Below, one piece after another: positions 1 through 64,000 of a stretch of 64,000 nt of DNA. Within the stretch, counting starts at the first letter, position 1, and each line of letters opens with the position of its first letter. Both the position numbers and the translations under genes were made by a program. The DNA is from Aedes albopictus. Its lineage: Eukaryota > Arthropoda > Insecta > Diptera > Culicidae. The stretch covers positions 31,773,115 to 31,837,114 of the forward strand of contig NC_085138.1 of assembly GCF_035046485.1 (NCBI RefSeq), in the 5' to 3' direction. Under the pieces are notes generated by a model. It made no database searches, was not told the origin of the DNA, and saw only the letters and a list, made by a program, of their open reading frames with translations.

Positions 1-2099
1 ACGGCGGCGGTGGCGACGGCGGCAGAATATGTTCGCATCATTTCGTATTCGTTAAATGTTGTACAAAGGCAGAAGGTAGGTACCTTTTTCATATGGAACA
101 TAATCCACTTCCTCAATCAGCAGCTGGCTATGGCTGTGGAAACACGGGTCATCCCGAGTAAACAAAAACATATACTGGGATCTTTGAAGCTGTTTCATTT
201 CTAACGTTCATTGGCAAGATCTCTTAGCAATAGAAAAAGCCTATTTGTACACTCAAAATATAATTTATATCGCACATGAACATTTTCTGTAAAAACGTTG
301 TAACAATGTGATAGGAATGATAAATAAAAAAATAAACAAATAAATTTTAACAAGCAAATCAAAATCATGAGCCCAATAATGCAAGCCATGAGATTTTTCA
401 ATATTTTTTAGAAGATTCACACATGGTGAAAGCCATGGAGAAGCCTGATAAAAAATCCAGTAAAAATAAATACAATACATGGTATATATTGAAAATTAGC
501 AATGCATTTTATTTTAACTATATTATAGCAATATAACTTATGATTATGCACCGTGCAATGTATCAAAAATGATTACTCTACAATATAATATAATTTCAAA
601 AATCGATAATTTTCCAAACAAATCTAAACTCCAACCATATGTTTTGTTATTTAACCATTTATTAATAATATATTTAATTGTTGGGAATATAATGTGATGT
701 AAAATGGTCGTACTTTTACGGGAATTTTTATCCGAGAAAGCTGAAGGTAACTTTATGAAAACTTGTTTCAGTGTGGTATTTCCATCTTCTATGTTAAGGG
801 CAGTACAATAACAATGAAATTTATGGTTATGTACCATAATACATATAGAAATAAGGCATTTTGCTGTAGATTTATAATAAGGCCATAAATGACATTCAAC
901 ATTTTTTTGGATAATATTTAATGGTACATGTTAGTTCATACGCCTTCAAATGCTCTCGTTGTCGATAGAATGACTTGTTTTTTTTTCAAACTAATGAAGT
1001 ATTTTTATCCGGGATAGCATACGGGTCGGAACGCTTTATGGTGATGCTGATGATGATGGCCTGCGCTGATGCAGAAAAAAAAACGGTGGCAGCACGTGCG
1101 CGTGGAAGAATGCAACCGTGTTTGGATTATGCTGTGCTTGCTATATGTTGCTGATGATGCTGATGCTGCTCCCGCTACGCTGCACACCGAAAAGGTAGAT
1201 AGGAGGCATACGTCGGCTCGGCTCACCCGTGTTCCATTGTTGGTCCTCTACCACCAACCACCAATCTGAATCTGTGTTCCAGTTTCGTACGAGTTATGTT
1301 TCGGAAAGAAAAGCAAGTTTAGGAATGTACTCGGGGAGTCGTTCATTCGTGCTGCTGAAATGTAAGCAAGCATAAACATAGAACACGGCGAATCACATAT
1401 GTTTACATGAATATTTATGTAGCTGAAGCTTCTTGGTACGACAAATCGGCAAGATGGAACGTTTTCAGGTTTTAGTCTTTTTCAGTATAGTTATTCGTCA
1501 TTTTCTTCTGTAATTGCGCTTCCAGGAATGGCAGTTTGAAAGTAACTCAATGATTCTACATACTCTTTCAGCAACTTTACTAGCAATTTTTCTTGTGTTT
1601 ATTATTTTTTCCAACACAACAGTTGACAATTGAAATATTGAAGTTTGAAAGTATGGGGGAGATTAATACATTCTTAATTTATTATCCTAAAAACTACACG
1701 GAAAATAAAATTTTCCATAAATATTTCATCAATAATCATAAAATGTCACAATTTGTTCTTCTTAAAAAATCGGTAGGATTCCAGGAAAACATTAAAAGTA
1801 TAAGGATGTTCAAAAACAAAAATTTAAAAAAAATCACATAATTGAGAATTAAAACCGAATCACCTTCCAAAAAATGTTTAAACCAGTTTTAAATGACGAA
1901 AAATGATATTTGAATTAAAATAAAAAATGGGTTAATATTTCCTAAAATAACTTCGAATTCTCGAAAATGTTGCTAACATCACTTCTACATTGATGATCAT
2001 TCAGATGTATAGTTTACCTGAAAAAAATAGAGAAAATATAATAAAATTAGAGATTATTATTATTAGAGATATTAGTAATAAAAGAATATAAAAATTGAT
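1..2099. other. Intergenic DNA, no gene recognised
   Basis: AT-rich sequence with a short GGC-rich start (1-28) and a GATGCT-like simple stretch near 1030-1175. Open frames are all under 100 codons, have no recognisable motif and are not conserved in composition. I see no splice-flanked exon or TIR pair here. Confidence 0.6.
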
Positions 2100-3014
2100 G
2101 ATCCAGATCTTTGCAACCTTGCGCTATCTCTTAACCCTTTGAAGTCGGAATTTTTCCAAGCGTTATTATGGAGTTTTTTCTAAGTTTTTCTGCATTTTTG
2201 GTGGCCAACAGCAAATATTATGCAGAATATTTTCTCTGGATTTCCTAGAACATCCAAACTATTCTTGAGTTTAAATCCTAAAGTCTACGGGTGTAACGGT
2301 AACTTCTTTCATACAAAGGTACGATTTGTAATCTATATTGTCTAGTTAGTCTTCTGAAAGGTTAGTAGACAATATCAGATCAGTCGGGATATTCTAGGTC
2401 ATCCCAACTGTTCTTGAGTTTAGATCCTAAAGTCTACGGATGGAACGGTTACTTGTTTCATTATACAAAGCTACTATTTGAAATCTATCATGTCCAGTAA
2501 GTCTTCTGAAAGTTACAGTGGTTGTTTTTATCAAGTAAGCTTCATAACAGTAAGGAAGCTCACAAAACTCTCAAAAATATTTAACAACGCTTATGGTTCC
2601 TCTAACTACTTTTGTAAGTACAGTGGTTTATGTAACACTACTTAACGTAGTGGCAAAAACTATAATCACAAGTGTAGACCTGAAGCTATGGTCTCCAGAG
2701 TAGTGTTGTTGATCTGAAATATCTCAAAACTATCTTGAAATGACTCATGATATGTCAGAGGGATTACAGATTACAGTTTAAAGCTCATTGTGAGAATAAC
2801 TACTGTTACTATCAACAGCTAGACTTCAGGATAGTTTGGACGACCCTCTTTATCCCAAAGGTTCATAATAATATATAAAAGACTTCAAGTTGATCCAATT
2901 ACCGCGATTGATTATGAAACGTTATTCAGTATGTCAGATATAGCTGATGTAACCCCATATGAAGACCTGAAGTTCAGAACTCAAAGATAGTTTGGCTGAC
3001 CGGGAACATTCCCA
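2100..3014. repeat. Degenerate long-period tandem repeat, left part
   Basis: Two diverged copies of a unit of about 150 bp start near 2241 and 2391; both contain TTCTTGAGTTTA followed by CCTAAAGTCTACGG. The later part (2840-3014) resembles 7115-7270, sharing GATTATGAAACGTTATTCAGT-like text. The two halves appear to be one repeat block split by the element at 3017-6988. Confidence 0.6.
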
Positions 3015-3206
3015 TACCCGAGCAAAGCCGGATTACAAAATGTTAACAAGTTCTGTTACCTGGGTATCATTGGTTTGATAATTGAGTTTGTTATCATTAA
3101 GGTTGAATTAAGTGCCAACATAACAAAAATTATAACTCAAATTTACTTCTGGAATACCAAAATGATAAGAAGTTTAGTTATAATTATGATTAACTTGATA
3201 ACTGAT

Positions 3207-3344
3207 CATAGGCGCCAACTTAGGGGGGGGGCAAGCATGGTTTTGCCCCCCCAATATTTGGCAATTTTTCGATTTTCCCATACAAAAAATCAGAAATACC
3301 AGGCTTTGCCCCCCCCCAATAATTTGACCAAGTTGGCGCGTCTG
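3207..3344. mobile_element. hAT-type MITE (GGCGCCAAC family)
   Basis: A 138-bp element is flanked by exact 8-bp duplications TAACTGAT (3199-3206 and 3345-3352). The ends are CATAGGCGCCAACTT and, on the reverse strand, CAGACGCGCCAACTT. The interior has two runs of G or C (3223-3231 and 3310-3317) that would pair. An 8-bp TSD with CA-starting TIRs is typical of hAT elements. A related end lies at 46144-46191. Confidence 0.8.
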
Positions 3345-4791
3345 TAACTGATTGTGTTATACAATAGTTCATCGTTTCTCAAACTATGGGTCGCGACCCA
3401 CTGAAATTTTATTCAGTGGTTTTAAAAAAAAATATTGGAAGTTTGATCTGCGTTCCTAAAACGATTCTGAAACTATTACTTTTTGATCAGAAGGTTCAAG
3501 AATTTGATAAAATTAAAGATTTTCATTGGAAAAAATAAGTTCAAGTTGTTGCTTGCATTTTCAGTCATTAAGCAGTTATAATAAAAAAAAATTAAATGCC
3601 AAAAATCAGTAAAAAATATCTAATTCTACAACGAACCAACAAACGTTCATTGATAGCTAATTTCGGTAGTGCGTAAGTGTGTGAGTAGAAAGAGACCGAT
3701 ATAGCCACAACATCATCAAGTTAATTATAGAATACGGTCGATAAATCAGTACATGATATGAAAAGTTTGGCTCAAAAAGAATAGTGTTCTATCCAATAAG
3801 ATCGAAAAAGCTAATAGGAAGTACACGCCGCGATATAGGCATACTCCTATGAACGGAGTGCGAATTCCGAAAAAGCTACCGATCGATAGAATTTGTGATG
3901 ATAACAGAACAATACATAGGCAGTCGGGTGCTTGAAACTTTTGCCAGTCTTGGTAAGGTGGTATGAACTACCAACCAAGCCGATCTGTTTAAAAGCACAG
4001 GTCGCACGGCAGAAGTTTCACCGTTGCGGCGTAAGATCTACCTAATCAAATTTTGATCTTGAAAATTTCCTGCCTAAGGTAATCAGGCAGTAGTTTACAA
4101 ATATTCCAAGATCAAAGTTTGATGCACTTTTTGATGTTTATGTAATATTTTTGTTTCAATTTTGCTGCTAATCATTATTTTATTTCTGCAGGATTCAGGT
4201 AAATTTATTGTATGATACAAATTATAGTATAAAAATATGTAACTGTGGCGAGCGTATCACTAATATGTAGCTTATTCGGTGTCAATGTTAATATTATGTA
4301 ATATTTCAGATTCTCAACCGAAAAATCAAGTTATACAAATAAATGCCATTAAGATGACGAGGAAACCAAGACGTATGGGCAGATAACTATTTCGGAGCAG
4401 TCTAATAATGGTGTACCTGAACGTTGACCAACCGCATCCTTTGGAGTACCCTTCCACTAACAACACCTAGAACAACACCCATATCCCCTTGACACCTAGG
4501 CCCGAGAGGTCGTATAACTTTCTACATCTTTCTTTAGGTGTCTAACTAACCATCCTTTCATATTCCTCAGCAGTCGCAAGAACGAGGCCAGGACAACTCT
4601 AGACTGTTGGAGGATTGCGTCAGTCTTGTTGAGAAGTCAGAGAGAAGTCTCCAATCTTTGTGTTTTGGTATCCGACGGGAAGGAGGCAATCCTCACAACT
4701 GTGGTCTATGGCTGTACTACCTACGAAATTTGTGCGACTTGATTAATGCTTATTTTTACTTTTTCAGTGGTAACCAGGTAAATGATTAAAC

Positions 4792-5054
4792 CACAGACAA
4801 ACAGACGTAACACTTGCGAAATTTCCATCGACCACGCTTTTAACGATCATTTTAAATTTTCATAGCTGTGGCTTTCACATCCAGAGGCGCGCGCATCGTT
4901 TTTCTATGCGTTTGACGTTTCACTCTAGCGCCTTCTGTTGACGATATTGCACAACACAGTGATTCGTGCAACTTTTCCACCAGGTGATGGTAGTGTGAAC
5001 TGGGCGATGGATTCCCATGAAAATCGTTCAAGGTGTTACGTCTGTTTGTCTGTG
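4792..5054. mobile_element. MITE, CACAGANAAACAGACGTAAC family, copy 1
   Basis: Inverted ends of about 22 bp begin CACAGACAAACAGACGTAAC. Direct repeats ATTAAAC lie at 4785-4791 and 5055-5061. The element is 263 bp and non-coding. The same TIR with one or two changes bounds 35184-35425, so this is a family. Confidence 0.75.
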
Positions 5055-5330
5055 ATTAAACCATGACAATTACTCGTACGCTTTTTCGCCAAGGAAAGCA
5101 TCCCATTAAACCCTATCCAATTTCCAACTCCAGATATCTATGAAGTGGGCCAAGTTCTTGGACATATTCTGAGTAGATATCTAATCAACATTTCCTCCCC
5201 ATCCCCGCTGATCGTAAGGACCTGGCCAGGTGTCGAGAGTTCGTTAAATGAAAGGTTTGTCAAGTCCCAGGCAACTTTTCTGGCGCATTAAACATCTCTA
5301 TCGACAGCCACCCCAGGATGTGTACGGTCG

Positions 5331-5358
5331 GCTATGCTATGCTATGCTATGCTATGCT
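5331..5358. repeat. GCTAT pentanucleotide microsatellite
   Basis: The pentamer GCTAT is repeated about five and a half times without interruption. Confidence 0.9.
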
Positions 5359-6641
5359 AGGTCGCACGGCAGAAGTTTCACGCATTCGATGTATTCGTTC
5401 AATACATGGCCTACTTGCCTAATTTCACCTTCTATAAAATTTTCACACTTGTTCGCTACCTAGTGAATTCTATCATATCTATCATTTCATTATCCACTGT
5501 GATCTCTACTCCCTTATACTTATGAGTAGAAAGAGACCGATATAGCCACAAAATTATCAAGTTAATAAGTAGTGCGTAACTTAAGAAAAAATCTTTCACA
5601 GAAAGAATGTGAAAAAACGTTCATAGAAATCAAAACAGATGAAAAGGGCTTTAAATAAAATATAAGTCAAATAGCTGTGTATAAGGGATCAGATTAAAAT
5701 TTCACGAAAACTCATCTGATCATACTAAAATTCTAAAAATTCTACTTGATGTTTGCCCATTTGACGTAAATACAGAGTGGCATTTTCAACCTGGTTTATT
5801 TGATAGATTTTAACATTTTTGCTTTAGAAAACATGAACAAAATGTTTTTATTGTATTTACATTCCTTTTAAAAGGAATTTTGGAAATTCTATTCAAATTT
5901 ATCTCAAATTCTTAAAACAAAAATGCTAATGAAAATAATCACTTGAGCACCTTAGCCTTGTTAAACTTTTCCAAAAAACGAAATATAAAAAAAATGTAAG
6001 ATTAAGTAAGTGAACGTCAGTTTATAAAAACCTATAAGGCAATAAAATACATTTATTCAAGAAGTAAGTCAAAATTTTCCAAAATGGCGTATATTATGAA
6101 AATATGTGCTTGTGGGTCACCAAATTTTTTAGCATCCAAAAGTGGGTCGCAAGATTAAAAAGTTTGAGAACCCCTGCAATAGTTTGTTCAATATTACATT
6201 TAGTTATCAACATAAGCAAATACAGCTGATTGATAACTGGTGTTGTTATCAATTAGTTATCATTCAGAGCTATTTTATCGACCGAAACAGTAAAAATCTA
6301 CTTCACGGACATCGTCAGCAATTAAAAAAGTTTCTGATAATTTACATTCAATGTTCTCACCTATTGCGCCCAGGCGGGTCTCGATCCCTGATCAAGTGAT
6401 TGTCGGTCGCTGCCGATAGCCCCTATACCAGCGGGACTCAGTGAGAGTGATAGTAATCGAAGGCTATGCTTTCATACTTCAGTCGCATTGAAGGTGGGAA
6501 GCGGAATCTATTTGTAGATTCGAGGTTCATCAGACTCTCAGTTTTGAGAAAGCTTTGAAAAAAACACGTTTGTAAACAGTTAGCATATTTCGTTATCATT
6601 TAGTATTTTTATGTTATCTCGATAGACCAAAATAATCGATT

Positions 6642-6886
6642 ACTTCTTCTTCTTCTTCATGACTCTACGTCCCAACTGGGACTTGGCATGCCTCGCTTCA
6701 ACTTAGTGATGTTTGAGCACTTCCACAGTTATTAATTGAAGGGCTTTCTTTGCCTGCCATTGCATGAGTGAGGCAAGTACAATGATGCACTACGCCTAGG
6801 GAGTCGAGAAAATTTCCCCGACTGGAACGGGTATCGAACCCGCCGTCTCCGATCCATAGCCTTAACCACTAGGCTTAGTGGAGACC
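6642..6886 (-). mobile_element. tRNA-type SINE with GAA tail, full-length copy
   Basis: Read on the minus strand, the head is GGTCTCC, then an A-box-like GCCTAGTGGTTAAGGCTATG and a B-box-like GGGTTCGATACC. The body ends in TAAAGTGAGG-type text and an (AGA)n tail at 6642-6655. It is 245 bp and probably transcribed by RNA polymerase III when intact. AATCGAT-like sequence lies on both sides as a possible target duplication. The family resembles the tRNA-related SINEs described in Aedes (such as Feilai), but I cannot confirm the name. Confidence 0.8.
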
Positions 6887-6988
6887 TAAATCGATAACTA
6901 AATTTGTTATTATCTGGTGATCATAAATTGAAAAAGATGATAACAAAAATTACAAAATGATAACACCGATAATCCGCCTTTGCTCGAG

Positions 6989-7680
6989 TAGTGTCTATAA
7001 ATGACATTTGAGATTTCAAGAGCTTCACGGATCTCAGCAGATGATGCTATGCTATCTTATTTATGGTGAAAACACATATTTTTCTTGTTGATTTGCGAGA
7101 CTTCACTAAAGAACAGTTTGGACTATCCCGGATGTCCCAAAGGTTTATGATAAGCTAGTAGACTTGTAGATTGTGCCAGTAATTGCGGTTGATTATGCAG
7201 CGTTATTCAGTATGACAGATATGGATACTGCTACGAGTGTAGACTTGAACTAATAGGTTGTTTGGCTGACCTGGAATGTCCCTGTAGGGTCTCTAAATGA
7301 CATTTGAGTTTTCAAGAGCTTCGCGGATAACAGCAGATCATGCAATACTATTATATATGGCGTAGCACATAAGGTTTTTTTTTGTAGATTTGAAGAACTT
7401 CACTATAGGACAGTTTGGAACACCTAGAACATCCCAGAATATAAAACACCATTTGATATTCTTGACGAAGGCTAAATGAATACCTAGAAACGTAAACCAC
7501 ATTCAAGTTCAGCTTTTAAGAACAACTGGTATACCCGTCAATTATTTCGTTTTTCGAAATTTCATGGTGTTCAAGATGTTCTAGGTTATCAATAAAGCCC
7601 AAAATACAAATATTCCCATTTTCTCCAATAGATGAATCAATTTGCAACAACTCTGCTGAAGACAGTATTCTGTAGGACAG
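6989..7680. repeat. Degenerate long-period repeat, right part
   Basis: ATAAATGACATTTGAG.TTTCAAGAGCTTC occurs near 6997 and again near 7292, giving a period of about 290 bp. Segments match 2840-3010 across the insertion at 3017-6988. Confidence 0.6.
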
Positions 7681-8616
7681 TATTCTGATTTTCTACTGCC
7701 GTTTCTATGTTGGGGTCATATATATGACCGATCCGGCTCCAATACAATAAACATGTGATAAATTAGCATTTTACAACGAAATTTTCGAAGAAGTGTTTTT
7801 TTTTTTGCTTCATTAAAGAGATTTTTAGCCAGCGGCTAGTTCATTTTTGACACGAAGAAGTAAAATTCTATACTATGATTACCCTCCTACTGAACAGTCA
7901 TGAATGATGAGAATAACAAAATCATAAAACTTAGTCTTATTTTGTAACACTTAGAATTGAATCATCTGAAAATCGGTGAATATTCCAAAACAGGATGTTT
8001 TTGGATAAATAAACAATCCAAACAAGCAGCTGCAGCCCGCATAACAAAGCTTTCTATTCAGTTGCCATACCCTCTTATCATCCCGCAAATTAGCAAATTT
8101 GTTATCTATCTTGCCCAGCATTGAATTGCACAAATGTCCCAACTCAGTGCCAACAGCAGTGCGATGTTGCAAATGTTTGACCCGTTGTTCTCTTATCACT
8201 CATGTCGGGTCAAACAATCGCGAACAGTGTAGCTGAATGACTAGCACTTAAAGTGTTGCATATTTTCCGCTTCAGTTGTACGGACGGAGCTACTGTGAAT
8301 GGGTAGGGATGGATGGCGTGGCGCTTGCTTATTTGTGTGTTATCACTTCCAACAATTTAATGTGATTTAAATGGAAACCATATGGCAGTATGAAATGCGC
8401 GGTGGGAACTTCCTAGTTTGTGCAGCTGCAGTTTGCACAATTTTGTGTTCTGCGAAAAAAAGAAACGCAAACTACCGCTGATAAAAATACCCGTTAAAGT
8501 TTCCTCTGAACTTAAGCAATAAAAGTAAACAATACTTGCCGTGTTTCACATTTTGATTCGATTTGCGCAAGTTCAGTTCTCAGAAGCTGTATGCAACTTT
8601 TAGAACCTAATATAAC
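7681..8616. other. No gene recognised
   Basis: AT-rich sequence with one fragment (7805-7860) resembling the TTTATTAAAGAGACTTTCAGCC repeat seen at 9360 and 12820. I see no coding motif, RNA gene or clear TIR. Confidence 0.5.
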
Positions 8617-9135
8617 GGGGTCTCCCGTTAGCCTAGTGGTTAAGGCTATGGATCGCCAATCCGGAGACGGCGGGTTCGATTCCCGTTCCGGTCGGGAAAA
8701 TTTTCTCGACTCCCTGGGCATAGTGTATCATTGTACTTGCAACACAATGTACAAAGTCATGCAATGGCAAGCAAAGAAAGCCCTTCAATTAAGGTGAAAC
8801 GGGACGCCGTGTTATTTTTCCTATCTTGCCTCTCTTTCTAACAATTTGCCTCGCGATTTTGAAGATGGTAATCTCGAGTTCTATCGCATTGAAGATACTG
8901 AAAAACAATCAGCATATGCACTGCAAGTGAGCATACACAATGATAAGTTTTTGTTGCAAAATATGAAGTAGAATCTGAGATTACGATCTTAGTAACAACA
9001 GAGCAATGGCGGATATTTCCCCGACCGTCCCGTTCGCCCTTAATAACTGTGGAAGTGCTCAAAGAACACTAAGTTGAAGCGAGGCAAGCCAAGTTTCAGT
9101 GAGGACGTAGAGCCATAAAGAAGAAGAAAAAGAAG
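8617..9135 (+). mobile_element. tRNA-type SINE with GAA tail, split by a MITE
   Basis: The A box lies within GCCTAGTGGTTAAGGCTATG (8631-8650) and the B box within GGGTTCGATTCC (8671-8682). The body is interrupted at 8793-9039 by a TTAA-flanked insertion and resumes as TAATAACTGTGGAAGTGCTC. It ends at AAGAAGAAGAAAAAGAAG. Rejoined, it matches the copies at 6642, 11633 and 37277. Confidence 0.85.
8793..9039. mobile_element. piggyBac-type MITE at a TTAA site
   Basis: TTAA lies at both borders (8789-8792 and 9040-9043). The ends are imperfect inverted repeats: GGTGAAACGGGACGC on the left and GGGCGAACGGGACGG on the reversed right. The 247-bp interior is non-coding. The uninterrupted SINE at 6642 shows the empty site with a single TTAA, which proves the insertion. 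Confidence 0.85.
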
Positions 9136-10199
9136 ATTACGTGAAATAACCTCTGGCTTGAACCATAGTTTACAACCCATATTTTATCGTTTAGAAGACT
9201 TATTGCCAGTACCGCCAATGCTGAACTGAAACTAGAATAACCAATAACTTCTGAACGCTTGGAGCGATCCAAACTACTTCATTAACAAATAATGTGATGA
9301 AATTCTCGTCTGATTTGTGCTAAATAAATTCATTAAAATGGCCAAGGGGATTTATTGATTTGTCTTTATTAGAGAGACTTTCAGCCCTTGGCTGGTTCGT
9401 CTCTTGGCCAAGGGGAAGTGTTTCAAATGGAAGTGACCTTTTTGTACACAGACATACATACATACAAACGCACATACAGACATCATGTCAATTCGTCGAA
9501 TTGAGTTGATTGGGCTATGTTACTCGATCCTCCGACAGTTGTGTCATTGAGGTTACTCAAAGGTTCTCACTGAGTAACCAGCTCTTGAGATACAAAAAAA
9601 AACAATCAACTCCCAGTATGGGCGCTCTTGCGAATCCAGGGAAATTCTCCGTATTTTCATTTTCATGTTTTGTACCGACATACATATAAGAAAATAGCTT
9701 ATCAATGGAGGTAGGAATATCTTCTGCTCTACTAGATATAAAATAATCGCCTATGTGACTTCTTTAATGCTTTTGCGCCCTCATAAATATATGAGTAATT
9801 AGCTGTCTGATTCTTTATGCTCTCCCATACTTGATTTTTTTCTGATCTTTTCAAAGAATCTCGCCAGGTATGCTTTCGGAGATTTCTTTAAGAATTATAC
9901 CAGGGTTTAGTTTAGTAAACTTATAGCTTTCTTTAAAAATTTTTAAAATTTTCTAGAGATTATTCTTGAAATTAATTCAAGAACTACCTTAAAAAAAGCC
10001 TTCCGTGGATTCCTCCTGAAATTGCTTCATGTATTTCTTTACAACTTTCCCCAGGAATTCCATTCAGAAAGTTTTACATGGGTTCCTTTTGAAGTTATCA
10101 TAAATTCCTTAAGAAATTCCTTTCATTTTTTTTAGAATTTCTTCTAGAAGATCCTCATGAAATTTATCTAAGAATTCCACTAGAAAAGGGTCTTTGGTG
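9136..10199. repeat. Dispersed repeat fragment and degenerate GAATTCC sequence
   Basis: The stretch near 9360-9600 contains GAGACTTTCAGCCCTTGGCT, which recurs exactly at 12850-12869, and ACATACATACA-type simple sequence at 9461-9480. From about 9820 the text becomes diverged TTCCTNNAGGAATT units. There is no gene. Confidence 0.55.
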
Positions 10200-10201
10200 T
10201 A

Positions 10202-11465
10202 AGGACTGTTCAATTTATAAAACGGACAACTTTATAAGGCTATAAAAAGAAGACGCGTAGTTCAAATTTAAGCACTCTTGATTCGTTGCTCAGTACATCA
10301 TCTTTCATTATAGTAATCATTTTTGAATCAAATAAAAATAGTTTTATTTTAAAGAAAATCGGTCAGGTGTAAAATAAGGCGATTTTTTCGATTTCTGAAA
10401 ATTGAAAATATATATACAATTACTGTTCAAATATGGTATATTGTTTTTAATACTAGAAAAGTATGTGCCATGCTGCAACAGCATGAGTAATAAACATTCT
10501 GACATAATTTAAACTCAATTGGAAAATTAAGTGTTGAGATATTAAAGTCTCAAGTGAGATTCGATTTTTTGAATAAAATTCAATTGTAAAGCAAAAAGGG
10601 CATGAAAATATTAAATAATCAATTTTTTTATGCATTCAGTCGAAAGTGGGAATAATGTGGTTTTAAATGCAGAAAACTGCTTCTTAATAGCATTGTTGGT
10701 TTGGTTACTGTGCACCATTACAGACACAGTTATCAAAACAGTTTCGTTCTTTGAAGGTTCTTCCAAATAACAATGCAAGCAAATGCAAATTTTGCAAAAC
10801 AATGATGTAGGAAATAAAAACTTTGCATCCGATTATTATTAAATAAGGTGTACAATAACATAGGACCAACTTTGTTGAAAATAAATAATAACAAGATTCG
10901 CTACAGTCGAAAATCTGTATCAATGGAGCAAAAAATATGAAACTTTTTAATATGGCCATCTTTATGGATTAAATTTTGGATAAAAAATGCAATAAAAAGT
11001 AAATTTCTCTTCTGTATCATTCCGAGAGTAATATTCTACTACTCTGGACAAATTTTTAGCCGAATTCGTGATGCTATTGCAACACAGGGCTTAAATGAAC
11101 ATTTTTTAATATATTCTATGAAAACAAGGCAACTTACTATATCATGCTGGAGACTGCTTGGTGCACCAACTATTGAGCTTTACCTTTAGTAGAATAGTAT
11201 AAGATTCCAATACATTAAAAACTTCATGAAAATGTGCATGTTAAGTATGTGGAAAGTTATGTCGAATTTTGAGAAATGGGTTTTTATTGATGTTTTACGA
11301 AAACCGCTTTAGTTACACAATAAAGAACAATTTGGTTAATGTTATATTTTTCCTACATTTGAGAATAACTAAAGAAAGTTATGCAAAAAACTGATAATGG
11401 TTTTATTGAAAAATAAAAAAGATATCGCACAAGCAAGTTGTCCGTTTTATAAATTGAACAGTCCT
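10202..11465. mobile_element. TIR transposon of 1.26 kb with TA target duplication
   Basis: The ends are identical inverted repeats of 31 bp (10202-10232 and 11435-11465), beginning AGGACTGTTCAATTTATAAA. TA lies at 10200-10201 and 11466-11467. The length fits a Tc1/mariner-sized element, but the interior is AT-rich with only short frames and no visible DDE/D motif. It is therefore a relic or a non-autonomous copy. Perfect TIRs with a degraded or unrelated interior suggest cross-mobilisation. Confidence 0.8.
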
Positions 11466-11632
11466 TACTTAGAAGATTTCAGGTATCCGTACGAGAATTT
11501 ATTCAGCAAATCATCTAAGGATTTCTTCAAAAAATCTTAAGTTTATAATTTCTGAAGAAATTTCTTCAAGAGTTCATTTTGAGAATTATAAATTTCCCTG
11601 GAGATTCCTTCACAAATTCTTCTTCGAGACAT

Positions 11633-12068
11633 TCTTCTTCTTCTTCTTTATGGCTCTACGCCCGCACTAGGACTTGGCCTGCCTCTCAGGGGCTGTCCAT
11701 AAACCACGTGGTCATTTTTTTGGGGCTTTTCAACCCCCCCGCGTGGTCATTAGTCCATACAAAATTTTTTATTTGTCCATACAAAATGGTCATTGGCTGA
11801 AGACCCCCAAACCCCCCCCCCCCCCCCAATGACCACGTGGTTTATGGACAGCCCCTCTTCAACTTAGTGTTCTTTGAGCACTTCCACAGTTATTAATTGA
11901 AGAGCTTTCTTTGCCTGCCATTGCATGAGTTTGTATATTGTGAGGCAAGTACAATGATACTCTATACCAAGGGAGTCGAGAAAATTATCCCGACCGGAAC
12001 GGGAATCGAACCCGCCGTCTCCGGATTGGCGATCCATAGCCTTAACCACTAGGCAAACTGAAGACCCC
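11633..12068 (-). mobile_element. tRNA-type SINE with GAA tail, split by a palindromic MITE
   Basis: On the minus strand the head (12068) leads into GCCTAGTGGTTAAGGCTATG and GGGTTCGATTCC, then the shared body and a GAA tail at 11633-11649. The body is broken at 11688-11855. Without that insert it is colinear with the copy at 6642-6886. Confidence 0.85.
11688..11855. mobile_element. Palindromic MITE (GGGGCTGTCCATAAACCACG ends)
   Basis: The left end AGGGGCTGTCCATAAACCAC and the right end are near-perfect inverted repeats of at least 26 bp containing CCACGTGG. A C-run (about 11813-11827) and G/C runs make the centre self-complementary. The element sits in a SINE, and the repeated bases at the junction are only TC, so the superfamily is unclear. 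Confidence 0.75.
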
Positions 12069-12089
12069 AAGACATCTTCTATGTTTTTT

Positions 12090-13234
12090 TTTTTAAATTG
12101 CTCCATGGATTCCTACTGAAATTACAGGAATTCGGTCTTAACACAGCGGTTTCCTCAAAAATTCTACTAGTGGTTTTTTGAAAAATTTCTTCAGCGCTTT
12201 CATCAATTCTTCCTAACTGAAATTCCTAGAAATTTTCATTAAGAGCTCTTTTGGGAAGATTTCCATGGATTCCTTCTAAAATTCCACCGGGGATTACTTC
12301 TGAAATTCTTCTGGAGATTCGTTTGAAAAAAATTCTCGGAAATTTCTCCGAGATTCCTTTATTAATTCTTTCGAAGAAAATCTTTTTTCTTAAAGAAATC
12401 CACCAGGGATTTTTTTTCCAGATTTTAATGAAAATTGCTGCAGGAATGTGTCTAGAAATTTCTCCATGGAATCATGAGTAAAATACTACATAAATTCCTC
12501 CAGAGATTCTTGCATACATAATTGCAGTGATTCAGGCATGATTTTTTTCTGGATTTCCTCTGGATTTTTCCATGTATTTCTTCAGAAATTTTTTCGACAT
12601 TTCTTCTCAGGATAACTCCATGAATTGCTCCACGAATTCTTCAAGGAGTTTATTTGGTAATGTTTCCTTTGAATTCCGTTAGGAATTTTTCTGGCAACAT
12701 CTCAAGAGTGTTTTTGAGGGATCTTTACAAAAGCCAATCTAGACGTTTCTCTCGGAATTTCTGCAGGATCTCTTTTAGAAATGTGAACGCAGATTTCGCT
12801 AGGATTGTTTTATAGGAAATTGATTGATTCATTGATTTGTCTTTATGAAAGAGACTTTCAGCCCTTGGCTGGTTCGTCTCTCTTATAGGAAATACTCTTT
12901 CTCTGAATAGTTTTTCAGAACTTTTTTTTTCAAAAAACCCTAAATAAACTTTTTTAGAAATACCACCAACGGTTTCTCGTGAAGTTTCATAATGAACTTC
13001 CACAGAAATTCCACCTGGGATTTCTTCATAAATTTTCCTGAGATTTCTTCAGAAATTTCTCCAGTGATTCACTCAAAAGTACTTCCTGAGATATCTACGA
13101 GTATTCTACTGGAGGTTTTTTTTTTAGAAATACTTTCAGAGATTTTCCAGAAACTCTTGCTTGGACTCGTTCAAAGACTCGTTTCCAGATACTTTTTTTT
13201 CTGAATTTTAAGAATTAATTCAGATTTTTTCAAA
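12090..13234. repeat. Degenerate TTCCTCCAGGAATTC-type repeat block
   Basis: Short diverged units built on GAATTCC and TTTCTCC-AGAAATT occur every 12-20 bases, the opposite orientation to the large array at 22936-30340. A fragment of the GAGACTTTCAGCCCTTGGCT repeat lies at 12820-12890. Open frames here are by-products of the repeat. Confidence 0.6.
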
Positions 13235-13256
13235 AGTTTTTAAATGAAGTTATTTT

Positions 13257-14935
13257 GAAGCAGTCAGTAGTGTGCGGTAGTTCGGCAGCAGCAAAGTTTC
13301 GCGCGCTGGCTTTGCTAGATTTTTGCGATTTTTTTTTTCTTCTCTCTGCGGGGCTCCGACGACGGGACGAGTGTGCGCGCGCCGTGGTTCGAGTCGGTTC
13401 CGAATTTTTCGCTTCCCATCGGCGCTAGTTTCCAATACACTTTTAGTTGATAATAAATATTTTCTTCCAGAGTGAAAAGTGATAGCTCGGGTTCGTCGGA
13501 TCGCGCGTCATCGTGTGGTCGTGGTGGGCTTTTTTATCTTGTGAGATTGCTGCTCCTTTGTTAATTTCTTTCTGGATGTCTCTCTTTTCATTATTTTATT
13601 TATTCATTATGTGTATATGTATCTTTTGAACATTTTGATCAAATTTGTATAGTTCGTCACCATGAGTGTCGACTTGTTTCTTGTTGTCAATGTCGAAAGT
13701 TGCATCTTGAAAATTATCTCTTTCACTTTGTCTATCATGTATCTATTTGTGTATATTTCTCATATGAGTCCGTCTTGGTTCGTCGTTGCATCGCGTCGTC
13801 GTCCTGTGTGCGTGCTTATCTTCGTACGGGGCGGTTAAGTTTGTTTTTGGAGGCAAAGTGAAAGTGCCGCTTTTTTCATTCGAATCGGCCGCGTCGTCGT
13901 CGACAATTTGAATGTGCACATCGTCGTACCCGTGTGTTGTTGTAGCGGTTCAGTGTGATTTCGAGGCCAGTTAGTGGAAGATGCTGCAGCATATATGCAC
14001 TGGACACTTCGAAGGATGTTTATTGGTGAGCTCGTTCCATTTTATCATAATAATTAATGCTAAAGGATGTATAAAATTCTGCTCTGGTTTTTGTGTATTT
14101 ATCTAACAAATATTGAAAAGTTCGTCACGTCATGTGTCGGCGCTAGTTCCAAATGCACATTTAGTAGATAATAAATATTTTTCTTTCATTTTTTGCATGT
14201 ACACAAAAATTTGAATGGTTCGTCATCTTCGGTGTCGACATTTGTAATATTTTAGTCTAAATGAATAAATGTTTTGACTCAAATAAAGGTTGCATGAATT
14301 TCTGGAAAAAAGAGAGGGTCGGTAAAAGATAGACGGTGAACCATGCGGTAAGATGTTTCTGATTTATTTATCCCGTGTTATTTTGTTAATACTTGTGAAT
14401 TGATCGCGTTTAGCATTGTCTCGCGCGGAAACGCAAACTACAGATGCGTCGGTATTTAGCATTGTATTCTCCTTAGTTGCGAATGAATAACTTATGTAGG
14501 GTGAGTTTTGAGGCACAATAGATCGCGTTCGTCGTCCACGGTTTAGAAGGGTATTTCTTCTTGAGCGCATTATTAATCGCGAATCAAAACATGACATTCG
14601 TTTACCACGATGAAATCCTCAACATATCTCCATTTCCCCTGTCCAAACTCCTAGTGATTTCTCGTAGTAACGCAGAGAATTCCTCGGTTATTGGCCTAAG
14701 CGAGAATCACGTCATCACTTCCTTCCCTATCCTCAATTGACCTGCATTCGGACGCGGCCGGCGCTGGTATTGCTTATTGAAAAGTATTGGGATTCCAGCA
14801 TTTACACAATGAAGAGAAAGCTAATCCCAAGCACCATCTGTTGGTTCATTATGTAAATGCAGTTGTCCTTGCAATAACAGAGGAGCAACCGCGGGCGGTC
14901 AATCATGCTCATGCTCATGCTCATGCTCATGCTCA
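13257..14935 (+). mobile_element. Non-LTR retrotransposon-like insertion with 22-bp TSD
   Basis: An exact 22-bp direct repeat (13235-13256 and 14936-14957) flanks a 1,679-bp GC-richer segment. The segment ends in a TCATGC tandem tail (14904-14935). A long TSD plus a simple 3' tail is the mark of target-primed insertion by a LINE. The 5' start GAAGCAGTCAGTAGTGTGCG resembles full-length LINE leaders of the jockey/I type. An internal repeat occurs at about 13419-13470 and 14142-14190, sharing TCGGCGCTAGTT and TTGATAATAAATATTT-like text. No reverse-transcriptase frame is present, so it is a non-autonomous or internally deleted derivative. Confidence 0.75.
14904..14935 (+). repeat. TCATGC hexanucleotide tail
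   Basis: Just over five copies of TCATGC lie directly against the downstream target duplication. It reads as the 3' tail of the insertion rather than an independent microsatellite. Confidence 0.85.
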
Positions 14936-14957
14936 GTTTTTAAATGAAGTTATTTTT

Positions 14958-15211
14958 TAGAAATGTATCTAAACTTTAAAAAATCTGCAGATGTTCCTTC
15001 GCAATTTCTTCCAAGAGTTCCAAAGGATTTTTTTTAGAAATTGCTCCTGCAGCTCCGTCAGAAATTTCTTCTGCGATTCCATCGGTAATTCCTGCAAGAA
15101 TTGTTTCAGATATTCCCCAGGATTTTTTAAAGAAATTTTCCAAAAATTACACCAGAAATTGATGAATCAATACTATTGTTGGAATAAATTCACGGAGAAA
15201 CACAGTGCTTG
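14958..15211. repeat. Degenerate GAATTCC repeat
   Basis: Continuation of the block at 12090-13234 beyond the LINE-like insertion, with the same 12-20 base texture. Confidence 0.55.
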
Positions 15212-15370
15212 GGCTCTACCCCATTTGGCGTAATGCCATTTGGCATAAAAGCCGTATTATTCCAAACGGCATTAGGTCAAAGGGCCGTTATAGCAAATGG
15301 CCTTTATGTCAAATGGCATTATGCCAAACGGCGTTATGCCAAATGGCATTATGCCAAATGGGGTAGAGCC
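15212..15370. mobile_element. MITE built of GCCAAATGGCATTAT units
   Basis: The ends are 18-bp inverted repeats, GGCTCTACCCCATTTGGC and its complement. The 159-bp interior consists of repeats of GCCAAATGGCATTATGCC or variants, each of which can itself form a hairpin. It is non-coding. I cannot define a target duplication securely. Confidence 0.75.
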
Positions 15371-15830
15371 TTTATAACTTACTTATATTTTTGTATTATT
15401 TTGGTGATTTCACAGCTGCTCTTTCAACTAAAACAACTAATTAATCAAGCCTATTTACTACAGGGGTTCCTTCTCTGCTTATTGTGCATGCGAAGAGAAC
15501 TAATCTGACTGGATTCAGAACAATAGAGGTGAAATTCAATACGTGCTATCAACAAATTATTGCTTGCGGTTCTCGAGCGAACCTAATTATATTGGATTTG
15601 GACATTCAGGGGTTCTCAAATTATAAGTCGGTTGTTTCACCAGCTCTATCATCTTGCTACGTAACGCAGTAGTTACGGTAACAACTAGAAAGCATCCGTG
15701 AAGAAATCCCCTAAAAGCAACGCATTTGGAGCTGCTCAGATAAAAATCTTTCAATTTTTTGGGGAGATTATTGGACAAAAAGTACTTAAACAATTTGAAG
15801 TTAGCTCTGGATGAAATGTTTCAAGCTTCT
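15371..15830. other. No gene recognised
   Basis: Sequence of mixed composition with short unrelated frames. I see no repeat match within the window. Confidence 0.5.
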
Positions 15831-17150
15831 TTTTTTAATTTCTAGGAAAAAATGCATGATATATTTCTAACGAGATCCCTAAGAGATTACTGAAGATATT
15901 CGAAGATGAATTTCTGTCGATACCATTCCAAAAATGTAAACAGAAAATGCAGACAAAGATACTTGCGGAATTCTTTAAGAATTTTCTCAATGATTTTTTT
16001 GAGGATTTTTCATAATAATTTCTAATACATTTTCTTAAGCATTAAGGGATTAGTACTACTTGGAGTCTGTATGAAGCAAAAATCAAAACAAATCCTGGAG
16101 GAATTCTTCAGAGAACTACTGAAGAAATTACTGAAAAAAATTAATTGTTGAAGAAATTTTCGAAAGAATACAAAGAAAAGCTGGAGAACCCTCTCCAAAT
16201 ATTCATAGAAGTATATCTTGACAGTTTTTTTAAATGACATGGAATGCATTCTTTTTTCTGCAGGAATTTCTGATAGAATCTTTAGAGAAATCCCCAAAGC
16301 ATAACCGAAAGAAACGTCTCAACTAACCCTAAGCAATCCCTTCTGGAGGAATACCTGAAAGAACTACTAGAGAAACGATTGAACGACTTTCAGAAGAATC
16401 TAGTGATTAATATCGAATATCTAAAAAAAAAAATCCAACAATAATTTCTCAAAAAAAATTCTTGAAAAAAATTATTAATTTATAATTGAAATCTTTAAAG
16501 GAAATTAAAAAAAAACTCTCAGGCACTATAAAAATTATCTCCAAAAGTTGCACTCCGAGAAAAACTCCGAAAAAAATCTTGAATGGATTTCTGATAATAT
16601 TTCGGGCACTCCTCAAAAATGTTTCAAGAAATATATGCACGATCTTGAATAGCAATCCTGGAAGTGATATCCTAAATTATCACGCACTGAAGGAACCCTA
16701 GGGCCAGGTGGATTTCGGTTTTGGGAATCCCGTAAACTAGTTTCAGAATAAATCTTTTGGGAAATTTCTATAGAAACTTTAAGAATTTCCTGGAGTAATT
16801 CATGGAGAAATTTTCGAATACTTAGGTGAGAATGCATTCCAAAGGGATTCTCTCTGAAATGATTCTCGAAAATGCTCCAAAAATCTTCTTTCTATAAATT
16901 TATGAAAACGAATTGAGAACCTCTGAAAGAATTCCTAAAGGAATCTCTAGCGGTGCTCCTGGAGATCATCGCAAAAGGGAGAAGAAATACATTCTAAAAT
17001 AATTCTCAGGGTATTCTTCAGAGGAATTCTTACTGAACTCATAAAAGCACTTCCTGCAAGAATGCCCCTTTCACAATAATTAGAAAAAAATTGTGGCAAA
17101 AAAGTGATTTTTTTTTCAATGTTTCCAAGGAGGTGTGTTCCAGGCAGTCT
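15831..17150. repeat. Degenerate GAATTCC/GGAAATTC repeat block
   Basis: Heavily diverged units of the GGAATTCCTGGA type, A-rich, in plus orientation (GGAGGAATTC, GAAGAAATT). Frames of 60-90 codons here are repeat by-products. Confidence 0.5.
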
Positions 17151-17680
17151 CACAGGGGCGCCGAAATACCTTAGGCCAGAATAAAAAAGGATAATGCTAC
17201 TGTTTTCATGAATTCTGAGATTTCACTATACAGTATCTTAGGTTGATCATGTGTTTTTAACGTTCTTCAATATTCTCAAAAAAAGATCTAACTAAATTGT
17301 TTTGATTATTTATCATGGCGTTACCTGGGAGTTTATCTCCTACTTTATTTTGAGATGCCATTTTTATTTTTTAACAAACAAAGCAAAATGAATAAGCTTT
17401 AAAAAAACTATTGAAGGTTTATTTCCGAAAAATTTTAAACATTCCTACTGAAGAATGGCTTGATGTTATTTCCGAGGATTTTCTTCGTTTTTATTGAAAT
17501 AATGTACAGTATTGACAAACAGTGTTTCATAAGTAAAATATTCAGATGATGCTCTTTCAGTTCATACAATAGTTATTTCCTGTAAATGTTTCATTGGGCT
17601 TAGACTCTTGTAAAGCTAGCAGAAACCATTCAAGTAGTATTAACACAGGACAAAAGTATCTGTGAGTTTTTTTTTTTTAT
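17151..17680. other. AT-rich spacer, no gene recognised
   Basis: AT-rich text without the GAATTCC texture. There is no coding motif or inverted terminal repeat. Confidence 0.5.
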
Positions 17681-18660
17681 TTTTATTCCACGAATTCCTT
17701 TGCAAATTTCATCAGGAGTTTTCTTGGAATTTTATGCTGTGTTTCTTTAAGAATATCTTTCAAAAACTCTTTCAGAAATTCCTCTAGGGATTTCTTCGAA
17801 AAATTCACAAAGAATTTCCCCAGAAATTCTCGCAGAATCTTCTTCATGGATTCTTTAAAAAAAAAATAAAAAAATAGGAGATTTCTCAAATTTTCTCAAA
17901 GGTTCCGTTAGAAAATCCTTCAGAGAGGCTTTCAGGAAGTTATATAGGATTTTATTCAGAAACTAGTCAAACGATTCCTCCTAATATACCTTCAAGGACT
18001 TTATTAGATAATCTTCCATAGTTTTCTTAAGAAATTTCCGCGGATATATTTTGTCTTAAAAATTTTCATAGAGATTTCGGCAAGACTTATAGGTTTCTAC
18101 AGTCAAACTTTTATGAAATCTCATAGAAAATCCTGCAAAGATTCCTTTAAAAATCTCTCCAGAGATTTCTTCATAAATGCCACTGCAAATTCTTTAAGAA
18201 ATTCTTCCAGGATTTTTTTTTTTCAATCTTCTATAATTCCTTTAGACATTCCATCAAATTTTCCTTTATAAAGTCTGGATTTCTTTGGGAAGCAAAAATT
18301 CCTCACAAAGCTTACAAAATATTCCGTTTAATCCTTACGAAATTATTCCTTGTTCACTAGAGATTGCTCTATGAATATCTTCAGGAATTTCTCCAGGGAT
18401 TTCTTTATAAAACCTTCTAGAGATTTTTTTTTAAATCATCCAGATATTCCTCAAGACACTTTTTCTTGGATTCTTTTGAAAACTTTTCTACGTGTTCTTA
18501 CAGAAATTCTTCCAAGTGCAAAAAATCTTACAAGCATTCTTACAGGCATGTCTTTATGATAACTCCATAAACTCCATGGAAATTCATGCTGACATGTCTC
18601 TCGAAATTTTCATCAGGTATTCCCTCAATTATTCCTCCAGATATTCTTGCATAGGGACAC
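17681..18660. repeat. Degenerate TTCCTCCAGGAATTC-type repeat block
   Basis: Diverged units such as AAATTCCTC and AGGGATTTCTT in the minus orientation relative to 22936-30340. No genuine coding sequence. Confidence 0.55.
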
Positions 18661-20155
18661 CGAAGTTTAGAAACCTTGGGTAACTAACTTTGAGTTTACT
18701 ATGACAGTACTGCCCTCCGAGTACTTTTTTGAAATTCTTTTTTTTTTTGAGTTAACATATAGAGTATTAGAACACTTTGGTGTTCGAGTAAGGGAAGTAT
18801 GATTTAGATTAATGTTTTCTATAAACAATTTATTTTGTCTCTACCGATGCCACTGTGCAATCCAAATTGAACATCGGTGCTTTTTTCTATCGTTTCAATT
18901 TCGATTCCGTCATTCCACACATAGCGACTGGGAACTGACTTTAATAAAGAACGCGGCACAGCAGCAGTGGAAGCGCTTTCCAGGAAGCGCACTCCATCTC
19001 AATGAATTTTAATTATAAATCTAACCAATCAAGCCGGCGACGGACGTCGACTACGGGGCAATCGACAACCTTCCATACAGCCCAGCAACTGGAAGGTAAA
19101 TTTTTCGCGCAAACATCCAGCCCCAATTCACAATGCCTCGCTTAATTAACACTGGGACTACAACGACGACGACGGGCAAACATGAATAATTGAATGGAAC
19201 CTTAAAAATAACTGTGATTCCGCTCGTTCGGCCCCTCAGATACATTACACAAGTCAGCAGTCGGACAGTCGCAGTTCTGCATCCCTTCCAGAAGGCATAT
19301 CTTCGCCCCTCGAGGGGACCTGCACATAATTGATCAACTTGTTACCTATCTACAGAATGACACCCATCGGAATCAGCGGAATGCCATGCGCCGTCTGGTC
19401 CAGACAATCTCGAGCTGACAATTGATGGAGGGGGCCGAAGCGGGGACATTTCCAATTGACATGTTTGATGGGTGAGGTCGAACAGTGAAAAATTTCCAAT
19501 AGCTGTAGACGACGGATGACGGGGTCAGAAGTGCGGTGAGATTGTTCTGCGCTTATGTTTGATGAACTTTGAACGGCGAAAATTATAGTCATTTCTGATT
19601 TCGGTCGTTACTATTCAGGTGCGTCTCCTTTCTACTCCGAGTTGTAGCAAACATGTTATTTTGTTCCATTCCATATTTTGACTAAATTGACCCGGATCCC
19701 GTTTTGCAGACTCCGCTCTACACACATTACCAACAAACGACATCCTCATTTCAACGGCGGACTCAATCTCCATAATATACCGGTTTATTCTAATGCGACA
19801 TCAATTTTTCAAACTCATTACCGTCAATCCCAGTCATAGTCAGTCGTCGTTCCCGGCTGAGCTCGTCACATCAATTTTTGGGCGAGCGCATGACTCAACG
19901 AGACCCCCCTTGGGAAAGAGCGGCCTCATCGTGTCCACGGAACCCACATTCAGCTTCCTTTTTGTGGAAATCGTCAACTCCCTCGGTTTCCATCTATAGC
20001 TGTGCTGTAACAAAACGAAGCAGCAGGGGCGAACAATTTGGGGAGAAAACGTCACCACAAGATGAGTGACGTTAAAACTTATCTTCCGTCGAATAGCGTG
20101 TCAGAAAAATCAAAATCTATAATGTGACTCCTCATTGAATGCTAAACGCTAAAGC
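18661..20155. other. Low-repeat region, no gene identified
   Basis: About 1.5 kb of comparatively GC-rich DNA that shares no repeat with the rest of the window. Frames are under 85 codons and lack family motifs. It could hold regulatory DNA or an untranslated exon, but nothing in the sequence proves that. Confidence 0.45.
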
Positions 20156-20219
20156 GTTTTCAGCACTAGCGTGCACAGGGGGGGGCAAGAGGGGGCACTT
20201 GCCCCCCCCTTCTATAAAA

Positions 20220-22900
20220 AATTATATGCACCATTTTTGCAATTCTTGCACCTTGGATCTTACCTCGCAATGTTGAGAATCACTGAGCCATGGTGCTCCA
20301 TTGACACATACAATTTCTTAGTATCTCATGCACAACCATGATGTTCTCAGAATCATCTATGCTAAACTCACGCACCATCTTCTAACTAATCAGTGATGTC
20401 AGCACCATATTCGAATAACATGCACCATTTTGGCATTTCGTATTCCAAAACTGTATTCCATGTACGTGAACCATGGTGACTTCGGCACCACATTGAATTC
20501 TAAGCACCATTTTTGCAATTCGTGCACCTAACGAGTATCACTGAATAACAGTGACGACTAATACAGCACACTAACATCATGAACCTTCTTCAAAGCTTTC
20601 AATACACCATCATGATGTCCACAGAATGATCTAGGTATCCACGTATTATGATGATCGCATGAAATGTCTTTTTATCAATTAAGTATCTAAAACTTCATAC
20701 TGATATGCACCATCATGAAACTTCATGCACCATCACAGCTCTTCAAGCACCATTTCAGCGTTTATCATATCATCTAGGCATCTAAAGCACCGTAATGCCG
20801 TGAGCATCACATAAAATACATTTTTTTGTATGCTATGCACCATTTTTGCAATTCGTGCACCTTACCATATTGATAAGCTTTGAAAAACGGTGACAACTAA
20901 TGCATCATCTAGCATCATGCACCTTCTTCAAAGCTTTCCAACCACCATTTTGGCATTCACTATATCATCTAGGCATCTTATGCACCATTATGATGTGGTT
21001 CACAAGTGAATTTGATGCACCATTTTGACATTTCGCATACAAAATAGCATTCCTTGTTCCTGGTCTATGTTGGTTTCTGTGCCGTATTGAGTTTCCTGCA
21101 CCATTTTTGCAATTCGTGCACCTACATATGGAATTTGTTGAGTATAACTGAATCATGGTAAAACTAATGCACCATACAAACATCATGTAGCTCCTTTGCA
21201 TTCCATGATGATCACATAAATATCTAAGCACCATCTCACGCGTCATCTAAGCATTTAATTCACATTTGAATTTCATAAGCTCCATTTTGCCATATCGTAC
21301 ACCAAATTGTATTCCATGTACCTGATCCATGTTGACTTCCGCACCACATTGAATTCTATGCATCATTTTTGCAATTCTTGCATTTTGGGCCTAATCACCC
21401 AATGTTGAGAATCACTGAATCATGGTGGCAACAAATGCACCCCTGATACATGCACATCCATGATGTTCTCAGAATCATTTTTAGGCTAAACTCAAGCACC
21501 ATCTTTTAACTAATCAGTGATGCCAGCACCATATTCGAATAACATGCACCATTTTTGCATTTCGTATTCCAAAACTGTAATCCATGTACGTGAACCATGG
21601 TGACTTCGGCACCACATTGAATTCCAAGCACCATTTTTGCTATTCGTACACCTAGCCATACACAATGTCGAGTGTCGCTGAATAACGGTGACAACTAATA
21701 CAGCACACTAACTGTTGCGGTGTATTCGCACGCGGTGGAATAGAGTATCCCATTTTTGGCAACACGGTAGTTTATCTTGCTGATAGGGCGGAGATGTAGA
21801 TCTAGGTAGGATGGTAGGACAATAATCAAAACAAAACAGAATTGCAAAGTGATCAATATATCGAGTTCGAAGTCAATTCGATTTGCTAAAATAATTAATT
21901 ATTTTGCTACATATAACATTGAATTCGACAGTAAGTACACTTTATTACTGATACTAGACACTTAAATATAACAAATAACACTTAAATTGTACAGGAACAC
22001 GATTGATTACACACGATTAAAGTTGTTACGACAGAACGGATTAGTTACACGAAGGACAAGTAAATGTAAGTAAAATGTAACCTAAATGAATCTGAAAACG
22101 AATTAAAATAATGAATTTCAGCTTATAGCTAACTCATACCCCAAAGACAGAGTTTGCTAATAGGAGGTCCGAAGAAATCCGTACTTGTAGCAACACTAAC
22201 ATCATGTACCTTCTTCAAAGCGTCCACAGAATGAACTAGGTATCCACGCATTATGCTGTTCTCATGCACTATCTTTTAATCAACTAGAAATCAAATGCAT
22301 CATACTGATATGCACCATCGTTAAATTTCATGCACCATCAAAGCTTTCCGAGCACCATTTCAGCGTTTATCTAGGCATCTGATGCACCATTATGTTGTGA
22401 GCATCACATAAAATACTTTTATTTTGTATTCTATGCACCATTTTTGCAATTCGTGCACCTAACCATGCAACATGTTGATAATGTTTGAACAACGACGACA
22501 ACTAATGCAGCACACTAGCATCATACGCCTTCTTCAAAGCTTTTCATGCACCATTTTGGCATTCATTATACCATCTAGGTATCTTATGCACCATTATGAT
22601 GTGGTTTACATTTGAATTTGATGCACCATTTTGGCATTCCGCATACAAAATAGTATTCCACGTACCTGGAACATGTTGATTTCTGTGGCACATTGAATTT
22701 CCTGCACCTTTGCACGAATTGCATGTGCACATTAATATGAAACATGACGAGTATAACAGAATCATAGCTAATGCACCATTCATACACCATTCATGATGTT
22801 CACAGAATCATCCAGACACCATCTCACGCACCATCTTTGAATCAAATATGTGTCTAATTGCGAAATAATGCACCATCGTTAAATTTTATGCATTACTAAA
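20220..22900 (+). repeat. GCACCAT satellite with ~1.12 kb higher-order units
   Basis: The motif GCACCATTTTTGCAATTCGT and shorter GCACCAT units recur every 20-60 bases. Longer blocks repeat at a fixed distance. Text around 20421 recurs near 21541, and text at 20979 recurs near 22587 once the 488-bp LTR-plus-TSD insertion is removed. That gives about 1.12 kb and roughly two higher-order copies. It belongs to the 20164-30765 element, since GCACCAT also appears at its right end. Confidence 0.8.
21713..22195. mobile_element. Solo LTR, possibly BEL/Pao type
   Basis: A 483-bp segment starts TGTTGCGG and ends GCAACA. It is flanked by the 5-bp duplication CTAAC (21708-21712 and 22196-22200) and interrupts the GCACCAT satellite. 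There is no internal coding region, so it is the product of recombination between two LTRs. The BEL/Pao suggestion rests only on the TGTTGCGG start and the 5-bp TSD. Orientation is not determined. Confidence 0.75.
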
Positions 22901-23401
22901 GCTTTCAATGCGTAATCGTGGCGTATATCTGTAGTAATCCGTGAAGGCATTCCAGGAGAAATCCCTGGAGAAATTTCAGGAGGAATCCTTGAAGGACTTT
23001 CTGGAGGAATCCCTGAAGGCATTACTAAAGAAGTGCTTGAAAGAATTCTTGAACGTAGCTCTCAAAAACTGAAAGAGGAGTCTAGAGAAATTCCTGTAGA
23101 ATTTGCAGGACAAACTACCAAAAGAATTGCTGGAAAAATTATTGAAGGAATTCCCTGGAGGCATTTCTAAAGGAATCTTCAGAGAAATTCGTGAGAGAAT
23201 TCATGGAGGAATTTGTGGAGAAATATTTTGAAAAACTCCTGGACAAATTTCTGAAAGTGTTCCAGCAGGGGCTCATTAACGAACCCCTGGAGTAAACTCT
23301 GGAGGCATTCCTGGAAGAAACCCTGGAGAAATTCCTGGAAGAATTTCTGGAGGATTCTCTGAAGGCATTCCTGAAGGAATCCTTGGGAGAATTCCTAGAG
23401 G

Positions 23402-23935
23402 CAATGATGCAAATTATCACCTCACTAGTGCTCATCACAACTCATCAACTGTATATTTATCGCGTGCGATTGAACTGTGCACTGATCAGCGTTGACCAGC
23501 AGCAAAGAGGTGGCAAAACGAACATGATGTAAATCACAAACGATTTTGCACACATCTGACTGTGCCGCCACACGCTCGCCCGAACAACCGAACCATACCG
23601 AATAGGTTGGTTTGCGAAGCTACGGCACGAACGCTCGACACGCACACAGAAGCAACATTCGCATGTACCGATACCATACTAATAAAGCTTCCAGCCAACG
23701 ATGCTTCGCGATAAGCTGTCGAAAAGCATCGAAAGCGATGAAAAGAGATGCTTGGCTAGAACGCAACGGCTCAACGGCGAAAAGGAAGAGTCAACTATGC
23801 TGATCAGTGTTGAATCCGTTCGTGTGCTACTCGTATGGGAGGTTGATTGAATAAAGCGAGGATGGGTGAAAACGTATTCGTTGTCGAAAGCAAATCGCAT
23901 CATTTCGCGAATGTTTTCATCAAATAGCAAGCTTG
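23402..23935. mobile_element. hAT-like 534-bp insertion in the array
   Basis: Unique, GC-richer sequence interrupts the array and is flanked by CCTAGAGG on both sides (23394-23401 and 23936-23943). The ends CAATGATGCAAATT and, reversed, CAAGCTTGCTATTT are only weakly inverted. The 8-bp TSD suggests hAT, although CCTAGAGG is itself frequent in the array. Short frames inside show no motif. Confidence 0.6.
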
Positions 23936-26900
23936 CCTAGAGGTTTCCTTGTAAGAGTTCCTGGAGGAACTTCTGGAAGAATGTCCGGAGGAATTTCTGC
24001 AGGAATTCCTGAGGAAATTTCTGGAGGGACATTTGAAGGAGTTTCTACAAGAATTCCTGGAGGAAGCTATGAGAAATTCCTGGAGAAATCCCTGATGTAA
24101 TCCCTGGAGGAATTCCTGAAGGAATCCGTGATGGAATAACAGGATGAAACACTGGAGGGGTAACCGAAGGAATCCATGAAATAATTCATGGAGGAATTCC
24201 AGGATGAATTGCTGGAGGAATTCCTGAAGGATTTTTTGGAAAAAATCCTGCATGAATTTGTGGAAGAATTACTCGAAATTCAATGACGAATCCTTGCAGA
24301 AATAACTAGAAAAATCTCTGGAGGAATTTGTGGAGCAATTTCTGGAGGAATCAGTGGGATCATTCCTGAAGGAATTTTTGGAAGAATCCGCGAAAAAAAT
24401 CTTGGAGGAATTTCTGAAGGCATGCTTTCAAGAATCATTGGAAGAATTTCTGGAGGATTTTCAGGAGGAATACTTGGAGGAATCCCTGGAGACATTCATA
24501 GAGAAAATCCTAGAGAAAGCTTTGGAAAAATTCCTAGAGAAATCCCTACTGTAATCCTAGGAGAAATTCCTAAAGGAATCCATAAAACAATCCCTAGAGG
24601 TTTTTCTGGAGAAAAATGTAGGAATTCCTGGAAGAATTTCTGGAGGATTTCCTGAAGGAATTCTTTGAAAAAATTCTGGAAAAATATTTGCGGCTTCCTG
24701 AAGGAATGATTAAAGGAACTCCTCGAGCAAAAGAATTCCTAGAGGGATTTTTGAGGAATATCTAAAAAAATCATTCATGAATCCCTGGAGGAATTCCTGG
24801 AGAAATTCCTGGCGAAATCTATGGGGGAATACCTGATGAAATTTTTCGAAGAATTCCTGGAACAATTCCAGGAGAAGTTTTTTAAGTTTTTTTTTCTGGA
24901 GAAAACCATGGATAAATTCTTGTAGGAATACCTAGAGGAATTCTTGGAGGAATCCATGAAGAATTTTTAAGATGATTTTCTGGAGCAATTAATAGAGAAA
25001 TTTTTATAGTTGTCCCAGGAGAAATTTCTGGAGAAATCCCTTGAAAAATTCCAGAAAAAAATCCTGAAAAAATGTCTGTAGAAATCCCTGGAGAAATTTC
25101 TCGAGGAATTCCTGGAAGAGTTCCGGGAGAAATTTCTTCAGGATTTTCTGGAGAAATCCGAGCAGGAATTCATTTAGGAGTCCTTGCAGAAATTCCTGGA
25201 GGAATCTCTGTAGAAATTCCCGAAGGTTTTTAAGATGGAGTTAACGAAGGAATTTTTGCAGGAATAATGGAGGAGTTCCTGGAGGAATTTCCGAAAGAAT
25301 TTTTTGAGGAATTTTTTGCGAAACATTCCTGGAGAAATTCCTGGATGATTTTCTTGAGGAATCTCTGGGGAAATTCCTGGAGGAATCTAGGTTTGAATTC
25401 CGGGAGGTATTTCTGGATAAATTCCTGAAGATTTTTTTGGTGGAATGACTAGAGAAATTCCTGGATAAATTCTTTAAAAAATTTCTGGACAAATATTTAA
25501 GGCTTCCCGGAGGAATGTCCAGAGGAACTCCTCGAGGATTTTGTGAAGGTTTTTATTTGAGTAATTTCTGAAGAAACTCATGGATGGACTCCTGGATGAA
25601 TTCCCGCTGAAATTCCTGGAGGAATCCATGGAGAAATCCCTAAAGGAATTCCTACAGAAATTCCCAGAAAAGATCCGGGAAAAACCCCTGCTCTAATCCT
25701 AAAAGGGATTCCTGAAGGAATCTGTGAAGGAATTCAAAGATGAATCCCTGGAGAATTCCTAGACAAAATTCTGGAAGAATCCTTAAAGATTTTTCTGGAG
25801 AAATTCCTGAAAAAATGCAGTAATTCCTGGAAAAAAAAATCTGGAGGATTTCCCGAAGGAACTCGTTGAAAAATTTCTGGAACAGTTTTGGGAGAAGTTT
25901 TTTTCTGGAGAAATCCGTGGATGGACTCTTGGAGGAATACCTAGAGGAATTCTTGGGAGTATCCATGAAGATTTTTTTAGAGAATTTTCTGGAGCAAAAA
26001 CTAGAGAAATTTGTATAGTTGTTCCAGGAGATTCCTGGAAAAATTCCAGAAAAAAAAATCCTGAAAAAAATTCTGTAGAAATCCCTGGAAAAATTTCACG
26101 AGGAATTCCAGGAAGAGTTCCGGGACAAATTTCTTCAGGATTTTCTGGAGAAATCCGAGCAGGAATTCCTTAAGGTATCCTTGCAGAAATTCCTGGAGGA
26201 AGCCCTGTAGAAATTCAAGATGGAATTACTGAAGAAATTTTTGAAGGAATGAATGGAGGAATTTCTGGAGGAATTCCCGAAAAAATTCTTTGAGGTAGTT
26301 TTAGCGAAACATTTCTGGAGGAATTCCTGGAGAAATTCTTGGATGATTTTCTTCAGGAATCTATGGAGAAATTTCTGGGAGAATCCATGTTTGCATTCCG
26401 GGAGGTATTTCTGGATAAATTCCTCCAGATTTTTTTGGAGGAATTCATTTATGAATTCTTAGAGGAATAACTAGAGAAATTCCTGGATGACTTCTTTAAG
26501 GAATTTCTGGACAAATATTTAAAGCTTCCTGGAGGAATGTCCACGAGTAATTAATAAAGGATTTTTATGAGAAATTTTTGGAGAAACTCATGGATGAATT
26601 CCCGAAGAAATTTGGGAGGGATCCATGAAGAAATCTCTGGAGGAATTCCTAGAGAAATTCCCGGAAAAGATCCGGAAAAAAATATTTTAGGATTTTCTGG
26701 AGGAATTAATCGAGGAATTTCCGGAAGAATCCCTGGAGACAATATTGGAGGAATTCTGGCAGAAATTCTTAGAGAACTTTCTGTAGGAATTCCGGCAGCA
26801 ATCCCTGGAGGTATTTCATGAGGATTCCATGGAAGTATCCCTGGAGGAATTCCTAGAAGAGTTCTAGGAGAAATTGATTTAGGATTATGTGGAGGATTCC

Positions 26901-27078
26901 GTGAAGGATTTCCTGGAAAAATCCCTGGATGAATGCCTTGAGAAATTTCTGGTGGAATCCATGGAGGGAGGAATTTCTGAAGGAATTCCTGAAAAAAATC
27001 CTGGAGAAATTCCTGGAGGAATCCATGGAGGTATCCCTGAAGGAATTCTTGGAAGGGTTCCGGGAAACATTCTTTTAA

Positions 27079-27194
27079 CCCTAAAAGGGATACCTTCATG
27101 GCCTCAGTTTCGTCACCTCGCTGAGTGTGTTCCATCAAATACGAGCTCTGAAAGGAGCCTGGGGTCCAATGGACCCCAGGTATCCCTTTTAGGG
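27079..27194. mobile_element. piggyBac-type MITE with perfect TIRs
   Basis: TTAA flanks both sides (27075-27078 and 27195-27198). Perfect 16-bp inverted repeats begin CCCTAAAAGGGATACC. The CCCT start and TTAA target are hallmarks of piggyBac. The 116-bp interior is non-coding. Confidence 0.9.
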
Positions 27195-30100
27195 TTAAGA
27201 TTCTCTGGAGGAATTCTGACAGAAATTCCTAGAGAATTTTCTGGAGTAATTCCTGGAGATATTTCTGGATGAATTTTTGAAGAAATTCATGAATAAATCG
27301 TTGAAGGAATGAATCCCTGAAGAAGTCCTTGAGAATTTCCTGTAGAATGTCCTGCAGGAATCCATGAAAGAATTGCTGGAGAAATTCCAGGAGGAATTTC
27401 TGGAAGAGTTCCGGGAGAAATTCCTTTAGGATTTTCTGGAGGAATTTGTAGAGCAATTCCTTGAAGAATCCCGGGAGGAAATATTGAAGAAATTCTGGCA
27501 GACATTCCTAAAGGATTTTTTCTAGTAGAAATTTCATGACGAATCTCTGGAGGAATTCCTGGGGGTAAGTCTGGAGGAATTCCTGGAGGTAATTCTGAAG
27601 AAATTTCTGGAGTATTTATTGGAGGAATTATTTGGGGAAATTCTGGAGAAATATATGAGGCTCCATGGAGAAATTTCTGAAGGAACTCCTCGAGAAACTT
27701 CTGAAGGAATTTCTGGAGGAATTTGTGCAGGATATTTTTAAGAATTTCGGAAGAATTTTTCTAACGAATCCCTGCAGGAACTCCTTGAGAAACTCCTAGA
27801 AAAAGTTCTTGAGGAATTCTTAGAGGAATGCAAGGAGAAATCCCTGTAGTTCTGGTGAAAATTCCCAGAGGATTTTTTTGAGGAATTCCTGGAGGAGTTC
27901 CTGATAGAATTTCTGGCGCTCTTCCTTAAGAAATTTCTGAAAGAATTTTCGCGGAGGATTTTTTGCGGAATTTCTGAAGAAATTCATGAATGAATCCTCG
28001 GAGGAATTCCTGAAGAAATGCCTTGAGAATTTCCTGGAGGAATCCATGGGGGAATTTTTTGAGGAATTCTAGGAGGAATTCCTGGAAGAGTTCCGTTTCA
28101 TTTAGGATTTTCTGGAGGAATGCGAGGATCAATTCTTGGAGGAATCGCTGGATGAAATATTGTAGGAATTCTGACAGTCATTCCTAAAAGAAAATTTCAG
28201 GAGGAATCTCTGGAGGAATTATTGGAGTATTTACCAGAGGAATTATTTGAGGAATTTCTGGTGAAATATATAAGGCTTCCTGGAAAATAAATGGAGGAAT
28301 GCCTGAAGGAACTTCTCGAGGAATTTCTGAAGAAATATCTGGAGGAATTTCTGAAGATATTAATTATTGCATCCCTGTAGGAATTCCTGAAGAAATTTCA
28401 GGAAAAAAATCCTGGAGAAATTCCTAGGGGATTCCGTGGAGGATTCCCTGGTGGAATTTCTCGCGGAATCATTCGAGGAACTCCCGGAATTCCTAAAAGA
28501 GTTTCGGGTGAAATTACTTCAGGATTTTCTTGTGGAGTCCATGGATGAATTTCAGGGAGAAATCTCTGGAGGCATCTCGGAGGAATTTCTGGAGGAATGT
28601 CTGAAGGAACTCGGGCAAATTCTGAGCGAATACCTGGTGGAATTTTTTGAGGAATATCTGAAGAAATTTATGAATGAATTCCTGCAGGAATTCTTGGATA
28701 AATTGCCGGAAAAAATCCTGAAGAAATTCCTGAAGGAATCCGTGGAGGGTTTCCTGGACAACTTCCTTGCGGAATTCCTCGAGGAATTCTTGGAAGGGTT
28801 CCGGGAGACATTCTTGGGGAACTCAGGCAGAAATTCCTAGAGGATTTTCTGGAGGAATGCCTGGAGGAACTGCTGGAGGAATTTCAGGAGTTCTTCCTCG
28901 ACAAATTTCTGAAAGAATTCCTGGTGGAATTTCTGGAGGTTTTTTTGTGGAATTTCTGAAGAAATCCATGAAGGAATTTCTGATGAAATTGTTTGAGAAT
29001 TCCCTGAAGGAATCCATGGAAAAATCCTTGAAGAAATTTCTTGAGGAATACCTGGAAGAATTCCGTGAGAAATTCCTTTAGCATGTTATGGAGGCATCCG
29101 TGGAGGAAATATTGGGGGAACTCTGACAGACAGACATTCAGGAGTTTTCCTAGAAAAATGTCAGGAGGGATCTCTGGAGGAATTTTAGGAGTATTTACTG
29201 GAGGAATTCCTGGGGGTTTTATTTGAAGAATTTCTGGAGAAATATACATATGAGGCTTCCTGGAGAAATGTCTGAAAGAACTCCTCGAGGAATTTCTGAA
29301 GGAATTCCTGGAGGAATTTCTGGAAGAAGATTCTGAGGAATTTCTGAAGAAATTCAGTAATGAATCCCTGGAGAAATTCCTTAAGAAATTTTTGGAAAAA
29401 ATCCTAAAGAAATTCCTATAGGATTGCTTTGAGGTATTCCTGGAAGAGTTTTGGAAGAAATTCCTTTAGGATTTTCTGCAAGAATCCGTGGAGGGATTCC
29501 TGAAAGAAATCACTGGTTGCATATTGGAGGAATTTCTAAAGAAATGTCTGAAGGAACCCCTCGAGGAATTTCTAAAGGAATATCTGGAGGACTTTCTGAA
29601 GAAATTTATTATTGAATTCCTGAAAGAATTCCTGAAAAAAATCCTGGAGAAACTACTGGAGGAATCTGTGGAGGATTTCCTGTAGAGATTTCTCGCGAAA
29701 TTTTGGAAGAGTTCCGGGAGACATTCTTTCAGGATTCTCTGAAAAAATTCTGGCTGAAATTCCTAGAGGATTTTCTCGAGAAATCCCTGGAGGAATTTCA
29801 TGAGGAATTCTTGGAGGATTTTTTTTAAGAATTCCTGTAGGAATTTCTGGCGTTATTTTTCGAGAAATTTCTGGAGGAATTTGTTGAGCAATTTAAAAAG
29901 GATTTTTTGAAATGATTCATGGATGAATCCCTGAAGAAATTCGTTGAGAATTTCCTGGATAATTTTCTGAAGGAACTCCTGGAGAAATTTCTCAAGGAAT
30001 TCCAGGAAGATATTCTTCGGAAATTCCTTTAGGATTTTCTGGGGGATTCCGTGGGGCAACTCCTAGAGGAATCCCTGGAGGAAATATTGGGGGCAGACAT

Positions 30101-31002
30101 TTCTAGTGGATTTTTCCTAGAAGAAATTTCAGGCGGAATTCCTGGAGGTAATTTTGGAAGAATTCCTGGAGTATTTACTGGAGGAATTCCTGGAGGAATT
30201 ATTTGAGGAATTTCTGGAGAAATATATGAGACTTCCTGGAGGAATTTCTGAAGGAATTATTGGAATATTTTTTGAGGGAATTCCTGGAGGAACTCATGCA
30301 CGAATCTTTGGAGAAATCCTGGAGGAATCTCTGTAGATTGCAATAAGGATTCCGATCAAAATATTCTATCTAGGAGTTCTGACATTCTCCTAGCATCATT
30401 AATTGTCTAGGATCAAAATTCTTTCACAACGACAATATTTTTTATCTATAATTGATAATTTTCTAGATATTCTCCATTGTATTTGATACGTTTATAAAAT
30501 TTTATAAGAGTCGAGATAATGACTTCATGTTTAAGCTTCGTATTGCCTTGAAATCATTACCATCCGAAGCTCGATCCGAAGCCTTCTCTAGAATCCCAAT
30601 ATGAAGTACTTGGTGATGTTGGCACCACAACATGTTGAAACCCCTACTTGGGAATTCATATTGCGTGTAACACCATCATTCTATTTTGCACCATGATCAT
30701 ACATATATATATTGCACCATTATTATAGTGCCCCCCCCTAAGCAAGAACCCTGCGCACGCTAGTGGTTTTCAGTACTGTTTTTGTCGGGCTTTTGTTCCA
30801 ACGAAGGTAGCCGGTGCCCAAAGAAATGGAGGACATTTCCCGACCAGAAGCACATAGCAAGATTACTACAAATTTATGACAATTGTTAGAAATAACAGAA
30901 GTTGATATAATTATGTTGTGAAGATTCTTTATGTGAATACGGTATTGGTGTCCTTATTACCCTTCATGTACCCGAACCGCGACAACTCATTTTCATCCGT
31001 TT

Positions 31003-31190
31003 TTGCCTTTCTCGTACACCAAGGTGTACCGAAAGGCTATATGTTCACTCCGAAAACGAAAATTTGATAGAGCCCCCGGAGGGGTCAAGTGTTATATACC
31101 AATCGACTCAGCTCGACGAGTTGAGATGATGTCTGTTTGTATGTATGTGTGTGTGTGTATGTATGTGTGTGTGTGTATGTGTACAAAAAA
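31003..31190 (+). repeat. Dispersed repeat with two built-in hairpins, copy 1
   Basis: It contains GTACACCAAGGTGTAC and CTCAGCTCGACGAGTTGAG, both hairpin-forming, followed by a TGTATG/TGTG simple stretch (31137-31180). Related copies lie at 46438-46580 and 47370-47545, all with ATACCAATC.ACTCAG and GA.ATGATGTCTG. The class is unknown. Confidence 0.7.
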
Positions 31191-31289
31191 GGTCACCTCA
31201 TTTTTAGATAGTAAACATCAACCGATTTTAACGACCGACGGTTCATTCGACGCGGAATCTGGTCCCATTGTTTCCTATTGAAAATGGTT

Positions 31290-32395
31290 CGGATCGGTCC
31301 AGCCGTTCCGGAGATATGGCCATTTAGGTGTTCCGGATCGGTACCCCAGGAAGGGGCCAGATATGAAAATGCAACAAACCCATGCATGCGGCCCATCAAA
31401 CCACGGCATTTTCGACTATCTGATGAACGGGAAGTAGGAAAATAATCTCAGACTATATCTGAACCGGTAGTGTTCCGGAACCGGTTCCGGGTGTCCTGCC
31501 GGAAGTGGCCAAATGTAAAAGTGAACATAACCCATGCATGCGACACATCAAAGAGCGGCTTTTTCGATAACCAGTTGAATGATAAGCAGGAAAGTAGTTT
31601 TAGACCATATTTGAACCGGTAGTGTTCCGGAACCGGTTCCGGGTGTCCTGCCGGAAGTGGCTAATAAAAAAAATTGAACCAAACCCATGCATGCGACGCA
31701 TCAAAGAGCTGCTTTATCGATAACCAGATGAACGGTAAGCAAGAAAATAGTTTCATACTGTATCTGAACCGGTTGTGTTCCGAAACCGGTTCCAGGTGTC
31801 CCGCCGGAAGTGGCCAATTAAAAAAGTAAACCAAACCCATGCATGCGACACATCAAAGAGTGGCTTTTTCTATAACCAGATGAATGGTTAGCAGGAAAAT
31901 AGTTTCATACCGTATTTTAACCGGTTGTGTTCCGGAACCGGTTCTAGGTATCCCGTCAGAAGTGACCAATTAAAAAACTGAACCAAACCTATGCACGTGG
32001 CGCACCAAATAGCTGCTTGATCGATAACCAGATGAACGGTAAGCAGGAAAATAGTTTCAGACCATATCTGAACCGCTTATGTATAATAGACGAAGTTGAA
32101 GAGGTGAATCCAACTGAATGCGTCTGACGATGGCCGAATAATTATAGGTCGAAACGCGTAACGCTTAACAAGCTGTTTCCGATATTTGTCACCGATAATT
32201 ACAAATCAATCCACAAATAACATATCTGAACCGGTTGTGTTTCGGAACCGGTTCCAGGTGTCCCGCCGGAAGTGACCAGTTAAAAAAGTGCCATGCAAAC
32301 CCATGCACACGAAACATCAAATCATCAAAAATGTTGGATAACCAGATAAACGGGCAGCAAGAAAATAGTCTCTGACCACACCTAAGATTACCAGC
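31290..32395 (+). repeat. 152-bp tandem array
   Basis: Six to seven units contain the palindrome GGAACCGGTTCC, then GCCGGAAGTGGCCAATTAAA and AAACCCATGCATGCGAC. TGTTCCGG-type landmarks lie at 31471, 31623, 31776, 31928 and, after a 145-bp insert plus TSD, 32238. The period is 152-153 bp. Similar monomers sit inside the element at 34068-34820. Confidence 0.85.
32076..32220 (+). mobile_element. 145-bp retroelement fragment with hammerhead-like core
   Basis: An exact 13-bp duplication CATATCTGAACCG (32063-32075 and 32221-32233) flanks it within one unit of the tandem array. It contains CTGACGA, then a GGCC/GGTC stem, then GAAAC (32125-32157). That is the order of conserved bases in a hammerhead ribozyme (CUGANGA, stem II, GAAA). 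It ends in AATAA-type text. Penelope-like elements are known to carry hammerheads, so this may be their terminal fragment. The outer stems are not clearly formed. Confidence 0.45.
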
Positions 32396-32399
32396 AGCG

Positions 32400-33095
32400 T
32401 TGTAGAATCAGATTTGGATGCATCGCTGAAATTACGAAGGTGAACAAAATCAATGCAAGCGATAAATATGCGTAAAAGAACAAAATCTTAATAAAAATTA
32501 AAGCGATCTTGTCAAATCACACAATTTTAGATTCCTGAGACGTAATTACACAGTAGGATGAATCAACGTTGTATGGGAAAATTTAAATTTTATAGCATCA
32601 ATCCCCTTTTGTGGTTGAAATTACTACGCACAATTTTGATGCAACTGGTTAAGCCCTCGCGCTCTGTAATACGGTTGAAATTTAAATGGGTTTTATTATG
32701 AGAAATTTCACTAGCTTGCACTTTTTTCTGTCAAATTTTACATAAATCTGATAACCAATGATAATTAAATAAAGACTAAAGTGTGCAGAAAAAAAATTGC
32801 CGAAATATCTTGATAATGATCGGCATCCAGGCTAGTGAAGTTGGTCCAGCAGTCAACTAGGAGGTATGATATTTTTCAGCTTTGCTTATACGTTTAACAT
32901 AATACATAACTTCGGAATATGAGCCTTCAATAAGTTTCCAAATTCGATTATGGCTTAGATATAAAAATGTTGCTTTTATAATGTTGCTTTTCTGAATAAG
33001 GCTGACACAAATTTCGATTTTCTCTCAAGTCATGAGGGGTCCCCCTTGGAAATTTTATTCGGAATTCATCATTTTGAGGAAGGGCACAAATGAAT
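32400..33095. other. No gene recognised
   Basis: AT-rich spacer with only short frames. I see no TIR pair or repeat match. Confidence 0.5.
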
Positions 33096-33764
33096 AGGGG
33101 AGATCGGGGCATAATGAACAGCCGGGCAAAATGGACACCCATATTTTTGTCGAAACCGTTGACTTTTATGTTAAACTTTTAATGCATAAGTATAAAGAAA
33201 CAAGTCATCGTTCTATTTTTCCAAAAGTACCATTCATATGCCTCCAAAATAACCTAAATATCATTGAAATAGAAATATGTTTTTCATATGGTGAAATTCT
33301 TATAATGAACACTGGCAATTATGAATGGATGTACGCGCATTGCATACTGTTAGGCGCTTAAGCGTGTGTGGAACAAAATCAATTGGATTATTTTAGCCTA
33401 AAGTTTATTAAATTTACTTTGATGTTATGTACACTCGTCTAAGATGGAGAATTTAATCTGTGGTATCGATCTCCGTGGGCGAATTACTTAACTGATCGAT
33501 GTAATCAAAGAAATGGCAGGGGTGTCCATTATGCCCCAATGGGTGTCCATTTCGCCCCGTACCTTCTCTGCCAGCTCTAAAAACACTAGATTTACCATTC
33601 ATTATTTCTTCACAATAAATACATTCTACCTGCTATACATGATTTAAATACGCAGGAAACCAACTAAAGTTGTAAGCCAACTGATAATATGTTAAGGTTT
33701 TCTCTGTTATACAGGCCTAACGTACTCATTTGCTAAGGGTGTCCATTATGCCCCTAATCCCCCT
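33096..33764. mobile_element. TIR element with GGGGCATAATG ends
   Basis: The left end AGGGGAGATCGGGGCATAAT is inverted at the right end, AGGGGGATTAGGGGCATAAT when reversed. Similar text (GTGTCCATTATGCCCC) repeats internally at about 33523. The element is 669 bp and non-coding. The target duplication is unclear. Confidence 0.65.
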
Positions 33765-34067
33765 TAACCAATAACTTTTTAAATTTTAAAGTGAAATTAG
33801 AGTTCTCTAGAAAAAAATTGTTACCAAATCCGATGAGTTAAGCGGATTTGCTCATTGTTTGTGAATTTTTTCATCAAATACATTAATTATTTATCAACTC
33901 TAGTCCCCCATTGATAAGTCAACGAGCACTGTGACAAAAGAAGAAAATGAGATTTGTTCCGTTTTACAGTATTATCAGAATTCGGTAAACACTTTGGTTT
34001 ATGGCTCTTGAGGCATATTCGACGAGAAAGGCACTATCACCACTAGGTGGATTAATCTGGGTTTTTT
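33765..34067. other. No gene recognised
   Basis: About 300 bases of AT-rich spacer between two TIR elements, with no recognisable feature. Confidence 0.5.
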
Positions 34068-34820
34068 AAGTCGTCCTCAATCGATCATAAATTGGTGCTA
34101 GTTTATTATACTCAAGTGGCCATGCAATATACGGAACCATCCCGGAGATATTCGGGTTGTGCTGGGGTCAGGGGGTTGCCAAAATGGCCAAAAGTGATTA
34201 TTTCGTGTGATTGTGTTTGAACCTTGGTTTGAACTATCGATTTTCAGTGACATTTTTGTGGTGAACAGTGAAACACAACTGCAATAACCAGATTTGAATA
34301 AATTGACCCTTCCGGATTCCCGTGGCAGGTTCCACGGGGCCTCAATGGGGACACTTCTGATTTTCAACCAAAACATGCCGTGCGACATATTAATCTTCAT
34401 GATTTCGAATGACTGAGTCAGAAATGATAGACTGAAGTCTGTATAAACTAATACAGGCCACCCCAGAACATCTAGCGCAGGTTCCACGGGGGTGTCATCG
34501 GGGACATTTTTGGTTTGCAAGCAAAACATGCCATGCGACGTTTGAATCTTCACGATTTCGAGAGAATGAGGCAGAAAAAAATTACTGGAGTATGTATTTA
34601 TTGATGTAGCCACCCCAGAATATCTGGAACAGGTTCCGCAGGAGCCTCCCAAACATTATAACACACGAAATATTCACTTTTAGTCATTTGGCAAAACAAA
34701 CCCCTCACCCACCTCCTGACCCCAGTACAATCCGGAATATCCCCGGAATGCTTCCGAATATTACATGGCCATTTGAGTATAATAAACTAGCACCAATTTA
34801 TGATCGATTAAGGGCGACTT
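34068..34820. mobile_element. Long-TIR element enclosing satellite monomers
   Basis: The outer ends are long inverted repeats, starting AAGTCGTCCTCAATCGATCA on the left and its near-complement at 34801-34820. The pairing is strong over the first 65 bases and can be traced for more than 100. The interior holds tandem units (34280-34655). There is no coding sequence. Confidence 0.75.
34280..34655 (+). repeat. Two to three tandem units of 152 bp inside the TIR element
   Basis: CAGGTTCC occurs at 34326, 34478 and 34630, exactly 152 bp apart. Each unit has AAAACATGCC.TGCGAC, which resembles AAACCCATGCATGCGAC of the 31290-32395 array. The two arrays probably share an ancestor. Confidence 0.7.
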
Positions 34821-35183
34821 CATGAAAAATCGGATGAAAATTGACGAAATGACAGCATTTTGAACATGAGTTGTGGGAGTTCGGGTACGAGAAGGTTAAG
34901 CATGGGGCTCCCATTTTCATCCTTCGAAAAACGATGGATTCTGGTACTGTTTGTTTTATTTATTATTTTTGTATTTTTTTTTAATGTGAGCCAGCAATAA
35001 AACAAAAAGAACGGAATCGATCAGTGCTGTAGTTCCTTGTTTCCGAATAGGATAAATTTGGTAGCGTGAGATTATTTATGGCACTCAGACCCAATCTATA
35101 ACAAAACTTGTTTTTTTTTATTAAAACAAATGTATAACCGCATTTTTTTATATTATGCATACAAATATAACATAATATCGTAC
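34821..35183. other. No gene recognised
   Basis: AT-rich spacer with poly-A/T runs (34970-34984 and 35110-35120). No feature beyond that. Confidence 0.5.
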
Positions 35184-35425
35184 CACAGAGAAACAGACGT
35201 AACTCTTGGGACAAATTTCAGTTAAAAAATAGTCACGAAAACGTAATCGCCCAATACTAAGCAAATTGTGCGTGGCTAAGCAATCACTAGATGGCGGTAG
35301 TGAGCAAACGTCAAGCATGAACAAAAACTATGTGAGCGCCGCGAGTGGTCGATTCACCTACTTTTAAATATTTGAATCCACATTTTGACGGAGTGCGAGT
35401 GGAGTGTGACGTCTGTTTCTCTGTG
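35184..35425. mobile_element. MITE, CACAGANAAACAGACGTAAC family, copy 2
   Basis: The TIRs begin CACAGAGAAACAGACGTAAC and mirror at 35406-35425. GTAC or GTACC lies at both borders, shorter than the 7-bp repeat of copy 1. The internal motif GACGTTTGCTCACTACCGCC (minus strand) resembles GACGTTTCACTCTAGCGCC of copy 1. Confidence 0.75.
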
Positions 35426-36360
35426 GTACCACATTTATAGTAAAAATTATTTAAAAACTTGTTAGGAGAAATATTTCTAGGAAAAGCTGCTAGTGGTATC
35501 AAAACAGAAGCATTTTTTTATTTCTATGCACGTATTCTGAAAAAGAAAATTCTAGTAAAGACACACCAAGAATCCGACGACATCAATAACTAAACGTTAA
35601 ACTTTTGAAATTGAAAATGAACTCGACACTCTCTCCTCTTGCTACCATCGATGACAATGGCCGACGGTTTTGTGTCGAGTTGTATCATACTTTAGCGAAT
35701 TTCTCTGTCGCAGCTCTTGCACTATCCATCCACAAACTCTAGTGTCACCTATAATGGAAACCGTGAAAAAAAAGCCTTTCGCGCTATGGAGGCTCGGAAT
35801 TTCACTCTTCCCATCGATTGACACACTGTCACACTTTGTGTCGAATCAGCCACCATCCACAATCGCCGTACCGCCAACAACGCCGGTATCTACCATCAAC
35901 ACCGCCGCACAACCGAGCTCGTTGTGGATGGAGATGATGATGATGATGATGAGCGTAAATTGACGCCGAACATCAACCAGAAGCAACAGCAATGACGCGA
36001 AGGCCGTCAAAAAATCAGCGCCATCGTCATTCTGCTGTGGTTGGTTATTATTAATTGAAAGTTTGAGCACTAGAGAAAAGGAAGTTCAGAATTTCGAATA
36101 AATGCATGATCCTTTCAATATTCTACATAATTCTTAACAAAGTATCAGTTGTTTCTTGCACATCCTTACCTCTGAACCCCATAAAGTCAACCTGTCATAG
36201 CTAGTATCTGTCTCACATTGCAACCATGTATTTCATCTTAGTTAAATCAAATGATATCTATGATTCGTTGTTCGAACTATTTCAGGAGGAATTGTAAAGT
36301 TTTAGAATCAAATCACCGTAGAGTTTCCTGAAGTTCCTGAAAGTCTTTTTTTTATTAAAA
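35426..36360. other. Low-repeat region, no gene identified; GAT microsatellite
   Basis: Mixed-composition DNA with a (GAT)6 run at 35933-35951. A 97-codon plus-strand frame over 35670-35963 has no recognisable domain, and its end is made by the microsatellite. I do not call it a gene. Confidence 0.4.
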
Positions 36361-36600
36361 ACTAGCTGTACCCGGCAAACTTTGACTTGCCTACTGCGAC
36401 ACTTGAAACTTGACATTTCAAGTTTCAATTCAACATGTATGGAAGATCGATTTTCAAAAACTCTCAATTTTTCCATGTTTTTTGCCTCATAAACCTTCCT
36501 TGGGTGAAAACTAACAGAACAAAACTAAGACGTTCGAAATCGGACCTTCCGTTCGCAAGTTATGCGCGGTCCCACGTATGCCACTGAAATTTTAGATGTG
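36361..36600 (-). mobile_element. Helitron 3' end, minus strand
   Basis: Read on the minus strand the sequence ends GTTTGCCGGGTACAGCTAGT, preceded by GGCAAGTCAAAGTTTGCC, which forms a short hairpin. A hairpin followed by CTAGT is the Helitron 3' terminus. The 5' end (start of the element, at a higher coordinate) is not recognisable, so the outer limit is approximate. Confidence 0.65.
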
Positions 36601-36863
36601 AAGCAATAATTGCTGTGATACTTCTTCGAAAAATAATTATTAAAATTCAGCAAAAATTCCTTCTAAGAATCGTTCATATAGAAATTCCTCGAAAATACTG
36701 AGGGATTTCATGAAGAGCCCTTGGATGTTATTTTGGAATATTTTTTATTATTATTATTTATTTATTTATTAAAGAGGTTTTAACAAAAAGTCATTCGCCT
36801 CCGACAATATTATTTATTATTTATGATCCAAAAGGATTTTTTTATTTCTTGTTTCTGTATTTC

Positions 36864-38086
36864 CCCGAGCAGAGGAGAATATCAAAATAATAACAACGGA
36901 ATCACAAAACCTGTTTTTATAGCTTAGTTTGTTATTACATATTAAGTTATTGAGGTATTACCGTTCCATAACATGTTTTGTAGGACAATCTTATTTTGTT
37001 ATGATTGTGCTATTGATATATTTTCTCTAAATTACATTTCGATAATATATTTTGTTGTAGCACAAGTGCTATTGTTTTTACTGTACAAATATTTGATTAT
37101 TGATAGCACTACAATAACAAGCTTTGTAATCAAAACTACACCCAGACTTGTCCGCACTGAGCGCATTAAAATTCTGCTGTTTGGATTTACACCATCAAAA
37201 TCAACATAAATATGCAATCTTTTCATCTCAACTGATAGAAGGATGTTGAAACATCATTTCAAACTATTAAAAAACTCTGGATCGCCAATCCGGATATATG
37301 AATTTATGCAATGGCAGGCACAGAAAACCCTTCAGCTTATAACTGTGGAAGTGCTCAAAGAACATTAAGTTGAAGAGAGGCTGGCCAAGTTCCAGTGCTA
37401 ACATAGCGCCATAAAGAAGAAGAAGAAGTACTTCGTGAGGAACTAATGAGAAAATAATATTGTCTCATCAGTTCCTCTTCCTCTTCTTTTTGACATTACA
37501 TTCTAACTGTAACAGAGTCAACTTATCAGCCTTTTATTTTTGAGCACTTTGATAAGTATATCTGTTTTTCCCAATTTCAGTTGGGTACGAGTTACGTATA
37601 TTGAAATTACAATAGAGTTTTAGCCATTTTTCGTTTTGGATCGGCTGGTGGAATTCCAGGATGAACTACACGTTTGATAAAAAAGTAAAAGTCAAGTCAA
37701 TCACCAAGAAGAAGTCACCAAAAAGAACTTGATTATTTTTAGACATTTTATGTTTATTGCTTTCACTGCATCGGGGCCATTTTGCTATTAAAACTCATTT
37801 TGTTCTCTGATTGTTATCAATAACATATTTATTTCAAAATTTGTTATTGAAATATTTTACAAATTCGCTGTTATTAAGTTGTTATTTAAAATAACAAAAC
37901 GTGTTATTTTACTGGTCTTCCAGGAAAATTATTTTGTTATGATTTTTTTTATTTTGCCGCTTATGACAGACAAGTTTATAACATGATATGTTATTTTAAT
38001 AACGTGAAAATAACTCATTCCGTTACCCAGTTATTTTGCAAAAATAACATATTTCATTATGCATTTGATATTCCCTTCTGCTAGGG
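36864..38086. mobile_element. TIR element with CCCNAGCAGA ends, 1.2 kb
   Basis: The left end CCCGAGCAGAGGAGAATATC and the reversed right end CCCTAGCAGAAGGGAATATC match at 17 of 20. The interior is AT-rich with many AATAAC/GTTATT motifs and no transposase. The ends resemble those of 3017-6988 (CCCGAGCAAAG). A truncated SINE lies inside at 37277-37429. The target duplication is unclear. Confidence 0.6.
37277..37429 (+). mobile_element. Truncated, internally deleted tRNA-type SINE
   Basis: It begins at CTGGATCGCCAATCCGGA, inside the tRNA-like head, so the A box is lost. It then skips to the body (ATGCAATGGCAGGCA, AACTGTGGAAGTGCTCAAAG) and ends in AAGAAGAAGAAG. This is the same family as 6642, 8617 and 11633. 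Confidence 0.8.
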
Positions 38087-38196
38087 TCTGTCTGTAGTAC
38101 CTACTTGATATATTCAACATTCCAATAGAATAACCATAAATACCTCCTGGGTGTTACCGTAGGAATATAAAGAAAATCATCGAATGTTCTGAAGAA

Positions 38197-38459
38197 TCTA
38201 TATAAATAAAAATGGAATGGTGTTTGTATGTCACAAATAGGCTCGGGAACGGGCCAACGGATCTTCACCGTTTTTTTTTTTCAAAGTTTCATTCGTGCAG
38301 CGTTCCGACGTGTTCGTACGAAAAAAAAAATGGGAAAATCGACTGGGAACGCACCTGTAATGAAAAAGTTTGAAATTCCATTTTGCGAGGCATTTTTCTA
38401 CAGAGCTGCATGTCACAAACACAGTAGGCAGGCAGAACGACGTTTGCCGGGACAGCTAG
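38197..38459 (+). mobile_element. Compact non-autonomous Helitron, 263 bp
   Basis: The 5' end is TCTATATAAATAAAAATGGA and the 3' end is GCCGGGACAGCTAG followed by T. A hairpin (GGCAGAAC/GTTTGCC, 38430-38448) precedes the CTAGT. The flanks are A (38196) and T (38460), which is the Helitron target with no duplication. It encodes no Rep/helicase. The 88-codon frame across it is spurious. Confidence 0.8.
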
Positions 38460-38500
38460 TATTTTATATAAATTTCAGCAAAAAAAAATCTTGATAAGCA

Positions 38501-39000
38501 NNNNNNNNNNNNNNNNNNNNNNNNNNNNNNNNNNNNNNNNNNNNNNNNNNNNNNNNNNNNNNNNNNNNNNNNNNNNNNNNNNNNNNNNNNNNNNNNNNNN
38601 NNNNNNNNNNNNNNNNNNNNNNNNNNNNNNNNNNNNNNNNNNNNNNNNNNNNNNNNNNNNNNNNNNNNNNNNNNNNNNNNNNNNNNNNNNNNNNNNNNNN
38701 NNNNNNNNNNNNNNNNNNNNNNNNNNNNNNNNNNNNNNNNNNNNNNNNNNNNNNNNNNNNNNNNNNNNNNNNNNNNNNNNNNNNNNNNNNNNNNNNNNNN
38801 NNNNNNNNNNNNNNNNNNNNNNNNNNNNNNNNNNNNNNNNNNNNNNNNNNNNNNNNNNNNNNNNNNNNNNNNNNNNNNNNNNNNNNNNNNNNNNNNNNNN
38901 NNNNNNNNNNNNNNNNNNNNNNNNNNNNNNNNNNNNNNNNNNNNNNNNNNNNNNNNNNNNNNNNNNNNNNNNNNNNNNNNNNNNNNNNNNNNNNNNNNNN
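38501..39000. other. Assembly gap of 500 N
   Basis: Exactly 500 undetermined bases, a conventional size for a gap of unknown length. Open frames that cross it are meaningless. Confidence 0.99.
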
Positions 39001-39660
39001 CCCGCGGCGCAAGAGCCCACCTTGTTAGCCAAAAAAATCCAAACTTTGTAAAGCCACAAGAGAAGGTTGTGATACCTTGGTAGGTTCCTATATGGCGCAG
39101 TCCACACCAGCCAACCCCGTCAGTACCACCCCACACAATGATGAAGACGACGACGACGGCGACGACGACGATACTTCTTGGAACGCACACGTTGCACCCC
39201 GACGAGTTCAACTTCGAATCTGAATGGGAGTAGCGAGCGAGCGAGCTGGGAACGGCGGAGAACACGGTGCGGATACTTTTCTGACTCTCTGTGAGCGAGC
39301 TATGAGCGAGTTGGTGCGGTTGTGGTGGTGTAACTATGCTTCGATGTTGGTATCGATGCCAAAGCATAGGCAAGGCATATGCATGATTTATGTTTAGAGC
39401 AGAAGCAGTACATGTTATGCGAAAGAGAGAAGTGTGGTCAGCATAAGCGAATATTTATAAGTCCGAGATCTATATAAATACAGATAAAATATGCAACAAG
39501 TTTGAAAAATATTGTGTTCAGCACGAGTCAAACTAGGAGGAATTTCGGGAAACTGAACTGTCTTTAAAATGGATTTTCTTCGATATATTGTAATTTATCT
39601 CATTTTTCAAATTGTAACGAACTCACTAGTCCTTTGACTATCACCGTTTCTAAAAATGAA
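39001..39660. other. GC-rich sequence beside the gap, no gene proven
   Basis: It contains a (GAC)n/(GTC)n stretch at 39146-39171 and a GAGC-rich tract at 39231-39246. On the minus strand there is a long open stretch that enters the gap, but its codons are dominated by simple repeats. It could be an untranslated first exon of a host gene. I cannot show this. Confidence 0.3.
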
Positions 39661-39679
39661 GTAGGGTAGAAATTAACTT

Positions 39680-39763
39680 CGTCATATGCACTAATTCTTG
39701 ATTATTCTGGTTGCTATTTTTGGACTCCGGAAATCCTCCCTATACCAAATATACCCATATTGT
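39680..39763 (+). repeat. CCATCTTGG satellite fragment
   Basis: It contains TTTTTGGACTCCGGA and ATACCAAATATACCCATATT, identical in kind to units at 43610-43990 and 45121-45475. Confidence 0.75.
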
Positions 39764-39990
39764 CTAATCTAATCTAATCTAATCTTGTCAATATTGACGC
39801 TTGCAGCATATCAGAGATATGACACAAGCGTCAAAGCGGCCAGGCCTACTGCGTTGCATTTTCCGCAAAGATGATTCTCCGAAGTACCTGGAGTTCAGAA
39901 CATTGTTTCTTTCGTCGAGGTACTTCTCGAATCTACAGGGGAGGAAGGATGCGTGGACATACCGTACCAAACGCTCCGGATGAATTGTTG
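39764..39990 (-). mobile_element. LINE 3' end with (ATTAG)n tail, minus strand
   Basis: On the minus strand an open stretch leads to AGATTAGATTAGATTAGA (39765-39785), a pentanucleotide tail typical of some non-LTR elements. It is inserted directly in the satellite fragment at 39680-39763. The body shows no diagnostic reverse-transcriptase motif, so the clade is unknown. Confidence 0.5.
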
Positions 39991-40977
39991 ATAAATATGT
40001 TTGAAATATATGAGATTAGAGTTATGTATCATTTAATTATATCGGAAAGATCTCACCAATTTTTGCGTTGTTGTAGTAGTCCAGTGTAGGTAGATCAATA
40101 GATTCTGTACGATTGGTGTTCTTCACTTGGTTGAAGGTTCTTCTTTGCCTTATTGTATCTTCGTCTGCATCATCCACTCGAATCCCTTAAAAACTGTGTA
40201 CACAAGGATTATACCCTACAAACACGCGTGGAGACCGGTCACAAACAAACAGACTCGAACTGATCGACCTCCTCTGCCACTCACTCAGTTAGATTTCATT
40301 ATCGATTAGCCCAAACAATTTTCGATCCATCCGGAAATACTTTTCGGTGATGCACCAAACCCTACGTTTCACGACACAGCTGCACAACTTCCACTAGAAC
40401 CACTAGTTCGATTATTTCTATAAATACACACTTGCCCTTGTGCCGTAGTGTCACAAATTATCGAATTATACCGGATAACGAAAAAAATCGTGACACAAAA
40501 AATTTTCTTGCACAATTTCCTTCTCTTTGTGGGCATAAATGAACAATGCTTGATGTGAATAACTTGGACCTACTTCTACGCGCACTAGTATTTCCCAGAC
40601 AACCAGTCATCGTATAAGATGTTGCATAAGATGATAATGTGGAGGCCATATGCGTGCATGCCTCCATTTAGGCGCATGTAAAATGTACGCATATCCCCTC
40701 CACTTTAAATAAGAAATTATCGCAATCTTGATTACGATATTCTTTATTACACCTCAAAACATAAGATTCAAAATCTTTGACAGTTTCCAGGTAATTTGAA
40801 GGATGTAACATAAGCGAAAAGAGAATGGCAATAAGGACGGCAAAGTAAAGATTTTTTTTCTTTACTTTGCTCATGTAAGATCTGTCAAAATGACCTGAGA
40901 TCTGTCAAACATTATGAGGTTATGTTAGTTGGCATGCTGAAGAATGAGCCATTTTATGAAACACAGGCAAATAAACT
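39991..40977. other. No gene recognised
   Basis: About 1 kb of AT-rich DNA. Short frames have no motif and no repeat of this window is visible. Confidence 0.5.
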
Positions 40978-42996
40978 GTGGGAGCAAGTGGCTTCATAAA
41001 ACCGAACTGGTTTATTCCTGACAAAAGTATATTGAAGTTAAGTCTATGTGAAAACCCTGCCTCTGCTGGAAAGGGGAGCTCTCATACAACAGACATTTCT
41101 TCATTACTCGAGAATCAATCAAGCAAAGCGAACCAAACTTGGCATGTAGGCATGAAGGCAAGAAATGTTTTTCAAATAGTGTAATACCCCTCCCCAAGGG
41201 GGCCCAATACAAATGAAGCAGACGAAACTACTAAAAAATTACATACGAAATGTTTGCTTATTTAAATCAAGGATGACATCTCTACATCCATGTTACTTAC
41301 ATTTTTGGCTACAACACAGTTACAGCGGTACTTGACCCACTCACTTCTGTAATATTTTCCTACTGTTTTTAAACAAGAAAAGAGATGGATAAGATACTTA
41401 AATTAAAATACAAAAAAAAAAGGTAAAAAAAAAGTGAAAAAAGCAACAGGAAATAAATTTGGCATATAGAGGTTTTTGAAGGACGGAAATGTCAATAATA
41501 TTGTGAGTTCCTTCTATGAAAAGCGAAAGGACCATTAGGCCGAACGTCATGCAACCGAATGAACAATATCCCGAACGGACATTAGGCAGCATGGTCATTT
41601 AACCAAAATGCAACCAGGCAACATGTTCATCATCACCGCATTGTAACACAGGTTGTACTTCCCGATATTTACGCTTCTCACTCCATCTGAGAGTTTTCCT
41701 TCTTTTAATAATATGCTGTTTTTTTCAAGTCACACTACTAAATAGTTGATCTGAGATTGTTCCTTCTTTTAAAAATAAGTAATTCTTTCGCATTACAATC
41801 CGGGGCATTATAGGAAGAAAAGATCGACAAAAGATTAAATTTTTTCAGATAAATGAACACAAACTGTGTGTTTCCTAGGTAATAAGCATGTACTGATAAA
41901 AGTTGCAATTTCTTCTCAGTCAAAAATGTGGAGGTATGTGAAGAACATAATTGTTTCTATGGTGGTGGGTAAAGGTAAATGCTCTCATTCAGATAAAACA
42001 TGACTCATAATTCAAAAACTAATCAAGCAAATAAAACAAAATATGGTATGTGGAGAGTTTTGAAGGCAAGGAACTTTTGAAACAAGTTGAGGGTCAACGA
42101 CCCTTTCTTCATCTGGGAGCAACATCCCACAATCCTAACGAAACAAAATGCAAAGAATATCTGCATAATATGTGCAAAACAAACTAAATTTGGCATGAGG
42201 ACATTTTTGAAGGCATGGAATATCTATGATATTGTGAGTGATTCCAGAGAGTGTAGGGGGTTCTCATCTTGGTTCTCATGCAAATTAAATAGAAATTTTT
42301 GCTTAACTAGGAAAAAGTGTACGGCCGACGGTTATTAGGCCGAAGTTCATAGACCCGAATGAATCCACAGGTAAAATGATCACCATGTCCCCTTTGTCAC
42401 ACATGTTGTACTTCCTGCTGCTTAAAATGCTCACTTCATCAGAGACTTTTCCTTCTTTTAGTAATAGGCTGTTCTTTCAAGTCACACTATTACATTTTCT
42501 TTACGGACCAACTGCTAAAATTTACATCTTACCTAAATGTTGCCTTCTTTTTATGGAAGGTTTTTCTTTCGAGTGGCGCTGTTGTGTAGTTTATGGCAGT
42601 TGAATTGTGAACTCTATGGTCGATTTGTCCCATTAAGATACATTGTTAAAGAGTTGATTAGCAACCAAACCACCAAACAGCATTCTTTATCTGCAAATTT
42701 TCCTTCTTTTGAAATACTATTCGTTTGCACTGTTTTGAAAGAGTGGGCCTTCACATAAAAAATCAACCAAAGATAAAATAAGATGAAGTCAAATGCCTCA
42801 AATGGAAGATAACGTGAAATCATCAACAAGATTTTTGAATTGTTCAATTTGTTCTCCATTAAAAAAATTAACAAAAACATTAGAAAAACTGAGAAAATAT
42901 CAGTACAGAAGATATTCAAAACCATCAGAACTAAAGTGTCGTGAAGAAAGATCCACAATTAAAATGGGGCAATACATAGTTTGCCGGGTCAGCTAG
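40978..42996 (+). mobile_element. Helitron-associated repeat block ending in a Helitron 3' terminus
   Basis: The right end is GGCAATACATAGTTTGCCGG then GTCAGCTAG|T, a hairpin plus CTAGT as at 38430-38460. Internal diverged repeats recur. AAA.TTGGCATG followed by GAAGGCA.GAA occurs near 41130, 41457, 42035 and 42185. TTCCTTCTTTTA.TAAT.GCTGTT occurs near 41697 and 42450. AGGCCGAACGTCAT-like text occurs near 41538 and 42337. The left end is not defined. Confidence 0.55.
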
Positions 42997-43009
42997 TACA
43001 ATATAAATA

Positions 43010-43607
43010 CAGGGTGCGGCAGGAAAAAATGCGAAAAGTTCAAGGCACTATTACACGCTAAATATGGGATATATATGACTATTTTTTCATGACAGTGTAT
43101 TAGTCAATGTCTATATTCTAGCACTGAAAAATAAAAATGAACATATTTGATGTTTAACATGTGATAATGTAGGCCTAATAAGCGGATATCAATAAACTGC
43201 GCGCCCAATGGTCATTACACAAAATGACTATAACAGTATCAAAATTAGCACAAATTTGATGAACAACCAGACCACACTGATCCAGAGCCATGTAGTTTCA
43301 CATACCAGATGAAATAAGTACATATATTTGATGATATTGTAGAGAAAATCAAAAATTTTGTTTTATCAGATGCGAAATTTAGCGACCTGTGCGATTTTCT
43401 GCGGTTTGAAAATTCTGGTTGTCTTCATCTTCAGGCGCCGCCCTGTAAAGGTTAGTGACCAAAATGGGAAATTTTTTAATTAACTTTTCAGAAAACTAGC
43501 CTATCATAGATCATGGAACGTTGAAACATAGATTGGTTAATGTCAAATAGACGAAAATGAGGTTTGAAGTTGAAAAACACTTTCGCATTTTTTCCTGCCG
43601 CATACTG
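43010..43607. mobile_element. Tc1/mariner-like deletion derivative
   Basis: The left end CAGGGTGCGGCAGGAAAAAA and reversed right end CAGTATGCGGCAGGAAAAAA continue as ATGCGAAA in both, giving 25 of 27 matches. TA lies at 43008-43009 and 43608-43609. The 598-bp interior has no transposase. Confidence 0.8.
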
Positions 43608-43609
43608 TA

Positions 43610-43990
43610 TACCGATACCCATATTGCATGATTTTAGAGCCTGAATGTCCAATAAACAGCCGCCATCTTGAATTTTGAAACGCCATCTTGGATATTCTGC
43701 TCGTCATTTTTGATCTCCGGTCATCTTCCCCATACCAAATATACCCATATGAAATGGTTTAGGAGCCTAAAACTCCATTAAACAGACGCCTTCATGAATT
43801 TGGAGCCGCCATCTTGGATTTTAGATTACCATTTTGGATATTCTCGTCATCATTTTTGAACTTCGGACTTCTTTCCTATACCAAACATATCCCATATTGC
43901 ATGGTTTTAGAGCCTTAAACTCAATTATACATCTGCCATCTTGAATTAGTACCCGCCATCTTGAATTTTATTCATTTTTATTCTTCAATC
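43610..43990 (+). repeat. CCATCTTGG satellite, block 1
   Basis: Two to three units of roughly 120-180 bp carry GCCATCTTGGATTTT, TTTTTGGACTCCGG-like text, ATACCAAATATACCCATATT and TTTTAGAGCCTAAAACTC. Block 2 continues after the insertions at 44106-45120. Confidence 0.8.
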
Positions 43991-44105
43991 ACCTAACCTA
44001 ATATACAGCCCTCCTGTCTACTAGGGTACTGCATGAGCGATTCCAATTGGAAGCTGTACTTACACTTTGTACAAGACCCAAATGTATTGTATTCTTATTT
44101 TACTA

Positions 44106-44574
44106 CCGTATTACCCCGTTAATACGACACCGACTGTTGTCGAATAACCGGGATAAACTTTTAATTCGACAAACTGGTCACCCTACACCACCATGCTCAT
44201 TGAAATTTGGCAACTCTATTTTTTTTGTTTTTGTTTAGATTTCCGGATTTGTTGTGAAACATAATTTCAACAGATATTGCGGTGATGCAAATGAAAAGCT
44301 CAATCTTTCTACGATTGTTGCCATCCTCAGTTCATTCCGGTTGGTCTCTAGGCGGTTTGGATGTCGAATAGCACCAACTCAGAACTTCCGGAATTAGCGG
44401 CCGCAAGACGAGCTGCCGCGGGTGCGAGTACAAGCGCAATATCAAACTGTTTTGCATTTACAGTGTACATCGCTGTGACATTTGAACATTTTTTGATTCG
44501 ACACTTGTCGAATAAGCGAGGTACGAATTAAAAAGTGTCGTATTAAACCGTGTCGAATTAACGGGGTAAGACGG
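44106..44574. mobile_element. Pogo/Tigger-type MITE with TA target
   Basis: TA lies at 44104-44105 and 44575-44576. The ends are CCGTATTACCCCGTTAATAC and, reversed, CCGTCTTACCCCGTTAATTC. Subterminal GTCGAATAA and AATTCGACA motifs recur at both ends. The element is 469 bp, non-coding and probably moved by a TA-targeting transposase. Whether the relic at 50162-52311 belongs to the same family cannot be shown, because that gene's own ends are not recognisable. Confidence 0.75.
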
Positions 44575-44664
44575 TACATCGAACTGGTTGCCGTTGCGCT
44601 GCTTTCACTTTCTGCCCTATCGTGGTAGAATGATGAGCACGAGGATGTTGATGGGTGGCTGTTG

Positions 44665-44901
44665 CACGCAAAAAAATCCGTTCCGATATACGTGAACTCC
44701 CATTCACGGCAACGGGAACAAACGGGAACTATGCATAGCAACGATAACAACAATAAGAAATGTACACCGTGAACTAGATATCACGTTTTCCAGAACGACC
44801 ATATTGACAGCTGGAACTAGTTCCAGTTCACGGTGTATATTTGCTTGTTCTCATATTTGCGTTTGTTTGTTCACGTTTATCAGAACGGTTTTCTGAGCGT
44901 G
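44665..44901. mobile_element. Putative MITE with CACGC ends
   Basis: The left end has CACGCAAAAAAATCCGTTCC then GATATACGTGAAC. The reversed right end has CACGCTCAGAAAACCGTTCT then GATAAACGTGAAC. Flanks TGGCTGTT and TGGTTGTT are close to an 8-bp duplication. An inner inverted pair (TACACCGTGAACTAG, near 44762 and 44840) adds a second hairpin. Confidence 0.6.
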
Positions 44902-44929
44902 TGGTTGTTCATTTTTCCATTCCAATTGG

Positions 44930-45120
44930 GGGTCCATTATGAGGTGCCGTTCGCCGATGTCCAAGTATCCAGGTCCATTTGAGTCATGGGCTCAGAAGAG
45001 GGTCTGTGTCAGCTGTTCTCAGGAGGAAAGAGCAACTGACGAAAGTTTCCGGGCTGGGATCCAACCCATGAACCTCTGCTTATGAATCAAACGTGTGACC
45101 AATTGCACCACAGGCCCCGG
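44930..45120 (-). mobile_element. Second tRNA-type SINE family, minus strand
   Basis: On the minus strand there is an A-box-like TGGTGCAATTGGTCACACG and, about 35 bases on, a B-box-like GGGTTGGATCCCAGCCC. This is the spacing of a tRNA promoter. The body differs from the GAA-tailed SINEs. The tail and target duplication are not clear. Confidence 0.55.
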
Positions 45121-45475
45121 CTATATTGGATTTTAGGTCGCCATCTTGTATATTCTGGTCGCCATTTTTGGAGTTCAGACATCTTCCCTATACACAATTT
45201 ACCAATATTGTACATATGGTTTTGGAGCCTAAAACACGATTAAGCAGTCGCCATCTCGAATTTTGAGCCGCCATCTTGGCTTTCAGACCGACATCTTGGA
45301 TGTTCCGGTCGCCATTTTGGACTCCAGAGTTCTTCCTCATACCAAATATACCCCATATTGCATGGTTTTAGAGCCTAAAACTATATTAAACAGTCGCCAT
45401 CTTGAATATTGGACTGCCATCTTGAATTTTGGAGGGACATCGTGGAAGTTCTGGTCTCCAGTGTTGATTTCTGCA
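45121..45475 (+). repeat. CCATCTTGG satellite, block 2
   Basis: Units with GCCATCTTGG, GTCGCCATTTTGGACTCCAG and ATATTGCATGGTTTTAGAGC continue block 1 after three insertions. Confidence 0.8.
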
Positions 45476-46191
45476 CATAATTCGTCAACCGTGCTAAAGG
45501 TTACACTCAAACCTCCATTTAGGTCGAATCCATTTAGGTAAAATCTATTTAGGTCCCTCCATTTAGGTAACGTTACCTAAATTAAATCAGATTGTGTTCA
45601 GAGCAGTTGCAGTGTTTTAGATTAAGGATAAGGTTGGTTAAAGGGAATTAAGTTGCAAGTGAAGTTAATGATAGATAAGGGTGTGCCTATGGGGAGGGGA
45701 AGTCAATGAGGAGGGCTGGGGGGTGGGTGGGGGTGGTGGGTTTGGGTGTGCCTGCGTAATGCCTCTGAAACTCGCCTGATTTCTGAAATGCCCTCGAAAT
45801 CCCCCTAAAACCCCCTCGGACCCCATGTAACGCACCTGATACTCTCAGAAACCCCCGAAAACGCCTACGTAATGCCTGAGTAACGCTTCTGAAACTTGCC
45901 AAAAATCGTCTGAAGCTGTCTGAATTGCCTTTAAAATTCCCCTAACACCTCATCGGGCCCCATGTAACGCAACTGAGACCCTCATGAGCCCCCAAAACGC
46001 CTGCGTAACGCCTGAGTAACGCCTCTGAAACTCGCCAAAAATTATCTGAAGCTATCTGAAATGCCCTTGAAATCCCCATAAAACCTACTCGGGCCCCATG
46101 TAACGCAACTGAGACCCTTCGAAACTCATTAAAAATCGTCAAATATTGGGGGGGCAAAACCATGCTTGCCCCCCCTAAGTTGGCGCCTATG
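45476..46191 (-). mobile_element. GGCGCCAAC-family hAT end carrying a 137-bp tandem repeat
   Basis: The right border, read on the minus strand, is CATAGGCGCCAACTTAGGGG, the same end as 3207. Inside, CCCCATGTAACGCA occurs at 45821, 45958 and 46094, so units of 136-137 bp repeat nearly three times over 45744-46143. A CCATTTAGGT motif repeats at 45519-45570. The left border and TSD are not found, so the extent is approximate. Confidence 0.5.
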
Positions 46192-46693
46192 GTCTTCGTG
46201 CTTGAGAAGACAATTGTGTGCGTGGATTTTCTGCATACTTAACATCACAACTATAGAGAACGAGGAGCAAGAATAAACTCGATCATTATTAATCGGTGCT
46301 TAGTATTACGGGAATAAGATAAAGTCAAGAGGAATCATTGTACTAAGAATACAGAGTACCTTCCTCAATTGCATCCTCCCCCTTTTAATGGTAGCTGAAA
46401 ATAGTGGAGTTTTTTTATTTTTTACCCTTCTTACACCCATAAGATGGGTATAAATATCACTCGAAAAACCCGACTTTCGATCCGATGCCAGGAGAGCCGA
46501 GTCTCTTATACTAATCAACTCAGCTCGACGAACTGAGCAAATGTCTGAATGTATGTGTATGTGCGTATGTTGCAAAAAAAAACAACCGATTTGGGTTCTC
46601 TTAGCATAAAATGAAGGCAACAAAATCCTAGAAGAACCTTATTCAATTTTATTTCGATTGAACATTTGATTACCGAGAAATTTTTCAAAGAGT
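46192..46693 (+). repeat. Dispersed hairpin repeat, copy 2, and flank
   Basis: 46438-46580 repeats the ACTAATCAACTCAGCTCGAC and TGTATGTGTATG signature of 31003-31190. A stretch near 46588-46692 recurs at 47244-47345 (TGATTACCGAGA.AT.TTTCAAAGAGTACT), so the foldback at 46694 splits a duplicated repeat. Confidence 0.6.
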
Positions 46694-47116
46694 ACTATCA
46701 TAAAAAAAGGCTACGCAGTCTTGAAATTAGCAAACGATGTTTATTACTTGCCCAACGTTTCGACACAGGGTTAGTGTCTTCTTCAGGAGGAAACTAATTT
46801 GGTCGTTTTTGGTCTTGTGTTTCTTCTAACTGTAACTATCCTGTCATTAATTTGTTGGTACATGACTTATTTTGCTTGTTATAACTTTCAACGGACACTT
46901 GGTAATGCCAAATGTCCGTTGAAAGTTATAACAAGCAAAATAAGTCATGTACCAACAAATTAATGACAGGACAGTTACAGTTAGACGAAACACAAGACCA
47001 AAAACGACCAAATTAGTTTCCCCCTGAAGAAGACACTAACCCCGTGTCGAAACGTTGGGCAAGTAATAAACATCGTTTTCTAATTTCAAGACTGCGTAGC
47101 CGTTTTGAATGATAGT
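46694..47116. repeat. Near-perfect 209-bp inverted duplication with 5-base loop
   Basis: The arms 46694-46902 and 46908-47116 mirror about position 46905 with no indel that I can see and only scattered mismatches. Each arm (outward reading on the plus strand of the right arm) has CTGAAGA, a GACAC/GTGTC stem, GAAACG and then AAGTAATAAAC. This matches the order of hammerhead core bases (CUGANGA, stem II, GAAA). AAATTAG and CTAATTT lie further out and could pair as a distal stem. It may be a tail-to-tail retroelement terminus. Confidence 0.8.
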
Positions 47117-47642
47117 TGAAACGATACAGTCGAGCCTCCACTAGGATTGGAAGAGTACTTGGGAGTAATACCACTCAACTTTTTAAGAGATTTTTGACAA
47201 AGTGTATCATAATTAATATCTCAGCCGTCTATCAACCGATTTGGGTTCTATTAGCACCAAATGAAAGCTACAACATCCTAGTAGAACGCCTTCAATCTAA
47301 TTTGGATTGGACATTTGATTACCGAGATATCTTTCAAAGAGTACTTGAGAATAATTTCAATAAATTCCTTTTTTACCTTTCTCGTTCACCAAAGTGAACT
47401 GAAAGGCTATATGTTCGCACAAAAAACGAATTTTCGATAGAAGGCTCGGAGGGTCAAATCATATATACCAATCAACTCAGTTCGACGAATTGAGATGATG
47501 TCTGTATGGGTGTATGTATGTATGGCTGTGCGCAAAAAGAGATCACTCATTTTTAAGGCACTTCACATTGACCCATTTTTTGGATTATAGCTCTTATCCC
47601 ATTTTTTAGATTATACTCCATGCAATATGGGGTATATTTTTT
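47117..47642 (+). repeat. Dispersed hairpin repeat, copy 3, and satellite flank
   Basis: 47370-47545 repeats the CCTTTCTCGT.CACCAA.GTG and ACCAATCAACTCAGTTCGAC signature of 31003. From about 47580 the CCATCTTGG satellite begins in minus orientation (CCATGCAATATGGGGTATAT). Confidence 0.65.
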
Positions 47643-47868
47643 GTGGAGTCTCGTAGCCGTGTGGTTAGGGTCACCAAGCTTATAATCACACCTTGCTTTG
47701 GGATGAGGGTTCCATTCCCGCTCTGGGATTTGAAACTTTTCGTGAGGACAGTTTCTTCTCCGTATCCACTGGTGCATGCTCCGTGTGTCCGTTGTCTAGT
47801 GTTAAGTTCCATTCAGTCTGTACAGCCTCTGGCTGAAGACGGTGTCCGCGTCTTTTTTTATTATTTTT
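47643..47868 (+). mobile_element. Third tRNA-type SINE family
   Basis: The A-box-like TAGCCGTGTGGTTAGGGTCA (from about 47651) and the B-box-like GGGTTCCATTCCCGC (from about 47706) are spaced as in a tRNA promoter. The head is TGGAGTCTCG and the tail is a T-rich TCTTTTTTTATT. It splits the minus-strand satellite (GGGGTATATTTT before, ATTTTTGGTATGGGG after), with TATTTTT-like text at both sides. Confidence 0.65.
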
Positions 47869-48026
47869 GGTATGGGGAAGATGTGCGGAGTCCAAAAATG
47901 GCGACCAGAATATCCAAGATGGCGTCTCAAAATGGTGGCTGTTTAATGATTATTTAGGCTCAAAAATCATGGAATATTGATATATTTGAAATGTAGAAGA
48001 TATCCTGGCCGGAGTCCAAAAATGGC
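47869..48026 (-). repeat. CCATCTTGG satellite, minus orientation
   Basis: CCAAAAATGGCGACCAGAAT followed by ATCCAAGATGGCG are reverse complements of units in 43610-45475. The satellite resumes at 48388-48445 after the hAT MITE. Confidence 0.75.
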
Positions 48027-48034
48027 GATAGGAA

Positions 48035-48387
48035 CAGTGTTGAAAAAGTCATTTCGACAAATCTAAATTTAATCACCTACAGCTCATTTAAGAAGCTGAA
48101 CCTGAGAATATGGTATATGAAAAACTTGTGCAGCTAGATCAGTTCTACAAGAAAGTCACGAAAAAAACGCTCTTTTTCGAATATTTAAGGTAAATATCAC
48201 GGTCTACTATCGAAAAATGCCAATTGAGATTCATGATGAATATCAATTGGCATTTTTCGAAGGTAGTCCGTGACATTTACCTTAAATATTCGAAAAAGTG
48301 TGGTTTTTCCGCGACTTTCTTGTAGAACTGATCTAGCAACACAAGTTTTTCATAAACCATATTCTCAGAATGATTTTTTCAGCACTG
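48035..48387. mobile_element. hAT-type foldback MITE, 353 bp
   Basis: The ends are CAGTGTTGAAAAAGTCATTT and, reversed, CAGTGCTGAAAAAATCATTC. CAGTGNTG is a common hAT terminus. The 8-bp flanks GATAGGAA (48027-48034) and GATCGGAA (48388-48395) differ by one base. The interior is a long inverted repeat meeting at about 48224-48238. The left arm has about 45 extra bases (48055-48100). Confidence 0.85.
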
Positions 48388-48445
48388 GATCGGAATATCA
48401 AAGATGGCGATCTAAAATCCAAGATGGCGGCTCAAAATTCCTATT
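48388..48445 (-). repeat. CCATCTTGG satellite, end of block
   Basis: ATATCAAAGATGGCGATCTA and AAAATCCAAGATGGCGGCTC continue the minus-strand satellite interrupted by the hAT MITE. Confidence 0.75.
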
Positions 48446-49290
48446 TTTTGCCGGTAATTACACGGCTGACTCGCAGAAGAGCAAACAGAATTGCGAAGAA
48501 ATGGCTCAAGAAGCCGCTCTCAAGAAACACGAAAGTTACTCAACAACGGCTTTGTGCCAAAATCGGTGGTGATAATGATGGGAACCTCTTGATGGGCGGA
48601 CGTGAGGTGATTAAATGGTGGACGTAGCATTTCGATGAGATGAGCACGTGGATGGCGACGAGACCGGAGTAACGTGAAACCTGGGCAACGAAGAATACGA
48701 CTTCCTCAGTGCAGCAAATGTCGCATATGATCCAAACGCTGAAAGAAATAACGCCAACAATCAACACCCTATAACCAACAAAGCAGATGGTAAGGATGGT
48801 ATTGCAGCTGAACTCAACTAGATGAGTCCAGAAAAGTTCTTCATTAATCTATCTGCATCGGTCGATAGTCAAGATCTGGGAAACCGAACAGGAGTAGAGG
48901 GAAGGGGTTATCTTCTCCATGCCAAGGCGTCCATTTTGAATGCTTCTTACAAAGAGCTATCCCAGATCATCTTCCGTCGTCTATCACCTAAAACAAATGG
49001 GAAGTTATTAAGCCGGGCTCATCGACCATAAATGTTAATTTATCACTAAAATGTCATTCCTAAAATACCAAAAAAAAACTAGAGTTCAAAGAGTCGCTAA
49101 GAGTTTACGTCAATCTTTGGCGCTGTGCAGGAGAACGGTGTGTAGCAGCGAATGATGAACCAGGTCGCTCCATTCTACGGCGCACTCAGCATCCACACCC
49201 GTAAAGATACGGTCGAAATCGGTGGAACCAAGCGTGGAACGCAGACCAGGTGGAGCGTGATCTGCCGAGCATTGAACTAATGATTTCGCA
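48446..49290 (+). pseudogene. RTE-clade LINE ORF2 remnant
   Basis: Plus-strand segments in shifting frames resemble the region before and into the reverse transcriptase of RTE-type LINEs (the group containing mosquito JAM1). GDNDGNLLMGGREVIKWW near 48567-48630 corresponds to the linker before the RT. DGIAAELN near 48798 matches the usual DGIPAELF. VKIWETEQE then a stop then REGVI (48867-48915) matches the KIWE.EQ.P.EWKEG.I block. SILNASYKELSQIIFRRLSP (48931-48990) matches the LLN.AYKI.SRIL..RL block. Several stops and frameshifts mark it as dead. A catalytic FADD box is not seen in the remainder. The assignment rests on remembered family patterns, not on an alignment. Confidence 0.6.
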
Positions 49291-50161
49291 TATCCTCTAC
49301 TAGGGGAAGGAGGGGAATAACGCCTTGCTTAAGCCTTTTTGTCTATATTTATTAGCAGTTAAACTGAAAAGATGAACTAAATAGGCTTATTCTCTATTTT
49401 GTTCCTCTATCTGTTAGTCTTGGTCCATTTTTTTTCCAGAAAAAGTAGTTTTTGATAGAATAAAAAATGTTTGGAAAAAATACTGATTTTGTGACCATCT
49501 TTGTTTTGGTGGTGCAAAACGACTTTTACTGGAAGCAATATGCACCACAACAAGGTGGCAAAACGCCCGACTCGCAACACACATTATCATTTTTTAGCAA
49601 GACTGCTTATAAAACTTGTTTAGGTGTTCAAATCCGGTTTCAGTGTACAAATCCGAATATTACTAAACGCAAAAAATACTCTGGAAATCAGATTATGAAA
49701 TAGGGTGACGATGGGTATTATCGGCAGGTTTGTTCTCTTCGTCATGGGGGTATTTATCGGCTAAATTTCCTGAAACTTCCGTATAATTCAGCTTGGTTCG
49801 GAAGGATTTGAGGCCAACTCTGCGTTCAACAGCTTTCAAAATATCACCCATGACAAAGAGAAAAAAAAACTGCCGAAAATACACAATGTCCCCTATCAGG
49901 GATTTTCTATTCTTTAGTTATTGCAATAAAAAATTGTACTTAAACTTCCGAATTCATTTATTCTGCAAATTGTAGCAATGCTTATAAACCAATTGAGTTA
50001 CGTTTATGAATCACCTTTCTTAAACTGTAGATCTGTGGATCTATCAGACCATCAAGAAAATCTCGCAATAATAAAAAAAATACAGTTTAAAACAAAACCT
50101 CCATCAATTCGTTTTTAGGAATGTATCATGGAACTCCCGATTATCATAACAAAAAAAAAGC
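49291..50161. other. No gene recognised
   Basis: AT-rich DNA between the RTE remnant and the transposase relic. Frames are under 80 codons with no motif. It may include the left end of the pogo-type transposon, but I could not find a TIR. Confidence 0.5.
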
Positions 50162-52311
50162 TCAAGAGCACGTCTCACACACCATTTTGTCGTTGGAACC
50201 ACATTCACTATGATACCATACACGACATTTGAGGCACATCATCCAGCCTGTGCCATCCATTGAATCGCTGAAACGTACTCCACATGAAGGACAAAGGACG
50301 TCCGTGTCAGCGTTAGTGTCCGCCTTTTTCCGTTTGTTTCTGCGCTGACCCTTTTTGATATGTTTTACTTCCTTTTGTGCGCTTTGCTTAAGCAATCGTT
50401 CACGATAAGCCACTGATGTTAGTTCTTCCGACAGCTCTCGTTTGCGTTTCTGTGATTTACGCTTACGCGCGGCAGGTGCAGGACGAACCAGCTCGGAGGA
50501 CAGCTCAAATGTCGTAGCTTTTGTAATGTCCGGTTCATCTCGATCCGTAGGATCAAAGAGAGATACGGAATTGGTAGTGGTATCCAATTGCTGCTTCAGG
50601 GTCAGGAGCGCTGCTGCGTCCAACCTTTGAATGGTGACAGCACCATTTTTTCAACAGTGTAATAAACGTTCGGATCAACCGTTAGAAATTCCGAGTCACC
50701 GCTGACTTCCCATCTGAACTCGGGTTCATTGCGTTCTTGGTGCGGAATCTCCAACTGAAGTACTTCACAGCCGTTTACTTGAAATAAATTGGCCTGGCAT
50801 ATCCTGCGTGGTCATGTGGCTGTTATCCTCGCAAATACTGAACGTGATGAATAAAAACAAATAAAAAAGTTAACAATGTTTAACATGAGTAGACCATTCA
50901 CAATAGTATTATTTTAATTGATGTTGTACTACAGATAGAATTCTCCACTGTTAGATAAAAGCTTACCTCAGCAGCAGTTGATGGCGTGGGTCCGATTGCT
51001 TCCGTTTGTACATTCTTATCCGCTGTACGGTTAATTGCGTTCAAAGTTAGCGTCAGAGAACAAACCCGTGTCGAATGGATAAATTCCTGTAGCTCAAAAT
51101 CCTACTACGGCATTCTTCATTGTTGCGGTTGCCTCAAACGCCTCGTTGATCAATGTTGCTACATCATAGACTGTTACGACCCGTCTTGGTTCTCGACGTA
51201 ACAGGCGATCGACGGCCTGGCCATACTTTGTATTCAGGGGTCCCATAACAGAAACATCGAGCGGTTGTAATTTGTGGGAAGTATGGGAAGGGATGGACAG
51301 GATACCGACATTGTTTCGTGCTGCTTTTTCGATCATCTCGACGTTCTTAGTATGGCTGGAGTGCCCATCGAGGATCAATAAAACCGGCGCTTCGGCTGTT
51401 GGTCTTGTGTAAGCCAGGAAATGATCAAACCATTTTGTACACGTTGCAACTGTGCTCCATCCACTTGGATTGCATTCGAAAATCGAGCCAGCCGGAGCAC
51501 CAATCTTGAGCGCATCGTTCATCCGTTGTCTGGGGAAAATGAACATCAAGGGCAAATACTGGCCAGCAGCAGAAACCGTCATCATAACGGTCGTGTTGAC
51601 TCCTCTTTCTGCTGACGAGATTGCTCCAACTTGTCGTCGACCTTTGACAGCGAGCACTTTGGAAGACTTATTCGGGACCTGAAAATAAACAAACAATGTT
51701 ATATTGACCAACAGTTTGTAGCACATGAGACATACGGTGCTAAACCCAGTTTCGTCAGCATTCCAAATTCTGCCCGGGGAGTAAACACTGGTTCCGTAAA
51801 TCCTCTCCAAATTGTCGTAAAACACATTCACTGCTACGCGATTAAATCCGGTACTGCGAGCCATTGATGTCTTTTTGGGTGTCCGCAGAGCAAGATTCGG
51901 ATGGCGTCGGCGGAATCCAATGTACCAATCCAATCCGGCGTGCTGCTTTTCCATATCAAACAGATGGGTTATGTTGTTTGTCTCAGCGAACTGGAAGGCT
52001 AGACTTCTAACATCCTTACTGGTCAATCCGTAGCCGCAGTCGCTCATGCGAATTATGATCCCATCAAGGCGCTCTTCTTGTCCTTCGTCGAAGATTGGAA
52101 CAAAGTTTCCAAGGTGAGGAAGAACGACATTTCCTTTTGTTCCGCCTTGTTTTTCCAGGTAGCGACGAAGAGTGCGCTTTGGGATCGAATATTTTAGGCA
52201 AACACTGTTCGTAGATTGTCCCGATCGGACGTCACGGATGGCGCCCGTCAATTGGGTGACCGTCCACGCACGACGGGTCGTTTTACGGATATAATTTCGC
52301 ACTATTTTCAA
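50162..52311 (-). pseudogene. Pogo-type DDE transposase gene, decayed
   Basis: The minus-strand gene encodes a DNA transposase of the pogo/Tigger group (DDE_1 endonuclease). The main frame (52311-51094) has a psq-type helix-turn-helix at residues 12-55, a second DNA-binding region to about 170, and the catalytic pattern NADETGF (D186), LILDGHSSH (D315) and LQPLDVSV (D352). A 57-bp intron (51735-51679, GTATGT to TTTTCAG) is readable in frame. Removing it joins GFST to VPNKSS as in intact relatives. A second intron (50966-50838, GTAAGC to GTTCAG) leads to a C-terminal exon (50837-50162). That exon has a basic region and a PHD-like zinc finger, CPSCGVRF, CLKCRVWYHSEC, CETC. Damage: a likely start codon change (ATA before GTGCGAAAT), a TGA at 51096-51094 within the conserved GF-ATGIYPF block, and at least two frame shifts after it. 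It is unlikely to make active protein. Confidence 0.85.
51679..51735 (-). other. 57-bp intron in the transposase gene
   Basis: On the minus strand it starts GTATGT and ends TTTATTTTCAG. Its length is a multiple of three and it has no stop, so it can be mistaken for coding sequence. The inserted residues CLMCYKLLVNITLFVYFQ are absent from the family motif. Confidence 0.85.
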
Positions 52312-52400
52312 CCCGAAACCGAAACTATCGCGCGACCGTTTTGACAGCTTGTTTTGTTTTCATTCGGTAAGCTAGAGGGTGGCCAGATGGTTTTCTTCGA

Positions 52401-52455
52401 TATCGGTAGACTTACTGAATAAAAATCGGTAGTTATCGGTAGGCTTGAAAAATAG
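52401..52455. repeat. ATCGGTAG motif cluster, left
   Basis: ATCGGTAG occurs three times in about 45 bases (near 52411, 52430 and 52438). A second cluster lies at 57408-57505, about 5 kb away. Confidence 0.7.
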
Positions 52456-52649
52456 CTTAAAATGGAGTTTTCAACAAAAACAGACATATCGAGTTGAAAA
52501 AGAATCAACCTGATGAATTTTTGGGAACATAGATAACCATTGACTCTATGGCATAGAGCATGAAGCATAAACTTCAAATATCATGGGAAATATTGAACTA
52601 ACATGATATTTAGTAAGTACTGAAATAATGCAGCTTATCAACACTGTAT

Positions 52650-53111
52650 TCTACCATCTTCTTTCTAGAGATTATACCGTGGATGACTCCAGATTTCTAC
52701 TGGGATTCTCCCAGGTATTCTTTCTAGGATTCCTACAGGATTTCATGCTGAGATTTTTTGGGATTTATTCTTTGAGAGGCTCTTGTTGGGATTCCTCCAG
52801 AAATTTGTCCAACCATTCCTCCAGAGATTTAATCCAGCCATTCCTCATGGAATTGCTCATGGAACTCTGTTTGGTATTTTCCGAAGAATGCTTTTGAGAT
52901 TCCTTCTTGCAGTTTAGTTAACTCCAGGAATTTGTGAAGTTTTCTGTATAAATTCTTACTGGGATTTGTTAAGCATTTACTGTCGCAGTTACTACAGGAA
53001 TTTCTTTAAAAATCCCTTTGGGATTCCTTTTAGAACTCCTCCAGATATTCCTCCTGTGATTTCTTCAGGAATTCTTCAACGAGTTCATGTAGGGATTTTT
53101 CCGGAGATTCT
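52650..53111. repeat. Degenerate TTCCTCCAGGAATTC repeat, interrupted by the Copia element
   Basis: Diverged GATTCCTCCAG and AGGAATTTC units run up to 53111 and resume at 54867 after the LTR element, so the element inserted into this block. Confidence 0.6.
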
Positions 53112-53328
53112 TGTTGAAGTGAGCAGTGTGTGCCCTATTGAGTCTTCGCATCTCACTTCTTACGAAGAATAAACAAACCGTTTTTTGTTTTCGCTTTTTA
53201 TGTACACACACGTATAGTCGATAGTCCATGAAGGATGTAACTTTTCTTTTATCGTTAGTTTAATAAACTATTCTAAGTTCTTTGCAACGTTTCGCGATTG
53301 TAATTTTTTTGTTCGAAAGCGCCCAACA
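53112..53328 (+). repeat. 5' LTR of the Copia-type element
   Basis: 217 bp, starts TGTTG and ends CAACA, and carries AATAAA at 53169-53174. It differs from the 3' LTR at two bases near the end (AATT versus CATTC context at about 53302-53306). Confidence 0.92.
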
Positions 53329-53346
53329 GGTAATGGGTCCAGTTGC
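53329..53346 (+). promoter_or_regulatory. Primer-binding site, half-tRNA type
   Basis: GGTAATGGGTCCAGTTGC lies directly after the 5' LTR. The Drosophila copia site begins GGTTATGGGCCCAG, which pairs with the anticodon-side 5' half of initiator tRNA-Met; this site differs at two of those positions. It supports the Copia superfamily. Confidence 0.7.
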
Positions 53347-53443
53347 GCGGTGATTGACGGAGAAAGCTAATTACGGATCGGAAAGCGAAGAACTTTGTGC
53401 GTTTTTGTATCGTTCGCGTTCTGAGTGATTTGGAGACAACAGA

Positions 53444-54580
53444 ATGGCGGAGTCGAAGATAGTAGTTGAACGCCTCAACTGTTTCAACTGGTCCAGCTGG
53501 AAGTACAGGATGGAGCTGCTTTTGCTGAAGGACCAACTGCATGATATGATTACTCAGCCGAAGCCAGAGCCTACACCCGGAGATTGGGAAAAGAAGGATG
53601 GACAAGCCAGGGCTATGATCGGCCTTGCGTTAGAAAATGACCAACTGTGCCATGTTATGGGTGCTCGAACAGCGAAGGATATGTGGGACGCTCTAAAGAG
53701 CTATCATGAGAGAGACTCACTAACCAACAAAATCCACATAATGCGAAGACTGTTCACCTTGCAGATGGAAGAAGGTGGAAATCTGGCGGAACATTTGGTC
53801 CAGCTGTCGGAGCTTGTTCAACGGTTAGTGGCCATGGGTGAGGACCTCAAAGAGCACTGGGTAATAGCGGTGTTGTTGTCAAGCCTTCCCAGAAGTTACG
53901 ACACATTGATCACGGCGTTGGAAACTCGTCCGGAGACGGAGCTTAAGCTGGAGTACATAAAAGGACGGTTATTGGATGATTGGAGACGTCGATGTGATAA
54001 TGGTGATTGTGATGCCGGCAAAGCGTTAACCGTTGCGACTAAGAGTACTGTGAGGAAGAAGAAAACCTGCTACTGCTGCAAGCGAGATGGGCATTTTTGG
54101 CGGGATTGTCCAAAACTCGATGTGTCTGACGAAGGCGATGAACGTGAAGATCAATGGAAACAAAGTGCAAGGATGTCAAAGCTACGATCACCGAAGCATG
54201 ATGGAGGAGGAATCTGTTTTACTGTCTCAGGAGGAGACAGTGAAGCTGTCGAAAATGCAGTGCTGCGTAAAGATCGTTGGTGTTTGGATTCCAGCTGCGT
54301 GGGCCATCTGACTGGTGATGCTGATCTGCTGGACGATATGGTTGAATGCGATGAAGCTGTCATTTTGGCGGATGGAAGAAAAGTTAGGGCAACAGCTAGA
54401 GGTACAGGAAAACTTTTAGCTAGAGGAAATATAATAACGATAAGGAATGTATTGTTTGTGCCAGAACTCACTGGGAATTTTTTGTCGGTTGTACAAATTA
54501 TTCGTCGCGGATTTGATTTTCGTTTTGATTCGACAGGAGGGCATATTTTAAAAATGACAGGAAGATTGCGGATTGCGTGA
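53444..54580 (+). CDS. Copia-type Gag with truncated protease-like region
   Basis: This 378-residue frame starts at MAESKIVVERLNCFNWSSWK, the usual N-terminal domain of Copia-type Gag (DUF4219). A UBN2/retrotransposon gag region follows (about residues 60-175: WDALKSYHERDSL, HLVQLSELVQRL, LLSSLPRSYDTLI). A zinc knuckle CYCCKRDGHFWRDC (C209, C212, H217, C222) binds RNA. Next comes WCLDSSCVGHLTGDADLL (279-296), where the aspartic protease motif normally reads DSGA. Here it is DSSC, so protease activity is doubtful. The pre-integrase text IADCVIKNGLYYI appears just downstream in another frame, which places the truncation at that domain. The protein would be a capsid-like product only. Start choice: first ATG, after the primer site, in the context CAGAATGG. 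Confidence 0.85.
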   Translation: MAESKIVVERLNCFNWSSWKYRMELLLLKDQLHDMITQPKPEPTPGDWEKKDGQARAMIGLALENDQLCHVMGARTAKDMWDALKSYHERDSLTNKIHIMRRLFTLQMEEGGNLAEHLVQLSELVQRLVAMGEDLKEHWVIAVLLSSLPRSYDTLITALETRPETELKLEYIKGRLLDDWRRRCDNGDCDAGKALTVATKSTVRKKKTCYCCKRDGHFWRDCPKLDVSDEGDEREDQWKQSARMSKLRSPKHDGGGICFTVSGGDSEAVENAVLRKDRWCLDSSCVGHLTGDADLLDDMVECDEAVILADGRKVRATARGTGKLLARGNIITIRNVLFVPELTGNFLSVVQIIRRGFDFRFDSTGGHILKMTGRLRIA

Positions 54581-54640
54581 TTAAAAATGGACTTTATTAT
54601 ATTTAAGCCTGTATTAGTTGATAGCTACGGGGCATACACT

Positions 54641-54649
54641 GAGGAGGAG
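54641..54649 (+). promoter_or_regulatory. Polypurine tract
   Basis: GAGGAGGAG abuts the 3' LTR, the expected primer for plus-strand DNA synthesis. Confidence 0.75.
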
Positions 54650-54866
54650 TGTTGAAGTGAGCAGTGTGTGCCCTATTGAGTCTTCGCATCTCACTTCTTA
54701 CGAAGAATAAACAAACCGTTTTTTGTTTTCGCTTTTTATGTACACACACGTATAGTCGATAGTCCATGAAGGATGTAACTTTTCTTTTATCGTTAGTTTA
54801 ATAAACTATTCTAAGTTCTTTGCAACGTTTCGCGATTGTCATTCTTTTGTTCGAAAGCGCCCAACA
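54650..54866 (+). repeat. 3' LTR of the Copia-type element
   Basis: 217 bp, same boundaries as the 5' LTR, two differences seen. The flanking GAATTCC-type repeat resumes at 54867. Confidence 0.92.
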
Positions 54867-55260
54867 ATGTTTACATATATTCGTTTAGAGATTTCACTTA
54901 GGAGTCCTTTAGAAATGTATCTAGAGATTCCTTCAGGAATTACTCCAAGCATTTTTCCACGAATGTCTCCAACAATTTCTCCTTATATTCCTCCAAGAAC
55001 TCCGGGATTCCTCCAGGGATTGCTCTAGATATTTCTGTATGGATTTTCCTTCTAAGATTTCGCCTGAAATTCCTTCTCTAAAATTTCTGCTGTGATTAGA
55101 TCAAGGATTCTTCTAGGAATTTTTGAGCGGTTTTATCTAGGGATTCCTCCGAGAATTTCTAATGGGATTTATCGAACAATATCTGCGATATCTAGATTCA
55201 GCAATTTCTGCTCCTGGGATGCATCCATGGATTTTTTCCAATGTTCACACATATCAAATG
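54867..55260. repeat. Degenerate TTCCTCCAGGAATTC repeat, right part
   Basis: Continuation of 52650-53111 after the LTR element, with units such as GGATTCCTCCGAGAATTTC. Confidence 0.55.
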
Positions 55261-56559
55261 TTATCACATTAGTTTTGTTAATTTAGTGAAGATTTGATTT
55301 GTTTTATTATTATTTAAACAATTATTTATTTATTTTTAATAATAACTATAACACTTGCCCAGAGAATCGATTTAAAATTTATTGGAAGAACTCATAAATT
55401 AATTTCTAGATAAATTCCTCCAGAAAATAATGATGCCCCTCAAATTTTTCAAACGATTCCGTTGTACTCCAAGAAATAACAAAGTAATTCCATTGACAAT
55501 TAGATAAGCTTCACTTAAGCTAATTTTAGGCTGGTTCATGACGTCAGGTTAAATGCCGTAAGAAGTTTTAAATTGGGTTTTTAAACTTAGAAAAATTCAA
55601 TGATTTTATATTTTTAAACGAAAGAGCACCTTTTTCTAAGCCTCTATGATTTTTTTCAGATTTTTAGAATTTTGTTTTGATACCTAAAATCAATTTCAAA
55701 AAGATTTATTCAAATCTCTTTTTGACAGCTGGGCAACTGCTTGACAGCTCCGCCCAGTACAAAATCCGACGAGGGGTGATTCAACAAATCACTCTCATAC
55801 AAACTTCAAATTGATTTTTAAATAGGTTCCCGGGCTCCAAAATTGATGAAAATTTGGATTTCGGCTCAGTTTGGCGTGCAGATTCAGAATATGGAATTAT
55901 CTCAAGATCGCTTAAAAAGCCAATTGCCTGCTGTTACTATCAGAAAATTTCATCTTTATTTCAGAAAGTCCTCCTTATTTCAAGCAACAACAAACGTAGT
56001 TGTACTACCAATTCGTCAGTAAATTTATCAAAATTCGAGGAAAAAATTCAATTTATTTTATTTTAATATGCAATGCCTTCTGCCAAGTTGCTAAGCTCTG
56101 GTGTTTTAATGAACATTCAATGAATATTTTTTACGAAGTGAGTACTATCAGAATTTTAATAGCATTCTGTAAAAAAAGCCACACTTCCACAATTTGTCTA
56201 AACACAGAAGCAAAAGTTTTTTCAGTTAGTTCTTACACTTTTGAATTTATTACAAATATTTACCCGAAATACTATCAGAAATTCCTTTAGCATTTATTTA
56301 AGATGCCATGGTTTCCTCCAGGGAAAGAGTGTTCTTTAAAGCTTGCAATTTTAGTCCCTAAACATTTGGGATTTCTCCTTTAATTCCACCAGTTGTTCTT
56401 CAATAAAGTTATACAAATAATTTTACCCGAAATATTCCAAAACAATTTTCCAAAACTTCTACAAGGGCCTCATTAAATATTTGATCAAAAACAATTTCAC
56501 CACACTCTTAAAAAAGAGGCGTAGCTTGCTTTTATTAATTGGTAAAGTAAAACAATTTC
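55261..56559. other. No gene recognised
   Basis: AT-rich DNA. A plus-strand frame of about 96 codons (56000-56290) has no motif. CTTGACAGCT occurs twice near 55733-55755. Confidence 0.5.
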
Positions 56560-57290
56560 GGAAGGAATCTCTCTAGGCATTTTCGGAGGAATCTCTTGAG
56601 ATATTCCAGTAGGAATTCTCCTGAGGCATTTTTGTAAGTATTTCTAGAATATTACCTGGAGAAATTCCTGTGGGAGTCAAAGAAATCCATTTAGGAATAC
56701 TTGGGAAATTTCACCAAAAATTTTTATCAGCATTTCAGGAACAAAAATTGCTTGAGGAATATTAGTATATATTACTAGATGAATTTCTAGCTGAATTTCT
56801 GGAGAAACCCCAAGATAAAACTTCTGGAGACATTTCTGAAAGAATCCTTGAACAAATCACAGGAGGAAGATTTATAGCAGAGATTTTTGAATTGTAATTT
56901 CTGGCCGAATCCTAGAAGAAATATCCCAACAGATATTCCTGAACCTATCCCAGGAGGAACACCTGGAGGAATCCCTGGAGGAATACAAGTAAAAAAAAAT
57001 CTGGAATCTAGGAAAAATGCTTGGAGTAATCCCAGAGATTACAGGACAAAACTCTAGATTCATTTTTTGAGGAATCCCTGTTGAAATCTCATAACGAATC
57101 TCTGAAGGAATATCTACAAGAATCTGCAAGGAACTAAGATGAATTCCTGGAAGAATTCCTGAAGGAATCACAGGAGGTATACTAACAGGAAACCCAGCAC
57201 GGATTCTTAGAGGAATTTCTGTAGTCAACACAACAGTAAATTATTGAGAAATTCCATTACGAATTTAAACAGATATCTTAACAGAAATTC
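56560..57290. repeat. Degenerate GGAATTCCTGGA repeat, plus orientation
   Basis: Units such as GGAGGAATCCCTGGAGGAAT (56968) are close to those of the main array, but orientation is opposite to 52650-55260. Confidence 0.6.
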
Positions 57291-57407
57291 CTGGCTCTTT
57301 TGAATTAAAAAATGATTGCATCTGATTGCAAAAATGCATGCCAACTTTGATTCCAAACTTTAAAATTTTATTTTAAGATATTTTAACATTGTTGATTATC
57401 AGGATGG

Positions 57408-57505
57408 AAAATCGGTAGTTTTCGGTAGGAAATTTGAAAAATCGGTAGTTTCAGGACTGGCGTCTGTGAATCGGTAGGCATGTCGAAAATCGGTAAGACT
57501 ACCGA
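57408..57505. repeat. ATCGGTAG motif cluster, right
   Basis: ATCGGTAG or TTCGGTAG occurs five to six times in about 100 bases, in the same orientation as at 52401-52455. Confidence 0.7.
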
Positions 57506-59480
57506 GAAATTATTGCTAGACAAACATTTCAAATTGGCTTATATGCAAAAGGTTGTTTTTTGGTTGGATAAAATTGGCGCATGTATTATAAAAAAATATC
57601 GTATTTAACGAAATAATTTAGTAATACTGTCATGTTTTTATATTTTAATTAAAGAAATAATCATAAATTGTTTTAAACAAGGAAGAAATATCGTTTAAAA
57701 AACATTGTTTTCAAAAAGTGGTTTGATCAACGAATGCGTTTTTTTTTTGTTTGTGATGCTTGTTAAGTTGTATCGTTTTTTGTTAACTGGAGGGGCATTC
57801 TGCCTTATTAACAGTTTTTGTAGAAAAACTAATAAATAAAACAGAAAATATAGTTTTTATTTTAAACTCTGTGCTAAAACAAAGCAGAAATATGTGCTTG
57901 GGGGTTTACAGTAATTTACAGAAATTAATAATTAAAAGTGATTAAAAGTTTTCATGTAGAAGCTTACAAGAGATATGGGTTAAATTCGATGGCATAGTGT
58001 GTTATTATAAATATTCGAAATTTTGTAGGATGTATGGTTTTCATTCATCTTTTACGTATGAGAACCATCAGGAATAAGTAAAACCTTTTTATTTTGTGTG
58101 ATTATAAGGTGTGTATTGTTAATACATACCAGATATTCACAAATAGCGTTTTGCCCCGGGGGGCGTTATGGGACCTATTGATTTTTGAATAATCGATGGA
58201 CTAACTAATCGGTTAACCGACCAAAGCGATTAGTTTATGACGACCCTAAAGAAGTCACAAATTTAAAACTTATCAATTAGTTGGTAATCGACTACAACTT
58301 TGTCCAAATAAATGATTATTTTTCGACATACCTACATTGAGCGTGACCGAGAATTGAGAGCGATAGCCACAAACCGATTATTGTGGCATACTATTGTTGA
58401 TTACGTATTACCTTAATAATGATGTTGTGCAAATGAATGTTGGTTTTGTATGTATCATGTATCAGAAAAAAATGTAAAAGGAACTTAAGTCAAGCTGGAG
58501 ATGAAGCAACAAAACTTAAATAATTATGTCTCAAACGATTTTTTTCATTATCTGGCAGCACGTCGAGTCTTCCAGAAAGAGATTCTGCTCTGAGAAATAA
58601 TATGGCAGAGTAAATCTCTTATTCTCTAGAATTTCTCTTCTATTTTTTCCTTATTCTCTGTGTTACTTCTCTCACTTTGTAGAATAACAATTCTCTCTGG
58701 AAGCACCACGCAAAGCGAAGAACAACAAATTCAAGACGTGTGCGTTCACCAACCTTCACTCATACTGTCGCAGTTCGAGTCATCAATATTTTACTTCCAA
58801 AGTTCAAGATTCAGAATGCATGGGCGAGGATTGTTTACATTGAGATTAGAAATGCCAACTTTAGCCGTTATCAAACATCAATAAGTTTAATCTTAATTAT
58901 ACATAGATTTCCATTCATTTTGTCTGATGAACCAATCACAGTGAAGCATTTCATGCAAATAAAACGCATGGTTGACAGCTCTCACCACCGTGTGACAGCC
59001 CTCCATCCGTATTGACGTCTTTCGAATTTCGAATATGCATTTGTCTCACCCCCTCTCCTTCGTCTCGCTCTCTTTCTCCATCACTCGTCTCACGTTGTAG
59101 CATAATGTTTGTCAACATCGGGTCGCCCTGGTACTCTCTTTGCTTGGCTTTCAAAACAGCTTCCCAGAAAGCACACGAACACATCGATGAGGAAGGGCGG
59201 GTAACTGGACTTGTGTGCTGATACCAATACCGACGCACATGAGAGGATTGGGCAAAGAGAGAGAAAGTGCACTGACGTCACAAAATTGCTCTCGTGGTGC
59301 AAAAAAAGAGAATCACTCGATGAAGAAAACTCGAACAGAGTGCTCGATTTGTGCTGCTCGAAATCTAACTTGATTTGATATCAACAGATGGCAGCACTTG
59401 AGATTTACTCAGTTTTGCGCCTATGGTGATAGATGTCCATTTTTCTGATGAATTGAATTTGTCCAGTGGTGTGGGTGATC
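57506..59480. other. Low-repeat upstream region, no gene identified
   Basis: Mostly AT-rich DNA that becomes more mixed from about 58550. Frames are under 95 codons with no motif. Its position before the exon at 60123 makes it candidate regulatory DNA for that gene, by inference only. Confidence 0.45.
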
Positions 59481-60122
59481 ACCTTATGATTAATGACCGG
59501 CGATCGATAACCCATGGCGATCGATCGAGATCTATCGCTCTATCGGATAAATAGGGAAATGAATGGGTTTCCTCTGTTTCTTCCGCGCTCCATTGGTGCG
59601 GTTGTCGGTGTTTTTGTCGCTGCCCCTTTTCACACAATCTTCGTTTTCATTTATCAACAGGTTGTTTAGTTAGGCGCCACTGTCTACTTTTACGTTTGAA
59701 CTTATGTATTATAGGTATACCTCTCCAGACGATCGATGGAACTGTATTCTTTGAATCGGGCTTACCGCTTCAAGCAACGATGGCTCATCGTCATCGGCGT
59801 TCAGTTCTTCGACGACCGCCGTGCTGTTAACACGAGTTTTTATTTTTATTAGTCACAGCAGATTTGTTTTTTTTTGTTCGGACGACGGTTTTGCAACTCC
59901 ACAACACGGCTGATAGTGAGTGTCCGTTGAAGGCCTTACGCGAAGGTCATCTCCGGTAAAGGCGATATTTTGTTCGCTGCGAGAAATCTAGGTTATCACG
60001 TGGTTGACGATCGGAGTGCTAATTACTTTCACTGATTTTCAGAGTGAATCGGACAGAAGAGTGAATCGTTACCTGAGGTGTTTCGATGAACTAAAGGCAT
60101 TCGGACGAAATTCCGGTCCATC
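59481..60122 (+). promoter_or_regulatory. Likely promoter and 5' UTR of the signal-peptide gene
   Basis: GC-richer sequence, with GATCGAT-type motifs at 59510-59535, leads into the ATG at 60123. I see no clear TATA box, and the transcription start is not determinable. An upstream intron cannot be excluded: a GATTTTCAG sequence at 60034-60042 could be an acceptor. Confidence 0.4.
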
Positions 60123-60186
60123 ATGACGTCGATCAAGTTGATCAAGCTGACGGCGATCGTGCTGTTGGCGTTTGCCGTGCTAACAG
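60123..60186 (+). CDS. First coding exon of a secreted or membrane protein
   Basis: The exon begins ATGACGTCG and encodes MTSIKLIKLTAIVLLAFAVL followed by T, then the first base of the next codon. It stops at ACAG|GTAAGC, a strong splice donor (intron phase 1). The peptide has a basic N-region (two lysines), a hydrophobic core (AIVLLAFAVL) and then a polar end: a typical signal peptide. A phase 1 intron just after a signal peptide is common in genes for extracellular and receptor proteins. The rest of the gene lies beyond the window, since no matching acceptor and coding exon could be recognised in the following 3.8 kb. The product is unknown. Codon use is GC-rich at third positions, unlike the surrounding repeats, which supports a real host gene. 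Confidence 0.7.
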
Positions 60187-63100
60187 GTAAGCTGATTTTC
60201 TATGGATTTGAAGCGGCAGATAGCGATCGCGGGCGGACCGTGAGAATGATAAAGCAGAGGGGAGAATCGTTGAACCGTTGAAACTAACGATTATTTCAGG
60301 AATATCTCACTGACCAAAAAGAATGATAATTGATCGTAGCTTGTTATTTTTGCAATTCAAGCTACATCACGACCTCCGGCGATCAAGGACTTCGTCCGTC
60401 CACCGAACCGCTCCGAACCTAATGATGTCATCACCTGTGAGATCATACCTCTTGCTTGTTTATTTCCCATTAAAGGCGAACCGTGAACCATTCGTCGAAC
60501 GAAATTGATTCAATTAAAGCTCGTTTAGTATGAAAATTGACGGCAAAGATAATCAATAGCGCAGCAATCAGTAGCAGTTTTTCAGCCATACGGATGGCTG
60601 TTCCAAGAATTGGAGCAAACGGTGCCAATCAGTGCACATTCTGATAGTTGTTACATAAGGTTCGGAACGAATAGGGGATTCTTCCTGACCTTCCTTATCA
60701 CTGAATCCAGTGATCCGCGTTGATGCACAAATCTGGATGAATTTTGAGTTCTGAATAATATTTACAGTTACTGGAAAGAAATTGAAACTGAGCTTTCACT
60801 AAAAGATTAATGTTTTTTTTTAACAAAAGGCTACATACAATTTTAGTTCATAAAATATGTCAATTTTTGTTGGGAAATTTTAAGAACATAAGTGTAGTTG
60901 AATGCGTGGCAGAAATTCCTGTGGTAATTCCCAAGCAGTTTTATTAAGAAAACTCTTAGAATAGGTAAAGAAAATTTATGGAATAATTTTTAATAGTATT
61001 CGAATGGGAACCAGGTTCTTCCAGATCTCATGAAATAGTTCTCGTCAAAATTTTTAAATTTCTCAGTCAGTAGAAAAATTCCTGGAAACTTTCATTGGGT
61101 AATATGTGAAGAAATATCCAGCAAAATTTTTTTTACAGGAATTTCTCGAAAAATTCAAGCAAATTTTTTTGAAAGTATTAGTGAAAAAAAATATGAAGTT
61201 GATTTAGAATGTTTTACCCAAGATAACTCCGAGAAGCAGAGTTCTGAAAGAACCTTTGTGAAAGAATGAAAACTGAAAAAGTCTTTGTGAGAGAATTATT
61301 TGAAGATATCTGAAAAAATGTGTAAAATTAAAAAAAAATGAAATCAGTCAACAAATCGACAACCCTCATGCGGCAATTTATTATTGAGAAATAGATTCCT
61401 GTATATGTTTTTTTTGTTTTTATTTATGTGTATTTTAACATAATGCTGATCGTTTTTTTTTATTTTTTCAAGATTTTTCAAGTCTTATTTTGTTTTGTGA
61501 ACTTTAACCTTAAGCTTGAACTTCACATAAGATCTACAGTGATTCTTTCAGGAATTTCTCCTTAATTCCTTGAAACTAGTTCACGTGCTTCTACAGAAAC
61601 TCCTCTGAAAATTGAAATTGAAATTCCTTCAAAGACTGCTGAAGAATTTTATGCATGTGCTAATTTTGTGATCACCTTCCACCCTCCTTAGATGTTAGGC
61701 TAGGCGCAATAAGATAGCGCATTGTTAGTTTCAAATGTTCTTCAAGGGGTTTCTTTCAGAAAGTTAGAAATTTTACTAACTTTTTCAGAAATTATTGCTG
61801 GAGTTTCTCATGTATAACTCCATATATTCAGGAATTATTTTGGAATTCCTGTGAAAAATTCTTCTTCAACTTCCTCCAGGAGTTTCTTCAGAAGTTCCTC
61901 CAGGATAGGAAGAATATGGATTGCCTAGAATACATACAAATCTTTCTTCAAGGATTCTTTAAAATTTCCATTGATACCTCAATGATTATTTTGTACTTAT
62001 CTCTGCTGAATTTGTATGTGAAATATTCTCCTAAGATTTCCTCCAGAGGTATCTCTAAAAGGTCTTCCCTCCAGTGATCCGTCTAAAATTTATTGAGATA
62101 TTTCTTCGAGAATTTCACCAGTATATTTGTCTGTAATTTTTGCACAGTTTTTAAAAGATGGCAGCACAAATTCCACATTTCCAGATTCCAGATTCCCTCT
62201 AGAAATTTCTTAAGCCATTTCTCCTTGGAATAACTTTCAGGGTTCCTCGTGATTTTTTCTTTTAAGATTTGAGAAGGAATCTTAAGTTTCCCAGCAATTT
62301 ATCCAGGAATTGCACTAAAGATAGCGTCAAAAATTGCAAAAAAATGTTATCCGTAAATCCCTCCAGAAAATTCTTAATTTTTTTTAAGAATATCCAAGAG
62401 TGTTTTTAAGAGATTTCTCCAGAAAATCCTTCGGAGATTTCCTATAAAAATCCTTAAGCATTGTTTTGAGAATTCTACCAGTGTTTTTTTTTTTTTTTGA
62501 GAAAACCTCTGAAAAATACCTGGGGCAATATCTGAAACGATTCCTGGTGAAATTTCTGAAGTAATCCCAGGAGGTTTTTTTACGAAACCGCAGCAGTAAT
62601 TTCTAAAAATAATTTTCGTAGAAATTTCTGCAGGAATTCCTGAAGGAATTTATCGAAGAATTATTGCAAGATCCCGTGAAAGACTGTCCGAAGGAATCAC
62701 TGTAGGATTTTTAAAGGTATTTAAGGGGTAATTTCAAAAAAGTTCCATTGAAGCACTTTTAAAGAAATATTTTGATGAACTAAAACTACAACTCAGCAAA
62801 ACTCACTGGAGGATTTCAAAAAGAATACGAGCAATAATTTCTTGAAGAATCCCTGAGGAAATTTCTGAAGAATTTTTCGGTAAAATCCATTTAAAAATAT
62901 CAGCCTTAATCTCTGAAAGTAATAAAGTAAGAGTCTCTGAAAAAATTCCTGCAGGATTTTGTGGATACATCCTCGAGCAGTTTCTGGGTATGTTCCTGTG
63001 GAATTTTCAATGGAATTCGTGAAGCAGATCATGAACAGATCAATGGTGAACTTCTTTGAAAAATACCTGTACCTGTGGAGTTTCTGAAGCAATCCTTTCA

Positions 63101-64000
63101 TAATTTCTAAAGTAATCCCTGGCGATGTTTCAGAAGGACCTTTTGAAAATTAACCTAAAAGAGCTTTTGAAAAACTTTTGAGAGTGGATTTCAAAACTAT
63201 TTTTATGTAATTTCAGAAAGAATTCTGGAATCTGATGGAATCTAAAGCAATTTTGGTAGAAATATCTGAACAAATTCATGGAGGAATCTCATATAGATTT
63301 TCTTAAGGAATGCCTGGAACCATTTCTGAGGGGAATTTTGAAAGATTTTCATCGATAAATTTCTGGAGGAATTCAGAATCTTTTGTTTTCTGAAGGATTC
63401 GCTGAAAATATTTCTTAATGTATCCTTGGATGATATCATGAAAGATTTCTCGTACGGATTTCTGAAAGATATAATGAAGGAAGTTCTGAGAAAATCCAAT
63501 TGAGTTTTTCGTGAGGAACTCTTTGATAAATTTATGTAGGATGCTCTGAAGGAAATTGTAGACGATTTTTTTAACGTTAAAGTTAAAAAAAAAGCTGTGA
63601 AAACTTCCAGAATAAATTTTTTGAAAGAATTTTTAAAAAATCTAATAGAATCCACTGACCAATTTTGGAGGAAGTCCTAGAAAGGTTTTATTAAATAGTT
63701 ATCAAATTAACTTCTCTGGGAATCTCTTGAAAAAATCGCTGGTAGAATTTTCAGATAAATCTTTTCGAAGGAATTTCATGTAGAAATTTTCAAACATTCT
63801 CTGGAAGGCTTTCTGAAGGCATTAAAAAAATCTAAAGACATACCTGGAGGATTTTTTTTCGCAGGAGTCCATGGAGAAATTTGTGAAGATATACATGGAT
63901 GGCGATACATTTCTCGAGTAGTAATAACTTGAGGACTTCTGAAGAAATTTATGCAAGAGTTTCAGAAGCAATTAATGCAAGATTTTCTTAAATAATGTTG
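60187..64000 (+). other. First intron of the signal-peptide gene, with degenerate GAATTCC repeats
   Basis: The intron starts GTAAGC. The first 1.3 kb is fairly unique. From about 60900, and strongly at 61530-62320 and 62520-63990, it contains diverged GAATTCC and TTCCTCC units in both orientations. Frames of 100-137 codons on the minus strand near 62793-63655 come from this repeat and are not called. A short poly-T/A is at 62486-62499. Confidence 0.6.

Follow-up and report, generated by a model that had tools for sequence, protein, structure and literature searches.

A gene-less DNA transposon family of about 9.6 kb with a one-sided repeat array in the genome of Aedes albopictus

It is already well known that transposons can carry or seed tandem repeats, as described in the review PMC9659126 and for Tetris in PMC4079207. 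For putative multi-site docking of a transposase the nearest precedent, by analogy, would be Galileo, a P superfamily element of Drosophila. The THAP domain of the Galileo transposase recognises a site close to the end as well as others within internal tandem repeats, and in the authors' suggestion having several such sites confers specificity; longer Galileo ends lower transposition (PMC3688188). The likeness to the element described here lies in the long, internally repetitive ends, which in Galileo hold several THAP sites in tandem repeats (PMC3688188). However, the inverted arms of Galileo are long and its duplications mostly 7 bp (PMC4168063), whereas the present element has 17-bp ends, an array on one side and 8-bp duplications. 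Tetris, a foldback element of Drosophila virilis, is also without coding capacity, and the duplications of its complete copies are 8-9 bp (PMC4079207). Tetris is described from three complete copies with the repeats in inverted arms, whereas the family reported here has hundreds of copies, is without long arms and, unlike Tetris, has repeats that form most of the unit (PMC4079207). Xmix with Xstir and miDNA4 (Xenopus) and the Helitron-type elements DINE and CgHINE are likewise gene-less and spread or seed tandem repeats (PMC9659126). The MITEs in that source are about 400 bp, compared with about 9.6 kb here, and its available part describes no constrained end array. In Aedes aegypti, the MULE elements Muta1 and Muta5 have subterminal tandem repeats of 12-15 bp and gene-less derivatives by the hundreds, but their duplications are 8 or 9 bp and their repeats are found at both ends (PMC5225508), whereas here the duplication is 8 bp and the array one-sided. 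ATon, a gene-less group of Aedes elements, is short, and such ends are not described in the available part of its report (PMC3422177). No description of the present family was met in the literature searched; TEfam and Repbase, which may list it, are outside that scope. As far as seen, what is new is the size of such a gene-less unit combined with its copy number, an array on one side only, and a constraint that could be measured on the word of that array.

The window, which is the whole 64,000-nucleotide stretch of Aedes albopictus DNA that was analysed, contains a full-length copy of a gene-less transposon, a unit inserted whole with an 8-bp duplication. The GCACCAT array at the left end of this unit is probably a platform with many sites on which a transposase, provided in trans by an autonomous element, would dock. 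The left copy of the target-site duplication, GTTTTCAG, is located at 20156-20163 (+ strand) and the identical right copy at 30766-30773 (+). The same 8 bases occur elsewhere in the window once on the + strand (1461) and once on the - strand (22092, within the unit). The left terminal inverted repeat (TIR) is an A-type end, CACTAGCGTGCACAGGG, at 20164-20180 (+), and the right TIR is a G-type end, CACTAGCGTGCGCAGGG, at 30749-30765 (-); both come from an end search of the window and the genome and they match at 16 of 17 bases. With up to three mismatches, the 17-base end has just two matches in the window, the left and right TIR, while shuffled windows gave a mean of 0.02 matches and two matches in 0 of 100 shuffles. 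The inverted ends and the GTTTTCAG duplication reported in the initial annotation are therefore real. So is the GCACCAT beside the right TIR, which consists of two words. Adjoining the left end is a G-run with a GC-rich near-palindrome, GGGGGCACTTGCCCCC (20181-20218, +, recognised by eye). By eye, this feature is visible in most of 40 left ends and absent from two (L011 and L015; copies are given L numbers), and the G-run differs in length between copies. At the right end, the outermost 110 bases are similar across 40 copies.

The GCACCAT array, which contains the putative docking sites, extends from 20219 to 22930 (+) according to word counts and alignments. It is split by a later nested insertion of 480 bp (21713-22192) that has its own 8-bp duplication, ACACTAAC, and is missing from the family consensus. 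The + strand of the window has 34 GCACCAT words, 31 of which are within the unit: 29 intact heptamers in the left array and two near the right end (30688 and 30714), on the strand of the left array. Long arms of the foldback type are absent, as the TIRs are 17 bp and GCACCAT is on the same strand at both ends, and in 20100-22960 of the window no inverted pair reaches 40 bp. The second array, of the 12-bp GGAATTCCTGGA type, extends from about 22936 to 30333 (+) and is read as a passenger. Its 12- and 24-bp repeat rows show 57-78% matches, so it is degenerate, and its order is kept among main-family copies. Two later nested insertions fall within these coordinates. One is 534 bp with an 8-bp duplication, CCTAGAGG (23402-23935, from comparison of the window with the consensus), and the other is MITE-like, 116 bp, with inverted ends, CCCTAAAAGGGATACC, and flanking TTAA on both sides (27079-27194). 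The right subterminal segment (30334-30748, +) holds the two right-end heptamers. Compared with the 9,596-bp consensus of the main family, the window copy is 94-97% identical in four blocks, split by its three later insertions. The unit had been called almost entirely satellite; the arrays are indeed present, but they are degenerate, the three insertions came later, and about 415 bp preceding the right end are not 12-bp array. Elsewhere in the window, away from the unit, there is a 500-N gap at 38501-39000.

Hundreds of copies of this gene-less DNA transposon, about 9.6 kb in length, are present in the Aedes albopictus genome. Repeat counts given here for the whole genome are lower bounds. With at most one mismatch, the 17-base end has at least 808 matches genome-wide (413 forward, 395 reverse), and the reversed-pattern control has 1. 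The first 100 ends listed are all exact and all on contig C1, between 3.6 and 168.4 Mb. Among them are 39 inverted pairs (78 ends, paired within 40 kb) and 22 unpaired ends. The pairs among these listed ends are 2,489-24,900 bp long with a median of 9,441 bp, and 21 are oriented one way and 18 the other. In all 39, an A-type end (GCACAGGG) is paired with a G-type end (GCGCAGGG). Since every pair is asymmetric in this way, the single-base difference between the TIRs is a family trait and not decay. The 23 pairs below 9.9 kb were taken as whole copies, and the 16 longer ones are represented by 4-kb ends (8 pairs) or 160-base ends (8 pairs). Selection by perfect TIRs means that the sample favours young copies, and the left TIR has zero substitutions across 17 main-family copies that were themselves chosen by the exact TIR word.

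Twenty copies align end to end with a median pairwise identity of 0.88-0.95 per 300-column bin; therefore, the unit moves whole. The lowest pairwise identity per bin is 0.36-0.85, due to the divergent copies L012, L019 and L022, and the alignment omits L009, L010, L015 and L018, which have large internal changes. Most of 21 profiled whole copies have the arrays in the same order. In keeping with a putative passenger role of the 12-bp array, alignment gaps reach 0.33 there, compared with 0.15 or less in the first 2,400 core columns. The deletion derivatives L009 and L018 have lost most of the 12-bp array and kept most of the GCACCAT array, L010 has lost portions of both, and L015, whose frames were inspected by eye, has a different interior. 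A coding interior was considered and rejected, as consensus frames of at least 100 residues seem by eye to be translations of the 12-bp repeat. Two copies (L034 and L042) contain nested non-LTR genes, and no transposase was seen in them by eye.

An exact 8-bp duplication flanks 35 of 40 copies, the window copy included. Exact duplications of any other length from 5 to 12 bp occur in 0 of 40, and none of 1,560 mismatched left-right pairings shares a duplication. By eye, the duplication of L034 is off by one base, that of L009 is weaker, L023 and L029 have a duplication-like sequence that is shifted or has an additional base, and L054 (24.9 kb) has none; L009 and L054 are thus without a confidently recognisable one. 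Part of the initial annotation is borne out by these results. The assembly search for paired ends with 8-bp duplications yielded 39 pairs of 2.5-25 kb among the first 100 ends listed, and the full-length alignment and the duplications agree with movement as one piece with both arrays. The interior is common to other copies, with 20 co-linear from end to end, and the ends belong to a single unit and not to separate short elements, as the duplications match only within a pair.

Evidence for an empty site comes from four copies with 1.5-kb flanks, of which L011 is the sole informative one; the frames at the other three are uninformative. L011 is inserted in the reverse-transcriptase frame of a non-LTR element. 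When its flanks are joined without the copy and one duplication, an open frame of 565 aa results, which aligns to a relative ungapped over the junction with 74 of 99 residues identical. We infer from this restored frame an empty site at this one copy. The interrupted reverse transcriptase has 12 relatives, with an ant and Aedes albopictus among them. In a genome search the joined flanks of the window copy matched only the two halves themselves and a right-flank repeat, and thus gave no second empty site.

The GCACCAT array largely belongs to the element and is not satellite cargo. A 27-base word of this array has 460 exact matches genome-wide. Among the 100 matches listed, 71 are on the first 168.4 Mb of C1, and 53 of these are inside pairs, covering 32 of the 39. 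All 53 have the orientation of the element and lie 537-2,340 bases from the A-type end. Of the remainder, 11 have an unpaired end no more than 15 kb away and 7 are elsewhere, so that 64 of 71 are in or beside a copy.

The 12-bp array has a different distribution. A 22-base word of it has 13,670 exact matches genome-wide, and of the first 100 listed (C1:0.58-5.36 Mb) 0 are within the one pair known there. The 24 whole copies hold 11 of the exact 22-mers; scaled to about 400 copies, this gives an estimated family share of about 1%. The element's 12-bp array is thus related to a satellite that occurs genome-wide, and the repeat may have passed in either direction between the two. The element was rejected as the source of that satellite, given the first 100 listed 22-mers outside the pair and the share of about 1%. 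The window outside the unit matches the consensus at E <=1e-8 in 3 places (4 rows) with 67-71% identity; with matches of this kind and so small a share, the element does not account for the scattered GAATTCC repeats, contrary to what had been proposed. The idea that both arrays are satellite cargo is not supported: the 12-bp array resembles the genome-wide satellite, but the GCACCAT array is family-specific and constrained. The 12-bp lag identity is 0.58 in the consensus, so the repeat units are unlike each other, and the array is conserved column by column among main-family copies, contrary to a homogenised satellite. L012, L019 and L022 align to it at just 68-73%, and turnover between subfamilies may have taken place. 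An inverted 12-bp array at C1:3185287-3195291 has no shared non-array ends in its 1.7-kb edges.

The GCACCAT words evolve at a lower rate than the neighbouring DNA. The main consensus has 31 intact heptamers, and across the 17 main-family copies their columns differ from the majority at a rate of 0.0164. Base-matched columns of the GCACCAT array differ at 0.0317, and 0 of 10,000 draws were as low as the heptamers; random 7-column blocks differ at 0.0289, with 12 of 10,000 as low. For the comparison between subfamilies five divergent copies were aligned and three, which are related to one another, were kept. The other two, L034 and L015, were set aside, since on the left they fail to align with the consensus (identity 0.41 and 0.52); in the dropped L034 the heptamers are at 0.576 and other columns at 0.599. 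Measured against the main consensus, heptamer divergence is 0.055 in L012, 0.030 in L019 and 0.048 in L022. Base-matched columns in these copies are at 0.12-0.14 (0 of 5,000 draws as low in each) and block-matched columns at 0.11-0.13 (2, 0 and 6 of 5,000 as low). The heptamers' divergence is 0.25-0.4 times that of the bases between them. Within the heptamer the fourth base is not slow (0.044). Among the 22 most frequent 7-mers of the 12-bp array the lowest rate is 0.0287, and the whole array is at 0.040. Most other common words of the GCACCAT array overlap the heptamer, which leaves few word-by-word controls. Since the heptamers change more slowly than the surrounding DNA, they are likely to be docking sites.

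The slow evolution of the heptamers could have a different cause. They may be kept by a host factor (promoter, insulator or replication) or by homogenisation between array units, either of which seems rather unlikely. Rates alone were measured, and a host factor acting on the array would give the same pattern; the GCACCAT array also has internal duplication, at about 1.15 kb. However, the motifs are near the ends, as are the transposase sites of other elements, and the two right-end heptamers are present in 20 of 20 aligned copies (by eye, L050 and L060, outside this set, have lost one). Wholesale homogenisation is also at odds with the 25 words one base off GCACCAT, which change at the ordinary rate of 0.032.

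The initial annotation had taken the unit for a hAT-like transposon that passively carries and spreads two satellites. The unit does move whole and with 8-bp duplications, as such an element would. The hAT target preference is nTnnnnAn, and A is found at position 7 of the duplication in 20 of 35 copies. G at position 1 (17 of 35) and this A are the only bases prominent singly, with T at position 2 in 12 of 35. However, the hAT terminal pattern is C/T-A-A/G-N-G, and both TIRs begin with CACTA, which is at odds with it. When the duplication is symmetrised, G, T, C and A are favoured at positions 1-4, so that it reads GTCA/TGAC. The P target is palindromic, like GTCC/GGAC, and the symmetrised duplication is weakly nearer to this preference. 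Genome profile matches number 124 for P (PF21787), 138 for hAT (PF05699, the hAT dimerisation domain) and 68 for MULE. Their positions were set against the first 100 listed ends on the C1 stretch and, for the 325 P, hAT and MULE matches on C1-C3, against 44 atypical ends. On the C1 stretch of the listed ends there are 21 P, 14 hAT and 6 MULE matches, 0 of them inside pairs, and the nearest to a listed end is a hAT match 6.7 kb outside. The closest match to any of the 44 atypical ends is at 88 kb for P and at 328 kb for hAT (135 matches on C1-C3). Passive hAT carriage of both arrays is improbable: the ends and the want of hAT matches inside pairs on the C1 stretch speak against it, as do the family-specific, constrained GCACCAT array and a 12-bp satellite found mainly outside the family. 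Of the hAT-like label itself, the duplication length fits, but the CACTA ends and the 0 hAT matches inside the compared pairs do not.

That the family is a MULE with subterminal repeats, as Muta1 and Muta5 are, is more doubtful still. With duplications of 8 or 9 bp, nine tandem repeats in the subterminal region and derivatives without genes by the hundreds, these two elements are similar in outline (PMC5225508). However, 35 of 40 duplications here are exactly 8 bp and 0 of 40 are 9 bp, whereas Muta1 in yeast gave a 9-bp duplication in 39 of 60 insertions (PMC5225508). The array is also at one end only, the 6 MULE matches on the C1 stretch are at least 376 kb from the ends listed there, and the 66 on C1-C3 come no nearer than 793 kb to any of the 44 atypical ends. 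By duplication length the element fits a P-like or hAT-like assignment, and the exact 8 bp speaks against MULE. The P superfamily has an 8-bp target-site duplication (PMC7776569). A P-type gene (L064) was considered as a candidate partner, and its surroundings are without CACTAG ends. The autonomous partner may have diverged ends, sit elsewhere or be lost. Both ends were also sought in viral contigs and phage records, and the window frame 51094-52359 in viral contigs, with no match.

An assembly artefact, or two separate short elements flanking the arrays by chance, is exceedingly improbable: long repeats are a classic assembly hazard and the window has an N gap elsewhere, but for the family, independent ends and assembly error are refuted. 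The 39 pairs share one asymmetry of their ends, the duplications match within pairs alone, the frame that L011 interrupts points to an empty site, and the order of the arrays is alike in most of 21 copies.

If the left array is a docking platform, as favoured here, the element would move by cut-and-paste through a transposase acting in trans from an autonomous element. The transposase would bind the GCACCAT heptamers as putative sites, join the ends and move the unit, and about 7 kb of 12-bp repeat would ride as a passenger. Having about 30 sites in 2.3 kb, compared with 2 at the other end, may allow a very long element to compete for the enzyme. It is possible, and put forward tentatively, that some 30 selectively kept docking words work as an antenna, outcompeting ordinary copies for the enzyme, offsetting the length penalty of about 7 kb of satellite-type DNA and spreading hundreds of satellite-laden units.

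Gene-less DNA transposons are mostly short, such as MITEs of about 400 bp, in the available part of PMC9659126, and a 9.6-kb family with hundreds of copies needs explaining. For the success of so long a family, the slowly decaying, repeated end word offers a measurable reason. The family provides a testable case of multi-site transposase capture as a competitive trait. It also tells two apparent satellites apart, one a likely functional end array and the other a passive array.

The unit, which is the window copy of the gene-less DNA transposon family, carries two short nested elements that each have a separate 8-bp duplication, namely ACACTAAC for the element at window 21713-22192 and CCTAGAGG for the one at 23402-23935. 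Family copy L015 (C1:31817376-31826400, on a contig of the same genome) has the same ends as the family and an exact duplication; however, its interior is mostly unlike that of the other copies.

The window also has four tandem arrays, located at 31349-32082 (period ~152 bp), 43615-43970 (~126-146 bp), 45142-45460 (~146 bp) and 45782-46125 (~136 bp). A 500-nt run of N at 38501-39000 lies outside of the unit. Judged by eye, the minus-strand open frame at 51094-52359 looks like a DDE transposase and the plus-strand frame at 53429-54580 looks like a copia-type gag. A search for relatives of the minus-strand frame in viral contigs found none.

The GGAATTCC satellite, with its 12-bp period, accounts for 13,670 exact 22-mers genome-wide. 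It also builds large inverted arrays in this genome, on C1 at 3185287-3195291 and 3327608-3338502, in which the minus arm comes before the plus arm. L065 and L066, the 1.7-kb edges of the array at 3185287-3195291, have no sequence in common apart from the array. Within the 12-bp array of the unit, window 27700-27990 has a predicted RNA fold of -105.7 kcal/mol versus -78.2 kcal/mol in shuffles (z -5.8); therefore, a transcript of this segment could form long hairpins.

By sequence comparison, copies L012, L019 and L022 constitute a divergent subfamily. Their identity to the main consensus is 88-89% in the GCACCAT region and drops to 68-73% in the 12-bp array, as if the latter turned over or decayed faster between subfamilies.
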